From: Patescibacteria group bacterium
GTDB taxonomy: Bacteria; Patescibacteriota; Microgenomatia; UBA1406; GWC2-37-13
Direction of reading: 5' to 3'
DNA: 64,000 bases
NCBI GenBank assembly: GCA_026415975.1
Contig: JAOAFZ010000003.1
Span: forward strand, 1-64,000
In this document: piece after piece, positions 1 to 64,000 of the stretch
Layout of the letters: each line of letters begins with the position of its first letter
How positions within the stretch are numbered: the first letter of the stretch is position 1
Notes under the pieces: generated by a model
Databases searched by the model: none
What the model was told of the DNA's origin: nothing
Seen by the model: only the letters and a program-made list of their open reading frames with translations
Made by a program: the position numbers and the translations under genes

Positions 1-528
1 GGGGATATGCTTGCGGAAACGGGGAGGATATTCGGGGAAGAGACGGTGGCGCTCGGGGGGAAGCTGAAGGCAGAGGTGATGGGAATGTTCGGGGGAGGTG
101 GGGGGAGTGCTACTACGCCTCTTGGGCATATCGATACAGATATTCCTGCTTTCACATCAGAAGCTCAGTTTAGACATTCTATGGGTGGAGAAATAAAAGC
201 TGGAAAACTAAAAGGTCTCCACCATGTGCCAAGTAATTCAAATATAGCTCATTTATCTGTTCAGCCTAACTACCGGTCAAATTCACTTGGGTTTTATGAA
301 GCTAATGTAGAAATAGTAGAAAATGGGATAAAATACACAAAAATGCGGACAACTATGTGGCCAGATAGCTTGAGTCAAGAAAAAATAGCAAACGAAGTTG
401 AATATGCATTCAAAAATAAAGTACCACGCAATGATGGAGGGTTTGAAGGAACAACAAATCAAGGAATTAAAGTTAGATTTTATGACAGAGATGGTACTGG
501 TTATAACTTTTTCCCTATAATACAATGA
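1..528 (+). CDS. C-terminal tip of a polymorphic toxin with EndoU nuclease domain (5' truncated by window edge)
   Basis: The frame is open from base 1, so this is the end of a longer protein; an ATG at 7 is probably internal. The last ~130 residues resemble the bacterial EndoU ribonuclease toxin domain: GGEIKAGKLKGLHH followed by VPS, the usual Gly/His-rich block with a catalytic-type His pair, and a C-terminal Tyr-Phe-Pro strand. EndoU tips of contact-dependent or secreted toxins cleave RNA, often tRNA, in competitor cells. The first ~110 bases are G-rich (a Gly run and backbone helix) and the rest AT-rich, as expected where a variable toxin tip is joined to a conserved carrier. The stop overlaps the next gene by ATGA. 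EndoU assignment is by motif only. Confidence 0.72.
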   Translation, partial: GDMLAETGRIFGEETVALGGKLKAEVMGMFGGGGGSATTPLGHIDTDIPAFTSEAQFRHSMGGEIKAGKLKGLHHVPSNSNIAHLSVQPNYRSNSLGFYEANVEIVENGIKYTKMRTTMWPDSLSQEKIANEVEYAFKNKVPRNDGGFEGTTNQGIKVRFYDRDGTGYNFFPIIQ

Positions 529-893
529 ATTATCTTAAATACTCTATAGAGTTTAAGGTTATAGAACCAAGATTTGGTGAACGTCTTATTATTACCGATC
601 TAGAGAACAAAAGAAGTCTTCATAATTTAAGTTCAATTTTAGACCATGATGATATAAGCGTGGACGAAGAATTACTGAGGAATGTGGAGGGAGTACTTAT
701 GGGAAATCCATTAGGAATTCATTATCAGGTTGAAAACGATTATGAAGCTGATGTGAAACGAGATCTCACTCGAATCATAAATGGTAACCTAGACGATGAA
801 AAAATTAATACCGATATAGTCCCTACAACAGATCTTCGTGATCTTCTTAAAGAGGTAATTGAGATAAAGAAAAAGCGAAGTCAACGAAGCTGA
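525..893 (+). CDS. putative immunity protein for the EndoU toxin
   Basis: This 122-residue, acidic, Asp/Glu-rich soluble protein has no signal peptide or membrane segment. Its ATG overlaps the toxin stop (ATGA, 525-528), so the two are translationally coupled. I do not recognise the fold. The immunity role rests on position directly after a toxin tip, small size, acidic character and AT-rich composition shared with the toxin. Its 3' end overlaps the open frame of the next, startless EndoU cassette. Confidence 0.5.
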   Translation: MNYLKYSIEFKVIEPRFGERLIITDLENKRSLHNLSSILDHDDISVDEELLRNVEGVLMGNPLGIHYQVENDYEADVKRDLTRIINGNLDDEKINTDIVPTTDLRDLLKEVIEIKKKRSQRS

Positions 894-1093
894 AACAAAA
901 CGCAAAGGTTGAAAAAGAGGTACACAAAATTACAGCTCGATTCACCAATGCAGTAAGACCGGAAGAAGCTGCGCTACTATATGCCGCGATAGGAAACTAT
1001 AAAGGCCCGGAGGAAAAACTACTGCCACTTTTAAATAAAATCACTTCAGAGACTGATATAAAGTCATTTTTTACTATCACCAATAATAAGAAC
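863..1093 (+). pseudogene. startless coding-like segment joined in frame to the second EndoU cassette
   Basis: The frame that contains the ATG at 1094 is open back to a TGA at 860-862. From about 893 it reads as plausible protein (for example EKEVHKITARFTNAV and PEEAALLYAAIGNYKGPEE), yet I find no ATG, GTG or TTG in it before 1094. It looks like the pre-toxin linker of an orphan toxin tip that has lost its carrier and start codon. Recombination onto an upstream toxin gene could place it back in frame. Confidence 0.5.
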
Positions 1094-1561
1094 ATGGCAT
1101 TCATAACGGAAAAAGCTACCAACAAAGAACTGTCAATAATAATGAACAGAATGAAAAAGAATAATGGCCAACCACTATACAGTGAGTTCGCTTCTGGAAG
1201 TATTAGACATTTCGTCGAGGGTGAAGTGAAAAACGGGAGGGCAAGCGGGTTTCATCATCAAGGTTTGAGCGAGAGAGGAAATGCGGTCGCCCCGGGAAGA
1301 GCCAATAAACACGGTATTCTGGAAAGCGGAGTTCTGATTGATGGAATAAAAAAATCAGGAAACAGTGGTATGTCAACTCTGTTCCCCGAGGACTGGGGTA
1401 TAATCAAAACACTGGATGCGGTAAGTGAGGCGTACCATGATCCGGGGAGAAGACTTGTTCCAGGAACGAGTAACTTGTATGAAGGTTATACAGGAAAAAT
1501 TAAAATAGGGATGTATATTGATCAAAACGGAAAGATTAAGTCGGCCTTCCCAATTCTCTAG
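1094..1561 (+). CDS. orphan EndoU toxin-tip module
   Basis: The 155 residues from the first ATG carry a second, divergent EndoU-like domain: RHFVEGEVKNGRASGFHH matches the HxxxGE(I/V)xxG..xGFHH block, and the chain ends with a Tyr/Ile strand and FPIL. There is no secretion or carrier region, so this is probably a silent reserve cassette and not an expressed toxin. A putative immunity gene follows 8 nt downstream. Tandem toxin/immunity cassettes behind a full-length polymorphic toxin are a known architecture. It could also be expressed from the ATG as a cytoplasmic protein. Confidence 0.6.
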   Translation: MAFITEKATNKELSIIMNRMKKNNGQPLYSEFASGSIRHFVEGEVKNGRASGFHHQGLSERGNAVAPGRANKHGILESGVLIDGIKKSGNSGMSTLFPEDWGIIKTLDAVSEAYHDPGRRLVPGTSNLYEGYTGKIKIGMYIDQNGKIKSAFPIL

Positions 1562-1569
1562 TAATAATT

Positions 1570-2175
1570 ATGAAGTATCACTATTCTTTTACAACTTATG
1601 GACCAACAAACAGGCCTAAATCATTAGGAATTTTACTCGAGGATCGGATTAAGAATATATCTGGCTTATTTTACGAAATTCGCTCAGAATACCTCAAAAT
1701 CTGGTATCTCGAAGGAATCGACGCGGTTTTGTCTGGGAAATCAGAAGAGGAGGTTAGAGAAGGCGAAGGGTATGGAGTCAGAATTAGAAAAGATACTTCA
1801 TATGTTTACTTTATCTTCGATGAATCAATCAACTGCACGATCGAAACCTCCGAGCTTCGGGAGCTTATCGAAATCTGGTGGAAAGAATATGTGGAATTCA
1901 ACAAGGACAGAGCAGATGTTATTTTACTTTCACCTCGTGGTTTGGTCTGGAAAGTTGTGTATGCCCAGATGGGCGAAGAAAGTATGCGCATGGGTGAAGG
2001 GCACAAACTTGATCCGGATAAATACAAGGAGCTTAATCAACGACTTTTGAACGATCCGATTGTTTCACATCTAGAAAAAGAAATGAAAAAAGATCGTGAA
2101 GATGGCACCTATCCGCAGTACGAAAAATACGAACGCCTGCTTTTTGAGCTGAAAAAGAAATACTCTCTCACGTAA
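1570..2175 (+). CDS. putative second immunity protein
   Basis: This is a 201-residue soluble protein. The N-terminal ~110 residues are rich in aromatic residues (YFIFDESINC, IEIWWKEYVEF) and the C-terminal part is charged and helical (KEMKKDREDGTYPQYEKYE). It starts 8 nt after the orphan EndoU module. I do not recognise a family. The immunity role is inferred from position and from pairing like the first toxin/immunity couple. AT-rich codon use matches the toxin region and not the GC-richer suf/kor genes downstream. Confidence 0.42.
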   Translation: MKYHYSFTTYGPTNRPKSLGILLEDRIKNISGLFYEIRSEYLKIWYLEGIDAVLSGKSEEEVREGEGYGVRIRKDTSYVYFIFDESINCTIETSELRELIEIWWKEYVEFNKDRADVILLSPRGLVWKVVYAQMGEESMRMGEGHKLDPDKYKELNQRLLNDPIVSHLEKEMKKDREDGTYPQYEKYERLLFELKKKYSLT

Positions 2176-2348
2176 GAAACCTCCTTTTTGTAATTAGCCT
2201 GCGAGGCTAGTGGAGACGAACTTGCTGCAGTAGAAAAGGTGTGGAGTACAAAGACAACAAAGTTGGATGCAAAGATGATGGGTCAAAGATGGCGCTAACT
2301 ACGTGGTACGCATTCCCCTTGGGAAAACCGATACTCCACCACCTGCGT

Positions 2349-2865
2349 TTACGAAGTTGTAAAAGTTGAGTCACTTCCTGAATCTATCCGTTTCACACTC
2401 TCTGCAATAAGATGAAGCCCGCATGCTCCAGCTGTAGCAAAAAGAGAGTATCTAAGTTGTAATAGCTTGTTCCCCACAAGCTCATCCGTTTTCCTCGGGT
2501 ACTTGTAACTACGATTCTTTCGGCACGCTGCAATATCGTAAATGTGTCATCGAGCTCGTACCGCGCTTGCCTTCCACAATGGCAAGTGCCGGATTTTTGC
2601 GTTCTGACCTTGTCAGTCCCAAACGCTTAAGGCTTTTTTTTAGAATATCGTTCTCCACGGTTAGACTCCTGATTACCTTCTTCAGATAATTCGGGTCTTC
2701 CTGTAATTCTGTTTTAACACTCTTTGTAGCACTCTCAAATGCAAGGTGTACGTTTGCTTTAAACTGAACCCACCATATGTGAATGAGTGATGAATGTATG
2801 CCATACTTAATCGGTACTTGCTCTATGTGCGGTCCGGGCGCATGGAGTCCAATATAACCTGAAGT
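2349..2865 (-). pseudogene. relic of an IS3-type transposase OrfA
   Basis: On the minus strand a 118-codon frame (2865 down to a TAG at 2509-2511) has no start but contains IS3 OrfA-like features: IKYGIHSSLIHIWWVQFK resembles the helix-turn-helix 'YGVHPxxIxxWK', and ENDILKKSLKRLGL resembles the leucine-zipper end. A run of seven A lies inside the latter. A second frame then reads on to a TAA at 2349-2351. Stops, frame change and missing OrfB indicate decay. The IS3 assignment is by pattern only. Confidence 0.4.
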
Positions 2866-2896
2866 TTAAAATGCCGAGTCGTAACTCTTTCGTTTT

Positions 2897-2911
2897 CCCA
2901 TCCGAGATGGG
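2897..2911. promoter_or_regulatory. inverted repeat upstream of sufS
   Basis: CCCATC-CGA-GATGGG is a perfect 6-3-6 inverted repeat centred about 30 bp upstream of the sufS -10 box, so it ends at the -35 position. It could be an operator or a short hairpin. There is no T-run, so it is not a typical terminator. Confidence 0.35.
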
Positions 2912-2930
2912 TAGGTGAGTGCCCGTCCGG

Positions 2931-2950
2931 TGGTATACTATACCCATATG
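2931..2950 (+). promoter_or_regulatory. sufS extended -10 promoter, leaderless start
   Basis: TGG-TATACT (TATACT at 2934-2939) lies 8 nt before the ATG at 2948. No Shine-Dalgarno sequence is present. The -10 is inside a perfect palindrome GGTATA-C-TATACC (2932-2944). Confidence 0.65.
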
Positions 2951-4195
2951 CTACCCTCCAATATCCGCAATCGCTTCCCGATTTTCGCAAAAATCCCCGG
3001 CCTGGTCTATTTGGATTCGGCTGCCACGTCTCTCAAGGTGCAGGAGGTTTTGGACGCCGAAATGACCTACTACACTGAGTATTCCGCCAACGTGCACCGC
3101 GGCATTTACCGCCTCGCCGAGCAAGCTACAGCTGCCTACGAAGACGCCCGGCATGCGGTTGCGGAGCTGATCTCGGCATCGTCGCATGAGGAGATCGTAA
3201 TTACCTCCGGCACCACGGGGGGTATCAATCTAGTGGCCAACGCTTTGGTGCCAAAGATAAGGATGTCGGAACGCATCGTGACAACCATCATGGAGCACCA
3301 CTCGAACTTCGTTCCCTGGCAGCAGGCCGCCAAACGGGCGCAGTGCGAGTTCGCGGTGATCCCTGTGCGGGTGGATGGTTTCCTAGACGTATTTTCGGCG
3401 GACGGAACCGCGGTTGACGAGGGAAAGCTCTCGGAATACGTCACAACGCGTACGCGGGTATTTGCGGTAACGGCACTCTCCAATACGCTGGGGACGCTCC
3501 AGCCGATACGACAGCTCGTGAAAGCGATAAAGCGCATCGCTCCAAACTGCACCGTAGTAGTAGACGCCGCGCAAGCAGTGCCGTTTACCGGCATCAATGT
3601 CCAGCAGCTCGGTGCTGATTTTGTAGCATTCTCGGCGCACAAGATCTTCGGTCCCACCGGTGTTGGCGTGTTGTGGGGAGATCGCTATGCCCTGGACCTT
3701 CTTCCACCGTCTCAGTTCGGCGGGGAGATGGTGGCGCATGTTGCGGTAGAGGAGACTACGTACAAGAAGCCCCCGCTCAAATTTGAGGCCGGGACGCCAA
3801 ATATTGCCGGTGCAATCGGAATGGCGGTTGCGGCGCGGTTTCTGGGGGAGTTTTCCGCTCATGACATCCGTAAGCACGAATCAGAGCTAGTGTCGTATTG
3901 CATAGATGGACTCCGTGATGCGTTCGCCAACGAGATAACCATCATGGGAACGCCGGACGTGGCTAAGCGGGCCGGTTTGGTGAGCTTTTTTTTCCGTAAT
4001 GCTCATGCCCACGACGTTGCACAGATTCTGGATGAGGACCATATTTGTGTGCGGGCAGGGCATCACTGCGCGATGCCTTTGCATAACCGGTTCAGTATTC
4101 CGGCATCGGTACGGGCTTCCTTTTCGATATATAATACCCGCGAGGACGTAGACCGGCTGCTTGCCGGGCTCAGAAAAGTCCGCGAAGTGCTCTGA
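2948..4195 (+). CDS. sufS: cysteine desulfurase SufS
   Basis: This PLP enzyme removes sulfur from L-cysteine to give alanine and an enzyme persulfide for Fe-S cluster assembly. The 415-residue length matches the family. Visible motifs are the PLP lysine in FSAHKIFGPTGVG (K232) and the persulfide cysteine in RAGHHCAMPL (C374), with the short loop typical of group II SufS. The start is the ATG right after the extended -10; an in-frame GTG at 2915 would place the promoter inside the gene. It is followed by sufU, ferredoxin and 2-oxoacid oxidoreductase genes, which fits delivery of clusters to those proteins. Confidence 0.93.
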   Translation: MLPSNIRNRFPIFAKIPGLVYLDSAATSLKVQEVLDAEMTYYTEYSANVHRGIYRLAEQATAAYEDARHAVAELISASSHEEIVITSGTTGGINLVANALVPKIRMSERIVTTIMEHHSNFVPWQQAAKRAQCEFAVIPVRVDGFLDVFSADGTAVDEGKLSEYVTTRTRVFAVTALSNTLGTLQPIRQLVKAIKRIAPNCTVVVDAAQAVPFTGINVQQLGADFVAFSAHKIFGPTGVGVLWGDRYALDLLPPSQFGGEMVAHVAVEETTYKKPPLKFEAGTPNIAGAIGMAVAARFLGEFSAHDIRKHESELVSYCIDGLRDAFANEITIMGTPDVAKRAGLVSFFFRNAHAHDVAQILDEDHICVRAGHHCAMPLHNRFSIPASVRASFSIYNTREDVDRLLAGLRKVREVL

Positions 4196-4202
4196 TATGC
4201 TG

Positions 4203-4220
4203 TGTTACAATGAGCCCATG
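4203..4220 (+). promoter_or_regulatory. sufU extended -10 promoter
   Basis: TGT-TACAAT (TACAAT 4206-4211) ends 6 nt before the ATG at 4218. It lies right after the sufS stop, so sufU may have its own leaderless transcript. Confidence 0.5.
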
Positions 4221-4586
4221 TCGATTTACCAGGAAATTATCCTTGACCACTACCGGAATCCGCGAAACCAGACTCCCGTCGAGAACCCGACAGGTACGGT
4301 TACCGTAGATAATCCACTCTGTGGGGATAAAATCACGATGAGTATTCGGGAAAAGGATGGTGTAATAGAGGCAATTTCCTTTACTGCCAGCGGCTGTGCA
4401 ATCTCGATTGCTTCTGCTTCGATACTCTCAGAATACGCCCTGGGAAAGTCGAAGGAAACCTTGCGAAAACTCGACAAAACCAGTATGATTGAGATGATCG
4501 GCGTTGAGCTCAGCATGAATCGTGTTAAGTGTGCTCTGTTGCCTTTGGAAGCATTGTCAAAAATTATTTTATCCTCGCATGTCTGA
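4218..4586 (+). CDS. sufU: Fe-S assembly protein SufU/IscU-like
   Basis: This 122-residue IscU/NifU-N fold protein accepts sulfur from SufS, as Zn-dependent sulfurtransferase or scaffold. The three conserved cysteines are visible in NPLCGDKI, ASGCAIS and RVKCALLPLEAL, and the N-terminus MSIYQEIILDHYRNPRN is typical of SufU. It is shorter than Bacillus SufU (~147 residues), with a reduced segment before the last cysteine. No SufB/C/D lies in the window, so cluster transfer steps must be encoded elsewhere or be simplified. Confidence 0.9.
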   Translation: MSIYQEIILDHYRNPRNQTPVENPTGTVTVDNPLCGDKITMSIREKDGVIEAISFTASGCAISIASASILSEYALGKSKETLRKLDKTSMIEMIGVELSMNRVKCALLPLEALSKIILSSHV

Positions 4587-4848
4587 CCTCCCAAAAGATC
4601 CCGCCAAGCCCCATGGCCCCGTAGCTGTGGGCGAACTTAGCATTCACGTTGATCCCGATATCTGTATCGGCGCCGCGACGTGTATTGCCATTGCTCCAAA
4701 CACCTTCCTGCTCGACTCGGAGGCAAAGGCCATCATTCTGGATACTGCCGATGCTGACGAGGAAAATACGATCATCGACGCCGCCCGCGGTTGCCCGGTC
4801 GCAGCAATTTACATCGAGAAAAATGGACAGCGAATATACCCCGCCTGA
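4579..4848 (+). CDS. small ferredoxin with three cysteine ligands
   Basis: This 89-residue single-cluster ferredoxin has DICIGAATCIAIAPNTF and a distal GCPVAAI. The usual CxxC(D)xxC pattern has Ala where the second ligand is expected, leaving three Cys as in [3Fe-4S] ferredoxins of the P450-partner type; a [4Fe-4S] cluster with a non-Cys ligand is also possible. It overlaps the sufU end by 8 nt and is overlapped by the Cys-rich gene. A likely role is electron acceptor for the downstream 2-oxoacid oxidoreductase. An upstream extension from 4522 lies inside sufU and is rejected. Confidence 0.8.
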   Translation: MSDLPKDPAKPHGPVAVGELSIHVDPDICIGAATCIAIAPNTFLLDSEAKAIILDTADADEENTIIDAARGCPVAAIYIEKNGQRIYPA

Positions 4849-5032
4849 GGAACCTGTCGCCAAATCAGAGTGTGCCTGTGCCGGTGGTTGTCCCTGTCAA
4901 AACGGTGATGAACTTTCGTTCGAGGCGCGCACGTGCCCGTCCTGTGGCATGAGGACCATTCACGGCATGCGGGGCAGTCCTGGTTCGATCTGTAAAAATT
5001 GCGGTTATAAGGATCCTTGCTGTTACGACTAA
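4823..5032 (+). CDS. 69-residue cysteine-rich protein of unknown function
   Basis: The protein begins MDSEYTPPEEP and holds ten cysteines in 69 residues: CACAGGCPC, CPSC, CKNC and a terminal CC. The CPSC...CKNC pair looks like a zinc ribbon; the N-terminal cluster could bind metal or an Fe-S unit. It overlaps the ferredoxin 3' end by 26 nt and is followed 3 nt later by korA, so it is embedded in the suf-fdx-kor operon. I do not recognise the family. Position suggests a role in metal or cluster handling or as an accessory of the oxidoreductase. Confidence 0.7.
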   Translation: MDSEYTPPEEPVAKSECACAGGCPCQNGDELSFEARTCPSCGMRTIHGMRGSPGSICKNCGYKDPCCYD

Positions 5033-5035
5033 CAT

Positions 5036-6760
5036 ATGAAGTATCTCTGGAAGATCGGCGGTGAGGCGGGCTTCGGCATAATGACAACCGGCCTGATGTT
5101 TACCACGCTCGCGGCTCGGTCCGGTTACCATGTTTTCGATTATACTGAGTACCCGTCGCTGATCCGCGGCGGGCATAATACCACCGATGTGGTGTTCTCC
5201 GATGAGCCGGTGTATGCCAATAAGCATGGTGTTGATATGCTGGTGTGTCTGAACGCTGACACCTTTCGCAATCACAAACACCGCCTGCACGATGACTCGA
5301 TCGTTATCTACGATGACAACGACCTCCAGCCCGAGGGCCGCGGTAAGTTTTTAATGATCCCGTTTCGGAGATTCAAACGCGAGCAGAAGGTAATGCAGAC
5401 CATGGTGAATATGATCGCTATGGGTGCCAGTCTAGCCCTCCTGGATGCCGATATGTCGAAGTTTCAGCAGTTGCTGGAGGAGCAATTTGCACGGAAAGGT
5501 CAGGATATTGTTGACTTTAACCGCAAGCTGGCCGATCTGGGGTACAACTACGTAAAAGAGCACTACGCGGAGTATGTCCGCCCGGTGCTCCAGCCGCGTG
5601 AGGGCGAGGCCAAGCTGATCCTCACTGGAAACGACGCGTTTTCGCTTGCGACAACCGCCGCAGATTGCCGTTTTTATGCAGCTTACCCGATGACTCCGTC
5701 ATCTACTGTGCTCAGTACGCTTGCCGGCTGGGAGAAGAGGACGGGAATGGTGGTGCGCCATGCCGAGGATGAGATTTCTGTAATTACCACCGCTCTGGGT
5801 GCGAGTGCTATGGGCGTGCGTAGTGCTGTGGGAACATCCGGCGGGGGCTTTGCGCTTATGGTCGAGAACATCTCGTATGCCGGAGTTGCTGAGGTGCCGA
5901 TCGTAATTTTCCTGGGTCAGCGACCCGGTCCAGCAACGGGTATCCCCACCTGGACAGAGCAGGGAGACCTTCTGTTTGCAGTGCACGCCGGACATGGCGA
6001 GTTCCCCAAGATCGTGCTGGCTCCCGGCGATATCGAGGAGATGATCGAGATAGGCATGGAGGCCTTCAATCTTGCCGACATTTACCAGACTCCAGTGATT
6101 GTTATGTCCGATAAGCTTCTTTCCGAGTCGCACTGGTCGGATTCCAAGGAAAAGCTGATGACTATACTTAAGACATTCCCCATTGACCGCGGAAAACTGG
6201 TTCGCGAAACCCGCCAAGAGCCGTATCTGCGCTATAAAATCACCGACGACGGTATCTCCGAGCGCCTGATCCCCGGGCAGAAGGGAAAGTTCTACCAGTC
6301 CAACTCGTACGAGCATACCGAAGACAGCCATACCACAGAGCATGCTGCGCCCCGTATAGCCCAGGTGAACAAGCGTGCCCGGAAAACAATAACGTACCTG
6401 AACATGCACTTCAAGCCGCCTACGGTGTTGGGAAACTTTGAGGCAGCGGAGTTCGTGTTTGTGTCATGGGGTGGCAACAAGGGAATTATTCGCGAGGCGA
6501 TGCGAATCCTGGATCACGATGGTGTGCACACAGCGTTCATTCATTTTCACCATGTTTTTCCGCTTAAGGCGGATACCTTTCAATGGATGTTCGAAAAGGG
6601 GAAGCACATGGTGCTTGTCGAGAACAATTCGCATGCTCAGTTCGGTCGTCTCTTGCGGCAAGAGACGGGGATTTATATCGAAGATCAGCTCTTACGCTAC
6701 GATGGAAGTCCGCATACACCGGAAGACATTGCCGCATATATCCGTTCCAAAAAACTGTAA
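5036..6760 (+). CDS. korA: 2-oxoacid:ferredoxin oxidoreductase, fused gamma-alpha subunit
   Basis: With the next gene this forms the enzyme that oxidises 2-oxoacids with CoA to acyl-CoA, CO2 and reduced ferredoxin. The N-terminal ~190 residues are the gamma domain (GGEAGFGIMTTG, EYPSLIRGGHN); the rest is the alpha domain (AAYPMTPSSTVLSTLA, GTSGGGFALMVEN, GPATGIPTWTEQGDL). The 574-residue fused form is common in bacteria and archaea using KorA/B-type enzymes. The sequence alone does not separate 2-oxoglutarate from pyruvate or branched substrates. It suggests ferredoxin-dependent, oxygen-sensitive metabolism. Confidence 0.9.
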   Translation: MKYLWKIGGEAGFGIMTTGLMFTTLAARSGYHVFDYTEYPSLIRGGHNTTDVVFSDEPVYANKHGVDMLVCLNADTFRNHKHRLHDDSIVIYDDNDLQPEGRGKFLMIPFRRFKREQKVMQTMVNMIAMGASLALLDADMSKFQQLLEEQFARKGQDIVDFNRKLADLGYNYVKEHYAEYVRPVLQPREGEAKLILTGNDAFSLATTAADCRFYAAYPMTPSSTVLSTLAGWEKRTGMVVRHAEDEISVITTALGASAMGVRSAVGTSGGGFALMVENISYAGVAEVPIVIFLGQRPGPATGIPTWTEQGDLLFAVHAGHGEFPKIVLAPGDIEEMIEIGMEAFNLADIYQTPVIVMSDKLLSESHWSDSKEKLMTILKTFPIDRGKLVRETRQEPYLRYKITDDGISERLIPGQKGKFYQSNSYEHTEDSHTTEHAAPRIAQVNKRARKTITYLNMHFKPPTVLGNFEAAEFVFVSWGGNKGIIREAMRILDHDGVHTAFIHFHHVFPLKADTFQWMFEKGKHMVLVENNSHAQFGRLLRQETGIYIEDQLLRYDGSPHTPEDIAAYIRSKKL

Positions 6761-6762
6761 CT

Positions 6763-7617
6763 ATGCCGTATAGTGAAGATTTTAGCGGACAAACCCCTAC
6801 CTGGTGTCCCGGCTGTGGCGACTGGGCTATTTATCTGGCCATCAAAAAGACGCTGGCGGCAAAAGGCCTCTCGCCCTCGGATGTTTTTATCTCCTTTGAT
6901 ATCGGGTGTTCCGGCAATATGAATGATTTCCTGAATGCGTACGCAGTTCACGGCCTTCATGGACGCTCTGTACCCACGGCTATCGGTGCCAAGATTGCCA
7001 ACCATAAAATGCAGGTCTTTGTGATTGGCGGCGATGGGGGTATCTACGGCGAAGGCGGAAATCATTTTCTGCACGCGGTGCGCGGGAATCACGACATTAC
7101 CCACTTTGTGCATGATAACAATGTGTACGGTCTTACAACCGGCCAGGTGGCACCGACTGCCGAAACCGGCTACAAGTCCAAGTCCACGCCGGAAGGGATA
7201 ATAGAACAACCAGTAAATCCACTCGCACTGGCAATTTCGCAGGGTGCAACTTTTGTGGCGCAGACCTTTGCGGGGAATTTTGACCACATGCAGGAGATGA
7301 TGAAGCAGGCAATTGAGCATAAGGGATACTCGGTGGTGAATATCCTTCAGCCGTGTGTAACCTTCAACAAGGTAGATACATATAGCTATTACATTGAAAA
7401 AAGCTACCTCCTGGAGGCGGATCACGACCCTACGGACTACCATGCGGCAATGAAAAAGGCCCGGGAAATCCTGGAGGAACGGTTTCCACTCGGCGTATTG
7501 TATCGCGTCCAGCGACCTGTTTTTCACGAGCAGATTACTGGCTTTCCGTTGGAGTCTTCTCTGGTCGAGCGACCCCGGTACACCGACTTCGATGCTCTGG
7601 TGCGCGGATTTGAATAA
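6763..7617 (+). CDS. korB: 2-oxoacid:ferredoxin oxidoreductase, beta subunit
   Basis: This 284-residue TPP- and [4Fe-4S]-binding subunit follows korA by 2 nt. Cluster cysteines are visible in TWCPGCGDW, in DIGCSGN and in LQPCVTFN. The TPP/Mg motif is GGDGGIYGEGGNHF...NNVYGLTTGQ. The start at 6763 gives the usual short N-terminus before WCPGC; a longer frame from 6583 lies inside korA and is rejected. Confidence 0.92.
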   Translation: MPYSEDFSGQTPTWCPGCGDWAIYLAIKKTLAAKGLSPSDVFISFDIGCSGNMNDFLNAYAVHGLHGRSVPTAIGAKIANHKMQVFVIGGDGGIYGEGGNHFLHAVRGNHDITHFVHDNNVYGLTTGQVAPTAETGYKSKSTPEGIIEQPVNPLALAISQGATFVAQTFAGNFDHMQEMMKQAIEHKGYSVVNILQPCVTFNKVDTYSYYIEKSYLLEADHDPTDYHAAMKKAREILEERFPLGVLYRVQRPVFHEQITGFPLESSLVERPRYTDFDALVRGFE

Positions 7618-7635
7618 TCAACCGCTTTTAGCAGG

Positions 7636-7674
7636 TTGACAATTAGCAATCTTGATATTATACTGCTAAACATG
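7636..7674 (+). promoter_or_regulatory. lon promoter, leaderless
   Basis: TTGACA (7636-7641), a 17-nt spacer and TATACT (7659-7664) make a near-consensus housekeeping promoter. The ATG starts 8 nt after the -10, so transcription should begin on or one base before it. There is no ribosome binding site. Confidence 0.85.
7643..7669. promoter_or_regulatory. CIRCE-like operator over the lon promoter
   Basis: TTAGCA (7643-7648), 15 nt, TGCTAA (7664-7669) spans exactly 27 bp, the size of CIRCE (TTAGCACTC-N9-GAGTGCTAA). All 12 outer bases match, and 3 of the 6 inner arm bases match. It covers spacer, -10 and start site, so a bound HrcA would block initiation. A further TTTAGCAG at 7627-7634 mirrors CTGCTAAA at 7663-7670. 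HrcA itself is not in the window. Confidence 0.6.
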
Positions 7675-10143
7675 TCATTTTTAGGCCCACATCAAACCCA
7701 GAATTACCCGATCGTTCCGGTTCGCGAAGGAATCATCTTCCCCTCGACAGAAAATGTACTCGTGTTTGGACGGGAGAAAAGTGTCCTAGCAATTAACGAA
7801 GGACTTGCACGTGGCACCAAAGTAGTACTGGTAATGCAGAAAAATCCCAACATCGACGATCCAAAGATGGATGATCTGTATACCGTTGGTGTGCTTGCGA
7901 GTGTCGAGAAAACAGTCGTTGGCGAGAAGGGAGAGATAAACGCCCTCGTCAAAGGTGAACGGCGCGTATGCTTGCATGCGATTGTCAAAGATATTCCCTT
8001 TCTGGAGGGTTCGGTCGAGCTCCTCGAAGATGAAGTAGTGGATGACGAAGAAGTTCAGGCAATGGTGAAGTACATTTCCTCACAGATAAAGAAAGCCATT
8101 AACCTGGGTAAAACCGTGGACTTTGTGTTCCTCATGAATATTTTGAACGTCTCGAACGCTCTCAATTTCTCGAATCAGGTGGCGATGGTGCTTGATATCA
8201 AGAGTAAAGAACAGCAGGAACTCCTGGAAGAAAACGACCTCAAAAAACGCCTCAAGAAACAAGTTGAATATATCAACCGCGAGCTTAAGATTCTGGAGAT
8301 CGAGCAAAATATAAGCAACAAAACCCAGAAGAAGTTCGAGAAGAACATGAAGGAGACGATTCTTCGCGAAAAGATGAAGACAATCGAGGAAGAACTCGGC
8401 ACAAAGAGCGACGACCGTGACGTCTACGAGTATCGCGAGAAGATAAAAAAAGCTCGGATGCCCAAGAGTGTCGAAGAAAAAGCTCTGAAAGAACTGAAGC
8501 GTCTTGCGCAGATGTCCCAGTTCAACCCGGAGAGCTCGTACATCCGCAGCTATCTGGATTGGCTTGTTGAGCTTCCCTGGAGCAAAGAGTCGCAGACGGA
8601 GATTGACATCAAAAAAGCAGAGAAGGTGCTTGATGAAGACCACTACGGTCTTACCAAAGTGAAGGAACGCATTTTAGAGTTCCTTGCCGTTCTGGAGCTC
8701 CGCAAGCGCAACGAAGCAGAATTCGCCGCCGCCAAACAAAAAAAAGGTAGCAAGAAAGCCGCTGCTGGAGACTCCACCGATATGTCCGAAGGTATCCGAA
8801 CCGAGAAGGCACAGCAGCCTACCATCCTCTGTTTCGTGGGACCGCCCGGTGTGGGAAAAACCTCATTGGGAAGGTCCATTGCCCGCTCGTTGGGTCGCAA
8901 GTTCGTCAAAGTCAGTCTGGGTGGTATCCGTGACGAGGCGGAGATCCGCGGTCATCGCCGCACCTACGTTGGTGCGCTCCCAGGCCGCATGATCCAGGGC
9001 ATTAAGCAGGCCGGTACCAAAAATCCTGTCTTTATGCTCGACGAAATCGACAAGGTAGGCCGTGATTACCGTGGTGATCCCTCCGCAGCCCTCCTAGAGG
9101 CGCTGGATCCAGAGCAGAACCATGAGTTTTCGGATAACTACCTGGAGGTTCCCTTCGATATGTCCGATGTGTTCTTTATCGCAACGGCCAACATGCTGGA
9201 CACTATCCCGGATGCGCTTCTGGATCGTTTGGAAGTAATCCACTTCCCCGGCTACACCGAAGACGAAAAGTTCCACATCGCCAAGAATTACCTCGTGGAA
9301 AAACAGAGGGAAGTTCATGGTCTCCGCAAAAATGAAGTCGAGATTAAAGATGCCACTCTCCGACTCGTGATCCGCCGATATACTCGTGAAGCCGGCGTGC
9401 GCGAACTGGAGCGCCAGATAGCTCGGATTTTCCGCAAGCTCGCCCGTGAGATCGTGGAAAGCGACAACAATGAAAAGCGTATCGTTAACGCCGACAACCT
9501 GTCAAAGTACCTGGGTCCGTACAAGTATTCGTCCCAGATGATCGAAGACACCGACACCATTGGCATTGCCACCGGGCTGGCCTGGACAAGTGCTGGTGGA
9601 GACATTCTCTTTATCGAGGTATCTATCATGCCCGGTAAAGGCAACCTGACCCTCACCGGCCAGCTCGGCGACGTCATGAAGGAATCCTGTCAGGCTGCGT
9701 TGACATATATCCGTTCGCGCTGGAAGATGTTCGGCCTCAAGAAAAACCTCTTCGAAACCACCGACATCCACATCCACGTGCCCGAAGGTGCCGTTCCTAA
9801 AGATGGACCGTCCGCTGGAGTAGCCATTACCACCGCCATGGTATCCGCCCTCACCGGCCACGCCGTCAAGCGTGATGTTGCCATGACCGGTGAGATCACC
9901 CTTCGCGGACGGGTGACGGAGATTGGTGGCGTAAAAGAAAAGACCATTGCCGCGCACCGCGCCAAAATCAAGACTGTAATCATGCCCAAAGCGAACGAAA
10001 AAGACCTCGACGAAATCCCGGAAACCGTCAAGAAAGATCTGCGGTTTGTTTTCGTCGATCGCATTGAGGATGCCCTAAAGGTTGCGTTTTACAACACCGA
10101 ATGGACAAAACCGGAGCGGCGGAAAAATATTGTGCGTGCATGA
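7672..10143 (+). CDS. lon: ATP-dependent protease Lon
   Basis: This 823-residue homohexameric AAA+ serine protease degrades misfolded and regulatory proteins in the cytoplasm. It has the N-terminal substrate-recognition domain and coiled coil (to ~350), Walker A GPPGVGKTS (K396), Walker B FMLDEID, and the Ser-Lys protease domain with KDGPSAGVA (S714). A ~25-residue Lys/Ala-rich insertion (around residues 355-382, AAAKQKKGSKKAAAG) precedes Walker A and looks like a flexible linker. The start at ATG 7672 is set by the promoter; a TTG at 7636 would lie in the -35 box. Regulation by a CIRCE-like element implies heat-shock control. Confidence 0.96.
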   Translation: MSFLGPHQTQNYPIVPVREGIIFPSTENVLVFGREKSVLAINEGLARGTKVVLVMQKNPNIDDPKMDDLYTVGVLASVEKTVVGEKGEINALVKGERRVCLHAIVKDIPFLEGSVELLEDEVVDDEEVQAMVKYISSQIKKAINLGKTVDFVFLMNILNVSNALNFSNQVAMVLDIKSKEQQELLEENDLKKRLKKQVEYINRELKILEIEQNISNKTQKKFEKNMKETILREKMKTIEEELGTKSDDRDVYEYREKIKKARMPKSVEEKALKELKRLAQMSQFNPESSYIRSYLDWLVELPWSKESQTEIDIKKAEKVLDEDHYGLTKVKERILEFLAVLELRKRNEAEFAAAKQKKGSKKAAAGDSTDMSEGIRTEKAQQPTILCFVGPPGVGKTSLGRSIARSLGRKFVKVSLGGIRDEAEIRGHRRTYVGALPGRMIQGIKQAGTKNPVFMLDEIDKVGRDYRGDPSAALLEALDPEQNHEFSDNYLEVPFDMSDVFFIATANMLDTIPDALLDRLEVIHFPGYTEDEKFHIAKNYLVEKQREVHGLRKNEVEIKDATLRLVIRRYTREAGVRELERQIARIFRKLAREIVESDNNEKRIVNADNLSKYLGPYKYSSQMIEDTDTIGIATGLAWTSAGGDILFIEVSIMPGKGNLTLTGQLGDVMKESCQAALTYIRSRWKMFGLKKNLFETTDIHIHVPEGAVPKDGPSAGVAITTAMVSALTGHAVKRDVAMTGEITLRGRVTEIGGVKEKTIAAHRAKIKTVIMPKANEKDLDEIPETVKKDLRFVFVDRIEDALKVAFYNTEWTKPERRKNIVRA

Positions 10144-10151
10144 GGACGGGC

Positions 10152-10826
10152 TTACGTGCGTATGATACTAATTGTGCCATCTCTTCCTTTTGCTACTATT
10201 CCGTGGTGAAGTCTTTTCCGAATTCCGGTGTCTGCTACGTGGTTTACGCTTGTAACACCATACCACACTCCTTTACTTTCAAATTTTAACGGAAATCTGT
10301 CCTCGTCAGTATTCAGAAGCATACATGCGGCACCATTGTTTGTTTCACCTTGTTGAATACGTTGATGTAGGCGAAGTGCGGTATAAAATGCTGGTATAGC
10401 TCCCATGGCATCGACTCTGTCGCAATTCGACTCAATTGAAATAAGCCGGTACGGATTTGTGCCAGTTTTATTGCCACAACCATAACCACCTGAATACCCG
10501 TAGGCGATAGTACCCACACCAACGAGATACTCATGTTCACTGAAACTCGGTATGCGCATTATACCCCGTAATACACCATTTGCATCAGGCCCGATTAGGT
10601 CACCTCGTAAACGCATCAGGTTTATAAGTCCGGCGATCTTACGCGCAGTTACCCCCGGATCTTCGTTTGGCCTTTGTTTTGGGGTCATTACAAAGGGAAT
10701 CCAGTCGGTTTTCGGAAAGGTTGTCACGGTAGTTCTATCGTGACATTCTTCAAATAAACGTTGCACACTGCTCCGGTTGTGGTCGATGTTCTGTGATTCC
10801 CTGCAAAAGTGATTTTCAGCAGACAT
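10152..10826 (-). CDS. hypothetical protein, unrecognised
   Basis: This 224-residue soluble protein converges on lon with 8 nt between stops. No signal peptide or membrane helix is evident. There is a Gly/Tyr-rich centre (GTIAYGYSGGYGCGNKTG) and patches such as DRVDAMGAIPAFYTALRLH. I recognise no domain. A TATAAT lies 9 nt before its ATG, which supports it being a real expressed gene. It stands apart from the glycan cluster downstream. Confidence 0.6.
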   Translation of the reverse strand: MSAENHFCRESQNIDHNRSSVQRLFEECHDRTTVTTFPKTDWIPFVMTPKQRPNEDPGVTARKIAGLINLMRLRGDLIGPDANGVLRGIMRIPSFSEHEYLVGVGTIAYGYSGGYGCGNKTGTNPYRLISIESNCDRVDAMGAIPAFYTALRLHQRIQQGETNNGAACMLLNTDEDRFPLKFESKGVWYGVTSVNHVADTGIRKRLHHGIVAKGRDGTISIIRT

Positions 10827-10841
10827 AGAGGCACGATTATA
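10827..10841 (-). promoter_or_regulatory. -10 box of the hypothetical gene at 10152-10826
   Basis: On the minus strand TATAAT (10841-10836) lies 9 nt before the ATG, without a ribosome binding site. Confidence 0.5.
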
Positions 10842-10970
10842 CGTATTGAATAGTGAATATAAGGTCAGAATTGTAACAAAATTTCACTGCCGTAATGCCA
10901 CGTGCAGATAGGGGGGTGGGAATGCGAATGCGTATAGGTATCGGATTGTGAATGGGAAGCGAGTTTTATA

Positions 10971-10979
10971 TGATATAAT
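10971..10979 (+). promoter_or_regulatory. orphan extended -10 pointing into the femX-like 3' end
   Basis: TGA-TATAAT is a strong extended -10 on the plus strand, but no plus-strand gene starts within reach. A transcript from here would run antisense to the femX-like gene. It may be fortuitous. Confidence 0.3.
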
Positions 10980-10987
10980 TACCCCCA

Positions 10988-12022
10988 TTAAAATACCATA
11001 ACATAGTATAGCCCAAGGAGGAAGCGCAGGTACTGCGTGCGAGCGACATATGCTTTTGAGTAAAGAAGATACCCTACCTTGTGTATCACCAGATCCCAGC
11101 TGCCTATTTTCTCAACAAAGCGTGCCCCATACCCTGCCTTAAACTTTGTAAATCCGCTATAAGGATCATCGTCTCTGGCATCCGGTGCACTGGAACCCCA
11201 CATGTCGAACTTCGTACACCCGTGCCTCTTCCCGAACCGGATCGCCTCCCACATGATGGCGTTGGCACCCATGAGGTTCCTTTTTTCGTCAGAAGAGCCG
11301 CCATAGGGGTAGTACAGCGTGTTCTTAAAGCGAAACAGCTCGTACGCCGCAAGCGGCGTGCCTTCATGCTCGGCAAGCAAGATAGAAGCAATCGACGGGG
11401 AGAGCGTTTCCCAGACGATGCGGTGGTATGTCTCGTCGTGGCCGTAGTACTTCTGGCGGGCGGTGGTGGCAAAGTAGAGTTTGGAAAACTGCGCAAAGGC
11501 GTCGAGGCCAGTGGCCTCGCGGACTGTTACACCCTTCTTCTGCGCCAGGCGGATGTTATAGCGGGTTTTCTGCTTGAAGGAGGCCAAGAGTTTATCCTCG
11601 GAAGGGGAGATATCAAGTTCCATGGTCCAGTCGGGGAAGAGCTGGTGCGGGGAACGGACGAGCGGGAACTCGGTTCGGAGCGCGGCCACCGCATCACGAG
11701 CAGACTGGTCGGCATTGGTGTCGGGTTCAAGCTTGATGAAGATGAGTCTGTTTTTCCGGCCGTAGTCCTGCAGGAAGGATAGCTCGGCGGCATTCGGCAA
11801 AAGAGATCGCTGGATGTAGCCCAGGGAGTATGGAGTGTGCGGGATGGAGTGGAGGGTCATAAGGAAGCTTCGTACTAGGGTGCCGCCGTCGAAGGAGCCG
11901 AAGCGAACCACGGTTTTGCCCATACGGGCGCGGGCATCGCCCCATTCGCGGCTCTGGAGGGGGTGGTTGGCAACTTCGTTGATCTGCGGCAGGAGCGCGT
12001 TTGGGATGAGTTTTACGTCCAT
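10988..12022 (-). CDS. FemABX-family aminoacyl/peptidyl transferase-like protein
   Basis: This 344-residue GNAT-fold protein is of the FemX/FemA type, whose members use aminoacyl-tRNA to add amino acids to the peptidoglycan stem peptide. Visible family features are the NIRLAQKKGV segment after FKQKTRY, YPYGGSSDEKRNLMGANAIMWEAI (split acyl-binding region) and FDMWGSSAP..DPYSGFTKFKAGYG near the C-terminus. The start at 12022 gives a normal N-terminus 22 nt after the upstream glycosyltransferase; a longer frame begins inside that gene. Some members act on other acceptors, so the substrate is uncertain. Confidence 0.82.
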   Translation of the reverse strand: MDVKLIPNALLPQINEVANHPLQSREWGDARARMGKTVVRFGSFDGGTLVRSFLMTLHSIPHTPYSLGYIQRSLLPNAAELSFLQDYGRKNRLIFIKLEPDTNADQSARDAVAALRTEFPLVRSPHQLFPDWTMELDISPSEDKLLASFKQKTRYNIRLAQKKGVTVREATGLDAFAQFSKLYFATTARQKYYGHDETYHRIVWETLSPSIASILLAEHEGTPLAAYELFRFKNTLYYPYGGSSDEKRNLMGANAIMWEAIRFGKRHGCTKFDMWGSSAPDARDDDPYSGFTKFKAGYGARFVEKIGSWDLVIHKVGYLLYSKAYVARTQYLRFLLGLYYVMVF

Positions 12023-12044
12023 AGGGTTTCGGGTGCCCGACGGG

Positions 12045-13184
12045 TTATGCGGGGTTTTTGACGCCCGCGGCGGCGGTGCCACTTGCACCTGCGACCGCCG
12101 TAAGAACTGCTAACGTTTCTTCGGCGCAACGGGCCCAAGAGAAGTTTTTTACGCGGCGGCGCCCGCTGGTTACCAGCTCTTTTCGTAAGCCCGCATCGTC
12201 GCTGATACGCTCCAGTTTGTCGGCGATGTCAGCAGGGTCTTCGGGATTAAAGTACAGACAGGCATCAGCACCAATCTCGGGGAGGCTGGCAGTTTGAGAG
12301 GCGATTACGGGACAGCCCTGGGCCATGGCTTCGAGCATGGGAATACCAAAGCCCTCGTACAGGGAGGGCAGTACAAAGGCGAGTGCGTTGCGGTACAGGG
12401 CCACGACCTGCTCATCGGGAAGAAAGCCAGTAAAGACGATGCTATTGCCGTCTTCCGGCGTTACGGTTGCTACGATGTCCTCGAAGAGCCAGCCCTTTTT
12501 GCCGGTGATCACAAGGTGCATGTCGGGGCGGGTGGTGCGGTAGCGGCGGAATGCCTCGATGAGCCGGACGATGTTCTTGCGGGGCTGGACGGTGCCTACG
12601 CACAGAAAGTACTTGCGGCGGGTGAGCGCAAATTCCCGCAAGACCCTAGTATCGGGTCTGTCGTCGAGCTCTTTCTCGAAGCCGTTGTACACTACCGTCA
12701 CGGCTTCGGAGGGCACGCCGTAATAGTGCATGACGTCTTTTTTAGTGGTTTTGGAAACGGTAATGATCCTTTGTGCCGCGCGGATCGAGGCTTCGGTCCA
12801 TCGGGTGAGTTTGTACAGATCTTTCTTAAGGAACTCGGCGGGGTAATAAAAGTACGAGAGGTCGTGGATGGTTACCACGAGCTTCTGTTGAATGCCGGCG
12901 GGGCTGTAGTGGGCGGGTGCAAAAAGGACGTCCAGATCGCGTTCGGCGCGGAGGGCGAGCGGAAAAAAGATCCGGCTCCAGAGCACGGGGCCGGGGACCA
13001 CGCGATAGCAGAAGTGCTCCGTAGCCGGAGGCATATGCGGGAGGGGTCGGTGCTTGAGGTATACGGTAAAACGGAGATCGGCCGTAGCTTTCTTGCTGAA
13101 GGCGGTCAGGAGCTTGTGGGTGTACACAGATACACCCACCAGTGTTTCTACGTTTGCCTCGTTGCCGTCTATGCCAATATGCAT
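12045..13184 (-). CDS. GT4-family glycosyltransferase
   Basis: This 379-residue cytoplasmic GT-B glycosyltransferase has MHIGIDGNEAN at the N-terminus, a VGTVQPRKNIVRLIEAF donor-domain start and the EX7E region PSLYEGFGIPMLEAMAQG. It resembles mannosyl- or rhamnosyl-type transferases of surface polysaccharide synthesis. A minus-strand TATAAT (13195-13190) lies 5 nt before its ATG, so it can start a unit with the femX-like gene. Donor and acceptor sugars cannot be read from sequence. Confidence 0.9.
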   Translation of the reverse strand: MHIGIDGNEANVETLVGVSVYTHKLLTAFSKKATADLRFTVYLKHRPLPHMPPATEHFCYRVVPGPVLWSRIFFPLALRAERDLDVLFAPAHYSPAGIQQKLVVTIHDLSYFYYPAEFLKKDLYKLTRWTEASIRAAQRIITVSKTTKKDVMHYYGVPSEAVTVVYNGFEKELDDRPDTRVLREFALTRRKYFLCVGTVQPRKNIVRLIEAFRRYRTTRPDMHLVITGKKGWLFEDIVATVTPEDGNSIVFTGFLPDEQVVALYRNALAFVLPSLYEGFGIPMLEAMAQGCPVIASQTASLPEIGADACLYFNPEDPADIADKLERISDDAGLRKELVTSGRRRVKNFSWARCAEETLAVLTAVAGASGTAAAGVKNPA

Positions 13185-13195
13185 AGCCTATTATA
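13185..13195 (-). promoter_or_regulatory. -10 box of the GT4 gene at 12045-13184
   Basis: Minus-strand TATAAT at 13195-13190, 5 nt before the ATG; no Shine-Dalgarno sequence. Confidence 0.5.
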
Positions 13196-13197
13196 GT

Positions 13198-14310
13198 TCA
13201 CGCGGCGGCCTGGAGTGTGGAAACGAGGGTGTTGGCGTATCTCTGCCACGAGAATTCGGCGGCACGTTTGGGGCCTGCCGTGGCAAGACGTTTGCGGATG
13301 ATCGGGTCTTGCAGTTGCCTCAGAGCATCGGCGATGGCGTCAACGGAGTACGGATCAAACTTCAGCGCGATATTAGCGCCGATCTCGGCAAGGGAAGAGG
13401 TATCGGAGAGTGCTACGGGGACGCCCAGTGACATTGCCTCTACGGCCGGATAGCCAAAACCCTCATATAGCGATGGAAACACCAGCCCCAGCGAGCCGCG
13501 GTAGAGCGCAGTCAGGTCTTCGTCTGGCACGAAGCCGAGGAAGTGAATATCTGGGGGCAGGTTCACCTGCTCTTTGCCCCAGCCGTTATCGCCGGCGATT
13601 ACTAGCTGGGTGCTACGAGACCCGGGCGGCCCGTTCACTGGATCCAGCTTTTCATACGCCGCAACGAGTCGTTCCAGATTCTTTCTCGGCTCCCGTTTTC
13701 CTACTGCTAGATAGTACGGGGGTGTCAGATTATAGGCTTTCAGGACTGCCTCCAGCGATTGCTTGGGTTCCGGCAGGGGCGTGAGACCGGGAAAGTTGAC
13801 GATGGTTTTTTCGGGTGTTATGGTGTAGTGTTTGTGCAGGTCGGTGCGGGTGGTTTCCGAGTCACAGAAGATGATGTCTGATTCGTGAGCAACCAGCGCT
13901 AGGCGGCGTTTCATGACAGCCCGAATTTTCGTGTTCACAGTTTCCGGATAGCGCTTGAAAACCAGATCATGCACGATGGTGGCCTTCCGGCAGGCGGCAG
14001 GAGGCTCGGTCCAGTCCGAGGTAAGAAACCAGTCCAGCCCCGGTACCAGAGCGGTAACAGCCGGTATGCGGAGGCGGTTCCAGGCAATCTCCATTATCGT
14101 GGGCGGCAAGGGGATGGCAGTAACCCCGTACCCGGCACTGCGGATGGCACCAATCAGTGCCGGATCGGGCTGGCGGCGGAATGCGTAGTACACGAAGTGC
14201 CAGTGGTGTCCACGGCCATCGCGGAGGATTTCACGAACCAAGCCGTCCGTAAAGCGCGCAACGCCGGTGCCAGTATAAACGATCTGGGATATGTCGATAC
14301 CTATGGTCAT
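13198..14310 (-). CDS. GT4-family glycosyltransferase
   Basis: This 370-residue paralogue of the next gene downstream starts MTIGIDISQIVYTGTGVAR and has AVGKREPRKNLERLVAAYEKL and the donor-site motif PSLYEGFGYPAVEAMSLG. Its ATG overlaps the stop of the upstream glycosyltransferase by ATGA (14310-14307), so the two are co-translated. It probably adds one sugar to a lipid-linked surface glycan. Confidence 0.9.
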   Translation of the reverse strand: MTIGIDISQIVYTGTGVARFTDGLVREILRDGRGHHWHFVYYAFRRQPDPALIGAIRSAGYGVTAIPLPPTIMEIAWNRLRIPAVTALVPGLDWFLTSDWTEPPAACRKATIVHDLVFKRYPETVNTKIRAVMKRRLALVAHESDIIFCDSETTRTDLHKHYTITPEKTIVNFPGLTPLPEPKQSLEAVLKAYNLTPPYYLAVGKREPRKNLERLVAAYEKLDPVNGPPGSRSTQLVIAGDNGWGKEQVNLPPDIHFLGFVPDEDLTALYRGSLGLVFPSLYEGFGYPAVEAMSLGVPVALSDTSSLAEIGANIALKFDPYSVDAIADALRQLQDPIIRKRLATAGPKRAAEFSWQRYANTLVSTLQAAA

Positions 14311-15521
14311 GGCTTGGGTCGAGTGATTCTAGTGCTGACCTCGTAAAGATTTTCCAGCTTTTTGGCAATCCGGCTCCAGCTATAGTTTTTGGTGACGAGT
14401 GCGAAGGCGTTCTTCCGGAGCTTTTCGGAGAGCTGATGATCCCGGGCCAGCTTGCCAACCTGCTCGACGAATTCATCGGGTTCCTTGGCGATCAGAAAAT
14501 GGGTGCCATTTTCCGCTTCAAGACCTTCGATTCCGGTTTTCGTTGATACGACAGGAAGCCCTGATGCCATCGCCGCCAAAATCTTGAGCCGGGTGCCGCC
14601 GGGACCGAATATCGGGGCGATAAAGATCGTTGCCTTGCGGTACATCTCCTTGATTACTTCCGCGTTATCCGCAGGCAGGTCTACGATTTTCACACCGTCG
14701 TTTGTGCCGGGCTGGAGCTTGGAGTGTACGTTTTGGCCGGCGATTATTAGGGTTGCACCGGGGAACTGCTCCCGGATTTTCGGGAAGATCCGCTCACGCA
14801 GGTACTCAGCTGCCTCGGTGTTTTGGAGCCAGAAGAAGTTGCCCACGAAAAGCAGTACCGGCGGACCGGGCTTTTTCGCGGGGAGGGTTTTTACGAACAT
14901 CTCGTCACCGGCTCCGTTCGGGATTACGTAGGTATCGTTGCCGGGAACGTGAGACTCTATAATCTGCCTGTCTGCCTGCGAGACAGTAGCCACAAGATTC
15001 GCCTTTTTCCAGTAGAAGATTTCCCAGAACTTAAGTTTGAGAATATCCAGTGATAATGCCCAGCGCACGGGGAGTATGAGAGCGGACACAAAGTGCTGGT
15101 AAACCTTGAACTCGATTGTCTGCTCGACTAGCAGGGTCGGGACATTCGTTGGGGGAATATGAGGCATGATGTAAAACGTTTCCGCGTGAATCACATCGAA
15201 CTTTTCCTCGTTCAGAAGCCGCGAAATAACAGTGTGCGCCTCACTCGAGTAGTTTCGGACAATCAGAAACGGCAGCGCACTAAAGACAGAGCGTAAAATG
15301 AGAGAGAGTTGCCAAGGTTTTTCGGCCCGCTTACACACGAAAATACGATTACAATACGTCTCAAGCCTGGAAGCGTAGTTTTTTTCTGCTTCGTTTTTAT
15401 ATAGGGAGACAAGTGTTATATCGTGGTTTTTGCTCAGATATTTTAACAGATTTAGTGTTCTGATCTGCCCGCCGGAGGCCGGCGGATACGGAAGGTACGG
15501 AGTAAGCATCAGAATCTTCAT
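14307..15521 (-). CDS. GT4-family glycosyltransferase
   Basis: This 404-residue protein starts with MKILMLTPYLPYPPASGGQIR, typical of GT4 enzymes of the 'sugar transferase, PEP-CTERM/EpsH-like' kind. The donor domain shows FVGNFFWLQNTEAAEYL and FGPGGTRLKILAAMASGLPVV. Its start overlaps the upstream membrane glycosyltransferase by ATGA (15521-15518). It belongs to the minus-strand glycan operon. Confidence 0.88.
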   Translation of the reverse strand: MKILMLTPYLPYPPASGGQIRTLNLLKYLSKNHDITLVSLYKNEAEKNYASRLETYCNRIFVCKRAEKPWQLSLILRSVFSALPFLIVRNYSSEAHTVISRLLNEEKFDVIHAETFYIMPHIPPTNVPTLLVEQTIEFKVYQHFVSALILPVRWALSLDILKLKFWEIFYWKKANLVATVSQADRQIIESHVPGNDTYVIPNGAGDEMFVKTLPAKKPGPPVLLFVGNFFWLQNTEAAEYLRERIFPKIREQFPGATLIIAGQNVHSKLQPGTNDGVKIVDLPADNAEVIKEMYRKATIFIAPIFGPGGTRLKILAAMASGLPVVSTKTGIEGLEAENGTHFLIAKEPDEFVEQVGKLARDHQLSEKLRKNAFALVTKNYSWSRIAKKLENLYEVSTRITRPKP

Positions 15522-16984
15522 AGCTTAAAGAGAGAGAACTTTTCGGTTTTCATAATTTCCCGATAGTTCCGCTCTCTCCGTATGGTCTCTATGGTTTCTC
15601 TGTTCTGAACCACCAGGTATGCATAGCCGTCTTTACGCATCTCGTCAAGATCTTTATAAATAGCAGGAGAGCCGCGACGATCCATAAGATACAGAAGCGT
15701 AGTATCACCCATTCTATCGGTAATTATTGTATCTTCGGGTCGGGTAACGGTTTTAATGAGATTGGCAATCTGCACCAGATCACCCGAAATTCCATAAAAA
15801 TCCTTTACTTTGTAGTACGAAAAAAATATCGAGAGACCAATTGTGGCAATTACAACCGGTATTGTTACAATAGGGTGAATAAGAATTTTCCGGTGTCTGA
15901 ACAGGAACTCAATTCCCAGGCCGCAGAGAACGGCTAGTGCAGGAAACAGGATAATCTGATAATACTCGTGTTGAATATTACCTCCCTGAAATACTAGAAG
16001 ATAAATCAGAGCTGACAGACCGAGCGTATGCAATAGATAGCTCCGTTGTTTTGCGAGAATTCCCATGATGAGAAAAAATACCGCAAATCCTCCCAGCATC
16101 TGAGTTGCAATTCGTTCATAAAAAACCCACCGGAAAAAAGCAGGGCGGAAGAAAATATTCCGTTCACCCTCAAAAGTCTGTACCCTGGTAATAAGCCAGC
16201 CGGCCGACGGAATCCCTTCCGGAAACTGCATTATATAGATCCGCCAGCCAATCAGCGGGAGCAGAGCCATTATAAAATAGAGATGGGCAGGAGGAGCCTT
16301 GAATACTCGGAGACCATATTTTCTCAGAAAAAGAATCGCCAGCACAAGCCCGTAAAATATCGCGGTGGGTTTTACCAGGATGGCCAAGGCAAATGAAATT
16401 GAAGAGAGGGCAACTAACAGGGAGAAAATTCTTCGCTTTTCCGAGGCGAGCCCGGCACGGAGAAGTACAATGGAAAGGATAGCGAAACCGACCGCTGTTG
16501 TTTCTGGCAAAACCGTGCGTGAGAAAAAAACCATATACGGAAAAACTGCATAGATACCAGCCGTTGCTACTGCCGCCACGCGATTTATTTCCTTGTAGAC
16601 AAGATAGTACAGCGCGACAAGTGTCAGCAGCGACATGATGATGGATACGATACGCCCCCAGACTTCTACCGGCAGCACGGGGAATAAGACATAAAGACCC
16701 GCAAACATAGCGTTATAAAGTGGAAACTCCACAAAACGGAGCCCTTCCGGGTTATCTAGGCCTGACTGGATAGATGTCAGATCGTCATATCGGGGATGGA
16801 GTAGATCAAATCCGTAACGACTGAAGTTTCGTGCTACAGCAGCGGTATCCGCCTGTCTCCAGGAATGAAAATCCGCAAGCGGGGCATCTACCCGGTACAA
16901 TCGGAGGGCTGTAGCGATCAGAACCAGCACAGTAATGAGAACCAAATCCAATCTCCGGAGCGGGCGGTGCTTGTCCTTTTGCAT
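15518..16984 (-). CDS. GT39/ArnT-like membrane glycosyltransferase
   Basis: This 488-residue integral membrane protein has about 11 hydrophobic segments. The first extracellular loop has APLADFHSWRQADTAAVARN, where the Asp and the HSWRQ block resemble the catalytic loop of dolichyl-phosphate-mannose protein mannosyltransferase (PMT) and ArnT-type enzymes using polyprenyl-phosphate sugars. It probably transfers a sugar to protein or glycan on the outer face of the membrane. It follows the O-antigen-ligase-like gene by 9 nt and is ATGA-coupled to the next gene. Confidence 0.82.
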   Translation of the reverse strand: MQKDKHRPLRRLDLVLITVLVLIATALRLYRVDAPLADFHSWRQADTAAVARNFSRYGFDLLHPRYDDLTSIQSGLDNPEGLRFVEFPLYNAMFAGLYVLFPVLPVEVWGRIVSIIMSLLTLVALYYLVYKEINRVAAVATAGIYAVFPYMVFFSRTVLPETTAVGFAILSIVLLRAGLASEKRRIFSLLVALSSISFALAILVKPTAIFYGLVLAILFLRKYGLRVFKAPPAHLYFIMALLPLIGWRIYIMQFPEGIPSAGWLITRVQTFEGERNIFFRPAFFRWVFYERIATQMLGGFAVFFLIMGILAKQRSYLLHTLGLSALIYLLVFQGGNIQHEYYQIILFPALAVLCGLGIEFLFRHRKILIHPIVTIPVVIATIGLSIFFSYYKVKDFYGISGDLVQIANLIKTVTRPEDTIITDRMGDTTLLYLMDRRGSPAIYKDLDEMRKDGYAYLVVQNRETIETIRRERNYREIMKTEKFSLFKL

Positions 16985-16993
16985 AGCTATGAC

Positions 16994-18496
16994 CTATTTT
17001 TTGCTTAAATAAGGTAACGCTCCCATGTATAGACCCGCAAGGAGCCAGAGGGTATATGCTACCTTTGAGGCCTCAAAAACGTCAATGTAGGTCCCGTTGA
17101 TCCCCAGGGCCACGAGCCCGAAGATAAAACCGTATAGTAGTGCCTGCTCCGGCTTTCCGGCATTGCGTGCACTCTGTATTATGGTAAACGCTAATGCTGC
17201 AAGGATTGCCACAAAAAGCGATGATCCAAGCAGTCCGAGTTCCCCCAGCCAGCGCAGCACGCTTCCGTCAGTTGCTTCGCCAAGTGATGACGGACCGGAC
17301 CCCAGAAACGGATTTTTTCTGTAGGCCTCGATTGCTCGTGGCCAGCTTGCCTGCAAGCGAGTGGCAAATGAAATGTCCGCGGTTACTCCGACAACCGGGG
17401 TAAAAGTTGTAAAGCGCTGTGCCAAGAGCTTCAACTCTTCTTCAGGGCTCAGGACTTTTCCCTCAATAGTCGCCTGTGCTCTGATTTCGTTAAGGAACTG
17501 TTTGCGGAGGAGAGCTTCGCTGGAAGCTATTTCTGCATCTGATTTTTTCCCTGCAACCGGAACAAATGACGTGCCGGCGGGGAGCTCTTCGGTGGTAATT
17601 TCCTGTGGAACAAAGACTTCTCCGGTCTGTTCATTTATAAAGAGCTGTTTAACGCGAAATGTTTGGGCAAAGCGCTCGGTCATCGTATCATTTGTGAGCG
17701 TAAAGATTGCAGTTATTGCGAGAACAACAATAAACAGTTTCCAGTTTCGCAGAAAGATCAGGAGTCCAAATACGCCAACAAGGTAAGCCCCGTAAGATGA
17801 GCGGGAAGCAGTCATAATCAGAATCAGCACACCCAGTACAAAGACAAGAAAAATCCACTTACTCTTCCGGAAAAGAAAGTACCCGAGCATCATCGGCGCA
17901 AGAAGAATAAAGTAGGCTGCAAGATCATAATGTCCGGCAAAGGTAGACGAAACACGTGCTTCGGGTGTCAAAAACAGGGTGATACCTTTCGCGAACTCTT
18001 TGTTCATGGTCTGAATTGCTGGCAGTCCGATGAACTTTTGTCCGAAACCATACAGAAAAACGAGCAGTGCCGCAATTAGCACGTGCCGCATATAAAAAAT
18101 AAAATCCTCTTTACTTCGTATCATTGCAGCGGCAATAAAGAAGATGCACATGTATTCTACCCTTCTTGCAGCGTGAAGGAATCCAAGGTAGTCAAACAGG
18201 ATCGTATTCTGCACAAAAGCACCCCAGAAAAATGAGAGGAACAGGGCAGACCAGTAAGCGCCGAATAGTACCAAAAACATCCTGTTTATTGTAACTTTCT
18301 TCCGGAGAAGCTGAACCAAAAATACGCCAAGAAACACGAGCATGAAAATATCCTCCAGCCTGATTGCGATATAGGTGTCGCGGAGCATCTGGAGGGGGAA
18401 TTTGGGATAGAGCGGAATGAGGTAGATAAAGATTACCGTGAGTACCTTAAGAATGTTTAAGTCAATCCATGCGAGTAATCCTGAATGCTTCTTCAT
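16994..18496 (-). CDS. O-antigen ligase / Wzy-like polymerase
   Basis: This 500-residue polytopic membrane protein has ~11 segments and a long extracytoplasmic loop (residues ~255-380). The family motif LIMTASRSSYGAYLVGV and a later GSGPSSLGEATDGS are typical of the Wzy_C / RfaL superfamily, which ligates or polymerises undecaprenyl-linked glycans outside the membrane. It overlaps the upstream GT2 gene by 35 nt. Ligase and polymerase cannot be told apart from sequence. Confidence 0.85.
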   Translation of the reverse strand: MKKHSGLLAWIDLNILKVLTVIFIYLIPLYPKFPLQMLRDTYIAIRLEDIFMLVFLGVFLVQLLRKKVTINRMFLVLFGAYWSALFLSFFWGAFVQNTILFDYLGFLHAARRVEYMCIFFIAAAMIRSKEDFIFYMRHVLIAALLVFLYGFGQKFIGLPAIQTMNKEFAKGITLFLTPEARVSSTFAGHYDLAAYFILLAPMMLGYFLFRKSKWIFLVFVLGVLILIMTASRSSYGAYLVGVFGLLIFLRNWKLFIVVLAITAIFTLTNDTMTERFAQTFRVKQLFINEQTGEVFVPQEITTEELPAGTSFVPVAGKKSDAEIASSEALLRKQFLNEIRAQATIEGKVLSPEEELKLLAQRFTTFTPVVGVTADISFATRLQASWPRAIEAYRKNPFLGSGPSSLGEATDGSVLRWLGELGLLGSSLFVAILAALAFTIIQSARNAGKPEQALLYGFIFGLVALGINGTYIDVFEASKVAYTLWLLAGLYMGALPYLSKK

Positions 18497-19376
18497 AAGT
18501 TTTTTTGAGATAGGTATTTCCGGTCAGGAAACCAATTCCCCAGCCGAGTAACGACTTTAATTGTAACATACGTTTCAGCAGGAGAAGAGAGATGGGTCCA
18601 TAGTGTTTTCGATAGAAGTACAGAAGCCCTCGGAATGCCTGGAGTACCGGATAGGTTTTATTGCTGGAAGCCGATCCAATATGGATAAATGAAGCATCAG
18701 GAAAAAAACCGGTCCGATAGCCTTTTTTCGCAGCCCGATAGAGTAGATCAACCTCTTCCATATACATGAAAATACCTTCATCAAACCCTCCGACAGCTTG
18801 GTAGTAACGGGTGTGTGTCATGATACATGCACCCGAGACCCAGTCAGTTTGCACCGTCCTCATAGGGGACGAGCGAGTAATTCCCAGGCGATCACCGAAG
18901 AGCAACAGAAAGGCAAAGGCAACCGGTAAGGTAAAAAACCTCCCTGCCGATGATTGAGGCGTCATATCGGTATTAAAAAGCTTGCCACCAACAAACTGGT
19001 ATTCCGCTTCATGCGCGCGATAGAATCTGTAAAGCTTTTCCACAGCATTTTCCAGCACGATAACATCCGAGTTTAGGAGGAGAAGATAGCCCGAGGATAC
19101 GTGCCGTACTCCCAGATTGTTCGCTTTTCCGAAGCCGAGATTACTGCCGGCCTCAATCAACCTGATCTCGGGATAAAGTACCTTAAGCCGTTTAATCTCC
19201 TCGATTGAACCATCGGTAGAGCCATTGTCCACAACGACAGTCTCTACATGAAGGTTACGACCTTGTAAGGATTCGTAAAGTGAGGTAATACAATCAACAG
19301 TAATCCGTGCCGTGTTATATGACACAATCACAACAGAGAGGTCTGGGGCGGGGCGCTTACCGTTTCTTTTTTGCAT
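18462..19376 (-). CDS. GT2-family glycosyltransferase (rhamnosyltransferase-like)
   Basis: This 304-residue GT-A enzyme has DLSVVIVSYNTARIT, VVVDNGSTDGSIEE, LLLNSDVIVLE (DXD-like) and MYMEEVDLLYRAAKKGY, the pattern of rhamnosyl/galactofuranosyl-type transferases. It is first in the minus-strand glycan operon. The ATG at 19376 is chosen because a TATAAT ends 7 nt upstream; an extension to 19394 would overlap that box. Confidence 0.9.
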   Translation of the reverse strand: MQKRNGKRPAPDLSVVIVSYNTARITVDCITSLYESLQGRNLHVETVVVDNGSTDGSIEEIKRLKVLYPEIRLIEAGSNLGFGKANNLGVRHVSSGYLLLLNSDVIVLENAVEKLYRFYRAHEAEYQFVGGKLFNTDMTPQSSAGRFFTLPVAFAFLLLFGDRLGITRSSPMRTVQTDWVSGACIMTHTRYYQAVGGFDEGIFMYMEEVDLLYRAAKKGYRTGFFPDASFIHIGSASSNKTYPVLQAFRGLLYFYRKHYGPISLLLLKRMLQLKSLLGWGIGFLTGNTYLKKTYEEAFRITRMD

Positions 19377-19383
19377 CCGATTT

Positions 19384-19391
19384 ATTATAAT
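19384..19391. promoter_or_regulatory. shared palindromic -10 for divergent GT2 and tRNA-Met units
   Basis: ATTATAAT is self-complementary: TATAAT reads on the plus strand at 19386-19391 (toward the tRNA at 19409) and on the minus strand at 19389-19384 (7 nt from the GT2 ATG). The two opposing promoters therefore exclude each other. Confidence 0.55.
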
Positions 19392-19408
19392 CAATTGTTC
19401 GAGGTACC

Positions 19409-19483
19409 GGCTCGATAGCTCAGCGGTAGAGCACTCGTTTCATAAGCGATAGGTCCCGAGTTCGAATCTCGGTCGAGCCACCA
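19409..19483 (+). tRNA. tRNA-Met (anticodon CAT)
   Basis: A full cloverleaf is visible: acceptor GGCTCGA/TCGAGCC, D-stem GCTC/GAGC, anticodon loop TTCATAA with CAT at 19441-19443, T-arm CCGAG-TTCGAAT-CTCGG, discriminator A and encoded CCA (19481-19483). One C-T mismatch sits at the top of the anticodon stem. The first pair is G-C, so it is not the initiator (which has an unpaired 1-72). It is elongator Met or a CAU tRNA-Ile needing lysidine. Its last base is the A of the next gene's ATG. Confidence 0.93.
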
Positions 19484-19887
19484 TGAATCTTCCTCTCTCG
19501 ATCTCGGGCACAGTAAGAAAAAATCTCGGGCGCGGCACCGATCTGGGCTATCCAACGCTGAATATTCCCTACGATGGTGAGGCAGTTGACGGAGTATATT
19601 TCGGGCGGGTAACTGTTCCGGGAAAAAACTATCAGAATCTGCCCTCGGCGATCTTCGTGGGGAGTGCAGTCACATTCGGAGAAACGACCCGCTGGGTTGA
19701 AGCATTTTTGCTTGATTTTTCCGGTGATCTTTCAGGTTTGCCGATTATCGTTACTCTCGAAAAGTATTCCCGTGAAAACCGTAAGTTCGATTCGGCTGAG
19801 GCACTCGTGGCGCAGATGAAGCGGGACGAAGAACTCGCTCGGGCGTACTTTAGTCTCCCTGATAAAAATAGCCTCCGGGAAAAGTAA
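19483..19887 (+). CDS. stand-alone riboflavin kinase domain protein
   Basis: This 134-residue protein matches only the kinase half of bifunctional RibF: SGTVRKNLGRGTDLGYPTLN, DGVYFGRV and WVEAFLLDF. It would convert riboflavin and ATP to FMN; the FAD synthetase half is absent. The ATG begins on the final A of the encoded tRNA CCA, with no room for a ribosome binding site. No later in-frame ATG fits, since the GRGT motif comes within 20 residues. A leaderless-type mRNA would require cleavage of the tRNA precursor immediately before or within the CCA. Confidence 0.85.
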   Translation: MNLPLSISGTVRKNLGRGTDLGYPTLNIPYDGEAVDGVYFGRVTVPGKNYQNLPSAIFVGSAVTFGETTRWVEAFLLDFSGDLSGLPIIVTLEKYSRENRKFDSAEALVAQMKRDEELARAYFSLPDKNSLREK

Positions 19888-19931
19888 AAGAGCTATTCAC
19901 ACCATTTTTGAATGAAGATGCGACGGGGAAA

Positions 19932-21164
19932 TTAACCGTTCGTTTTCTCTTGTTTCTTTTCAGAATAAGCTTCCGGACGATAATACCGCCTCCCGGCAAG
20001 GTTGGCGGGCAGATATTCCTGCTCCTGGTGCTCGGCTCCGGTATCTTTCAGATACGGGTAACGCACATGCCCTTTTCCGTATCCTTCCTGCTTCATGACT
20101 TTATTTGCGGCGTTCCGCAGGTGCAGGGGAATAGCTCCCAGCGCGGTTTCGTCTATATCGCGCAGTGCCTCGCCGATAGCGACTGTTGACGCGACCGATT
20201 TACGGGCAGTAGCCAGATAGGTGGCAGTCTGCGCCAGGATGAGCTGTGCTTCTGGCATTCCGATCATATGAACGGCCTGCATTGCGGAGGTAGCAAGCAC
20301 CAGCGCTGTCGGTTGGGCATTGCCCACGTCCTCGGAGGCGAAGATTACCATCCGTCGGGCGATAAACATGGGGTCTTCGCCTGCTTTGATCATCCGTGCA
20401 AGGTAGTGAAGTGCCGCATCGGGCTTACCGCCGCGCATGCTCTTGATGAAAGCGGAGATCGTATCGAAGTGCGCATCACCCTTTTTATCGTAGAAAATCG
20501 ATTTTCGTTGCAGTGCAGATTCGATAGTCTTGCGGGTGATCTTTTTCTGGAGAGTAGTGGCAATCTCTATTGCGTTGAGGGCAACCCGTGCGTCTCCATT
20601 GGCATGCACTATTAGCGCGTCAAGAGCATCGTCTGTGAAGGTATGATGCGGGAATTCCACGATTGCCCGCGCGAGTATTTTCTGCATGTCTGCGGTCGAC
20701 AGGGGATAGAGGACGTAAACGTGCGCACGCGAGATAAGCGGGGCATTTACTTCGAAGCCAGGATTTTCGGTGGTAGCTCCGATAAGTGTTACGGAGCCAC
20801 GTTCCACGGCGGGTAGAAATGCATCCTGCTGTGAGCGGCTGAAGCGGTGTATCTCGTCAACAAAGAGAATTGTATTCCTGCTGAATAGTGAGCGTCTTTC
20901 CTCTGCATTTTTTATAATTTGACGAATCTCGGCAACATTTCCGGTAATAGCTGAAAAAGGTACAAAATCTGCTTCAACTGACTGTGCTATAAGCCGGGCA
21001 AGAGTGGTTTTACCGCATCCTGGCGGACCCCACAGAATCATAGAAGAAATCCGTCCAGACTTAATCATTGCCCGGATCGGCTTACCGTTTTTTAATAAAT
21101 GTTCTTGCCCGGCAAATTCGGCAAGAGTCTGAGGACGAAGCCTCTCAGCAAGAGGTATATGCAT
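19932..21164 (-). CDS. rarA: replication-associated recombination ATPase RarA/MgsA
   Basis: This 410-residue AAA+ clamp-loader relative acts at stalled replication forks. It has [20 protein letters not shown], Walker [10 protein letters not shown], Walker [10 protein letters not shown], sensor [18 protein letters not shown] and the C-terminal tetramerisation region [14 protein letters not shown]. It converges on the riboflavin kinase gene, 44 nt away. It has its own extended -10 six nt before the ATG. Confidence 0.94.
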
Positions 21165-21179
21165 CGGGCCAGTATAGCA
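21165..21179 (-). promoter_or_regulatory. rarA extended -10 promoter
   Basis: Minus-strand TGC-TATACT (TATACT 21176-21171) ends 6 nt before the ATG at 21164; no Shine-Dalgarno sequence. Confidence 0.6.
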
Positions 21180-21222
21180 TAGATCAGAAATGAGTAAGAA
21201 ATCAGATTTACCCTCAATGCTT

Positions 21223-21231
21223 TGCTATAAT
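21223..21231 (+). promoter_or_regulatory. extended -10 for the TrpR-like gene
   Basis: TGC-TATAAT (TATAAT 21226-21231). An ATG at 21230 overlaps the box itself, so the in-frame ATG at 21248, 16 nt downstream, is preferred. Confidence 0.55.
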
Positions 21232-21247
21232 GGTTCGCAAATGCACT

Positions 21248-21577
21248 ATGAGAAGTAAACCCTTTTTCCAAACTACAACAAAAAATTATAAACCACGGAC
21301 GCGACTAGAAAAACAGTTGGTACAGTCATTCGTAGTACTTAAAAGTGCCACTGAGACAGCAAATTTTCTCCGCGATCTCCTTACCCCAGCAGAAATAGAG
21401 GAGTTCTCGAATCGCCTGGAGATAGCCTTTTTGCTCCGTGAACGGAAATTATCATACGTTGAGATTGCAGAACGGGTAGGAACTTCTACCACGACGGTAA
21501 CCCGTGTGGCACAGTGGCTATTCAGAGGTTGCGGAGGATATCAGACGGTTCTGGATCGAATGAAGCCTGCAGAATAA
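21248..21577 (+). CDS. TrpR/YerC-family DNA-binding regulator
   Basis: This 109-residue protein matches the TrpR-like YerC family: FLRDLLTPAEIEEFSNRLEI followed by a helix-turn-helix LSYVEIAERVGTSTTTVTRV. It lacks obvious tryptophan-operon context, lying alone between rarA and PBP1A. YerC homologues are DNA-binding proteins of mostly unknown targets. The start at 21248 is chosen because the earlier ATG lies within the -10 box. Confidence 0.8.
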   Translation: MRSKPFFQTTTKNYKPRTRLEKQLVQSFVVLKSATETANFLRDLLTPAEIEEFSNRLEIAFLLRERKLSYVEIAERVGTSTTTVTRVAQWLFRGCGGYQTVLDRMKPAE

Positions 21578-21624
21578 CAGCAACTCTGGAGACTTGAACA
21601 AAATGCGCTGTACTAATGGTCTTA

Positions 21625-23886
21625 CTAATTCGGTGGTGGCTGCCTGGCGCAGTCCAGACAAACGCTGGAAAACTTGTCACGGAGCACGGTTTTTTCCTTC
21701 ATTTCCACATTGGGATCACCTGGTGCGGCGGCCACGTCTGTATCGCGAGTAACGGGTACCGAAGCTCGCCCCACATTAAGCAGTGACACCGCTTCAGTTC
21801 CCTCGAGTAAATATTCAAACCGAGTAGCACATCCCGGAGAGACACTGGCAGCAACCCCCGTGGTTGTGCAGACTCTGGTACCAATTACACCATCCGGCTT
21901 TACCGGAGGGAGATCGGGCTGATTTTCCAATACCATAGTCATAACTCGGTTCCAGATGGGTGCGGCACCCGTAACACCTGAAACCAGGTTCTGGTTCATC
22001 GGGGTGTTATCATTGTTACCTACCCAGACTACGGTGAGAAAGTTTGGAGTAAAGCCTATTGTCCAGTTGTCTTTCAAACTATCTGTGGTTCCGGTTTTAA
22101 CCGAGACTGTTTTCCCCTTGATTACAAGTTCCGAATTTGTTCCAAACGCAGCTGAGCGTGCTTGATTGTCCTGAAGGATATGAGAGATGATAAATGCAGT
22201 GCCCTCTTTGATAGCCCGCGGCCCGCGCATTGCGAAGAAGTTAGGTGACTTCAGCGGCTTTTTAACGTCGGCAACAAAGTTGGGATCAACAAATGTAGCC
22301 AGTGTCTTGCCTGTTTTATCTTCAATCTTGAGAATGCTTTGTAGCTTTTTCGGTCGGCCCCGGTTGGGAAATGCAGAAAATGCTTGTGCCATCTCGGTCA
22401 TCTTCATCTCTCCACCTCCCAGTGTCAGTGAGAGCCCGTACCTAGAGGGATCCTGAAAGGAGTTGATCATAAATGCCTCTGCCGAGGCAATAAAATCAGA
22501 TACGCCATTGTATGCCATCATCTTGACTGCAGGTATGTTATATGAGTTTGCAAGCGCATACCGGAGACCGACCGGGCCATGGAACTTTCCATCGTAGTTC
22601 CTGGGACAATATTTCTGCACCTGGCCTGGAACATCAAAACATGTCTGAACATCCAGAAAAACAGAGCTTGCTGTGACAATCTTCCGGTCTATGCCTATAG
22701 CGTAGTTTATCGGTTTTATAGTAGAGCCCGGCTGACGATTGGCGGTTGTAACATTAAACGCTCCGGATGGCGTGGCAAAGTAGTCTACTGAGCCTACCAT
22801 AGCCAGAATCTCGCCAGTAGGCGGGCGGGTAACAAGAAGAGCCCCGTTGGTTACATTCAGGTTTTTCAGCTGAGCAATCTCCTCGCGCAGAATTGCCTCG
22901 GCACTTGCCTGTATATCAAGGTCAAGGGTCGTAGTAACGCGGAGGCCACCCTCTTCTACAAGCTCTTTCCCGTAGAGTTCTTCAAGCTCTTTTTTAACGT
23001 AAAATACAAAGTGTGGTGCTTTAATATCAACTTTTGGCAGTTGGACTTCTATTGGTGATGCTTTTGCACGCTCACCTTCATCGGCGGTGATATAACCTTC
23101 CTGTACCATTCGGTCGAGCACATCGTTACGGCGGCTTTTTGCAAGCTCAGGGTTCAGATAGGGAGAATACAGAGAGGGAGCCTGGGGCAATCCTGCAAGC
23201 AGAGCGGCTTCGGGAAGCGTAATTTCCGTTGCGGATTTTCCAAAAAATTTCTTCGATGCCTCTTCCACTCCATATGCCTCGCCGCCGTACGGCACCTGGT
23301 TCAGATAGAGCTCGAGAATCTCATCTTTAGAAAATATACGCTCTGCCCAAAGAGCAAGTACAATCTCCTTTGCCTTGCGTTGTACGGTACGTTCCGGGGA
23401 CAGTAATGCCGATTTAACCAGCTGCTGAGTGAGCGTTGATCCCCCTTGGAGCTGGTTGGTCAGATAGGTGTCTTTTATAGCCCGGAGCACCCCGCTTATT
23501 ATCGAAACCCCGCTATGACGGTAAAAATCTTTATCTTCTACGGCGATAGTTGCCTGGGCAACATACTTCGGCAGACTTTCGAGCCGTACCGGAGTACGAT
23601 TCTGTTCGCTGAATATTTCATAGAGCAGCTTTCCGTTCCTGTCGTAAATGTGTGTCGAGATGGGAATTGCCTTGAAATCACGGAGTGAGTTCGGGTTTGG
23701 AAGATCTCTAAAAATAAAAAAGTACAGAAACACCGAAAGTGACATTAAGCCGATTACCACCACTGCTAGAAAAGCCGTTAGAAGGAATTTAGGCACCGCT
23801 TTTTTATGGGGCATAAATGAACGCTTCTTTTTCGGTTTCTGTTCAGGCGTATCCGGGTGATGCTGAGGGTGGCTTTTTTCAGTCAT
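21625..23886 (-). CDS. class A penicillin-binding protein (PBP1A type)
   Basis: This 753-residue bifunctional enzyme polymerises and cross-links peptidoglycan. It has a cytoplasmic Lys-rich tail, one membrane helix (~32-55), a GT51 domain (AVEDKDFYRHSGV, GGSTLTQQLVK, LYLNQVPYGG) and a transpeptidase domain with the serine in RQPGSTIKP, NSYN as the SxN motif and VKTGTT. The C-terminus has a short Cys-containing extension (CTTTG...SPGC, then CLDCARQPPPN). It is ATGA-coupled to metG upstream (23886-23883). Confidence 0.95.
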   Translation of the reverse strand: MTEKSHPQHHPDTPEQKPKKKRSFMPHKKAVPKFLLTAFLAVVVIGLMSLSVFLYFFIFRDLPNPNSLRDFKAIPISTHIYDRNGKLLYEIFSEQNRTPVRLESLPKYVAQATIAVEDKDFYRHSGVSIISGVLRAIKDTYLTNQLQGGSTLTQQLVKSALLSPERTVQRKAKEIVLALWAERIFSKDEILELYLNQVPYGGEAYGVEEASKKFFGKSATEITLPEAALLAGLPQAPSLYSPYLNPELAKSRRNDVLDRMVQEGYITADEGERAKASPIEVQLPKVDIKAPHFVFYVKKELEELYGKELVEEGGLRVTTTLDLDIQASAEAILREEIAQLKNLNVTNGALLVTRPPTGEILAMVGSVDYFATPSGAFNVTTANRQPGSTIKPINYAIGIDRKIVTASSVFLDVQTCFDVPGQVQKYCPRNYDGKFHGPVGLRYALANSYNIPAVKMMAYNGVSDFIASAEAFMINSFQDPSRYGLSLTLGGGEMKMTEMAQAFSAFPNRGRPKKLQSILKIEDKTGKTLATFVDPNFVADVKKPLKSPNFFAMRGPRAIKEGTAFIISHILQDNQARSAAFGTNSELVIKGKTVSVKTGTTDSLKDNWTIGFTPNFLTVVWVGNNDNTPMNQNLVSGVTGAAPIWNRVMTMVLENQPDLPPVKPDGVIGTRVCTTTGVAASVSPGCATRFEYLLEGTEAVSLLNVGRASVPVTRDTDVAAAPGDPNVEMKEKTVLRDKFSSVCLDCARQPPPN

Positions 23887-25334
23887 AGAGATTCACGCCG
23901 CACCTTAGGAAAGAGCGGTGGGCATTTCCTAATTGTACCAGAACAGGAGGCTGCAATCGTTGCACCGGTTGCGGGGAGAAAGGGCATGAGAGCTCTGCCA
24001 ACCGCGCCTACCCGTCTCAGATATTCCTGCAGAAAATCACTTCGCTCTTCTCGCGACTTTCGCCAGGGTTCATAATCGTTTACACCCTTATTTAACGACT
24101 TTACCTCCCGCCATAATGTTTCAAGTGCGGTATTGAACTGAAAAGCTTCAATTGCTCCCGTACCATCCGGACCTGAAAACCCCGGTGGGAGTGATTGTTC
24201 CCATAAGCCATTGGATTCCTCGGTTAGCGTCAGTCCGTCTTTCTCTGCTAGGTTGGTAATCCGGGTTACCAGATTACCGAGTTCGTTGGCAAGGTCTGAT
24301 TCGTATATATCATTCATGCGAGATAAGGAGAAATCCCCATCATCGAGAGAGGGTATTTCGCGTAAAAGATAGTATCGAACGGCATCTGTTCCAAAAGTAG
24401 AAACAATATCAAAAGGATGAACAACGTTTCCCAGCGATTTGCTCATCTTCTGGCCATCAACAGTAATGAAGCCATGAATGTATATTCCTTTCGATGGAGG
24501 TAATCCGGCTGACATAAGCATAGCCTGCCACATCGCAGACTGCTGGCGAAGATTATCTTTTCCCGCTACCTGGAAACCCGGCCACCAGCGCTCAAAAGCT
24601 GCTTGATCTTCTGGCCATCCGATAGTAGAGATGTAATTTACCAGCGCGTCAAACCAGACGTACATCACATGTTCATGATCTTCCGGGACCGGGACTCCCC
24701 AGGGCATCTTGCTTCTCAGGCGGGAAATACTGAAATCCTGTAATCCGGATTCCACAAAGTTTCGTATCTCTGCCAGTTTCGAGGCAGGGCGGACAAATTC
24801 AGGGTTTTTGGCATACAGATCAAGGAGCGGCTGTTGATAGCGCGACCAACGGAAGAAATAATTTTCTTCCTGTATTATTTCAAGTTCCAGGTTTGGATGA
24901 ACCGGACATCTACCATTTACCAGTTCGGAGTCGGTTTTCTCCATCTCACAACCGACACAGTATTTGACTGAGTAGTCTTTTTTGTAGATATCACCATTTG
25001 CCTCACAGCGCTTCCAGAAAGCTTGTGCTGCCATGATATGCCGGGAATCCGTAGTGCGTATGAAGTGGTTATAAGAGAGATTCAGTTTATCTTTCAGTTC
25101 GCTAAACCGTTTTGCATAATAGTCGCAGTATTCCTGTACACTCATTCCTTTTTCACCGGCCTTCCGGTATATTTTTAGACCATGCTCATCGGTCCCTGTA
25201 TTAAAAAAAACCTCGAAGCCGCGAAGCGAGTAATACCTGGCAAGAGTATCTGCCTGAATTATCTCCATAGCAAAACCGATATGCGGTTCTGCATTTACAT
25301 AGGGAAGTGTTGTTGTGATATAGAATGATTTCAT
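23883..25334 (-). CDS. metG: methionyl-tRNA synthetase
   Basis: This ~483-residue class I synthetase has the HIGH motif as HIGF in YVNAEPHIGFAME, KMSKS intact (GQKMSKSLGN) and a knuckle with CVGCEMEK and CPVH. It lacks the C-terminal tRNA-binding (EMAP) domain seen in many MetRS. The ATG at 25334 gives the family-typical start MKSFYITTTLPYVN; a GTG at 25349, overlapping the upstream stop (GTGA), is an alternative that adds five residues. Confidence 0.94.
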   Translation of the reverse strand: MKSFYITTTLPYVNAEPHIGFAMEIIQADTLARYYSLRGFEVFFNTGTDEHGLKIYRKAGEKGMSVQEYCDYYAKRFSELKDKLNLSYNHFIRTTDSRHIMAAQAFWKRCEANGDIYKKDYSVKYCVGCEMEKTDSELVNGRCPVHPNLELEIIQEENYFFRWSRYQQPLLDLYAKNPEFVRPASKLAEIRNFVESGLQDFSISRLRSKMPWGVPVPEDHEHVMYVWFDALVNYISTIGWPEDQAAFERWWPGFQVAGKDNLRQQSAMWQAMLMSAGLPPSKGIYIHGFITVDGQKMSKSLGNVVHPFDIVSTFGTDAVRYYLLREIPSLDDGDFSLSRMNDIYESDLANELGNLVTRITNLAEKDGLTLTEESNGLWEQSLPPGFSGPDGTGAIEAFQFNTALETLWREVKSLNKGVNDYEPWRKSREERSDFLQEYLRRVGAVGRALMPFLPATGATIAASCSGTIRKCPPLFPKVRRESL

Positions 25335-25345
25335 ACTATCCAGCT

Positions 25346-25630
25346 TCACGAAAGCAAGCGGTCAACGCCTATTATAAAACATAAGAGGATGGCTGTGTTC
25401 AAGAGATCAAACCCGATGAACGCATTCATTCCCAAAAAAATCAGTATGAACAATGCTAAAAGAAGCGCCTTTTGAAGCGGTAGAATCAATGCAGTTCCAG
25501 AAAAAACAAAGACAGCTGAAAGTGCAATCGTTACAGCGATAATCCCGGAAACAGGAGGTATCACCAGAAATATTCCTGCCAGGGAGAGTGCCGAAAATCC
25601 GCTGATGGACAATAAAATCACGCGTTTCAT
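25346..25630 (-). CDS. small membrane protein
   Basis: This 94-residue, very hydrophobic protein has about three membrane helices and few charges. I recognise no family. The start at 25630 is used because the longer frame runs back into rpsO on the opposite strand. GAGGGT just before the ATG may act as a weak ribosome binding site. A minus-strand TATAAT (25663-25658) would give a ~20-nt leader. It is probably co-transcribed with metG. Confidence 0.55.
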   Translation of the reverse strand: MKRVILLSISGFSALSLAGIFLVIPPVSGIIAVTIALSAVFVFSGTALILPLQKALLLALFILIFLGMNAFIGFDLLNTAILLCFIIGVDRLLS

Positions 25631-25636
25631 ACCCTC

Positions 25637-25676
25637 TTGCAACTTTCTATTCCTTCTATTATAATCACTGACTATG
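25637..25676 (+). promoter_or_regulatory. rpsO promoter, leaderless
   Basis: TTGCAA (25637-25642), 17-nt spacer, TATAAT (25660-25665), then 8 nt to the ATG at 25674. The -10 is part of a palindromic ATTATAAT (25658-25665) that also gives a minus-strand TATAAT toward the small membrane protein. Confidence 0.8.
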
Positions 25677-25943
25677 ATCCAACTACCAGACAATAAAAAG
25701 GAGATAATTGATTTATTTGCCCAGCATGAGGGAGACACTGGCTCACCAGAAGTTCAGGTTGCTCTGCTTTCTTACAAAATCCAGCGTTTGTCTTCTCATT
25801 TGGAAGAGAACAAAAAAGACAACCACTCCCGTCGGGGTCTACTCAAGGTAATTGCAAAGCGCCGGCGCATTATCAACTATCTTCAGAAGCTCGATGAAAA
25901 GCGCTATGCGGCCCTTATTTCCAAGCTTGGCCTGAAACGCTAA
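25674..25943 (+). CDS. rpsO: 30S ribosomal protein S15
   Basis: This 89-residue S15 binds 16S rRNA early in 30S assembly. It matches the family over its length: [36 protein letters not shown] and [10 protein letters not shown]. It precedes pnp, the same order as in many bacteria. Its mRNA seems leaderless, so the S15-binding leader pseudoknot known in E. coli cannot be present upstream of the ATG. Confidence 0.97.
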
Positions 25944-25956
25944 TAGCTGGTATACT
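25927..25956 (+). promoter_or_regulatory. pnp promoter
   Basis: TTGGCC (25927-25932), 18-nt spacer and extended TGG-TATACT (TATACT 25951-25956) overlap the rpsO stop. A start near 25963 gives a ~135-nt leader, unusual here because most other genes appear leaderless. Confidence 0.65.
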
Positions 25957-25988
25957 AGTTATCATTTACCATTTAGCGGTTCGAGTGT

Positions 25989-26073
25989 ATAGCGAAGTGT
26001 TTTCTAGAAACGGTCGTACCGATGTTTTGCGTGTACTGAATTATACGAACGTTTCTACAAGATTCTTCGCTAT
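25989..26073 (+). promoter_or_regulatory. long hairpin in the pnp leader
   Basis: The leader folds into a near-continuous stem. Arms 25989-25997 and 26065-26073 pair over 9 bp. After a T-T mismatch, 25999-26003 pairs with 26059-26063 (two G-U). After a C-C mismatch, 26005-26012 pairs with 26050-26057 (8 bp). After a G-A mismatch, 26014-26018 pairs with 26044-26048. A 25-nt loop remains. No T-run follows, so it is not a terminator. It resembles the RNase III hairpin in the E. coli pnp leader through which PNPase represses itself. Confidence 0.75.
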
Positions 26074-26097
26074 TCAGTCTCCGCATATTTCTACTAT

Positions 26098-28203
26098 ATG
26101 AAACAGCCTCACAAAGGTGTGTATGAAGCGTCGATTATGGTCGACGATTCCGAATTAAAACTCCAGTTTGGGAAACTTGCCCAGCAAGCAACCTCGTCCG
26201 TACTTGCCACACTTGGTGAAACAACCGTCCTTGTGACCGTTGTAGCGGGGAAATTGCGTGACGATCTCGATTACTTTCCGTTGTCGGTGGAGTATGTCGA
26301 GAAACTGTATGCAGGAGGGCGCATCAAGGGCTCCCGCTGGGTAAAGAAAGAAGGCAAGCCGACCGATGATGCTATTCTCAAAGGTCGCCTGATCGATCGT
26401 TCGATCCGCCCCCTCTTCCCGAAAAATTACAAGCGCGATGTCCAGGTTGTTATTACGACTTTGTCAGTTGACGGTGTGCACCCGGCGGAAATCGTTGGTG
26501 CAATTGCGGTATCCGCCGCACTGCATGTGTCGTCGATCCCGTTCATGACCCCGATCGGCACGATGCGCATTGGCTACATCCGGCACGAATCCGGTGATGC
26601 CGCCTTTGTGGTGCACCCAACCTTCGAAGAAGACGCGATGTCCGATCTAGACCTAATCGTTTCGTCCTCGAAAGATAAGGTGCTCATGATTGAGACTCAA
26701 GCAAGCGAGTTGCCTCATACGGTAATCCAGGAAGCTATCAAGCTAGCAAAGGCCGAGAACCGGAAGATCATCGACTTTATCGAGTCTCTCCGTGCCGAGA
26801 TCGGGGTAGAAAAGGAAGAAGTTGAGCCCGACGAACTCAACGAAGTTCTTATGCAGTTCATTAAGGACAACTTTCTGGCGGAAATGACCGATCTCATCGA
26901 AAAGAACTCCCTCAAGGAGTCCTCCGATGCCTCTGCCGCAGAAAAGCTTGCTGATGCTATCATTGAAAAGGCCGGTGAAGGAGTCTACGACAAAACAAAA
27001 GTCCTGGGTGTCATTGATGCGCTGGGCAAGAAAATGATCAAGGAGCGGATTCTGGATACGAAAGTACGTATGGACGGCCGCGATCCGTTTACCGTTCGCC
27101 CGCTGAGCATAGAAGTCGGAGTGCTGCCGCGCGTCCATGGTAGCGCGCTGTTTCAGCGGGGTGATACCCAGGTGATGTCGATTGCCACTCTGGGTGCTCC
27201 AAGCATGACACAGCTTGTGGAAAGCCCCGAAGGCGAGGAAGAGCGTCATTACATGCACCACTACAACATGCCTCCTTACACGGTTGGTGAGACCGGCCGG
27301 ATAGGCTTTGCTTCCCGTCGCGAGATCGGCCATGGTGCACTTGCAGAAAAGGCTCTTGTGCCGGTACTGCCGAAGCCGTCCGACTTTCCGTATGCCGTCC
27401 GCGTTGTATCGGAGGTTTTGTCGTCGAACGGCTCTACGTCAATGGCCTCTACATGTGGATCCTCGCTGGCGCTGATGGATGCCGGTGTGCCGATCAAGGC
27501 GCCGGTGTCAGGAATTGCCATGGGACTCGTATCCCGATCTGACGATGACTACGTTATTCTGACCGATATTATGGGCCACGAAGACTTCGCCGGTGAAATG
27601 GACTTTAAGGTTGCCGGCACCCGGGAGGGGGTTACCGCGATGCAGCTGGATGTAAAGAATGCCGGGCTCACCGACAAAATGATCTCCGAGATATTCGAGC
27701 AGGCCGAGAAGGGTCGCCTGCATATACTGGATGCAATGGATGCGGTTATCAGCAAACCCCGCACCGAGCTTTCAAGCCATGCACCGAAGATCGTGGTCAT
27801 CAAGATCCCGACCGACAAGATCGGCGAGGTTATCGGCCCCGGCGGCAAGAATATTCGCGCTATGATTGCTAAGTCAAACACCGATATCAGCATTGAAGAT
27901 GATGGTGCGGTGACAATCACAGGTGTTGATATGAATGGCATCAACCTTGCTGTGGGAATGATCCAGTCAATCGCAAAAGAACCGGAGGTCGGGGAAGAAT
28001 ATATCGGCACCGTAGAACGTATTCTGCCATTCGGCGCATTCGTCGAGATAATGCCGGGGAGGGATGGATTGATCCATGTATCCAAAATGGGAAGAGGGTT
28101 TGTCAGGCGACCGGAAGACGTGCTCAAGATCGGTCAAGAGGTAAAAGTGAAGGTTATTCAGATTGACCCGCAAGGTCGTATTAACCTTGAGTTGGTGTCC
28201 TGA
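26098..28203 (+). CDS. pnp: polyribonucleotide nucleotidyltransferase (PNPase)
   Basis: This 701-residue 3'-5' phosphorolytic exoribonuclease has two RNase PH domains (first with LDYFPLSVEYVEKLYAGG; second with FQRGDTQVMSIATLG and SSNGSTSMAS), a KH domain (KIGEVIGPGGKNIRAM) and an S1 domain (GTVERILPFGAFVEIMPG). It ends just after the S1 domain, with no acidic tail. The ATG sits 24 nt after the leader hairpin, without a clear Shine-Dalgarno sequence. Autoregulation via the hairpin is inferred. Confidence 0.97.
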   Translation: MKQPHKGVYEASIMVDDSELKLQFGKLAQQATSSVLATLGETTVLVTVVAGKLRDDLDYFPLSVEYVEKLYAGGRIKGSRWVKKEGKPTDDAILKGRLIDRSIRPLFPKNYKRDVQVVITTLSVDGVHPAEIVGAIAVSAALHVSSIPFMTPIGTMRIGYIRHESGDAAFVVHPTFEEDAMSDLDLIVSSSKDKVLMIETQASELPHTVIQEAIKLAKAENRKIIDFIESLRAEIGVEKEEVEPDELNEVLMQFIKDNFLAEMTDLIEKNSLKESSDASAAEKLADAIIEKAGEGVYDKTKVLGVIDALGKKMIKERILDTKVRMDGRDPFTVRPLSIEVGVLPRVHGSALFQRGDTQVMSIATLGAPSMTQLVESPEGEEERHYMHHYNMPPYTVGETGRIGFASRREIGHGALAEKALVPVLPKPSDFPYAVRVVSEVLSSNGSTSMASTCGSSLALMDAGVPIKAPVSGIAMGLVSRSDDDYVILTDIMGHEDFAGEMDFKVAGTREGVTAMQLDVKNAGLTDKMISEIFEQAEKGRLHILDAMDAVISKPRTELSSHAPKIVVIKIPTDKIGEVIGPGGKNIRAMIAKSNTDISIEDDGAVTITGVDMNGINLAVGMIQSIAKEPEVGEEYIGTVERILPFGAFVEIMPGRDGLIHVSKMGRGFVRRPEDVLKIGQEVKVKVIQIDPQGRINLELVS

Positions 28204-28209
28204 CTACAG

Positions 28210-28231
28210 TATACTGACCTATCAGTATATG
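28210..28231 (+). promoter_or_regulatory. ftsK -10 box
   Basis: TATACT (28210-28215) lies 7 nt after the pnp stop and 13 nt before the ftsK ATG at 28229. A very short leader is expected. Confidence 0.45.
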
Positions 28232-30343
28232 GGTCGAAGAAAAAAACGCTCATCTAGATCGAGATCAGCCCCCGCCGTAAATGGGAGGACAATCACGACC
28301 ATAGTCGGGTTGCTCCTCTTTGCGGCAGGGGTAATTTCGTTGCTTGCGCTGGTCTTCACCATGACCGGATCGCCCGACGGAAACGGGAGACTACTCCTTG
28401 TTGTCAACAACTACATTACCGGATACTTCGGATGGGTGGGCATTTTTCTCCCGTTTCTTTTCATTATTGCTTCGGGTCATTTTTTCAGTTCACCCCGTCT
28501 TCATTTGGTTAAGCCGTCAATGACCGTGGGCATGGCGTTTATACTACTTGCTCTAATAACTTACTCTGGCTCAGGAAGCCTAGGTCAGCTGATAAAGGTA
28601 AACCTGATGATGGACTTCCAGGCTGTAGGCACATATTTTATCGCAACAGTTGTACTGCTGATTGGTTGCGTACTTTTTTTCGATACATCACTGGATGTTG
28701 CCTTCGAGATGATTCGCGATAAGATTGCCGAGATGAGACAGAAGAGTGATGAATCCGGAAAGGTAAAAGTGAAGCATAAGGAAGCAGATGCCGAAAAGGG
28801 AAAAAGGACGTTCATAAGTGACGAACTCCCGCCATGGGATCTGGAACAAAAGACCAGTCTAGAGCCGATTGTGGTCCTTCCGAAGAAAGATGTTGAGATC
28901 AAACCAGTTGCCGTGAGCAACTCTTCAACGTGGGTCTATCCACCATTAACTCTGTTACACGACGTAAAACAGGCAGGAGCAGATCGCGGTGATGTCAAAT
29001 GGAATGCGGACAAGATTGAAGAAACACTTGATTTGTTTGGTATCGGTGCCAAAGTCGTTGAGATAAATAAAGGACCAACAGTTACCCAGTATGCTCTGAA
29101 AATTAATCCCGGCACAAAGCTTTCCAAGATAACGTCTCTGGCGAATGACCTAGCCCTTGCGCTAGCCGCGCGGACCGGTGCAGTCCGGATAGAAGCACCA
29201 ATTCCAGGAAGGTCTCTCGTTGGTATCGAGATACCAAATGTCCGGTCACAGGTAGTAACACTCAAGATGATGCTCGAGTCTCCGGTCTTCGATACAAATG
29301 ATCCCTTGGTAGTTCCGCTTGGTCTTGATGTGACTGGACAGGTAGTAGCCACGAGTATTGCGAAAATGCCACATGTGCTTATTGCTGGTACCACCGGCTC
29401 AGGTAAATCAGTGATGCTCAATGCCTGGCTTGCAACTTTTCTGTTCCGGACCAGACCCGACGAGGTGCGGCTCATATTGGTAGATCCAAAACGTGTTGAA
29501 CTCTCACTCTACAATGGCATACCGCACCTGATTCACGAAGTTATTGTAGAGCCGCAGAAGATATTAAATTCACTTAGATGGACTATTGCGGAAATGGATG
29601 CCCGCTATAAAAAATTTGCTGAGGTGGGTACCCGAAACATAGAAGGATATAACAAGCTTCCTGATGTCGAAAAGATACCATATCTTATTTATGTCATAGA
29701 TGAACTTGCCGATCTGATGATGGTTGCGCCCAAGGATGCCGAGGAGTGTATCACCCGTATTGCCCAGATGGCCCGTGCAACCGGAATTCACCTGGTTCTT
29801 GCAACGCAGCGACCTTCGGTTGATGTTATCACCGGCCTGATGAAGGCTAACATACCAACAAGACTTGCCTTTAATGTCTCTTCGCGAGTAGATTCACAGG
29901 TAATCATCGATTCACCCGGTGCAGAGAAGTTGCTTGGCAAAGGAGATATGATGTATCTTCCTCCGGATCAGGCAAAACCACGACGTATCCAAGGCCCATA
30001 TGTGGATGAAAAAGAGATTAGTTCTGTTGTCAATTTTCTTAAGTCCCAGGTACCGAGTGTTCAATATATGAATGATGTTACTTCCGGTGCAGGACTTGTC
30101 GCTGCCGGGGGTCGTGGGGGTGCTCAGGGCGGAGGAAGCGAGGAAACTGATCCGTTGCTTCAGAATGCGATTGAGATTATTTCCAGTTTCGATAAAGCTT
30201 CTGCTTCGTTGCTACAAAGACGTTTAAGTGTCGGATACTCACGGGCGGCCCGGATCCTTGACCAATTGGAAGCTGCAGGCTATGTTGGACCGGCTGAGGG
30301 TTCAAAACCCCGCGAGGTCATCAAACGGAGTGGCGGAATATAG
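28229..30343 (+). CDS. ftsK: DNA translocase FtsK/SpoIIIE
   Basis: This 704-residue protein moves chromosomal DNA through the septum. A basic N-terminus precedes four membrane helices (~20-160) and a short linker; the motor has Walker A AGTTGSGKSVM, Walker B YVIDELADLMM and the TQRPSVDVITG block. The C-terminal gamma winged helix (LLQRRLSVGYSRAARILDQLE) should read KOPS-like sequences. The start at 28229 excludes 22 residues that overlap pnp. Confidence 0.96.
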   Translation: MGRRKKRSSRSRSAPAVNGRTITTIVGLLLFAAGVISLLALVFTMTGSPDGNGRLLLVVNNYITGYFGWVGIFLPFLFIIASGHFFSSPRLHLVKPSMTVGMAFILLALITYSGSGSLGQLIKVNLMMDFQAVGTYFIATVVLLIGCVLFFDTSLDVAFEMIRDKIAEMRQKSDESGKVKVKHKEADAEKGKRTFISDELPPWDLEQKTSLEPIVVLPKKDVEIKPVAVSNSSTWVYPPLTLLHDVKQAGADRGDVKWNADKIEETLDLFGIGAKVVEINKGPTVTQYALKINPGTKLSKITSLANDLALALAARTGAVRIEAPIPGRSLVGIEIPNVRSQVVTLKMMLESPVFDTNDPLVVPLGLDVTGQVVATSIAKMPHVLIAGTTGSGKSVMLNAWLATFLFRTRPDEVRLILVDPKRVELSLYNGIPHLIHEVIVEPQKILNSLRWTIAEMDARYKKFAEVGTRNIEGYNKLPDVEKIPYLIYVIDELADLMMVAPKDAEECITRIAQMARATGIHLVLATQRPSVDVITGLMKANIPTRLAFNVSSRVDSQVIIDSPGAEKLLGKGDMMYLPPDQAKPRRIQGPYVDEKEISSVVNFLKSQVPSVQYMNDVTSGAGLVAAGGRGGAQGGGSEETDPLLQNAIEIISSFDKASASLLQRRLSVGYSRAARILDQLEAAGYVGPAEGSKPREVIKRSGGI

Positions 30344-30371
30344 AAGGTAACTTTACTTTTTCGCATCGGTC

Positions 30372-30391
30372 TGCTATAATGCGCCGATATG
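30372..30391 (+). promoter_or_regulatory. extended -10 of the gene at 30389
   Basis: TGC-TATAAT (TATAAT 30375-30380) ends 8 nt before the ATG at 30389. Confidence 0.6.
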
Positions 30392-30907
30392 GCGGTGACC
30401 TATATAAATGGTAACACGTTTACAGTTGATTTTGTTCTCTGGAAACGGGATATTTCCTCCTACGTCCGCCATGCGTTTTTTCAGCTTGCCCCCGAGATCA
30501 TTTTGCGCACCAGAACAGTAAGGTTTATTCATTCTCTATTGTTCGCCGTACTGGTAACCGGATCAGTTCTTTTTGCTTCAGAACTTCTCGGGATTAGTAA
30601 TCTTCTTTTTTTGAGTATATACTTCCCCGTGTTTCTTGCATTCGTGGTTGTAACTCAATACCGACGGCTGTACACTGCAAAATCAGCGATGCAAGGGGAA
30701 CAGCTTATTTTCTGTCTTGAACCGGGTAAAATGACATTCAGGCGAGTAGGAGAACGGCACAGGACGGTGCTTACTGCCGCCGATATCATTGCAGTAGTCC
30801 ATAAGGATGATATGATAATAATCACAACTCGGGACGATGAATATATGCTTCCGACCCGAGCTCTCTCTGTTGGGCAGATTGAATCGATAAAGGCTTTTGC
30901 CGGGTAA
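30389..30907 (+). CDS. membrane protein with PH-like/YcxB-like C-terminal domain
   Basis: This 172-residue protein has two membrane helices (~50-90) and a soluble beta-rich C-terminal part (MTFRRVGERHRTVLTAADI.. and IIITTRDDEYMLPTRAL) that resembles YcxB/bacterial PH-type domains. The function is unknown. It has its own leaderless-type promoter and sits between ftsK and mltG. Confidence 0.6.
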   Translation: MAVTYINGNTFTVDFVLWKRDISSYVRHAFFQLAPEIILRTRTVRFIHSLLFAVLVTGSVLFASELLGISNLLFLSIYFPVFLAFVVVTQYRRLYTAKSAMQGEQLIFCLEPGKMTFRRVGERHRTVLTAADIIAVVHKDDMIIITTRDDEYMLPTRALSVGQIESIKAFAG

Positions 30908-30976
30908 AAATCACTCCCCGAGGCATCTTACTCGTCGTATTTCTCTCTTATGCACTGTGCCGAGTAAAAATCATTC
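30899..30976. repeat. short direct repeat pair, 60 nt apart
   Basis: GCCG(G/A)GTAAAAATCA(C/T)TC occurs at 30899-30916 and 30959-30976. The first copy contains the stop codon of the preceding gene, so the second may be a partial duplication of its 3' end. Confidence 0.5.
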
Positions 30977-30978
30977 GC

Positions 30979-30991
30979 TTGGAACCCAAGG
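30979..30991 (-). terminator. weak candidate terminator for mltG
   Basis: On the minus strand CTTGG-GTT-CCAAG forms a small hairpin after the mltG stop, and a TTTTT run follows about 8 nt later. The stem is short and the T-run distant, so this is tentative. Confidence 0.25.
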
Positions 30992-31009
30992 AAAAAGCGA
31001 GTATCGTTT

Positions 31010-32017
31010 CTAACGAAGGTATTTGCGAATATTTTCCTGATGTTTTTCGTAGGTCTCAGCATAATACATCTTGTTATCGTTACCGGTAATATAGTAAAGG
31101 TACGGGGTATCCATATCGGCTTCGGCAACTGCGATTATTGAGAGCAGACTCGGACTTGCAATCGGGCCGGGTGGTAAACCAGTGTTTTTGTAGGTGTTAT
31201 AGGGGTGATCTATCTTCAGATCATCCAGGGTAAGTCTTTTCCGCCACCATGATTTCTCAGCGGTGCTGTAGCCAAGTGCATACTGCACCGTAGCATCAAT
31301 TTGGAGCGGCATGTTTTCGCGCAACCGGCGGAGCATTATTGCCGCCACTGCACGGCGTGCTGCCTCGGAGCGGGCTTCACGCTCTACCAGAGATGCGAGG
31401 ATAATCAGTTCTTCTTCGCTGAGTCCGCGTTCCCGGGCCGAGGCAATGATCGCCGGAGTAACTTTGGTTTCGTAGTTTTCACTCATTTCTCGCAACAGAC
31501 CTTCTGCCGTAATTCCGGCGGGTACAAGGTAGGTATCCGGAAATAAATATCCCTCTCGGGCTCTACTCGTGATTTCTATTACAGGAATCCCCAGGTGTTC
31601 TTTTATTTCCTCTGCTACTTCTTCTTTCCGGAGACCTTCAATTATCGTTATCCAAGTATCGTTAGTGCCATGTGTCAGCTCCTCTGCAAGGGTCTTAGCA
31701 TCCATTGAAGGAGAAAGACGGAACTTACCTGCCTGGATTCGTTTTTCAATACCGCTGATACGTACGACGGTATAGAATACAAGCCGGTTCCGAATTAAAC
31801 CTTCACTTTTTAGTCTCCGGATTATTGAGTTTATTGATTCGCCCGGCTCAATTGTAAAGATCACCGAGGTTGTATTTTGAGCATTAACGGGGAGTGTCCC
31901 TTCACGGAACACGAGATAACCGGAAATAACTAAGACTACAAAAAGTACACCAAATATAAGAAAGCGCACTGAGATACGTTTTTTCTGTTTCTTATCCGGT
32001 CTTGATGAGTGAATCAT
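31010..32017 (-). CDS. mltG: endolytic transglycosylase MltG
   Basis: This 335-residue membrane-anchored lytic enzyme cleaves nascent glycan strands. It has one N-terminal helix (~18-38), a LysM-like segment (TIEPGESINSIIRRLKSEG) and the YceG domain with the catalytic Glu in LASLVEREARS, then PYNTYKNTGLPPGPIASPS. Its start overlaps the phosphorylase stop by ATGA (32017-32014). It supports the neighbouring murJ and the dcw cluster functionally. Confidence 0.94.
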   Translation of the reverse strand: MIHSSRPDKKQKKRISVRFLIFGVLFVVLVISGYLVFREGTLPVNAQNTTSVIFTIEPGESINSIIRRLKSEGLIRNRLVFYTVVRISGIEKRIQAGKFRLSPSMDAKTLAEELTHGTNDTWITIIEGLRKEEVAEEIKEHLGIPVIEITSRAREGYLFPDTYLVPAGITAEGLLREMSENYETKVTPAIIASARERGLSEEELIILASLVEREARSEAARRAVAAIMLRRLRENMPLQIDATVQYALGYSTAEKSWWRKRLTLDDLKIDHPYNTYKNTGLPPGPIASPSLLSIIAVAEADMDTPYLYYITGNDNKMYYAETYEKHQENIRKYLR

Positions 32018-33273
32018 TTATTGTAATAAAACACGGGAAAATGATCGATCATGTCTTCTGCCTCCTGCAACAGTTTCCGTGTTGAACTGTACAGTGTCAA
32101 GGATATATCATGTCGGGTAACCCTTTCACCTATACGCGAATGCAAACGCACACCGGCATATCTATCCGCAGGAGCCCCGAGCGTTTTTGCAATAGCATTT
32201 AGGTTATAGTTATTTATTTCATTTATTGTACCAGATTCCGCATGCGGAATCTCTATGCGGTATTTTGGTTTTTTTAATGAGTCAGAAGAAACTAAGGGCG
32301 AACCACCTTGAGCTGCAACTATCTGTCGGAATTTTGCGAGCGCTTTCCCTGAAGAAAGAATCTCCTGCGCTACCACTAAACCGTCCAGGTTTTTTTTCTC
32401 CGTTCGGTAGATTGCCTGAAGAAGAGTACCAGCTATCGTCACCGCCTTTTTTTCCAGCTCTACTGCACGGTCAGGAGAATTCTCAAGCACCTTCAGTACA
32501 TCTACTGCTTCCAGATAAGGCCCCACACCGAATCCGGCCGGTCCCTTTGCACGATTGATATACGGGACGATCTCCATGTGAAAATATCTCCCGATACGCA
32601 TAAACTTCTGTGCAACCAGTTGCGCATCTCTTCGGTGACGGATCTTCATAGTTTTTCCAAATGGAAGGTCAAGAATCAGGTGATTTGTGCCGACGGCGAT
32701 CTTTTTAGCCATTATCGAGACGATAATTTTATCAAAGGATTCAAAGGACAATGGTTCTTCGACATGAATAATAACGTCATCTGCAGGGGCGATACCAAGT
32801 TTTCCTCCCCAGACAATACACCCTCCGACCTCTTCTACAATCTGTTTAATTTTTTCCGGTGGAAAGGTGACTTCAGAGAGTAGCTCCATTACATCGGCTG
32901 TTCCGGCAGGGGTGGTAATTGCTCTCGATGATGTCTTTGGAATTTTATAGCCTGCAGCAGCAATTATCGGTACAACGATCATTGTGGTGCGAGTTCCTGC
33001 AAGTCCACCAGTTGAATGTTTATCTGCAACGATGCCCTCAAATTGCAGGCGGGTACCGGTATCTACCATCGCCTTTGTCATGTAGTAGAGTTCTACCGGT
33101 GAAAACCCCTCCTTAAATCCTGCTGCGACAAAATATGTGGTAAGTACGTCCCCCAGCCGTTCACTTGAAATTTCGTCCATGATGGTAAAGATTTCATCGT
33201 ATGAGAGCCTCTTTCCCAGAAGCTTTTTTTGAATTGCTTTTACGGCGGCAAGTCTGCGGGACGTGTCTTCCAT
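32014..33273 (-). CDS. thymidine/pyrimidine-nucleoside phosphorylase family
   Basis: This 419-residue enzyme of the nucleoside phosphorylase II family cleaves (deoxy)nucleosides with phosphate. The phosphate-binding DKHSTGGLAGTRT, the RAITTPAGTADVMELL block and RGKLGIAP-like WGGKLGIAPADD are visible. Length fits thymidine or pyrimidine-nucleoside phosphorylase; AMP phosphorylases of the same family are usually ~500 residues, so that is less likely. The start at 33273 follows the murJ stop by 10 nt. Its position between murJ and mltG has no obvious functional reason. Confidence 0.85.
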   Translation of the reverse strand: MEDTSRRLAAVKAIQKKLLGKRLSYDEIFTIMDEISSERLGDVLTTYFVAAGFKEGFSPVELYYMTKAMVDTGTRLQFEGIVADKHSTGGLAGTRTTMIVVPIIAAAGYKIPKTSSRAITTPAGTADVMELLSEVTFPPEKIKQIVEEVGGCIVWGGKLGIAPADDVIIHVEEPLSFESFDKIIVSIMAKKIAVGTNHLILDLPFGKTMKIRHRRDAQLVAQKFMRIGRYFHMEIVPYINRAKGPAGFGVGPYLEAVDVLKVLENSPDRAVELEKKAVTIAGTLLQAIYRTEKKNLDGLVVAQEILSSGKALAKFRQIVAAQGGSPLVSSDSLKKPKYRIEIPHAESGTINEINNYNLNAIAKTLGAPADRYAGVRLHSRIGERVTRHDISLTLYSSTRKLLQEAEDMIDHFPVFYYNK

Positions 33274-33283
33274 AGAGTAAAGG

Positions 33284-34912
33284 TTATTGGATTCCCTGAT
33301 ACATTTCAACTATCTTCCGTTGATATTCCTTGATTTTGAGGACCATACGGGTAAGTAAGTACAGTTCTTTTACACCAACAAGCCAGGTCATGGACATATA
33401 CAAGGCAACAAACAATATCCCATTCGTCGCCAGAAGCAGGAAAACGTTTATCGTGCGCGTTGTGTCAAAAAACAGGCCATCAAGCAAACGTTGCGAAAAA
33501 AAACTAAACGAAGCGGCAATAATTGCTGCAGTCAGCATTTTTATTAGTTCAATGAAAAAGGGTTTCCAATCGAAGCCTTTAAGTTTCCGTACCAAAAGAA
33601 AAAACAGGATCGTTACGTTTATATTCATTGCTATAGAAAACGATATGGCCAGCGACCATACCGGCAATTCCAGTACCGAGATAAAGTAGACACTCAGGGC
33701 AGCGTTTACAGAGATAGAGACGAGGCTGATATAAAATGGCGTCTTCGAGTCAAAAAGTGCATAGTAACACCTGGTGAGAAAATAATAAACTGCATGAAAA
33801 GGGAGAGACAATGCAAAATAAGACAGTGTTTTGGCAGTGAGAACCGTAGCGTTCCAGTCGAACATATCACCACCATAAAACAAACGTATTATAGGTGTGC
33901 GAGAGACTACCATAAAGGTCATTACCGGGATCATGAGATACATTAGATTCAGTAAAGACTCAAATACTACCCGCCGGAACTCGTCGATACGCTTTTGCTG
34001 GTAAAGGTCAGTCAGATATGGTAACGAGGCTTGACCGAAGGCGATTCCAATGAGTGATATTGGGAGCAACTGCAAATGTTGTGCAAAATAAAACATCGTA
34101 TATGCTCCTGCGCCTACAAGTGTTGTCAAGGTTAAGTCAATGGTCGCGTCAATCTGTGCAACAATCGAAGTCATGATCCGGGGTATTGCCATCCGGAAAA
34201 ACTCATACGCCTCGCGGGTTCGGCAGAGAATAGCTTTATACCTGAACTCGGTATGACGGAGAACCGGCAATTGAACCAAAAGAAAACCGACAGCTCCACC
34301 GACCACACCTACTACCGGAGCCATAAGATGCAGAGTTTCATAAAACATCAGGGTAGCGGCGATAATACCTACGTTGTAGATCACCGGCGCTAAGGCCGGA
34401 ATTACAAATGCCCGTTGTGATTGCGCAATTCCGGTAAGGAAATTTCCAATAACGAGAAAGGGTAATTGACCAAGAAGCAAAATGCGGGAAATTTCTACGA
34501 TCTGGCGAATTTTTCCTTCGTCATAGCCAGGCATAAAAAACGGCGCAAGGAAGGGCAGTGCAAAATACAAGACAACAATCATAAAACCAATTGCGATTAG
34601 CACCAAGTTGATTATTGACGAAATGTGGCGTGACAGTTTTTCCTGATCGTTCCTGAACTTTACGAAAAACGGAATAAAGGTAGTTGTTAGCGCTCCAGTG
34701 ATAAGAATCTCGAATAAGAGGTCAGGTATGCGGAAGGATGCAAAGAAGATATCAAGTTCTTGAGCTGAGAACACTCCGGTTAACACCCGATACCGCAAGA
34801 AACCGAACGCTCGTGCCACCAGCATCATCGACGCAATAATGAGTGTTGAGGACAGCATGCTGGTTTGGCTTGCAAAAATAAGCTCCCGGGTCTTTGATAA
34901 CAAGCGGTTCAT
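33284..34912 (-). CDS. murJ: lipid II flippase MurJ
   Basis: This 542-residue MOP-superfamily membrane protein has ~14 helices and carries lipid II outward. Typical features are the N-terminal SSTLIIASMMLVARAFGFLRYRVL, the TM2 motif ITGALTTTFIPFF and FGQASLPYLTDLY. The ATG at 34912 is set by an extended -10 seven nt upstream. It is divergent from mraZ with 87 bp between the starts. Confidence 0.94.
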   Translation of the reverse strand: MNRLLSKTRELIFASQTSMLSSTLIIASMMLVARAFGFLRYRVLTGVFSAQELDIFFASFRIPDLLFEILITGALTTTFIPFFVKFRNDQEKLSRHISSIINLVLIAIGFMIVVLYFALPFLAPFFMPGYDEGKIRQIVEISRILLLGQLPFLVIGNFLTGIAQSQRAFVIPALAPVIYNVGIIAATLMFYETLHLMAPVVGVVGGAVGFLLVQLPVLRHTEFRYKAILCRTREAYEFFRMAIPRIMTSIVAQIDATIDLTLTTLVGAGAYTMFYFAQHLQLLPISLIGIAFGQASLPYLTDLYQQKRIDEFRRVVFESLLNLMYLMIPVMTFMVVSRTPIIRLFYGGDMFDWNATVLTAKTLSYFALSLPFHAVYYFLTRCYYALFDSKTPFYISLVSISVNAALSVYFISVLELPVWSLAISFSIAMNINVTILFFLLVRKLKGFDWKPFFIELIKMLTAAIIAASFSFFSQRLLDGLFFDTTRTINVFLLLATNGILFVALYMSMTWLVGVKELYLLTRMVLKIKEYQRKIVEMYQGIQ

Positions 34913-34928
34913 GATCAGAATTATACCA
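34913..34928 (-). promoter_or_regulatory. murJ extended -10 promoter
   Basis: Minus-strand TGG-TATAAT (TATAAT 34925-34920) ends 7 nt before the ATG; no ribosome binding site. Confidence 0.7.
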
Positions 34929-34962
34929 GTCAAACCTCTGGTGAATTCCGGCTAAATGCCCC

Positions 34963-35002
34963 TTGACGTTTTGGATTAAATGGCGGATAATGGTTCTATA
35001 TG
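34963..35002 (+). promoter_or_regulatory. mraZ promoter, leaderless
   Basis: TTGACG (34963-34968), 17-nt spacer, GATAAT (34986-34991), then 8 nt to the ATG at 35000. It should start the dcw cluster. Confidence 0.8.
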
Positions 35003-35013
35003 GTGTTTTTTGG
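34972..35013 (+). promoter_or_regulatory. MraZ-box-like repeats
   Basis: TGG occurs at 34972, 34981, 34991, 35001 and 35011, that is with periods of 9, 10, 10 and 10 nt, always on the same strand. MraZ is known to bind TGG(G) direct repeats at ~10-bp spacing upstream of its own gene. Here the array runs over spacer, -10, start codon and the fifth codon, so binding would block initiation directly. Confidence 0.65.
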
Positions 35014-35398
35014 TGAATATTCGGTCAGCTTCACGGGACAGGGCCGGATCGTTCTCCCAAAAAAAATCAGAGAACTTTTAAAAGGTAATACATTCGTAAT
35101 CACGACCGGGTTCGACTCCTGTCTTGCCGGCTTTGACCGGGATGACTGGGAGACGCGAGCAAAAGAGCTACTCTCGGTTTCGTTGCTTGACAAAGAGAAC
35201 ATCTATAAGCGCCGGCAATTGTTTTCATCTGCGGCGTACGTGGACATAGATGAACAGGGTCGTTTTGTTGTTCCGAAGAATCTGATGAAGATGCTCACAG
35301 CTGGTAGCAGAGCAGTCATCATTGGAGTAGGTGATCACTTTGAGGTCTGGGATGAAGAAAAATGGAGCGAATACAAAAGCCGGGCAGGTGAAGAATAA
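35000..35398 (+). CDS. mraZ: transcriptional regulator MraZ
   Basis: This 132-residue protein has two SpoVT/AbrB-type repeats (FTGQGRIVLPKKIR and IDEQGRFVVPKNLM) and forms ring oligomers that bind direct repeats and control the dcw cluster. It is the first gene of the cluster, with its own promoter and a TGG repeat array that it probably binds. One nt separates its stop from rsmH. Confidence 0.95.
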   Translation: MVFFGEYSVSFTGQGRIVLPKKIRELLKGNTFVITTGFDSCLAGFDRDDWETRAKELLSVSLLDKENIYKRRQLFSSAAYVDIDEQGRFVVPKNLMKMLTAGSRAVIIGVGDHFEVWDEEKWSEYKSRAGEE

Positions 35399-35399
35399 G

Positions 35400-36245
35400 A
35401 TGCACACACCGGTATTTTTACAAACAGTTCTGGAGGCTCTTGCGGTACGTCCGGACGGCAAATATATCGACGGGACGGCAGGCGAGGGCGGGCACCTTGG
35501 CAAAATCGCAGAGCAGGGCGCAACGGTTCTTGGGATCGATTACGACCGCGATCAGATTGAGCGTCTGATCACCGGAGGATTCGGGAACAAGGTCACGCTT
35601 GTACATGGCAATTTCCGGGATATCGCCCGGATTGCACAAACGCATGGTTTTACAGCGGTTGACGGGATACTCCTGGATCTCGGATTATCCTACCGGCAAC
35701 TTCGAGATAAGGGTATAGGGCTATCGTACCGGAATGCAGATGAGCCGTTACTCATGCGTTTATACGATGATAACGGGACAACAGCAGCCCAGGTTCTTAA
35801 TCATGAGAGTGCTGGCGACCTGATCCGTATGCTGGTCAAAAATGCGGAAGAGCCGTATGCAGCGGAAATAGTAGAAGAAGTACTCATCCGCCGGCGGCAA
35901 GCCCCTCTAAAAACAGTCGGTGATTTATTGGAAATCATCACTAGTGTTTCACGACGGAATAGGGTAAATGCAGAAGCTACCGCGGCCCGTGTTTTTCAGG
36001 CACTCCGGATGCGGGTGAATGAAGAGATGGAGAATCTCGAGTGCGCAATGCATGATGCGGTGGAGCTTCTTAGGCCAGGGGGAAGACTGGTGGTGATCAC
36101 GTTTCATTCCCTTGAAGACCGGTACGTCAAGCTCTTTGGTAAAAACACCCCGGGTCTGAAGGCGATCCGGTTTCAGGTTCGGAGCAAGGATCGGGCACGA
36201 TTTGAACGGTCTGCACAGTTACGAGTTTTTGAAAAACAAAAATGA
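35400..36245 (+). CDS. rsmH: 16S rRNA (cytosine1402-N4)-methyltransferase RsmH
   Basis: This 281-residue SAM-dependent enzyme methylates C1402 in the ribosomal P site. It starts MHTPVFLQTVLEAL, as the family does, with the SAM motif DGTAGEGGH, the DGILLDLGLS block and the C-terminal ITFHSLEDRYVK. The ATG at 35400 follows the mraZ stop by one base (TAAgATG); longer frames overlap mraZ. Confidence 0.96.
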   Translation: MHTPVFLQTVLEALAVRPDGKYIDGTAGEGGHLGKIAEQGATVLGIDYDRDQIERLITGGFGNKVTLVHGNFRDIARIAQTHGFTAVDGILLDLGLSYRQLRDKGIGLSYRNADEPLLMRLYDDNGTTAAQVLNHESAGDLIRMLVKNAEEPYAAEIVEEVLIRRRQAPLKTVGDLLEIITSVSRRNRVNAEATAARVFQALRMRVNEEMENLECAMHDAVELLRPGGRLVVITFHSLEDRYVKLFGKNTPGLKAIRFQVRSKDRARFERSAQLRVFEKQK

Positions 36246-36517
36246 CGAAAACAATTATGAAGTTTAGTATATGGATTCTTTTTTTCTCTCTAATGATGGG
36301 TAATGTATACGTATTCGTCAAGGGAGTCGAGCTCAGCGACCGCATTCACACCTTCGAATCAGAGATAAATATGCTCAAACAGCAGAACTCTGAGCTGGAG
36401 ACGAAAATTTATAAGGCAGAATCAATTACCTACGCTGCATCATTAGCAGCTGAGCTTGATTATGGTAAAAAATCGGAACCGGTCTTCTTCGGAGAGAAGA
36501 AGTATGCCTTAAAATAA
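36242..36517 (+). CDS. FtsL-like divisome protein
   Basis: This 91-residue bitopic protein has a short N-terminus, one membrane helix (~7-28) and a coiled coil (SDRIHTFESEINMLKQQNSEL). Size, topology and position between rsmH and the class B PBP match FtsL, which activates FtsWI. Sequence identity in this family is low, so the call leans on context. It overlaps rsmH by ATGA (36242-36245) and precedes ftsI by 3 nt. Confidence 0.8.
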   Translation: MTKTIMKFSIWILFFSLMMGNVYVFVKGVELSDRIHTFESEINMLKQQNSELETKIYKAESITYAASLAAELDYGKKSEPVFFGEKKYALK

Positions 36518-36520
36518 GGT

Positions 36521-38185
36521 ATGTGGCGAGCGCGTGTTCTTTTTATTTTCTTCATCGCCTGCTTTTTTGCTATCCTAGCAAGGCTATTTATTATTCAGGT
36601 TATTGATCCCGGCCGGTATACATCGGACTACCTTCAATCACGAAGAATCGCGGCCGAACGAGGTAAGATATACGATCGTAACGGAGAGCCTCTTGCCGTA
36701 AATCAGACCCGTTTTGTGCTGTTTGCCGAACCGAAGATTATCGAGGATAAGGCTGAACTGGTCGAGAAAATCGATTCGGTGCTCGGGATAGGGCAAGCCA
36801 CCATTGATGCACGAATCGATTCGTCGAAGGTCTGGGTTGCGGTTCACCGTGGGCTGACGATGCAACAGCGTGATGCTCTTCAGAAACTGAAGCTAAAAGG
36901 GATCGGATTTGATCCGGAGCCCCGGCGATTCTATCCTGAATCGTCCCTTTCGGCACATATTCTCGGATTTGTAGGGAAAAACAAGGATGGTGAGGATACC
37001 GGTTACTTCGGTATCGAAGGGTACTATGAAAAAGAACTCGTCGGACTGCCGGGATTTATTAAATCGGAACGTGATGTGTTCGGCAAGCCGATATTTGTCG
37101 GGACCCAGCAACGGGTTGAGCCGGAGGACGGTCGCGATCTGGTCTTAACCATCGATGCAAGCGTACAGAACATCGTAAAGACCAAGCTTGTTGAGGCAGT
37201 GGAAAACTTCCATGCGGCACAGGCATGTGCCACAGTTGCTGATCCGTATACGATGGAGCTGCTTGCCCAGGCCTGTGTGCCCGATTTCGATCCGGATCGT
37301 TTCTACGAGGCTAGTCCGGAGGCGTATGTGAATACAACGATATCCAGCCTCTATGAGCCAGGTTCAACATTTAAGCCATTGATAGTAGCTGCTGCCATCG
37401 AAGAAAAAGCGATCCGTCCGCAGGATACCATGGTGGAAGCCGGGCCCGTCGAGATCGGTGGCTTTACGATACGGAACTGGAACAATAAATATGCCGGTAA
37501 ATTAAGCATGACAAATATTCTGGAAAAATCTTCGAATATCGGCATGACCTGGATCGGGAAACAGCTGGGAGAGGAGCAGCTGTATCGGTATCTAAACGAG
37601 TACGGGTTCGGTCATCCGACCGGAATCGATCTCCAAGGGGAAATTGGGGGCCTGCTTCGTCCACGTGAACGGTGGCACCCCGTCGATTATGCAACTGTTA
37701 CCTTCGGACAGGGGATTGCTGTGACGCAGATTCAACTGGTCCGTGCGTTTTCAAGTCTTATAAATGGCGGATATCTAATGAAACCGTATGTTGTGAAAGA
37801 AATCCGGCAGGGCGATAAGGTACGTGTCCGGGAGCCAAAAGTGCAAAAACGGCTTTTCAGTGAGCGTACTTCCGAGATTATGAAAAAGATACTTGAGTCT
37901 TCTGTCGCGAAAGCGGAAGCAAAGTTCACCTTTCCTAAAGAGTATAAGATTGGGGGCAAAACCGGAACCGCACAGGTTGCTGTACAAGGAAAGTATGATA
38001 CATCGAAAACAATTGCTTCGTTTATTGGTTTTGCTCCTGTGGAAAATCCGCGTTTTGTTGCACTTGTGGTAGTGCGCGAGCCAAAGACCTCGATCTGGGG
38101 CTCGGAAACGGCTGCCCCGGTTTTTTTCGATATTGCAAAGGATCTCTTTGTGTACTACAACATTGTGCCGGAGGGCCTGGACTGA
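36521..38185 (+). CDS. ftsI: class B penicillin-binding protein FtsI
   Basis: This 554-residue septal transpeptidase has an N-terminal helix (~5-26), a pedestal domain with ERGKIYDRNGEPLA, and a transpeptidase domain with the active serine in YEPGSTFKP (S282, K285), SSN in EKSSNIGMT and KTGT in GGKTGTAQV. No PASTA repeats are seen. It follows ftsL directly, as in canonical dcw clusters. Confidence 0.95.
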   Translation: MWRARVLFIFFIACFFAILARLFIIQVIDPGRYTSDYLQSRRIAAERGKIYDRNGEPLAVNQTRFVLFAEPKIIEDKAELVEKIDSVLGIGQATIDARIDSSKVWVAVHRGLTMQQRDALQKLKLKGIGFDPEPRRFYPESSLSAHILGFVGKNKDGEDTGYFGIEGYYEKELVGLPGFIKSERDVFGKPIFVGTQQRVEPEDGRDLVLTIDASVQNIVKTKLVEAVENFHAAQACATVADPYTMELLAQACVPDFDPDRFYEASPEAYVNTTISSLYEPGSTFKPLIVAAAIEEKAIRPQDTMVEAGPVEIGGFTIRNWNNKYAGKLSMTNILEKSSNIGMTWIGKQLGEEQLYRYLNEYGFGHPTGIDLQGEIGGLLRPRERWHPVDYATVTFGQGIAVTQIQLVRAFSSLINGGYLMKPYVVKEIRQGDKVRVREPKVQKRLFSERTSEIMKKILESSVAKAEAKFTFPKEYKIGGKTGTAQVAVQGKYDTSKTIASFIGFAPVENPRFVALVVVREPKTSIWGSETAAPVFFDIAKDLFVYYNIVPEGLD

Positions 38186-38200
38186 GCAGTTCTGGCAGTG

Positions 38201-38219
38201 TGGTATCATAAGAACAATG
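38201..38219 (+). promoter_or_regulatory. murE-like extended -10 promoter
   Basis: TGG-TATCAT (TATCAT 38204-38209) ends 7 nt before the ATG at 38217. Confidence 0.5.
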
Positions 38220-39434
38220 ATTCGTGCGCTGAAAAACCTCTATCACTTGATTGTGGCGTATATCGCGAATGTGATCTACCGCTGGCCGTCACACTCGATC
38301 CGGGTCATCGGCGTTACGGGGACTGATGGTAAAACTACAACGACTTCTCTTATCTACCACATATTACGCGAAAACGGGAGAACTGCTTCGATGGTCTCAA
38401 CGGTATATGCAAAAGTCGGAGATTCGGTCTACGATACCGGTTTTCACGTAAGTACGCCCCACAGTTTTACCGTGCAACGGTTTCTGCGCGAGGCGGTTGC
38501 GAACGGGGACGAGTTTTTCGTAATGGAGTCCACATCACATGCGCTAGACCAGAACAGAGTCTGGGGAGTCCGCTATTCGACATCGGTAATAACCAATATC
38601 ACGCACGAACATCTGGACTACCATAAAACGTACGAAAATTACGTAAAGGCCAAGACGAAGCTCCTACTGATGTCGAATACCCGCATCGTGAATCGGGAGG
38701 ACAAGTCATACCCACATATCCTGAAAATCATCGGCGATACCGTGATCACCTACGGGCTACAGGAAGGTGATGTTGTTATGGATATTGCAAAACGTCTTGG
38801 GCGTCCTCTTGCACATTTCAGCAAGTACAACTTCCTCGCTGCCTATTGCGTGTGTAAAGCAGAAGGATTAACTGAAGAGCAGATCTTTGCAGCAATGAAA
38901 ACCTTTGTTATGCCACCCGGGCGGATGGAAGTTATTTCCGAAAAGCCATTTACCGTGATTGTGGACTTTGCGCACACACCAAATTCTATAAAAGAAGCTC
39001 TCGAGGCAGTTCAGGAAACTTACATGGAGGAAGGTAAAAGACTCATTCATGTCTTTGGTTGTGCGGCAAGGCGAGACAGTTCAAAGCGTCCACTGATGGG
39101 CCGGGAAAGTGCATTGCGCGCTGACTTCGTGATTATTACTGAGGAAGACTATCGCGATGAAGATCCTGAAAAGATCGCACAGGAGATAGGAGCCGGTCTG
39201 GAGTCGGTCGGATTTACCCGGGTCGAACCGGAAGCATTCGGACATAAAAGGCGCACCTATACCGTTATTCACAATCGGCATGACGCGCTGGAAAAAGCAA
39301 TACAAATCGCCGAGCCGGGCGACGTGGTAATCAGCACGGGAAAAGGACACGAGAGAAGCCTGTGCCGCGGGAGCACCGAGTTCCCGTGGGACGAGCAAGA
39401 TACGCTTCGTAGATTAATAGCTGCATCATCCTGA
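38217..39434 (+). CDS. murE: MurE-like Mur ligase lacking the N-terminal domain
   Basis: This 405-residue ATP-dependent ligase probably adds the third residue to UDP-MurNAc-L-Ala-D-Glu. The P-loop IGVTGTDGKTTTTS begins near residue 33; in E. coli MurE (~495 residues) it is preceded by a ~90-residue UDP-binding domain, which is replaced here by one short helix (LYHLIVAYIANVIYRWPS). The lysine/DAP-selecting DNPR motif of MurE is changed to EDYR in ITEEDYRDEDPEKIAQEI. The third residue of the stem is therefore uncertain. The start at 38217 is fixed by its -10 box. Confidence 0.85.
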   Translation: MIRALKNLYHLIVAYIANVIYRWPSHSIRVIGVTGTDGKTTTTSLIYHILRENGRTASMVSTVYAKVGDSVYDTGFHVSTPHSFTVQRFLREAVANGDEFFVMESTSHALDQNRVWGVRYSTSVITNITHEHLDYHKTYENYVKAKTKLLLMSNTRIVNREDKSYPHILKIIGDTVITYGLQEGDVVMDIAKRLGRPLAHFSKYNFLAAYCVCKAEGLTEEQIFAAMKTFVMPPGRMEVISEKPFTVIVDFAHTPNSIKEALEAVQETYMEEGKRLIHVFGCAARRDSSKRPLMGRESALRADFVIITEEDYRDEDPEKIAQEIGAGLESVGFTRVEPEAFGHKRRTYTVIHNRHDALEKAIQIAEPGDVVISTGKGHERSLCRGSTEFPWDEQDTLRRLIAASS

Positions 39435-39436
39435 GT

Positions 39437-40168
39437 ATGTTCGATCTTGCATCATTTTCTTTATCGCTCCCACTGGAACGGGAAGAAGGGCGGTTCCGGT
39501 TCGGGTTTACCACAAAAGCATTTGGAGACGGTCGGGATCAGGATGTACGCGCGAAGCTACTGGCGCAAACCGGTGCAACAACACTGGTTGCGCCAAAACA
39601 AACACACGGGAGTGATGTTTGTGTTGTTGATACCGACGGCAATATCCCCGAAAACGGATGCGATGCACTGGTGACAAACCGTTCTGGTCTTCTTTTGACC
39701 GTGCTTACCGCGGACTGCGTCCCGATTATATACCTTGATCGCACCACGGGCGTTATTGGTGTTTCCCACCAAGGGTGGAGAGGTTCGCTTGCGCGGATGG
39801 CGCAGAAAACGGTAGAGGCCATGGTAAAAGCAGGGGCATCTGTCGCTGCAATAGAAGCATTTATTGGCCCGGCGATATCCGGCGAGGTGTACGACGTTAC
39901 AAAAGACCGTTATACCACATTCCGTAATGAATTTTTTCCCTATGCGCATCTTTTTGCCAAACACCGAGACGGGAAGTATTTCCTTGACCTTCCTGAACTG
40001 AATGTTCAGCAGTTACTCGAATCCGGACTCGGGGTGACGAATATTACAAGCTATCGCCGGTGCACCTATTCCGAACCGGATCAGTTTTTTTCCTACCGTC
40101 GTGATGCAAAAACAGAATTTGGAGAGATGCTGGCGTATGTGTGCATGAAAGCTGACACTACTTCTTAA
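39437..40168 (+). CDS. pgeF: peptidoglycan editing factor PgeF (YfiH/LACC1 family)
   Basis: This 243-residue DUF152/'polyphenol oxidase' family protein has KQTHGSDV, TADCVPIIYL and SHQGWRGSLA, which carry the metal-binding Cys/His residues. E. coli PgeF removes UDP-MurNAc-L-Ser made in error by MurC; human LACC1 is a purine nucleoside enzyme. Its position 2 nt after murE and before murC supports the editing role. Confidence 0.85.
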   Translation: MFDLASFSLSLPLEREEGRFRFGFTTKAFGDGRDQDVRAKLLAQTGATTLVAPKQTHGSDVCVVDTDGNIPENGCDALVTNRSGLLLTVLTADCVPIIYLDRTTGVIGVSHQGWRGSLARMAQKTVEAMVKAGASVAAIEAFIGPAISGEVYDVTKDRYTTFRNEFFPYAHLFAKHRDGKYFLDLPELNVQQLLESGLGVTNITSYRRCTYSEPDQFFSYRRDAKTEFGEMLAYVCMKADTTS

Positions 40169-40262
40169 TCCCGGGTTAATTTTCGGGAGCGTATAGTAAG
40201 TGAAGCTGCTTGTTCGTATAGGGGAGATAGTTTTTTGAGCAGGAAATTCAAGGGATGTGCAA

Positions 40263-40282
40263 TGGTACAATAGGGGCATATG
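40263..40282 (+). promoter_or_regulatory. murC extended -10 promoter
   Basis: TGG-TACAAT (TACAAT 40266-40271) ends 8 nt before the ATG at 40280. An AGGGG directly follows but sits too close to the ATG (3 nt) for a good ribosome binding site. The preceding ~90 nt hold a short TCCCG/CGGGA inverted repeat without a T-run. Confidence 0.55.
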
Positions 40283-41722
40283 CTGGAGTGTTCCCGGTTT
40301 TTCCTCATGGGCATCAAAGGTGCGGCAATGGCAAATATTGCGCTCCTACTCCATCAGATGGGGAAAAATGTATCCGGTATAGATGTCGGCGAAGTGTTCC
40401 CTACTGATGCCGTCCTAACTGACGCAGGAATACCTTGGTACCGGTTCGGTGAACTAAGAGTAATTCCACCGGATGTTGAGGTGATAGTATTCGCCGCAGC
40501 ACATCAGGCGGATTCGCATGAACTGGTCCGTCAGGCACAAGCATCGGGTATCCGGGTGGTACACCAAGCAGCTCTACTCGGGGAACTGATTGCCCGGTTT
40601 CCGCGGTCTATCGCAGTCGCGGGCTGTCATGGTAAAACCACCACATCCTCGATGCTCGCCTGTGCGCTCCTTAAACTAAATGTCGACCCGAGTTACATGG
40701 TAGGAGCACCATCATTTCGTGTCGGTTCAGGAACTGTGCATCCTGGCGGACGGGTAGGGCACTCGGAATACTTTGTTATAGAGGCAGATGAGTATGCACT
40801 GCATCCACCGGTGAATAGGACACCCAAGTTCCATTTGCTCAAACCGGCGTACGCGATCATCACCAACATAGATTATGATCACCCGGACGTATATGCCTCA
40901 TTCGCGGAAACGAAAGAGGCTTTCCTCACATTCGCGAAGCGTACTGGCGCGGCCAACGGGAAGAAAAGATTGTTTCTCTGCGCCGATGATGATCCGCTCC
41001 GCGAAGTAACAAAGGGGCTTGCGACTGAGGCCTACCAGACATACGGATTTTCATCCGATGCCGACTACCGGATCCAGGAGAGTGCTCCGGAGAAGGGAGG
41101 TATGACTTTTACGTTGAGTGGACCAGAGAATCTGTACCACCGGTTTTCGATTGCTCTTCCCGGCGAAAAGAACGTACTCAATGCCGCAGCTGTGATCGGA
41201 GTTCTGCATCGGATGGGTTTCTCTCCGGATGCTATCGCAACGGCGATTGGTAGTTTTCGGGGAGCAAAACGCCGCTTTGAGCTTGTTAGTTCGGGACCAG
41301 GTTATGTAATCTACGACGACTACGCCCATCATCCGGCAGAGCTGCGGGCAGTAATTAGCGCGGCAAAAATACGCCACCCGCACGCCAGAATTCGTGTGGT
41401 CTTCCAACCGCATACCTTTAGCCGCACCAAATCGTTACTCGAGGACTTCGTAGATGCACTCGCGCTTGCCGAAGAGGCGATCGTGCTCCCGATCTTCGCA
41501 TCGGCACGGGAACGCGCTGATGGCATCGTGAGTTCAAAGCTGCTGATCGAGCACGCAACCCGAAAAGGGATCACTACAATGTGCGACATCTCGGATGCGA
41601 GTGCTTTGCGGAAGGTACTTGCGAATGGTCGATCGAACGACGATGTCGTGATTATGGCCGGCGCCGGTGATGTATACGCTTTACAACCCGATGTGTTATT
41701 AGTGTACTCTGCACAGAAATGA
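40280..41722 (+). CDS. murC: UDP-N-acetylmuramate--L-alanine ligase MurC
   Basis: This 480-residue ligase starts the stem peptide. It has the N-terminal nucleotide motif MGIKGAAMANIA (usually GIGGxGM), the P-loop AGCHGKTTTSSM, FVIEADEYALH, TNIDYDHPDVY and DDYAHHPAEL near the C-terminal domain. The extra Lys in GIKGAAM is unusual but the rest is canonical. It is ATGA-coupled to murB. Confidence 0.93.
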   Translation: MLECSRFFLMGIKGAAMANIALLLHQMGKNVSGIDVGEVFPTDAVLTDAGIPWYRFGELRVIPPDVEVIVFAAAHQADSHELVRQAQASGIRVVHQAALLGELIARFPRSIAVAGCHGKTTTSSMLACALLKLNVDPSYMVGAPSFRVGSGTVHPGGRVGHSEYFVIEADEYALHPPVNRTPKFHLLKPAYAIITNIDYDHPDVYASFAETKEAFLTFAKRTGAANGKKRLFLCADDDPLREVTKGLATEAYQTYGFSSDADYRIQESAPEKGGMTFTLSGPENLYHRFSIALPGEKNVLNAAAVIGVLHRMGFSPDAIATAIGSFRGAKRRFELVSSGPGYVIYDDYAHHPAELRAVISAAKIRHPHARIRVVFQPHTFSRTKSLLEDFVDALALAEEAIVLPIFASARERADGIVSSKLLIEHATRKGITTMCDISDASALRKVLANGRSNDDVVIMAGAGDVYALQPDVLLVYSAQK

Positions 41723-42663
41723 CAAAAGCACAAGACCAGCTTATCAATGCCTTTGGCCCGGACCGGGTGTTTGATAACAAGGATATTTCTCCCTATTTGA
41801 CGCTCCGAACCAAGGTTACCGCCGAATTATATCTTGAATTACGTACCCGAGAAGAGTGCCTTTCTTTTGCACGACTTCGAAATTCTCTCGGGATTCCGAT
41901 TTTATTCCTGGGTGGAGGATCGAACGTCGCGATTGTTTCACCGAGGTTCCCGGGATTGATAGTGCGAAACCAGTATCAGCGCAAGGAAATCGTCTCAGAA
42001 AGTCCTACTGACGTCTTACTGCTTGTTTCATCAGGGTATATAGTAACCCAGTTGGCAAAAGAAACCGTCGAAGCTGGCTATGAAGGCTTCGAGTACCAGT
42101 TTGGCCTGCCGGGAACGATGGGGGGCGGAATATATATGAACTCGAAGTGGACGAAACCCGACTCGTGGCTGGGAGACCGCCTGGAATCGGCGGTGCTTCT
42201 TGACGCGAATGGGAATGAACGCAGTGTAACTCGAGAGTATTTCGAGTTCGATTACGGATATAGCAAACTACAGGATACCGGTGAATTATTTCTTGAAGGT
42301 TTTTTCCGTCTTCCCAAAGCGGATCCGGAGGTACTTAAACAACGACTCACTGCGACAAAGAAGCACCGTGATGCCACTCAGCCGAAAGGAGCAATGACGA
42401 GCGGGTGTTTCTTTAAAAACATCAGCGAAGAAGAGCGTCTGTTGCACAATCTCCCGACGAAATCTGCAGGATATCTGATTGATCAGGCCGGCCTAAAAAA
42501 TTACGCAGTTGGTGATTTTTATGTTTCCGATATTCATGCGAACTTTATTATCAATCGTGGAAATGGCAAGCCGGAAGATCTGGAAAGGCTAACTTCCCAT
42601 ATTCGCACCACTGTCAAAAACCGTTTCGGCATAGATCTCCGGAATGAAGTGATTGTGTTGTAA
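41719..42663 (+). CDS. murB: UDP-N-acetylenolpyruvoylglucosamine reductase MurB
   Basis: This 314-residue FAD enzyme reduces enolpyruvyl-UDP-GlcNAc to UDP-MurNAc. It has FLGGGSNVAIVSPRF, the GLPGTMGGGIYMN block, the catalytic Ser/Cys region SGCFFKN and DIHANFIINRGN. The YGFEY-type insertion follows type I/II patterns loosely (YEGFEYQFG). The start overlaps the murC stop (ATGA 41719-41722). Confidence 0.94.
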   Translation: MTKAQDQLINAFGPDRVFDNKDISPYLTLRTKVTAELYLELRTREECLSFARLRNSLGIPILFLGGGSNVAIVSPRFPGLIVRNQYQRKEIVSESPTDVLLLVSSGYIVTQLAKETVEAGYEGFEYQFGLPGTMGGGIYMNSKWTKPDSWLGDRLESAVLLDANGNERSVTREYFEFDYGYSKLQDTGELFLEGFFRLPKADPEVLKQRLTATKKHRDATQPKGAMTSGCFFKNISEEERLLHNLPTKSAGYLIDQAGLKNYAVGDFYVSDIHANFIINRGNGKPEDLERLTSHIRTTVKNRFGIDLRNEVIVL

Positions 42664-42699
42664 ACTGGTATTTTCTGCCGTTCTTGTGCTTTCATCGAG

Positions 42700-42717
42700 T
42701 ACAATAAGGGACGTATG
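42700..42717 (+). promoter_or_regulatory. murA -10 box
   Basis: TACAAT (42700-42705) ends 9 nt before the ATG at 42715. AAGGGA lies in the gap, 3 nt from the ATG. Confidence 0.5.
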
Positions 42718-44040
42718 GAAGATTCTTTGGTTATTACCGGTGGCACCCCCCTTTCCGGTGAAGTCCGGGTTTCGGGAGCAAAAAATATTGCTCTGAAAGT
42801 ACTCACCGCAGCGCTTCTCTTTGATGGTGAGGTGATCCTGGAAAATATCCCCCGTATCGGCGATGTGGCTGAACTGATGAACCTGATCACAGTCATGGGA
42901 GCGCAAGCTGAGTTCACCGGGCACAACATCGTTCGCATCAATCCCGCCCCCTTGACTGCTTCTACCCTTGATCTTCTTTATGCATCCCGGATACGGACCT
43001 CGTTTATGTTCTTTGCGCCGCTACTGCACCGCTTCCGTGAAGCTCATATTCCCAATCCCGGTGGCTGCCGACTGGGTGCCCGGCCGATAGATCGAATCAT
43101 CGATGGCATGCGAGCGCTGGGCGTAGAAGTTGAGTACGATTCCGGAAGCGGCTATTTTCATGCTACCATGCATCGCGATCCTGCGGGTTCCTTTCGTTTT
43201 CCCAAGGTGTCGCACACCGGAACGGAGTTGCTGATCATGCTCGCGGCGATCTCCTCGAAAACTACCATTATAGAAAATGCCGCGCTTGAGCCGGAAATAG
43301 ATGATTTGATTGCGTTTTTGAACCAGGGCGGAGCACGGATTGTCCGGAATGGCTCAACGGTAACCGTTACGGGTGTTTCCTCGCTAAAACAAAAGCATTC
43401 CTTTGGCATTGCCAATGATCGGAATGAAGCTTCGACCTATGCGGTTATGGCACTTGCTACCAAGGGTTCCATTGTCGTTCGAGGCGTGAATGTTTCCCAG
43501 CTTGAATCGTTTGATGATTACATGCGCCGGATTGGCGGGCAGGTGGATCGGGTAGATGAAGAATCCATTCGCTACTCGTATACCGCCCCTTTACGACCGA
43601 TCGAGATAGAAACGGGACCCCACCCCGGTTTTATGACGGACTGGCAGCCGCCGGTAGCGGTGGCACTTACCCAGGCGCATGGCACCTCTACAATACACGA
43701 ACGGATGTTCGAGAATCGCTTCAGCTACGTCGGTGAACTGCACAAACTGGGTGCGGATATTGAGTATTACACCCCCGAAATAAGCGATCCTGCGGCTTTC
43801 TACGCATTCAACTACTCGCCAGGCGGTGAGTACCGGCAAGCAATTAGAATTAACGGTCCCTCAGAACTGCACAATGCTGTACTCTCAATTGCAGATCTTC
43901 GGGCTGGAGCAACTCTTGCAATCGGTGCACTGATCGCGTCCGGTGAATCTGTAATTCGAGGGGCGGCACACCTTGAGCGTGGTTATGAGGACTTTGTAGG
44001 GAAAGTGCGATCGCTTGGTGGAAACATAAAAAAAGTTTGA
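42715..44040 (+). CDS. murA: UDP-N-acetylglucosamine 1-carboxyvinyltransferase MurA
   Basis: This 441-residue enzyme transfers enolpyruvate from PEP to UDP-GlcNAc, the first committed step. The active-site cysteine is present (PNPGGCRLGARPID, C118), so the fosfomycin-sensitive form is expected; the CAIG of E. coli is CRLG here. Repeat motifs of the inverse alpha/beta barrel such as SGAKNIALKVLTAALL and NDRNEASTYAVMAL are clear. Confidence 0.95.
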   Translation: MEDSLVITGGTPLSGEVRVSGAKNIALKVLTAALLFDGEVILENIPRIGDVAELMNLITVMGAQAEFTGHNIVRINPAPLTASTLDLLYASRIRTSFMFFAPLLHRFREAHIPNPGGCRLGARPIDRIIDGMRALGVEVEYDSGSGYFHATMHRDPAGSFRFPKVSHTGTELLIMLAAISSKTTIIENAALEPEIDDLIAFLNQGGARIVRNGSTVTVTGVSSLKQKHSFGIANDRNEASTYAVMALATKGSIVVRGVNVSQLESFDDYMRRIGGQVDRVDEESIRYSYTAPLRPIEIETGPHPGFMTDWQPPVAVALTQAHGTSTIHERMFENRFSYVGELHKLGADIEYYTPEISDPAAFYAFNYSPGGEYRQAIRINGPSELHNAVLSIADLRAGATLAIGALIASGESVIRGAAHLERGYEDFVGKVRSLGGNIKKV

Positions 44041-44056
44041 GAGATTTGTACTTCAA

Positions 44057-45025
44057 ATGAAAAAAGTAACTGTTATTGGTGGAGGAACAGGAACATTCGT
44101 TGTCCTCTCCGGTTTAAAGAAGTTTGATCTCGATCTCGGGGTAATCGTTACAATGATGGATTCGGGTGGTTCGACCGGACGCCTGCGCGATCAGCTTGGC
44201 GTGCTTCCTCCCGGCGATCTCAGGCAATGTCTGGTTGCACTTTCAGAAGCACCTGCACTTTGGCGAAAGCTATTCCTGTATCGTTTCGAAAACGGTGACC
44301 TGAAGGGTCACAACTTTGGCAATATTTTTCTATCCGCGCTGGAAAAGGTAAGTGACGACTATTCGCAGGTAATTGATTCCGCAGAATACGTCCTCAAGAC
44401 CAAAGGTGAAGTCGTCCCGGTGACCTTCGAGAAAGCTCACCTCTGTGTCGAGTACGAAAGCGGAAAAAAACTCTGTGGCGAGGGATATATAGATGAGAAT
44501 AATCACGAGACTTCTCGTATAGTGAATGCGTATGTTGAACCGGACGTTGCCGTGAACCCGCGCGCCAGGGAACGCATTGCCGAAAGCGATTATGTTGTTA
44601 TAGGACCCGGTGATTTATACACGAGCATTATCCCGGTACTTGTAATTGATGGCATTGCAGAGGTTCTTCGGAAAAGCAAGGCTACAATCATTTACAATAT
44701 GAATTTGATGACAAAAATGGGGCAAACGTATCATTATACTGCTGCTGAACATGTCCGCGATCTTGAAAGATACATTGGCCGGCAGCCGGATGTAGTTATT
44801 TGTAACTCCGGTAGTATCGACCCTGCGACTCTGGAGTGGTACAATAAACACAACGAGATACCGGTTTCAAATAACCTATCGGGGAATTTTACGGGGAAGA
44901 TAATCGAAGCTGATCTTATCGACCGAAACACTATCGAAAAACAGGAATCGGATGAACTTACCCGTAGTATCCTCCGTCATGACAGTTGGAAGCTTGCGGA
45001 AGTTCTTAAAAAAATACTAGTATGA
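44057..45025 (+). CDS. yvcK: YvcK/CofD-like protein (gluconeogenesis factor)
   Basis: This 322-residue protein of the UPF0052/CofD-like family has GGGTGTFVVLSGLK, DSGGSTGRLRDQLG.LPPGDLRQCL and VIGPGDLYTSIIP. In Bacillus and mycobacteria YvcK/CuvA binds UDP-sugars and links central metabolism with cell-wall synthesis. Its place between murA and dgkA in a wall-synthesis cluster fits that role. It starts 16 nt after murA. Confidence 0.9.
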   Translation: MKKVTVIGGGTGTFVVLSGLKKFDLDLGVIVTMMDSGGSTGRLRDQLGVLPPGDLRQCLVALSEAPALWRKLFLYRFENGDLKGHNFGNIFLSALEKVSDDYSQVIDSAEYVLKTKGEVVPVTFEKAHLCVEYESGKKLCGEGYIDENNHETSRIVNAYVEPDVAVNPRARERIAESDYVVIGPGDLYTSIIPVLVIDGIAEVLRKSKATIIYNMNLMTKMGQTYHYTAAEHVRDLERYIGRQPDVVICNSGSIDPATLEWYNKHNEIPVSNNLSGNFTGKIIEADLIDRNTIEKQESDELTRSILRHDSWKLAEVLKKILV

Positions 45026-45393
45026 TACATCGCATTCGCCACAGGGCTGTCAAACATGCCAGATCGTTCGGGTATGCATTCGAAGGCATCAGTTGGGCTT
45101 TACGAACACAGCCGAACTATCAAATACACGTATTTCTCGCCGTTCTTTCCCTCGTTGCCGGATACGTTCTCGGAATATCATATGCCGAGTTTCTCTTTAT
45201 ACTCGCTATGATATTTATCGGCTTGGCAATAGAGACAGTAAATACTGCAATAGAACAGCTTGCCGATGCAATTGATAAGAACTACAATAAACACATCAAA
45301 ATTGCGAAAGATGTCGCTGCCGGTGCGATGCTATTCTTCTCCATCGGAGCTGCAATAACCGCAGGTATTATTTTTCTTCCAAAACTGTTCTAA
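45022..45393 (+). CDS. dgkA: undecaprenol/diacylglycerol kinase DgkA
   Basis: This 123-residue membrane kinase has three helices and the motif IGLAIETVNTAIEQLADAID. In Gram-positive bacteria this family phosphorylates undecaprenol, feeding the lipid carrier pool. It overlaps yvcK by ATGA (45022-45025) and precedes mraY by 6 nt, which fits carrier supply for lipid I. Confidence 0.92.
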   Translation: MIHRIRHRAVKHARSFGYAFEGISWALRTQPNYQIHVFLAVLSLVAGYVLGISYAEFLFILAMIFIGLAIETVNTAIEQLADAIDKNYNKHIKIAKDVAAGAMLFFSIGAAITAGIIFLPKLF

Positions 45394-45399
45394 AAGTCT

Positions 45400-46437
45400 A
45401 TGGAACTGCACCTTCTGGTAACCTTGCTTTCTTTCGCTGTCCATTTTTTTCTGATAGTACCCTTTATTAATATCCTGTACCGGATAAAGTTCCAGCGCGC
45501 AAAACAGGAAACCCGCGATGTGTTTGACAACCCTACACCGATATTTGACCGGTTTCACCAGCACAAGCATGGCACCCCTGTTGGTGGTGGAATTCTTATC
45601 GTAGCCCTGAGCACCATCCTGTTTGCTTTGAGCTTGACTACTTTCTCCATGATGGGCACACACATTACTTCAAACTATAATAATGTCCCCGGTGAGGTCT
45701 TTATTATATTTTTTACCTTTATCAGCTTTGCCCTGCTTGGTGTCTACGACGATCTTCATAAGATTCTCTTTTTGAAACGCACAAAATTCTTTGGTATGCG
45801 CATGCGTCATAAACTTATCATTATGACTGCTCTGGCTCTGGCTATCGGATACTGGCTCTACTCAACCCTGGGGATATCAATTCTGTACGTACCGTTATTG
45901 GGGGTTTTTGATATTGGAGTATGGTATGTTCTTTTCGCAGCGTTTGTCATTGTCGCCTTTGCCAATGCGGTAAACATTACCGATGGCCTTGATGGTCTTG
46001 CAAGCAGTTTGCTCATAGTTGCGCTTGCAGGATTCTGGGTAATCGCACGATCGATCATCGATGTTCCCACTTCGTTGTTTATCGCTATCTGGTTAGGAGG
46101 AATGCTTGCTTTTATGTACTTTAATGTGTATCCGGCACGGATCTTTATGGGAGATACCGGTGCATTGTCGTTTGGTGCGACGTTTGCAGTAATCGGTCTC
46201 ATTCTGGGAAAACCATTTGCGCTCCCTATCATCGGTGGAGTATTTGTCGTGGAAATTACCACATCGCTTTTGCAGTTATTGTATAAAAAATTTTACCGCA
46301 AAAAACTTTTCCCCGTTGCGCCCCTTCATCTCTGGCTTCAGTTGCGAGGATGGGAGGAGCCGAAAATTGTGATGCGGCTTCTTGTCTTTGCAATACTGTT
46401 TTCCCTTCTCGGTCTCATGATGGCCTTTACCCGGTAA
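45400..46437 (+). CDS. mraY: phospho-MurNAc-pentapeptide transferase MraY
   Basis: This 345-residue membrane enzyme with ~10 helices makes lipid I from UDP-MurNAc-peptide and undecaprenyl phosphate. Family motifs are HGTPVGGG, YDDLHKI, NAVNITDGLDGLA and MGDTGALSFG. The HHH motif of the last cytoplasmic loop (usually PLHHHFE) reads APLHLWLQLRGWEEPKIV, leaving one of three histidines. It lies between dgkA and murL, in a context that supports MraY and not WecA. Confidence 0.9.
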   Translation: MELHLLVTLLSFAVHFFLIVPFINILYRIKFQRAKQETRDVFDNPTPIFDRFHQHKHGTPVGGGILIVALSTILFALSLTTFSMMGTHITSNYNNVPGEVFIIFFTFISFALLGVYDDLHKILFLKRTKFFGMRMRHKLIIMTALALAIGYWLYSTLGISILYVPLLGVFDIGVWYVLFAAFVIVAFANAVNITDGLDGLASSLLIVALAGFWVIARSIIDVPTSLFIAIWLGGMLAFMYFNVYPARIFMGDTGALSFGATFAVIGLILGKPFALPIIGGVFVVEITTSLLQLLYKKFYRKKLFPVAPLHLWLQLRGWEEPKIVMRLLVFAILFSLLGLMMAFTR

Positions 46438-46438
46438 A

Positions 46439-46456
46439 TGGTATACTAGCGCTATG
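46439..46456 (+). promoter_or_regulatory. murL extended -10 promoter
   Basis: TGG-TATACT (TATACT 46442-46447) begins 5 nt after the mraY stop and ends 6 nt before the ATG at 46454. Confidence 0.65.
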
Positions 46457-47803
46457 CAGGCTAACCGCTTTTGCTTTTTGTCTAGCTCGGCTGATCAGAG
46501 TACCCGCACGATGCGGTTTGTCTATGAAACAGTTTTTTCGGATAATCCTCCGATTCAATTTACCGAGAGTATCCGTTTTCCCGAAAATGTTTCATTTGAA
46601 AAACTTCCCCCTCCGCTTCTCTCGAAACTTCGTTCTTCACTTCATCTAATGCTTGGAGTAAGTTATTGGAAAGCATTTGCAGCTCATGAAATCGACACGG
46701 GTGAGATCCAGCTTACCCCTGAGGAAGCAGACTTCTGGACTACACTGTATACCCGTGGTATGGGCGAATTTTATTATCAAAATGAACTGGATTTCCGTGA
46801 TTACTTACAGTTTCCATCTGTCCGAAGTGGCGGGAGGAATTATTACGAGCATACCCTTCAGAATCGTGCGCTAATCGGAATTGGTGGAGGAAAAGACTCG
46901 ATTGTAGCTGCAGAATTACTTCGGGCCGGGGGAATATCCCAAAGCGGACTCCAGATTGAAAATCATGGTCAGAGAAGCTCAACCGACGCAGTTATTGATG
47001 CCCTTGGTATCCCCGCAATAAAACTAGTTCGCACCCTGGATCCCCAGCTTAGCCGGTTGCCTGGAGCATATACTGGACATGTTCCCGTTTCGGCGATATA
47101 CGCACTACTTGGTGTAACTACTGCGCTTTTGATGGATTACCGGTGGGTAATTGTTGCCAATGAACAGAGTGCTAACGAGGGTACTGCCCGCTACCTTGGA
47201 GAGACGGTAAATCATCAGTGGAGTAAAAGCATCATCTTTGAAAGATTGTTTCGGACATATGTGAAGAACTTTCTCAGTCCGGATGTAGAGTATTTTTCGC
47301 TGCTTCGCCCATATAGTGAACTCTCTATTGTTTCAATGTTTGTGCGCTTCCCGCGTTATTTTCATGTTTTTACCAGCTGTAATCGAAATTTTCGCATGCA
47401 TTGTAGTACCGGTTCGGATTCCGGTGCGTTGTGGTGCGGGACGTGCGCAAAGTGTGCTTTCGCGTATCTCGTGCTGGCTGCATTTCTCGACAGAGAGACA
47501 GTCCGGAGCATATTTGGGAAGAATCTCCTGGCTGACGAAGCACTTGTGCCGTTATACCGTGAGCTTCTAGGACTCACCGAAAGAAAGCCCTTTGACTGCG
47601 TCGGTACTATTGATGAAGTTAAAGCGGCGTTTGCACTGGTTCTCCGGCGTGGAGAACATGATGATGCAAGTGGTATGAAGCTTTATAAAAACGAAGTTCT
47701 CGAGAAGGGCTTTGAACCCTCCCTGGCAATTCACCGGGCACTGCAGTGGCGTGATGACCATTGCATTCCGGAGATGTTACTTCGATTGCTTCCCCGTACA
47801 TGA
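46454..47803 (+). CDS. murL: UDP-MurNAc-L-Ala-L-Glu epimerase MurL
   Basis: This 449-residue protein matches MurL, first described in Xanthomonas, which uses ATP (to AMP and PPi) to convert UDP-MurNAc-L-Ala-L-Glu to the D-Glu form. A PP-loop, IGIGGGKDSIVAAELL (GGGKDS at 144-149), is visible, as are NEQSANEGT and the Cys knuckle LWCGTCAKCAFAYLVLAAF (~326-344). The gene overlaps the following murD by ATGA, the same pairing as in Xanthomonas (murL-murD2). The call is by motif and context. A diverged PP-loop enzyme with another substrate is possible but less likely here. Confidence 0.85.
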   Translation: MQANRFCFLSSSADQSTRTMRFVYETVFSDNPPIQFTESIRFPENVSFEKLPPPLLSKLRSSLHLMLGVSYWKAFAAHEIDTGEIQLTPEEADFWTTLYTRGMGEFYYQNELDFRDYLQFPSVRSGGRNYYEHTLQNRALIGIGGGKDSIVAAELLRAGGISQSGLQIENHGQRSSTDAVIDALGIPAIKLVRTLDPQLSRLPGAYTGHVPVSAIYALLGVTTALLMDYRWVIVANEQSANEGTARYLGETVNHQWSKSIIFERLFRTYVKNFLSPDVEYFSLLRPYSELSIVSMFVRFPRYFHVFTSCNRNFRMHCSTGSDSGALWCGTCAKCAFAYLVLAAFLDRETVRSIFGKNLLADEALVPLYRELLGLTERKPFDCVGTIDEVKAAFALVLRRGEHDDASGMKLYKNEVLEKGFEPSLAIHRALQWRDDHCIPEMLLRLLPRT

Positions 47804-49071
47804 AGCTGGAAGATCTTCGAGGAAAAAAAATCCTTATTGTCGGTTATGGCCGTGAAGGTCAGGCTACCGAAGTATTTCTTCGCGAGTACGTGCCGGATTG
47901 CACCATAGGCATTGCTGATGCTACCAGAGATCCTGATTACCTTAAGATGCAAGATAGCTATGATGTGGCAATACGCTCCCCGGGTGTACCAAAACGTCTT
48001 ATGCGAATACGATACACAACCGCGACGAATATTTTCTTTGCTTTGGAACCCGGATTTACCATCGGGATAACCGGAACCAAAGGGAAGAGCACTACAGCAT
48101 CTCTGGTACACCACTTTTTAAGGGCAGGAGGAGTAGATTCAGTTCTCGCAGGAAACATAGGAAAGCCGGTACTTGAAGCGTGGATGGAACACCGGAATAA
48201 GCGTGTACAATATGTACTCGAACTATCCAGCTATATGCTTGATGACTTTGAGCACGCACCGGATGCAGCATTGACCGTTTCGCTCTATCAGGATCATATT
48301 GATTATCACGGCTCATGTGAAGCCTACTACGAAGCAAAACACAACCTAGTACGTTTTATGAAGAGGGGATTATATGTATATAACCCGCGCTTTCCGGAAT
48401 TCGTGAGATGGGCGCAAGAAGTACAGTGCCGGGCGCTCCCTTACGATGATTCGATAGAAATCGGGATGAGCGGGAATCCGCTTCTGGGAGAACATAATCT
48501 GGAGAATATACGCGGAGCGGCGACGCTGGCAGTACACCAGGGTATTCCTGCGGAAACTATCCGCAATTCACTGAAAACATTTCGCCCACTCCCGCACCGA
48601 CTACAGAATATTGGTACGTATCAGGGAATAACATTCTACGATGATGCAATCTCTACCACTCCCGAGTCCACCATAGCGGCATTACGATCGCTGAAAAGAG
48701 TAGACTGTTTGTTTCTTGGCGGCGCCGATCGCGGATATGACTTCAGGCCTCTGGTAGAAGAGATCTGTAAGCGGAATATCAGCATTCTTGTCTTCTTCCC
48801 CGACACCGGAACCAGAATCCATGCTATGCTGAAAGGACGGGGATTCGCCTTCCGGTCAATATTGACCAGTGGAATGGAGGAAGCAGTCCGGTTCGCCTAT
48901 GATACCTGTGAACCAGGCTCCGTTGTTCTTCTCTCAACCGCATCCCCCAGTTACAGCCTCTGGAAAAATTTTGAGGAGAAAGGCACAGAATACCAGAGAT
49001 TGGTCCGTGCATATGATCAGAAAACCAAAGTCGCTCCGGAAGACGCCGAAAACAAGAATTCCCCCGGGTGA
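47800..49071 (+). CDS. murD2: MurD2-type UDP-MurNAc-L-alanine--glutamate ligase
   Basis: This 423-residue Mur ligase has the N-terminal KKILIVGYGREGQATEVFL, the P-loop ITGTKGKSTTASLVHH, LELSSYMLDD (MurD-type), QDHIDYHGS and LFLGGADRGYDFRPL. In the MurL pathway MurD2 adds L-Glu, which MurL then inverts. The 4-nt overlap with murL (47800-47803) supports this; by sequence alone a D-Glu-adding MurD cannot be excluded. The start at 47800 excludes 13 residues overlapping murL. Confidence 0.88.
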   Translation: MKLEDLRGKKILIVGYGREGQATEVFLREYVPDCTIGIADATRDPDYLKMQDSYDVAIRSPGVPKRLMRIRYTTATNIFFALEPGFTIGITGTKGKSTTASLVHHFLRAGGVDSVLAGNIGKPVLEAWMEHRNKRVQYVLELSSYMLDDFEHAPDAALTVSLYQDHIDYHGSCEAYYEAKHNLVRFMKRGLYVYNPRFPEFVRWAQEVQCRALPYDDSIEIGMSGNPLLGEHNLENIRGAATLAVHQGIPAETIRNSLKTFRPLPHRLQNIGTYQGITFYDDAISTTPESTIAALRSLKRVDCLFLGGADRGYDFRPLVEEICKRNISILVFFPDTGTRIHAMLKGRGFAFRSILTSGMEEAVRFAYDTCEPGSVVLLSTASPSYSLWKNFEEKGTEYQRLVRAYDQKTKVAPEDAENKNSPG

Positions 49072-50197
49072 TCCAGCATCCCTTTCTCCGGTATCGGGAA
49101 AGCGGTCAGAGCAGGTTCGCCACACGGGCAGTTTCAGCGGTCTTTTTATTATCCCGCTTCTTGTTTCGATTGTGGGACTTTTTTTTGTCTACGAGGCTTC
49201 GTCTATACTCAGTCTTGATAAAACAGGAGATTCTTTCCATTATCTTAAGCTCCAGTTGGTCTGGATAACAGCCGGATTTGTATTTATGATTATCGTTTCT
49301 TTCCTGGATTATCATTTCTGGTCCAGAATAGCATTTTTTCTTATGGTCCTCTCTATAGTCCTTCTGGTGATCGTACTCATTCCTGCTATCGGAAAAGTAG
49401 GGGGCGGTGCGCGGAGCTGGATTGATCTGGGACCCTTTAACCTGCAGCCAACAGAACTTGCCAAGTTCGCAACAATTCTCTATCTTGCATCTTGGCTGGT
49501 TCAGCGTGAAGTTAAGAAGTTCTCCACATTTCTTATTCTTTTGAGCCTATTGTTGTTTTTAATTATTCTCCAACCCGATATTGGGACTGCGATAGTCATC
49601 TTCAGTCTCGGAGTTATGATCTATTTTCTCGCAGGCAAGGATATCTATAAACTTCTCATTTTTGTTCCCCTGGGAATTGCGGCATTTGTCGGGCTCATTA
49701 CCGCGGCTCCATACCGTTTTAACCGGCTAATTGCATTTATGAACCCGCAGATAGATCCGCAAGGAATATCGTTTCATATCAACCAGATTCTAATTTCTCT
49801 CTCCAGTGGAAACGTCTTTGGTAAGGGGTTCGGCGCATCGCGTCAGAAATACCTGTTCCTCCCGGAGGCACACACCGATTCAGTTTTTGCAATTATCGGC
49901 GAAGAGCTTGGCTTCGTGGGTGCAGCTACACTGGTGATAATTTATATGATGCTTATGTATCTTCTGTACCGACTCTATTGTTCTACGAATGATCGTTTCG
50001 GAAGAGCGCTCGCAGGGGGTGTTTTCGTATATTTCGGTTTGCAGATTATTGTAAATCTGGGGGGGATGGTCGCCCTTATGCCGCTCACCGGCGTTCCACT
50101 GCCTTTTATTTCCTACGGAGGGTCTCATATAGTCATCTCTTTTATCCTCATGGGAATTGCCCTGAACATCGCACGGCAGAATGCCCGGGAGGGGTAG
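49013..50197 (+). CDS. ftsW: SEDS glycosyltransferase FtsW
   Basis: This 394-residue membrane protein has ~10 helices and polymerises lipid II at the septum with FtsI. A ~45-residue basic cytoplasmic N-terminus precedes the first helix. Signature segments are GGGARSWIDLGPFNLQPTEL, PEAHTDSVFAIIGEELGF (catalytic Asp loop) and TGVPLPFISYGGSH. The ATG at 49013 overlaps murD2 by 59 nt; I see no later start before the helix. Confidence 0.93.
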   Translation: MIRKPKSLRKTPKTRIPPGDPASLSPVSGKRSEQVRHTGSFSGLFIIPLLVSIVGLFFVYEASSILSLDKTGDSFHYLKLQLVWITAGFVFMIIVSFLDYHFWSRIAFFLMVLSIVLLVIVLIPAIGKVGGGARSWIDLGPFNLQPTELAKFATILYLASWLVQREVKKFSTFLILLSLLLFLIILQPDIGTAIVIFSLGVMIYFLAGKDIYKLLIFVPLGIAAFVGLITAAPYRFNRLIAFMNPQIDPQGISFHINQILISLSSGNVFGKGFGASRQKYLFLPEAHTDSVFAIIGEELGFVGAATLVIIYMMLMYLLYRLYCSTNDRFGRALAGGVFVYFGLQIIVNLGGMVALMPLTGVPLPFISYGGSHIVISFILMGIALNIARQNAREG

Positions 50198-50212
50198 TAC
50201 AATAGGGCTATG
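50198..50212 (+). promoter_or_regulatory. murG -10 box
   Basis: TACAAT (50198-50203) starts right after the ftsW stop and ends 6 nt before the ATG at 50210. Confidence 0.5.
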
Positions 50213-51319
50213 AAGATACTTCTTACCGGCGGCCACCCTGCCCCCGCACTTGCCTTTATCGACTATGTCCGGAATCATCCGCCGGCAGAAACCGTTTCGT
50301 TTATTTTTGTAGGGAGAAAATTCAACAACAACCGGGAGCAGTCCGAGTCGTATGAGTACCGTGAGGTGACTTCCCGCGGTATTCCGTTTATTCACCTTAC
50401 GACCGGCAGGCTGACCAGGGTGTTCACCCCGGAAGCACTGCGTGATACACTTAGGATTCCTGCGGGTTTTCTTGAGGCAGACGGCATCGTACAGACTGTT
50501 AAACCCGACCGTGTACTTGTATTTGGAGGATATCTGGCATTGCCTGTTGCCCTGGCGGCATATCGAAGGGGCATCCCCGTGTTCATACACGAGCAGACTA
50601 TGGCAGCAGGAATTGCATCCCGAATAATAGGTCGTTTTGCCAAACGGGTGTTTCTCTCTTTTCCGGACCATTCGCATTCTTTTCAGAAAACAAAAACGAT
50701 CGTGACAGGTAATCTGCTCCGCCACAGTATTTTTACGGAAAAAACACTCCCGTTTTCGCTACAGGAAAACGTCCCGGTGATCTATGTTACCGGTGGTTCA
50801 TTGGGATCACATAGTCTGAACATTTTGGTAGAAGCCACTCTGGAAAAGCTTCTTAAGCACTTTACGATAATTCACCAAATAGGGAACATGCATGAGTTTA
50901 ATGATTTCAACAGACTATCACGTAGACATGCACAGCTGCCTCCGGAGTTGCAGGCACGGTATTTTCCCGTGGAGCATATTCCGGATGAGGCTATAGGTGC
51001 AGTGTATGCCCGTGCTATGATTTTGGTCGGGCGATCTGGCGCGAACACGATATCTGAGCTTATTGCACTCCGGAAACCTTCTTTGCTGGTGCCGTTGCCA
51101 TGGTCTGCACGGGATGAACAGCGCATTCAGGCAAGGATGATGGAAGAAGCCCGGGTAGCAATGGTATTCGAACAGAACGGAACACCTGATGAATTTTTCC
51201 GAGCTGTCATGAAAGTGTATTCAAATGCATCTGCTATGGTAAGTAGATTTGACTCGTTATCAGGATTCTTTCATCCCCATGCAGCAGGAATTGTCCGGGA
51301 TGCAGTTATGGAAGGGTAG
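50210..51319 (+). CDS. murG: UDP-GlcNAc:lipid I transferase MurG
   Basis: This 369-residue GT28 membrane-associated enzyme makes lipid II. The N-terminal loop is shortened (LLTGGHPAPALAF in place of GGTGGHxxPALA). HEQTMAAGIASR, YVTGGSLGSHSLN and the UDP-GlcNAc motif VGRSGANTISELIAL are present. Its 3' end is overlapped by ftsQ. Canonical order ftsW-murG-ftsQ-ftsA-ftsZ is kept. Confidence 0.92.
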   Translation: MKILLTGGHPAPALAFIDYVRNHPPAETVSFIFVGRKFNNNREQSESYEYREVTSRGIPFIHLTTGRLTRVFTPEALRDTLRIPAGFLEADGIVQTVKPDRVLVFGGYLALPVALAAYRRGIPVFIHEQTMAAGIASRIIGRFAKRVFLSFPDHSHSFQKTKTIVTGNLLRHSIFTEKTLPFSLQENVPVIYVTGGSLGSHSLNILVEATLEKLLKHFTIIHQIGNMHEFNDFNRLSRRHAQLPPELQARYFPVEHIPDEAIGAVYARAMILVGRSGANTISELIALRKPSLLVPLPWSARDEQRIQARMMEEARVAMVFEQNGTPDEFFRAVMKVYSNASAMVSRFDSLSGFFHPHAAGIVRDAVMEG

Positions 51320-52010
51320 TGTATCGTACATCGTATTTATCCTGGCTGTTGTAGCTGGGTTTTTTTCCCTCTATGCGATCGATTCCTATTTTCGCATCAG
51401 CACGATAACCGTGTATCAGTCAACCAAGTCCGGTATCCCCCGGGGCATAGAGGCATTTTATAATAGTTTCAGCCTGATCATGAATCCCGCGCAGATCGCT
51501 CGTGAGATTGAACAGCAGAACCCATCCATACGAAAAGCTCGTGTTGATCTTCAGCTCCCAGATCGCCTGGATCTCTTTCTGGAGTTTCACACGCCTGCGG
51601 TTGCAATCCGGGGTTTTCAGGGGGATATTATACTGGCTGATGATGGTACGATTATCGAAAAAAAACGTGAAGAAGAAAAAACACTCCCCCGGATACTCCA
51701 CTACCAGACACCGGATTTTTTTAGTTATCAAGCTGGTCAAAAATATGATTACACTGATATTCTTTCTACAATTTACTTTATCCGGAAGCTCGGATCGCTT
51801 GGCATCAAGGTTACCCGTGCGGAGATAACTGACGTTACGCGGATAGAGCTATATGCAGGAGAGCAGGTATTCCGGTTTACAATGGAAAAAGAACGTGAAT
51901 TACAGGCTTACCAGGTGGAGCGTTTGATTAAGGAGCTTGCGATTTCCGGTCAAAAATACAGCACTATAGATCTCAGATTTGAAAAGCCGGTATTCGAGCC
52001 TTTACCGTAG
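51300..52010 (+). CDS. ftsQ: FtsQ/DivIB-like divisome protein
   Basis: This 236-residue bitopic protein has a very short cytoplasmic tail, one helix (~6-26) and an extracytoplasmic POTRA-like region followed by a beta domain (LQLPDRLDLFLEF, DILSTIYFIRKLGS). Family sequence conservation is low, so the call uses topology plus place between murG and ftsA. The start at 51300 overlaps murG by 20 nt; a longer frame from 51249 lies inside murG. Confidence 0.82.
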   Translation: MQLWKGSVSYIVFILAVVAGFFSLYAIDSYFRISTITVYQSTKSGIPRGIEAFYNSFSLIMNPAQIAREIEQQNPSIRKARVDLQLPDRLDLFLEFHTPAVAIRGFQGDIILADDGTIIEKKREEEKTLPRILHYQTPDFFSYQAGQKYDYTDILSTIYFIRKLGSLGIKVTRAEITDVTRIELYAGEQVFRFTMEKERELQAYQVERLIKELAISGQKYSTIDLRFEKPVFEPLP

Positions 52011-52041
52011 TTTCTGTTGATACACTTTCCGGTATGCGTTA

Positions 52042-52060
52042 TGGTATTCTTTGTATTATG
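52042..52060 (+). promoter_or_regulatory. ftsA extended -10 promoter
   Basis: TGG-TATTCT (TATTCT 52045-52050) ends 7 nt before the ATG at 52058. An ATG at 52034 lies upstream of this box and is rejected as the start. Confidence 0.55.
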
Positions 52061-53335
52061 CGTGAACAAATTCTTGCTGGGATTGATATTGGCAGCTCGA
52101 AGATTGCGACAATTGTAGGCATCATTTCAGAAGATTCAGGAGAGATTCGGGTTATCGGTTTCAATATCTCGCCTTCCCGCGGAGTCAAGAAAGGTCTGAT
52201 CACCGATATAGAACAGGTCACCGCAGCTGTTGAAGAGAGTGTCGAAAAAGCGGAGCGGATGGCGGGACATAAAATAAACCAGGCGTTTGTCTCGGTTGGC
52301 GGTCCGCATATCTCATCACTGAACTCACATGGAATTGTTGCAGTTTCCACGCAGAATCATGAAATTACTCACGAGGATGTTGACCGGGTAATCGATGCTG
52401 CCCGTGCAATCTCGCTCTCTACAACCCGCCAGATAATCGAGGTATCACCGCGGGAGTACAGCGTAGATGGTCAGTCAGGGATAAACAATCCGGTAGGTAT
52501 GAGCGGTGTCCGGCTCGAGGTGGATACCCACATAATCACCGCCTCAACAACAAATCTTAAAAACATAGATCGCTGCCTGGAAGATCTCGGGATTGCAAAT
52601 GCAGGTTATATATTCAGCGGGGTTGCATCGTCTGAAGCCGTTCTGACTGATACCGAAAAAGATCTGGGGGTGGTGGTGGTGGATATCGGAGGGGGTAAAA
52701 TCGACATGTGCATTTATGTCGAAGGAGCTCTCTCGTATTCAGCCTCAATTCCGATAGGTGCAAAACATATCACAAATGATATTGCAGTCGGGCTACGGGT
52801 TTCACTTGAATCTGCTGAAAAGATAAAACTCTATCTAAGCAAACACGCAAAGGCTATTCAGGAGTCACTTAAGAAGCGGAACCCTGAGCATAAGTTTACC
52901 CTTGACCAGCTGAACCTTCCCGAACAGGTTAGCGATGTTACCCCGAAGACGATTCTGAGTGGTATTATTGCACCGCGACTGGAGGAGATTTTTAGTTTTA
53001 TTGGAGAAGAAATAGACAGGAGTAATTTTGGTAAACAGATTCCGTCAGGGCTGGTTATTACCGGAGGAGGTGCGCAGACAATTGGCATGATCGAGATGGG
53101 GAGGAAGATACTTGGCCTCCCGATCCGGATAGGAATCTCGAATAAACTAACTGGACTTACGGATGAGGTGACTGATCCCCAGTTCGCCACGACCGGTGGT
53201 CTTATATTTTATGGCGGGAAGTATTCCTACGGTGATGGCGCCGGCGAGAAAGATTTTAAACAGGTTTTGAAAGGAGTAAGTCTTGGGGGTTCGATAGGGA
53301 AACTGAAAGACTTTTTAAAACAATTTTTACCGTAA
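52058..53335 (+). CDS. ftsA: cell division protein FtsA
   Basis: This 425-residue actin-fold protein tethers FtsZ to the membrane. It has the phosphate-1 motif GIDIGSSKIATIVG, the SHS2 insertion region (AGHKINQAFVSVGG), VVVVDIGGGKIDM, GLVITGGGAQTIG and a C-terminal amphipathic helix (LKDFLKQFLP) as the membrane anchor. It precedes ftsZ by 24 nt. Confidence 0.95.
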   Translation: MREQILAGIDIGSSKIATIVGIISEDSGEIRVIGFNISPSRGVKKGLITDIEQVTAAVEESVEKAERMAGHKINQAFVSVGGPHISSLNSHGIVAVSTQNHEITHEDVDRVIDAARAISLSTTRQIIEVSPREYSVDGQSGINNPVGMSGVRLEVDTHIITASTTNLKNIDRCLEDLGIANAGYIFSGVASSEAVLTDTEKDLGVVVVDIGGGKIDMCIYVEGALSYSASIPIGAKHITNDIAVGLRVSLESAEKIKLYLSKHAKAIQESLKKRNPEHKFTLDQLNLPEQVSDVTPKTILSGIIAPRLEEIFSFIGEEIDRSNFGKQIPSGLVITGGGAQTIGMIEMGRKILGLPIRIGISNKLTGLTDEVTDPQFATTGGLIFYGGKYSYGDGAGEKDFKQVLKGVSLGGSIGKLKDFLKQFLP

Positions 53336-53340
53336 TCGTC

Positions 53341-53362
53341 TGATATACTACCTGTACCTATG
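53341..53362 (+). promoter_or_regulatory. ftsZ extended -10 promoter
   Basis: TGA-TATACT (TATACT 53344-53349) ends 10 nt before the ATG at 53360, giving a leader of at most a few nt. Confidence 0.6.
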
Positions 53363-54547
53363 CTTGTAAAACCGAACGCCGGACAACCAGCCAGAATCAA
53401 AGTAATCGGTGTCGGCGGGGGCGGTGGGAACGCTATTTCCTCGATGATCGCCGAAGGAGGAATTCCGGGAGTAGAGTTCGTGGCCGTCAACACCGATGCT
53501 CAGGCTCTCCTTGCAAACAAGGCAGAAATAAAGATCCAGATCGGCGAGGCTCTTACCCGTGGACTTGGCTCCGGAGGCGACCCCGAGGTTGGGCGCCAGG
53601 CAGCTGAGGAATCCCGCGAGGCTCTCAAGGAAGAACTTGAAGGCTCCGATATGGTCTTTATTACCTGTGGCGCAGGTGGGGGTACCGGAACCGGTGCAGC
53701 TCCTGTTGTCGCAGAGGTAGTAAAAGAGTCGGGTGCACTTACTGTAGCGGTGGTAACTAAACCCTTCGACTTTGAGGGTGCCAAACGTCGTATGAATGCA
53801 GAAGACGGCATTGCCCGACTCAAGGAGAAAGTAGACACCCTCATCGTTGTTCCTAACCAGCGGGTTCTCCAGATCATTGACAAGAAAACCAGCATTATTG
53901 AAGCGTTCAAGAAGATAGACAGCGTTCTGTACCAGGGAGTGCGTGGTATCGCGGAGTTAATTACCCTCCCTGGACTCATCAACGTGGATTTTGCCGATGT
54001 CAAGACCGTCATGCAGAATGCGGGAACAGCACTGATGGGAATCGGTATCGGATCCGGCGAAAAGCGATCGATTACCGCAATCAAGCAGGCCATCTCTTCA
54101 CCGCTTCTTGACACTACGATCGAGGGAGCCAAGGGAATTCTCTTTAATGTTGTCGGAGGCCCGGATATGTCCATGAGCGAAATCGACGAGGCTGCGTCTA
54201 TTATTCAAAAGACTGTGGATCCCGACGCAGAGATAATCTTCGGTTCGGCCATCGATGAAAAACTGGTAGATCAGATAAAAATTACCGTTGTGGCAACCCG
54301 TTTCGATGAAGATAAGCTGAAAATTTTTCGCTTTAAACGCCAGCCCACGCGCTTTGAGGACCAGGCTGAAGATACTGACCCGGTAGAGGATTTGTATCCG
54401 AAAGAAGAGCGTGTCCAGGAAAAGTCGCAGGATTCATTTATCGTTCATGGCCATAATGCACCACAACGGCAACCCTCCAGAACGTCACCGGATCCGATAG
54501 AGGACGATAATGAGTTCGATATTCCGGCTTTTCTCCGGCGTAAGTAA
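53360..54547 (+). CDS. ftsZ: cell division GTPase FtsZ
   Basis: This 395-residue tubulin homologue forms the Z ring. It has [16 protein letters not shown], the GTP-binding [16 protein letters not shown], a T7-type loop segment ([11 protein letters not shown]), a charged linker and the conserved tail [13 protein letters not shown], which binds FtsA. It has its own -10 box as well as the ftsA transcript. Confidence 0.97.
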
Positions 54548-54558
54548 GTTGCTCCACC

Positions 54559-54596
54559 TTGCCAAACGCGCTTGCGGACGCTAGAATACCACTATG
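54559..54596 (+). promoter_or_regulatory. ileS promoter, leaderless
   Basis: TTGCCA (54559-54564), 17-nt spacer, TAGAAT (54582-54587), then 6 nt to the ATG at 54594. There is no room for a T-box or other leader element. Confidence 0.7.
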
Positions 54597-57500
54597 CAGA
54601 ATACCCCTTCCCAACCATCCGCGAATCCTGTAAACCCGAATCAGAGCTTTATAGACATGGAACACAAATGGCTGGTTCACTGGTATAAGACCGGCATTAT
54701 CGGAAAGTATCTTTATAAAAATGATGCCTCCAAAGAAGTATTTTCCTTCATGGATGGTCCTATTACCGCCAATAATCCGATGGGAGTACACCATGCCTGG
54801 GGGCGAAGCTATAAAGATATGTTCCAGAAGTTTAACAACCTTCTTGGTAAGAGGCAGCGATTTCAAAACGGTTTCGACTGTCAGGGGCTCTGGGTCGAAG
54901 TCGAAGTCGAGAAAGAGCTGGGACTAAAAAATAAAAAAGACATAGAAAATCTGATCCCCGGTGACAAAAAGGCGTCCATTGCGAAGTTTGTACAGTTGTG
55001 TAAAGAGCGTGTGCATAAATTCTCGAAAATCCAGACAGAGCAGTCAAAGCGCCTCGGATACTTCATGGACTGGGACAATTCGTACTTTACCATGAGCGAT
55101 GCCAATAACTATATGATCTGGCATTTTCTTAAAAAGTGCGCTGATTTTGGATGGATTTACAAAGGCCGCGATTCGGTACCGTGGTGTCCACGCTGTGGTA
55201 CCGCGATTTCACAGCACGAGATGCTGACCGAAGATTACGCGGAGGTTGTGCATGAAACCGTGTTTTTCAAGTTAAGGATTATCGAGGCTCCGGAAGGAAA
55301 AACCACGGACTTCCGCACAGGACGGCAGGTGTACTTCCTTGCATGGACTACCACTCCCTGGACGCTTCCGGGAAACGTGGTATTGGCAGTCAATCCCAGA
55401 ATACAGTATGTACTGGTACACGCAAAAAAAGCGGATACTCTTCTCATCATGGCTGAAAGCCGGGTGAAAGACACCATTAAAGAGGAATTCCAGATAATCA
55501 CCCAAATGCTCGGCAGCGAGTTGATCGGTTACCGATACGAAGCACCGTTCGACACGCTAGAACGTGTCAGGAATGCTCGGAAAGAAAACCCCGCTTCATT
55601 TCATACCGTTCTGAGTGGATCGGATCTCGTTTCTGAAAGCGAGGGCACCGGCATTTTGCATGTGGCACCGGGTCAGGGTAAGGAAGACTTCGAGCTAGGG
55701 AGAAAAGAAAATCTCCCGATTATCGAACTTATCGAAGAAGATGCGTCGTACTACACCGGTATGGGCGCTTTCACCGGCTTGAATGCCAAGGAACGGCCGG
55801 GGGTAATCTTCAACCACCTTAAGACATATCGGGAAGGTGAGTTTTTCTATAAAACAACTTCCTACAAACACCGGTATCCCCGTTGCTGGCGCTGTAAGAC
55901 GGAGCTTGTCTGGAGGGTGGTGGATGAGTGGTACATCGGCATGGACATCAAACCGGTTTCCGGTGACGACAGGCGTACCCTGCGCGAGCGCATGATAAAG
56001 GTGGCAAAAAAGATCAACTGGATCCCCTCATTCGGGCTGGATCGCGAGCTTGACTGGCTCACGAATATGCATGACTGGCTTATCTCAAAAAAACGCTTTT
56101 GGGGGCTATCCCTGCCAATCTGGGTAACCGAGGACGGTTCAGAGTTCGAAGTTATCGGGAGTAAAGAGGAGCTGAAAGCCCGTGCAGTAGAAGGCTGGGA
56201 GCAGTTTGAGGGAAATTCACCCCATCGTCCTTACACAGACAGTATCGTAATCAAGTCAAAACAATCCGGCAAAAAAATGTATCGCATTCCCGATGTCGGA
56301 AATCCATGGCTGGATGCGGGAATTGTACCGTATTCGACGATTACGGATCCGGAGACAGGGGAGTTGTCTTATATAAAAAACCAGGACTACTTCTGGCAGT
56401 GGTTTCCTGTTGATTTTATTACTGAGTCATTCCCTGGTCAGTTCAAGAACTGGTTTTACGCAATGATTGCAATGTCAACAGTTCTTGAAGATATCAATCC
56501 GTATAAGACTGTGCTTGGATTTGCAACGTTGAAGGGTGAGGATGGACGGGCCATGCATAAAAGCTGGGGGAACTCGATCGAGTTTAATGAGGGCGCGGAT
56601 ACTATCGGTGTTGATGTAATGCGCTGGATGTATGCCAGGCAGAATCCAGCGGATGATATGCTTTTCGGATACCGCAAAGGTGACGAGGTGCGTCGTCAGG
56701 TTTACCTGCCGCTTTGGAATGTATACAAGTTCTGTATCGATTATGCGGCGCTCGATGGGATAAAGCTGCAGTCTCTTTCGCGTGATATTGCCGATGTAAC
56801 AAGCACCAATGTACTTGATATCTGGATTCTGGCCCGACTTACCCAGGTAATAGAAAATAACAAAAGGTATCTGGAGGCCTATAATCCCCGTGATATGGCT
56901 GTCGGGACTGAGAAGTTTATTGAAGATCTTTCTACCTGGTATCTCCGCCGCAGCCGGGATCGAGTCTGGACCTCGGCTAGATCCGAAGAAGATAAACATG
57001 CGTTTTACTCGACACTCTATGCTGTATTGGTTAATCTCGCAATCATACTCTCTCCGGTCATGCCGTTTCTGACAGAAGAGATCTATACCGCACTCACCGG
57101 GGAAGAGTCGGTCCATCTGGCAAATTGGCCGGTACTCCCGAAGAGCAGAACCGATGAAGATATTATTGCCGATATGCAGCTGATTCGGGAAGTGGTAGAG
57201 GTAGGTCATCGGGTCCGGAAAGAAAAGAAACTCAAGGTTCGTCAGCCGCTTGCGAGCGCGACTTTTACGCTGCCCGCTGACCGGCAGCTCAAATTACGCA
57301 AGTATAGTCAGGCGTACCGGGAGCTGATCCGGGCTGAACTTAATATTAAACAGGATATTCCCGGCCCCGACGGGGAGGCCGGCTCGGAAATAGAAGTTTC
57401 CTACGATACCAGGCTAACAGATGAACTTGTGAAAGAAGGCAAGGTACGGGAACTTATTCGTTCTATTCAGGGAGAACGCAAGAAACTGGGGCTCAAGCAG

Positions 57501-57614
57501 AATCAGACTATTTCACTAACCATCCCGAACGAGTTTAAAGGATTCGAGAAAATGATCGCAACTGCGGTGAATGCAAAAGAAATCACACTTGGCAAGGAGC
57601 TTCAGGTAGCGTAA
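54594..57614 (+). CDS. ileS: isoleucyl-tRNA synthetase with altered class I signatures
   Basis: This 1006-residue class I synthetase has the HIGH region as GVHHAWGRSYKDMF and the KMSKS region as GRAMHKSWGNSIEF. The editing domain (LAWTTTPWTLPGN), Zn-type pairs WCPRCGT and CWRCKTELVW, the WF(A)MI segment FKNWFYAMIAMS and an anticodon-binding C-terminus (PVMPFLTEEIYTAL) identify IleRS. The variant motifs recur, to my knowledge, in some candidate-phylum IleRS, but I cannot check here. Confidence 0.93.
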   Translation: MQNTPSQPSANPVNPNQSFIDMEHKWLVHWYKTGIIGKYLYKNDASKEVFSFMDGPITANNPMGVHHAWGRSYKDMFQKFNNLLGKRQRFQNGFDCQGLWVEVEVEKELGLKNKKDIENLIPGDKKASIAKFVQLCKERVHKFSKIQTEQSKRLGYFMDWDNSYFTMSDANNYMIWHFLKKCADFGWIYKGRDSVPWCPRCGTAISQHEMLTEDYAEVVHETVFFKLRIIEAPEGKTTDFRTGRQVYFLAWTTTPWTLPGNVVLAVNPRIQYVLVHAKKADTLLIMAESRVKDTIKEEFQIITQMLGSELIGYRYEAPFDTLERVRNARKENPASFHTVLSGSDLVSESEGTGILHVAPGQGKEDFELGRKENLPIIELIEEDASYYTGMGAFTGLNAKERPGVIFNHLKTYREGEFFYKTTSYKHRYPRCWRCKTELVWRVVDEWYIGMDIKPVSGDDRRTLRERMIKVAKKINWIPSFGLDRELDWLTNMHDWLISKKRFWGLSLPIWVTEDGSEFEVIGSKEELKARAVEGWEQFEGNSPHRPYTDSIVIKSKQSGKKMYRIPDVGNPWLDAGIVPYSTITDPETGELSYIKNQDYFWQWFPVDFITESFPGQFKNWFYAMIAMSTVLEDINPYKTVLGFATLKGEDGRAMHKSWGNSIEFNEGADTIGVDVMRWMYARQNPADDMLFGYRKGDEVRRQVYLPLWNVYKFCIDYAALDGIKLQSLSRDIADVTSTNVLDIWILARLTQVIENNKRYLEAYNPRDMAVGTEKFIEDLSTWYLRRSRDRVWTSARSEEDKHAFYSTLYAVLVNLAIILSPVMPFLTEEIYTALTGEESVHLANWPVLPKSRTDEDIIADMQLIREVVEVGHRVRKEKKLKVRQPLASATFTLPADRQLKLRKYSQAYRELIRAELNIKQDIPGPDGEAGSEIEVSYDTRLTDELVKEGKVRELIRSIQGERKKLGLKQNQTISLTIPNEFKGFEKMIATAVNAKEITLGKELQVA

Positions 57615-57627
57615 GATAGATACACCT

Positions 57628-58671
57628 ATGTGGCGCTTTCTTATACCCACATTCCTTCTGTTGGTGTTCGGGCTCTTTAATCTTGCCGGCATTAAGCCAT
57701 ACCTGCTTCAGTCTCAGGTGATTTATGCTGTGGTTGCTCTGGGAGTGTTTCTGCTTATCAAAAAAATCGGGATAGTATTTTTTCGCATTAACACACCTGT
57801 ATGGTACGCAATTTTTTTTATTCTGCTTCTTCTTACTCTCTTTGTGGGTGAGGATATTAATGGTTCACGTCGCTGGATAAACCTGTTTTTCTTTAACTTT
57901 CAACCATCGGAATTTTTCAAAGTATTCGCGATTCTTATCATTAGCGATTTTCTTGCGAAAAATCAGCGTATTCTCAAAGAGTTTCCGGTATTTCTTGCGA
58001 TTGTCGCGAGCTTTACTATTCCGGCAATTCTGATTTTTCTTCAGCCCGATCTTGAAACTGCAGTAATGATCTCGGCAATCTTTCTCACTATTGCATTATT
58101 CTCTGAAGTACCAAAAAAATATATCATCACTCTGATCGTTATTGCGGTACTTATGATTCCTCTGGCATGGCCATTTCTTGCTGACTACCAGAAAAACAGA
58201 GTACTGAGTTTTATCGATCCCAGTGTTGATCCGACAGGAACGTCATATAACATGACACAGTCTATAATTACAGTTGGTTCCGGGCAGCTCACTGGTCGCG
58301 GACTTGGGTTGGGAAAACAATCAACACTTTTTTTCCTCCCTGAAAACCATACTGACTTTGCCTTCGCCTCACTAGTTGAACAGTTCGGGTTTATTGGTGG
58401 ACTTACCGTAATAACACTCTATCTTCTGTTTGCACTGGTACTTATCCGGACAATAGTTATGAATATGGGAAAGAAAGGTGAACATAACCGGTTTCAGTAT
58501 TTTTTTGCGACCGGATTCTTTGTGTACTTTATATTTCAGGTATTTATTAATATTGGAATGAATCTGGGACTGCTTCCGGTATCCGGGACGGCACTCCCCC
58601 TTATTTCCTACGGCGGGTCATCGCTTGTTACGTGGATGATTGGACTTGCTTTTTTAACGGAACAATCGTAA
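57628..58671 (+). CDS. rodA: SEDS glycosyltransferase RodA/FtsW family
   Basis: This 347-residue membrane protein has ~9-10 helices. It contains NGSRRWINLFFFNFQPSEF, PENHTDFAFASLVEQFGF and SGTALPLISYGGSS. It is shorter than the FtsW encoded at 49013 and without a long cytoplasmic tail, so it is likelier the elongation polymerase RodA. No cognate PBP2 lies next to it. It follows ileS by 13 nt. Confidence 0.87.
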   Translation: MWRFLIPTFLLLVFGLFNLAGIKPYLLQSQVIYAVVALGVFLLIKKIGIVFFRINTPVWYAIFFILLLLTLFVGEDINGSRRWINLFFFNFQPSEFFKVFAILIISDFLAKNQRILKEFPVFLAIVASFTIPAILIFLQPDLETAVMISAIFLTIALFSEVPKKYIITLIVIAVLMIPLAWPFLADYQKNRVLSFIDPSVDPTGTSYNMTQSIITVGSGQLTGRGLGLGKQSTLFFLPENHTDFAFASLVEQFGFIGGLTVITLYLLFALVLIRTIVMNMGKKGEHNRFQYFFATGFFVYFIFQVFINIGMNLGLLPVSGTALPLISYGGSSLVTWMIGLAFLTEQS

Positions 58672-58673
58672 AA

Positions 58674-58686
58674 TATACACTCTATG
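58674..58686 (+). promoter_or_regulatory. rplU -10 box
   Basis: TATACA (58674-58679) lies 4 nt before the ATG at 58684, 2 nt after the rodA stop. A start at +7 would fall just inside the gene, so this is less certain than the others. Confidence 0.35.
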
Positions 58687-58995
58687 GCAAAGCATGCGGT
58701 TATTCGTACTGGTGGAAAGCAGTATCTTGTGCGGGAAAACCAAACAATCGTAGTCGACAAACTCGACCAGGACATCAATTCCAGAATCGAACTAGAAACG
58801 CTCTGCGTTTTCGATGAAGACGCCGATTCAGTCGATCTTGGGACGCCAGCACTGAAGAAAGGCGTGCAGGCTGAAGTAGTTGAACACGGCCGTGGTGAAA
58901 AGATCGCAGTCCGTAAATTCAAGGCGAAAGTACGCTACCGACGGAATACCGGTTTTCGTGCCGAAGTAACAAAATTGAAAATCTTATCCATCTAA
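58684..58995 (+). CDS. rplU: 50S ribosomal protein L21
   Basis: This 103-residue L21 binds 23S rRNA. The whole protein fits: HAVIRTGGKQYLVRENQT, ALKKGVQAEVVEHGRGEKI and the C-terminal RYRRNTGFRAEVTKLKI. It is followed 6 nt later by rpmA, the usual pair. Confidence 0.96.
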   Translation: MAKHAVIRTGGKQYLVRENQTIVVDKLDQDINSRIELETLCVFDEDADSVDLGTPALKKGVQAEVVEHGRGEKIAVRKFKAKVRYRRNTGFRAEVTKLKILSI

Positions 58996-59001
58996 ATATT
59001 C

Positions 59002-59343
59002 ATGGCACATACGAAAGCACAACGAGCAGTACGTGGAAACCGTGACTCTATTGCAAAGCGTCGCGGAGTCAAAAAGTATGGTGGTATGACCGTAAAAAAC
59101 GGAAATATCCTCGTTCGCCAGAAAGGAACTAAATTTTTCCCCGGCATGAACACTACTATGGGCTCTGAGTTCACCATAGCTGCAACTGCAGATGGTATTG
59201 TGTCATTTACGCAAAAGAACGGAAAGAAATTCATAAATGTAGTACCTCTGGAGGTGCCGAAAAAAGCCGCAAAGAAACCTGCCTCGAAAGCGGTAGTGGC
59301 AGACAAAGAGTCTAAAGTAGCGGATAGCCCGGCAGCTGCCTGA
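59002..59343 (+). CDS. rpmA: 50S ribosomal protein L27
   Basis: This 113-residue L27 reaches toward the peptidyl transferase centre with its N-terminus (MAHTKAQRAVRGNRDS). RRGVKKYGG, ILVRQKGTKFFPG and GIVSFTQKNGKKF match the family. A ~28-residue Ala/Lys/Pro tail (PKKAAKKPASKAVV) extends beyond the usual end. The Gly-rich stretch common after the start (KKGGGS) is replaced by TKAQRAVRG. Confidence 0.94.
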   Translation: MAHTKAQRAVRGNRDSIAKRRGVKKYGGMTVKNGNILVRQKGTKFFPGMNTTMGSEFTIAATADGIVSFTQKNGKKFINVVPLEVPKKAAKKPASKAVVADKESKVADSPAAA

Positions 59344-59405
59344 AGGGTAGCGGTTCAGAACTTTGTTTCTTAATTCTCAATCTACCGTAATTAAACGTCG
59401 TATCG

Positions 59406-59420
59406 TATACTATGCGCATG
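59406..59420 (+). promoter_or_regulatory. -10 box of the ParB-HTH gene
   Basis: TATACT (59406-59411) is followed immediately by an ATG (59412) and, 6 nt later, by a second in-frame ATG (59418). By analogy with the other genes 59418 is the likely start. Confidence 0.55.
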
Positions 59421-59969
59421 GACCATCTTGCGCAATTTGCCGATACTCTTGATCGGATCAGGAAATCTAATGACATCTTCGAGAAGGCAAAACTGATCAA
59501 ATACCTGAAAGACCTCGATGTAAAACTCAGCCACATCGCAAAAGCGCTCGGTATGAAACCATCGTACGTTGCACATTATTTAAGGCTGAATAAGCTTCCC
59601 GATATTATTGTAGACGGATATTATTCAAAGCTCGTTAGCTCTACCCATCTTTTTATCCTTTCCCGGCTTAAAAATGATGCGCAGATGATTAAGGTATATG
59701 ACACTGTTCTATCAGAGAGTTTAACCGCGCTGCAGACAGAAGAGCTTGTCAGAGAAGAGCTGTATCAAACTAAAACGGAGGGTGAACGGTATCTGCCCGA
59801 GGAGGCTGCCAGACTCGAACGGTTTCTGGAGCGGGCCATCGACGAAAAACTACGGCTAAAAGTAATCCAGACGCGGATTAGAGCAAAATTTATCATTGAG
59901 GTGAAAGGGAGCCTCGCCCGAACCACTCCGTTGCTCAGAAAACTTCAAAAACTCTTGAGTGATAAGTAA
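59418..59969 (+). CDS. ParB/Spo0J-type HTH protein lacking the CTPase domain
   Basis: This 183-residue protein matches the central HTH of ParB/KorB: IKYLKDLDVKLSHIAKALGMKPSYVAHYLRLNKLP then LVSSTHLFILSRLK. The N-terminal CTP-binding (GERR-type) region of chromosomal ParB is absent and the chain ends in a basic tail (RTTPLLRKLQKLL). It may be a regulator and not a segregation protein. It converges on lepB with a 25-nt overlap of 3' ends. Confidence 0.75.
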   Translation: MDHLAQFADTLDRIRKSNDIFEKAKLIKYLKDLDVKLSHIAKALGMKPSYVAHYLRLNKLPDIIVDGYYSKLVSSTHLFILSRLKNDAQMIKVYDTVLSESLTALQTEELVREELYQTKTEGERYLPEEAARLERFLERAIDEKLRLKVIQTRIRAKFIIEVKGSLARTTPLLRKLQKLLSDK

Positions 59970-60574
59970 TTGGGCACATTAGGATTGTTTGAAAGAGATC
60001 TTCTAATATCTTCAGGGAAGGGATTCTCAATAAAGCCCTGTTTAGTAATAGGAAGATATCGGTAAAACACCTGCCCGATAACACTTTCTATCGGAATCGG
60101 TCCGAACTCACGCGAGTCTGACGAACGGGGGCGGTTATCGCCCATCACATAGAGGTGCCCTTCCGGTATTGTGTATGGAATCCCGTCTTTAGTAAATCCA
60201 TTCTCCCACAATACCGTTTTTGAAGCAATGTACGGCTCGTCGAGCTTTCGGTTATTTACATACACTTCCTGGGCTGCCACGGTAACCGTGTCTCCCGGCA
60301 GGCCAATGATCCGCTTTATGTATTCAATGTCCGGGTTTTTCGGTGAGCGAAAAACAATCACATCACCACGCTGGAAGTCCCGGAACTTGTAAGTTATCTT
60401 GCTGGTAAAAATATAATCACCGGAGGCAAAAGTATAGTCCATTGAGACACCTTTTACCTGATTCGGTTGCACTATGAAAAGGTAGAGTACGATAAAAAGC
60501 GATCCTATAAATACTATCGTCTCGAGGATTTCCATGACGAAGAAGAAAACCGCCTTGACGAATGCCCATATCAT
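59945..60574 (-). CDS. lepB: signal peptidase I
   Basis: This 209-residue membrane protease removes signal peptides of exported proteins. One N-terminal helix (~15-40) precedes the catalytic Ser in VKGVSMDYTF, the Lys in YIKRIIGLPGD and the GHLYVMGDNRPRSSDSREFG box. The ATG at 60574 lies 6 nt after a minus-strand TATAAT; the open frame further upstream to 60757 has no family similarity. Confidence 0.93.
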   Translation of the reverse strand: MIWAFVKAVFFFVMEILETIVFIGSLFIVLYLFIVQPNQVKGVSMDYTFASGDYIFTSKITYKFRDFQRGDVIVFRSPKNPDIEYIKRIIGLPGDTVTVAAQEVYVNNRKLDEPYIASKTVLWENGFTKDGIPYTIPEGHLYVMGDNRPRSSDSREFGPIPIESVIGQVFYRYLPITKQGFIENPFPEDIRRSLSNNPNVPNYLSLKSF

Positions 60575-60586
60575 GACGTGATTATA
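60575..60586 (-). promoter_or_regulatory. lepB -10 box
   Basis: Minus-strand TATAAT (60586-60581) ends 6 nt before the ATG at 60574; no Shine-Dalgarno sequence. Confidence 0.6.
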
Positions 60587-60934
60587 GGGAAGCGACGGTA
60601 TGAATTCAAGCGGGTGGGGTTTGAGGATGTGGCTACTGCAAAAATATCCTGGAGAGGAGAGAAGAAATGAGGTCGCGAGTTTCTCTATGTTGCGGATTAT
60701 CAAACAGGAGATTTTTACAAGTCCGCTCTGGTATCCCGGTTCGAGACATTGGTCCAATAATCTATCTATCCTACCTTTTACACCGGAAATCCGCTTTAAT
60801 CGGAGAATCCAGCCAGAGGGGCGGCATTAAAGCCGCTTCATGGGGATGAAGAAAACGGGATAAGATGCTCTCTAAAAGATTGATGGGAATATATACACAA
60901 TATAACCTATTCCATTCAACTCTTTTCTCAGGTA
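60587..60934. other. intergenic region between lepB and tRNA-Val
   Basis: About 350 bases without a supported gene. Short open frames here have no recognisable similarity, no -10 at the proper distance and irregular composition. Apart from the promoters at both ends I see nothing in it. Confidence 0.5.
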
Positions 60935-60943
60935 TGCTATACT
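60935..60943 (+). promoter_or_regulatory. tRNA-Val extended -10 promoter
   Basis: TGC-TATACT (TATACT 60938-60943), with a weak TTCAAC at 60915-60920 seventeen nt upstream. The start would fall ~5 nt before the tRNA, so the precursor 5' leader is very short. Confidence 0.6.
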
Positions 60944-60954
60944 CTACCTCACCA

Positions 60955-61027
60955 GGTCGCGTAGCTCAGCTGGTAGAGCGTTGCATTCACATTGCAAATG
61001 TCGGGGGTTCAAGTCCCTCCGCGACCA
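60955..61027 (+). tRNA. tRNA-Val (anticodon CAC)
   Basis: The cloverleaf is complete: acceptor GGTCGCG/CGCGACC, D-stem GCTC/GAGC, anticodon stem TTGCA/TGCAA with loop TTCACAT (CAC at 61048-90 numbering of the stem centre, that is 60,988-60,990), T-arm GGGGG-TTCAAGT-CCCTC with one G-T pair, and discriminator A at 61027. CCA is not encoded (CAC follows), so it must be added by a nucleotidyltransferase, unlike the tRNA-Met above. Confidence 0.92.
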
Positions 61028-61046
61028 CACCAGACCCTTCCTCGAG

Positions 61047-61061
61047 TATACTATCCTCATG
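61047..61061 (+). promoter_or_regulatory. -10 box of the GT2 gene at 61059
   Basis: TATACT (61047-61052) ends 6 nt before the ATG at 61059. Confidence 0.6.
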
Positions 61062-61823
61062 AACACCCAGGATTGTGTCAGCCTCGTGCTTATTACAAAA
61101 AATGCTTCTTCGACGCTCGCCCGCACCCTCGAATCAGCGGCTTCGCTGGTACAGGAGATCGTTGTTATTGACGATATGTCCACCGATGACACACCTGCAA
61201 TTGCCGGCCGTTTCGGTGCTAAGGTATACCGTATTCCCGAATCGCACGAGGGTCGCCAACGAGCGCTATCCCTGAAGTATGCAACCTATGACTGGATTCT
61301 TTCCCTGGACTCGGATGAGGTTGTTTCTCCGGAACTTGCCGCGGAGATCAAAGATGTACTTGGCCACGCCGGATCGGGACATGATGGATACAAAATGGTC
61401 TTCCGCAATCATTTTCTTGGCAAGCCCGTAACCCGAGGAGGGGAAACATATTCTATGCTCCGGCTTTTTCGGAAGTCGAAGGTTCGGGTTGACGATACGC
61501 CAATTCACTCCCAGTTTCATCTGAAACGGGGTGAGCCGGGAACACTCCGGAACCGGCTGGACCACTACTCGTACCGCTCGATCGGTCAGGTACTCCGGAA
61601 GTTTACCGCGTACGCACGTCGCGAAGCACGGAAAAAAGCCGCATTAGGAGAGCAGACTGACCTGAAACGACTCACCATGTATCCGCTCCATATGTTCTGG
61701 GCCAGATTTGTTGAAGATAATGGCTATCGCGATGGTTTCCACCGGATTCCGCTGGATATGGCATTTGCCTATATGGAGTTTATGACTTATTGGTACCTAC
61801 TATGGGAACGGAAACGCAACTGA
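61059..61823 (+). CDS. GT2 glycosyltransferase (KdtX/WaaE-like)
   Basis: This 254-residue GT-A enzyme has VSLVLITKNASSTLARTLES, VVIDDMSTDDTPAIA, WILSLDSDEVVSPEL (DXD-type) and a C-terminal part rich in basic and aromatic residues, like lipooligosaccharide beta-1,4-glucosyltransferases. The longer frame from 60981 runs through the tRNA and is rejected. It resembles the partial gene at the right edge, so the two may be paralogues. Confidence 0.88.
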   Translation: MNTQDCVSLVLITKNASSTLARTLESAASLVQEIVVIDDMSTDDTPAIAGRFGAKVYRIPESHEGRQRALSLKYATYDWILSLDSDEVVSPELAAEIKDVLGHAGSGHDGYKMVFRNHFLGKPVTRGGETYSMLRLFRKSKVRVDDTPIHSQFHLKRGEPGTLRNRLDHYSYRSIGQVLRKFTAYARREARKKAALGEQTDLKRLTMYPLHMFWARFVEDNGYRDGFHRIPLDMAFAYMEFMTYWYLLWERKRN

Positions 61824-62521
61824 GAACACCGAAAGCAGCTCTTCTTTCGGTACTCTACGAAACGCCGCCTGAATACCGGCTGCACCTGGAAGAACAAACA
61901 TACCGGCTCGGAATCTCACTCTACCTTGTGGATCATACCGGTACCGGGTTTGGCTATGCCAAAGGGCTGAACAGCCTTCTGGTGCCTTTATTGAACCAAT
62001 ATGACGTGTTCTTTTTGGCGAATCCCGATATACGGCTCGAGACGATCTCCCGCCGGAAGGTCTTTGATGCAATGGAAGTCTTTGATGTATGGGGGTATGC
62101 CATGGACCAGAACGGAAGTACGTACTACGGTGGATTGCTAGACCCGAATCGCCTAAGCGGGGGATTGATCTCCCAAAAACCGAAGCAGCGGTTTGCCACA
62201 GTTGATTTTGTATCGGGATCTCTTATGGGTGTGCGGCGCGAAGTATTTCTCAAGACCGGAATTCTTGAGGAATCGTATGGTATGTACTATGAAGATGTGG
62301 ATTTTTGCATGCGCGCTCGGCGGGACGGTTTCTTGGTCGGTATCGATTCAGCACAGCACTACCAACACCTCGAACGATCCGATAGCAATCCCAACAAAAA
62401 GCGCTGGCTGAGCCGCAGCCGGTTCCGTTTTCTTCTGAAGTTTGGTACTCCGCAACAGAAGCTTTACGAGCTGCTGCGGCTCCCGAAAACCTGGTGGGAG
62501 GAGGGTTTTAGTTTCCTATGA
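61802..62521 (+). CDS. GT2-like glycosyltransferase (short, divergent)
   Basis: This 239-residue protein has VFFLANPDIRLE, VDFVSGSLMGVRREVF and MYYEDVDFCMRARRDGF, as in the second half of rhamnosyltransferase-type GT2 enzymes. The N-terminal donor motif is degenerate (LYLVDHTGTGFGYAKGLN), so donor use is unclear. It overlaps the upstream GT2 by 22 nt and the downstream GT4 by ATGA. The ATG at 61802 is one of two close choices (61790). Confidence 0.8.
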   Translation: MGTETQLRTPKAALLSVLYETPPEYRLHLEEQTYRLGISLYLVDHTGTGFGYAKGLNSLLVPLLNQYDVFFLANPDIRLETISRRKVFDAMEVFDVWGYAMDQNGSTYYGGLLDPNRLSGGLISQKPKQRFATVDFVSGSLMGVRREVFLKTGILEESYGMYYEDVDFCMRARRDGFLVGIDSAQHYQHLERSDSNPNKKRWLSRSRFRFLLKFGTPQQKLYELLRLPKTWWEEGFSFL

Positions 62522-63519
62522 AGATTGGACTGGATGCCGGTGCGCTCTGTGCAGATTCTACTGGCCAGTTTGGAACCTACCGGTATACACAAGAGCTTTT
62601 GTGGGCGCTTGAAACCTATGGTTCGCCAGTTCACAGTTACCAGGCATTTGCATTTTGTGATTTACACTATGACAGTTCTATTCCTGTCCATTCTGCCAAA
62701 CCTTCGATCGGCTGGACAAAACTGGCGCTTCCTGCTGCACTTTTGATAAAGGGGATTGATGTGTATATTGCGGTTAACCAGGAACTCCCGGGATTTTTTG
62801 CAGGAAAAAAAATTGCGATATCTCACGGGCTTTCTTTTCTTTTTCACCGGCACATGTACTACTATGATTATCATCGGTTGCATGCACAGCTGGAGCGATA
62901 TACCAATAAATCTGACTATATCATTGTGTCTTCGGAGCGAGTACGGAACGAGATGATACGCTACCGTCCGGATACCGAAGCAAGAATTCGGGTGCTACCG
63001 TTTGGGATCCGTGCATACGGGCCGGCAGAAGCGGAGTTAACGGCTAGACCTTATTTTCTCTTCGCTGGATCTGACCAACCGGTAAAAAATTTACCCTTTT
63101 TATTGTCCGCATTTAAATCGTTCCGGAATGAGCATGGATATCAGGATGTTGAACTGATTCTTGCCGGACCGAATCTAAGCTCCGTTCCGGACGGTGTACG
63201 TCAGGTTGGTCATCTTAATAGAGAGAAACTTCAGAAGCTGTATAGCGGCGCGTTGGCTTATGTAACTGCTTCTGTTTATGAAAGTTTTAACTATCCTGTG
63301 CTGGAGGCATTGACTGCCGGTTGTCCGGTTATCGGCACTTCATCTGCAGTAATACCTGAAATGCAGGATGCAGTCACGTTGGCAGATTCAAAAAAGGCCT
63401 TTACTGCCGCGTTACGCGATGCGTATGCGGGTCGACTTCCCAAACCCGATCGGGTAGCTATTGCTGAACGCTTCAGCTGGCGTAAGTATGTACGCTCTCT
63501 TGAAGAGCTCTTTGTATAA
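62518..63519 (+). CDS. GT4-family glycosyltransferase
   Basis: This 333-residue GT-B enzyme starts MKIGLDAGALCADSTGQFG and has FAGSDQPVKNLPFLLSAF and the donor-site block ASVYESFNYPVLEALTAGCPV. It is ATGA-coupled to the preceding GT2 (62518-62521), so the three transferases probably build one glycan. Its N-terminus resembles those of the GT4 genes at 12045 and 13198. Confidence 0.88.
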   Translation: MKIGLDAGALCADSTGQFGTYRYTQELLWALETYGSPVHSYQAFAFCDLHYDSSIPVHSAKPSIGWTKLALPAALLIKGIDVYIAVNQELPGFFAGKKIAISHGLSFLFHRHMYYYDYHRLHAQLERYTNKSDYIIVSSERVRNEMIRYRPDTEARIRVLPFGIRAYGPAEAELTARPYFLFAGSDQPVKNLPFLLSAFKSFRNEHGYQDVELILAGPNLSSVPDGVRQVGHLNREKLQKLYSGALAYVTASVYESFNYPVLEALTAGCPVIGTSSAVIPEMQDAVTLADSKKAFTAALRDAYAGRLPKPDRVAIAERFSWRKYVRSLEELFV

Positions 63520-63529
63520 TGTCTGCATG
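63515..63529 (+). promoter_or_regulatory. -10 box of the GT2 gene at the right edge
   Basis: TATAAT (63515-63520) overlaps the stop of the GT4 gene and ends 6 nt before the ATG at 63527. Confidence 0.6.
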
Positions 63530-64000
63530 CGCATCTCCTCAGTCGTTCTTACCCGAAACTCCGCAAAAACGCTGCCGCAATGTCTGAAAAGTCTATCATG
63601 GTGCGATGAATGTGTAATTATCGACGACGAATCAACGGATGATACGCTTAAACATGCAGCGAAAGCAGGGGCACGGGTGATCTCTCGGCCTTTGAATGGT
63701 GATTTCGCTGCACAGCGCAACGCGGCACTGGAGTACGTTAAAAACGACTGGGTACTGTATGTGGATAGTGATGAAGTGGTTTCACCTGAAACGAGAGATG
63801 CTATCCGGAATGCTGAAGAAACGTTTCCCCCGGATTGTACCCATGCTCGGATACGGCGACGGGATCATTTTCTGGGTGCAGTTGTCTGTCGAGGCGAAGT
63901 GGCGGATGCTGCTTTTACCGGAATTGTGCGGCTGGTGAAACGGGGTACTGGCAACTGGGTTGGTACAGTGCACGAGACATGGCATGCAGCTTACGGTGCG
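63527..64000 (+). CDS. GT2 glycosyltransferase (KdtX/WaaE-like), 3' truncated by window edge
   Basis: The frame is open from the ATG to the last base (158 residues seen). It has ISSVVLTRNSAKTLPQCLKS, VIIDDESTDDTLKHA, DFAAQRNAALEYVKNDWVLY and DSDEVVSPE, then HFLGAVVCRGEVAD and GNWVGTVHETW. This matches the full GT2 KdtX/WaaE pattern, and it is closer to it than the gene at 61059. It would continue the glycan cluster. Confidence 0.85.
   Translation, partial: MRISSVVLTRNSAKTLPQCLKSLSWCDECVIIDDESTDDTLKHAAKAGARVISRPLNGDFAAQRNAALEYVKNDWVLYVDSDEVVSPETRDAIRNAEETFPPDCTHARIRRRDHFLGAVVCRGEVADAAFTGIVRLVKRGTGNWVGTVHETWHAAYGA

Follow-up and report, generated by a model that had tools for sequence, protein, structure and literature searches.

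D-glutamate (D-Glu) is nearly universal in peptidoglycan, and the glutamate racemase MurI is usually assumed to be its source. Where, then, does D-Glu come from in a bacterium that builds a cell wall and carries no MurI? This question is raised by a 64,000-nucleotide stretch of DNA from a Patescibacteria group bacterium (contig JAOAFZ010000003.1; the whole stretch analysed, here called the window), in which a gene for a protein with a PP-loop motif stands immediately 5' of murD within the dcw cluster, between mraY and ftsW. The sequence-only reading of this locus had proposed the MurL–MurD2 route, in which MurD would attach L-Glu first and MurL would then invert the attached glutamate to give D-Glu for the cell wall. 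This interpretation is very probably right, and we put the probability that the gene pair is the MurL–MurD2 route and replaces MurI in this patescibacterium at roughly 0.88. The case was built computationally, from the homology and pairing of the two genes, the absence of MurI and DapF, the mutual exclusion of MurL and MurI across genomes, a specificity residue in MurD and the predicted PP-loop fold of MurL.

Both reading frames were found where the sequence-only reading had placed them (Table 1), together with the ATGA at 47800-47803 in which the start codon of murD overlaps the TGA of murL. The gene order in the window is an FtsI-type penicillin-binding protein gene, murE, pgeF, murC, murB, murA, yvcK, mraY, murL, murD, ftsW, murG and ftsA. 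Set against the E. coli order mraY-murD-ftsW-murG, the window has mraY-murL-murD-ftsW-murG, so that murD keeps its usual place and murL is inserted in front of it, again as had been claimed. Elsewhere in the cluster, the gene for the peptidoglycan editing factor PgeF (39437-40168) is flanked by murE and murC, and MurE (38217-39434) matches the models for the middle and C-terminal Mur ligase domains only, with no match to the N-terminal domain model.

Table 1. Coordinates of the features discussed (window positions except where a contig is given).
Feature	Position	Strand	Remarks
mraY	45400..46437	+	5' neighbour of murL; TIGR00445, 179 bits
Candidate extended -10, TGGTATACT	46439..46447	+	7 nt 5' of the murL ATG, just past the mraY stop
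murL	46454..47803	+	449 aa; NF041275 match; TGA stop at 47801-47803
GGGKDS PP-loop, proposed ATP phosphate-binding site	46883..46900	+	MurL residues 144-149
C309-x18-C328-x2-C331-x2-C334, proposed QueC-type zinc site	47378..47455	+	four Cys invariant
murD, putative murD2-type UDP-MurNAc-L-Ala:glutamate ligase gene	47800..49071	+	TIGR01087, 251 bits; ATG at 47800-47802
ftsW	49013..50197	+	3' neighbour, overlapping the murD 3' end; TIGR02614, 327 bits
TGnTATAmT before long-ORF ATGs	2931, 21171(-), 30372, 34920(-), 46439, 53341		distance to ATG 7-11 nt
Class IV aminotransferase L002	L002:1405-2235 (contig G000:C5)	-	276 aa; IlvE or D-transaminase type

An extended -10 element of its own had also been claimed for the pair. 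A -35/-10 consensus scanner does not list the element, because no matching -35 accompanies it; the motif itself is present, enriched and well placed. The window contains 10 copies of TGnTATAmT where 2.95 would be expected, a count that none of 100 shuffles reached, and six of the ten sites lie 7-11 nt 5' of an ATG that opens a frame of 150 aa or more (P about 8e-10, the expected share of such positions being 1.3%). The site at 53341 precedes ftsZ, and a further one, at 60935, precedes a tRNA-like sequence. These sites resemble extended -10 promoters that would give transcripts with hardly any leader. Their excess and placement make a short-leader or leaderless murL promoter credible, and an extended -10 promoter for murL-murD is a reasonable reading of the motif.

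The proposed identity of the first gene can be examined with family models. The NCBIfam MurL model NF041275 matches the window protein over residues 3-445 (344 bits, E 1e-102). This model is a Xanthomonadales-only equivalog with a curated cut-off of 700 bits, a score reached by none of the 62 matching Patescibacteria, and the window protein is accordingly placed in the wider family, outside the narrow Xanthomonadales equivalog. It is 31-45% identical to the 25 other Patescibacterial MurLs of a 26-member alignment, and about 33-39% identical to proteins from proteobacterial loci of Dyella, Rhodanobacter, Lysobacter and Devosia, genera listed as holding the MurL pathway (PMC8788868). Its partner, the only MurD in the genome, scores above the TIGR01087 cut-off of 212 bits. 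The full-length MurL match and this MurD assignment bear out the pairing that had been recognized, namely that of the Xanthomonas murL-murD2 genes. The same two families are adjacent, with no MurI, in Xanthomonas oryzae (XOO_1319/XOO_1320), Stenotrophomonas, Micromonospora and Salinispora; unlike these pairs, the present one belongs to a patescibacterium and sits in a dcw cluster behind a putative extended -10 of its own, and its MurL shares about 36% identity with the proteobacterial proteins.

The two motifs that first drew attention to MurL were GGGKDS and WCGTCAKC, the latter at residues 327-334. Their key residues are invariant among 26 MurL homologues, which all carry GGGK, S149 and Cys 309, 328, 331 and 334, with D148 nearly so; NGHxP and NHQ-x2-KS are further conserved stretches. 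No Pfam family was above threshold in a search with the window MurL, none, PP-loop families included, passed its cut-off in a scan of the 26 MurLs, and a PDB sequence search with MurL returned no matches.

Other sources of D-Glu were sought in the genome to which the window belongs (1.31 Mb in 10 contigs, 96.6% complete, so that about 3% may be missing). Family searches of this genome found no MurI, no member of the Asp/Glu racemase superfamily even at E 10, and no DapF. The last was looked for as a possible hidden racemase, since in Chlamydia DapF has glutamate racemase activity (PMC5885031).

A survey of 380 Patescibacteria genomes shows how far this arrangement extends. MurL was counted as strong at E < 1e-30, and weak partial matches to the MurI model (E 1e-5 to 1e-15), which occur in some MurL genomes, were not scored as MurI. 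On this basis MurL is present in 58 genomes, MurI in 115 and both in none, where 17.6 would be expected (Fisher p 1.3e-10); among the 274 MurD-bearing genomes the exclusion has p 3e-15. Because related genomes are not independent, the family-level view counts more than these genome-level values. Twelve families hold MurL genomes as well as MurI genomes, never with both genes in one genome, and the window's own family is among them, its other sampled member (G156) having MurI and no MurL. MurD is adjacent to MurL or fused with it in 53 of the 58 MurL genomes, including all of the first 30 loci. The fusions are single frames of 730-907 aa in which MurL is followed by MurD (e.g., L023 and L027), and 25 of them are contained in our MurD alignment. 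Neither MurL nor a strong MurI is found in 108 of the 274 MurD-bearing genomes, which means that Patescibacteria must have further ways of obtaining D-Glu.

Beyond this sample, a scan of an 84,980-species collection found at least 581 relatives of MurL. The best 80 of these belong to Roizman-, Moran-, Staskawicz-, Levy-, Peri-, Gottesman-, Sacchari- and Gracilibacteria, to alpha- and gammaproteobacteria and, in a few cases, to Bacteroidetes MAGs. The proteobacterial proteins occupy a few places within a far wider Patescibacterial spread in a quick MurL tree. Three genomes of the window's class (G178, G199 and G167) have MurLs that are identical to those in Microgenomates, Gottesmanbacteria and Beckwithbacteria records, which makes Microgenomatia the most likely class of the window. 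Together, these data show that the MurL–MurD route is widespread in Patescibacteria, a major holder of the pathway, and that it replaces MurI there. No report of MurL in Patescibacteria was found by a literature search with most subscription journals outside its reach.

Whether the window MurD is suited to L-Glu can be judged from its specificity residues. In MurD2 of X. oryzae, E197 and R358 set the specificity for L-Glu, and replacing both, by D and K, gives a D-Glu ligase; the E197D mutant of the Xanthomonas enzyme already has an altered stereospecificity (PMC8788868). Positions 358 and 197 of the X. oryzae protein correspond to positions 348 and 182 of E. coli MurD. At E. coli positions K348, K319, A414 and D182, the window MurD has Arg, Ile, Pro and Asp, respectively. 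It therefore resembles X. oryzae MurD2 in the Arg at the R358 position and the Pro at the P433 position and differs from it in having Asp in place of Glu197; the Ile at K319 and the Pro at A414 are common to most MurL partners. Compared with the canonical system of MurI and MurD, the MurD fold is shared, MurI is absent, and Arg replaces Lys at 348.

Position 348 largely sets MurL-partnered MurDs apart from the rest. Arg348 occurs in 82 of 88 MurL-partnered Patescibacterial MurDs, in all 30 proteobacterial and all four Bacteroidetes partners of MurL, and in each of the 25 MurL–MurD fusions. MurDs from MurI genomes have Lys348 in 29 of 30 cases and Arg348 in one, and those sampled from genomes with neither MurI nor MurL have Lys348 throughout (20/20, with Arg348 in 0/20). 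The Arg in the window MurD, the lack of MurI and DapF in its genome and the absence of any genome with both genes among the 380 surveyed all agree with the earlier claim that the pair stands in for MurI. The Bacteroidetes examples (L113, L131, L148 and L153) are MAGs with MurL and an Arg348 MurD, from a phylum that the reviews consulted do not count among the holders of the pathway.

The 197 position gives a different picture. The window MurD has Asp here, as in E. coli, where a MurD2 would have Glu, and this residue counts against L-Glu specificity. Asp is also found at this position in 23 of the 88 MurL partners and in five of the 25 fusions, all five with Arg348, and Glu is found in 11 of 30 MurI-type MurDs. 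Since Asp and Glu vary in both groups, the site does not separate them in Patescibacteria and was dropped as a diagnostic.

Some MurL-adjacent MurDs depart from the rule, and Arg348 is absent from six of the 88 in Patescibacteria. In a Saccharibacteria-like subgroup (L029, L038, L047, L050 and others), murD precedes murL, and four of 11 MurDs lack Arg348. At another locus (L026, genome G353), MurL adjoins a Lys348 MurD of the type found in MurI relatives of its family, possibly the result of a recent swap. A quick MurD tree, made with the five diagnostic columns masked, places the window MurD in a starred 17-row set composed exclusively of MurL partners, and the MurD of the family relative G156 groups with the MurI-type MurDs. 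The tree requires at least six changes between Arg and Lys at position 348. This suggests that the window's family either exchanged the whole pair or retuned its MurD on the arrival of MurL.

MurL has been described in reviews as an epimerase without known domains (PMC8788868, PMC5808125). An AlphaFold2 model of the window protein, made with the alignment of 26 homologues, has a mean pLDDT of 92.9 and a pTM of 0.93. The top solved structures found with it by Foldseek include the QueC-like Cap9 (probability 1.00, E 2.7e-4, TM by target 0.68), MnmA, TtuA and QueC (probability 1.00, TM by target 0.65), with the matches restricted to the HUP domain of MurL and TM by query at or below 0.31. The MurL sequence profile matches the PP-loop of TtuA (E 8.5e-5). 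An hhalign comparison with E. coli QueC aligned the P-loop alone (probability 2.7%), so the case for a likeness to QueC is limited to fold and motif; the Pfam QueC model PF06508 has no match among the 26 MurLs at E 10.

The motif in question combines a QueC-type, GGxDS-like P-loop with C(x)nCxxCxxC, and both parts are present in MurL. The family zinc motif of QueC is C-x8-C-x2-C-x2-C, with C-x19-CGxC variants in QueC-like defence proteins (PMC13329287). E. coli QueC has C188-x8-C197-x2-C200-x2-C203, the first spacing being 18 in MurL against the canonical 8, and the Cys set of MurL is proposed to form a zinc site as well. MurL also has an additional beta-rich N-terminal domain, at about residues 1-120, and differs from QueC in its substrate and outcome. 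From the model, MurL is predicted to be a PP-loop ATP enzyme with a QueC-like fold, which, with the full-length family match, is the outcome of the structural comparison that the sequence-only reading had proposed for this frame.

A fold of this kind would explain the ATP-to-AMP chemistry of the enzyme. MurL uses one ATP with release of AMP, and the authors who discovered it suggested an acyl-adenylate (PMC8788868). QueC and Cap9 carry out ATP-dependent chemistry at a carboxylate, and the same is proposed here for MurL, which would adenylate the alpha-carboxylate of the peptide, rendering the alpha proton acidic and allowing inversion at the alpha-carbon. Hydrolysis after inversion would make the reaction one-way. 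The window MurL presumably forms such an acyl-adenylate, with a base in the protein moving the proton. By homology to the assayed enzymes of Xanthomonas, Micromonospora and Salinispora, L-Glu is the probable substrate in this organism and epimerisation the probable outcome.

Other explanations must be weighed against this route. D-Glu could be made from 2-oxoglutarate by an aminotransferase, with MurD an ordinary D-Glu ligase and MurL serving another role. The genome has two class IV aminotransferases, one clearly IlvE and the other L002, which among solved structures is closest to a predicted D-alanine aminotransferase and could draw D-Ala from an alanine racemase homologue. L002 scores much the same on the D-amino-acid transaminase model (119 bits, cut-off 277) as on IlvE (121 bits), far below both cut-offs. 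A search for a D-amino-acid transaminase, the other half of the check suggested earlier, thus returned no model match above cut-off and left L002 as a weak candidate source. Its orthologues are patchy, occurring in MurI genomes, in MurL genomes, in genomes with neither and in one without MurD (G273), so L002 does not track the need for D-Glu. The Arg348 switch, the MurL–MurD fusions and the exclusion of MurI would all be left unexplained, and we consider this explanation unlikely.

Patescibacteria are often host-dependent, and the many MurD-bearing genomes without MurL and MurI could be taken to mean that D-Glu or muropeptides are obtained from a host cell, the pair being a relic or having a recycling function. 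Against this, the murL and murD frames are intact, the key motifs invariant and the dcw cluster full, and MurD carries the L-Glu-type Arg; possible scavengers look different, since the sampled MurDs of genomes with neither gene uniformly have Lys348. Dependence on a host is, to our minds, even less probable than the aminotransferase. The similarity of MurL to QueC, Cap9, TtuA and MnmA in structure and profile might instead point to a sulfur- or amide-transferring PP-loop enzyme that is a chance neighbour of murD. This we regard as the least probable of all, as the similarity is confined to the HUP domain and reaches no Pfam PP-loop cut-off, whereas the MurL model covers the whole length of the protein and linkage to MurD, fusions included, is common to the assayed family.

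The MurL–MurD2 route itself is not new, having been described chiefly in relatives of Xanthomonas and in a small number of other bacteria. What appears to be unreported in the literature searched is how far it extends in Patescibacteria, along with the exclusion of MurI, the fusions and the PP-loop/QueC-like fold; the use of a QueC-like fold to adenylate a peptide alpha-carboxylate for inversion is likewise not described there. On balance, we favor a broader picture in which Patescibacteria would have two principal D-Glu systems, MurL–MurD2 being one of them. It would have changed places with MurI repeatedly, and its two enzymes would often be joined in a single protein that carries out both steps and hands the L-Glu dipeptide over from the ligase to the epimerase, with MurL a QueC-like PP-loop protein adenylating the alpha-carboxylate for inversion of the alpha-carbon. 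A large uncultured radiation thus has MurI or MurL, never both in our sample, and because residue 348 of MurD largely tells MurL genomes from MurI genomes, sequence data allow a guess at where D-Glu comes from. Assigning MurL a PP-loop/QueC-like fold offers a testable, fold-based mechanism for the MurL epimerase, and the natural MurL–MurD fusions are single proteins suited to demonstrating both steps together.
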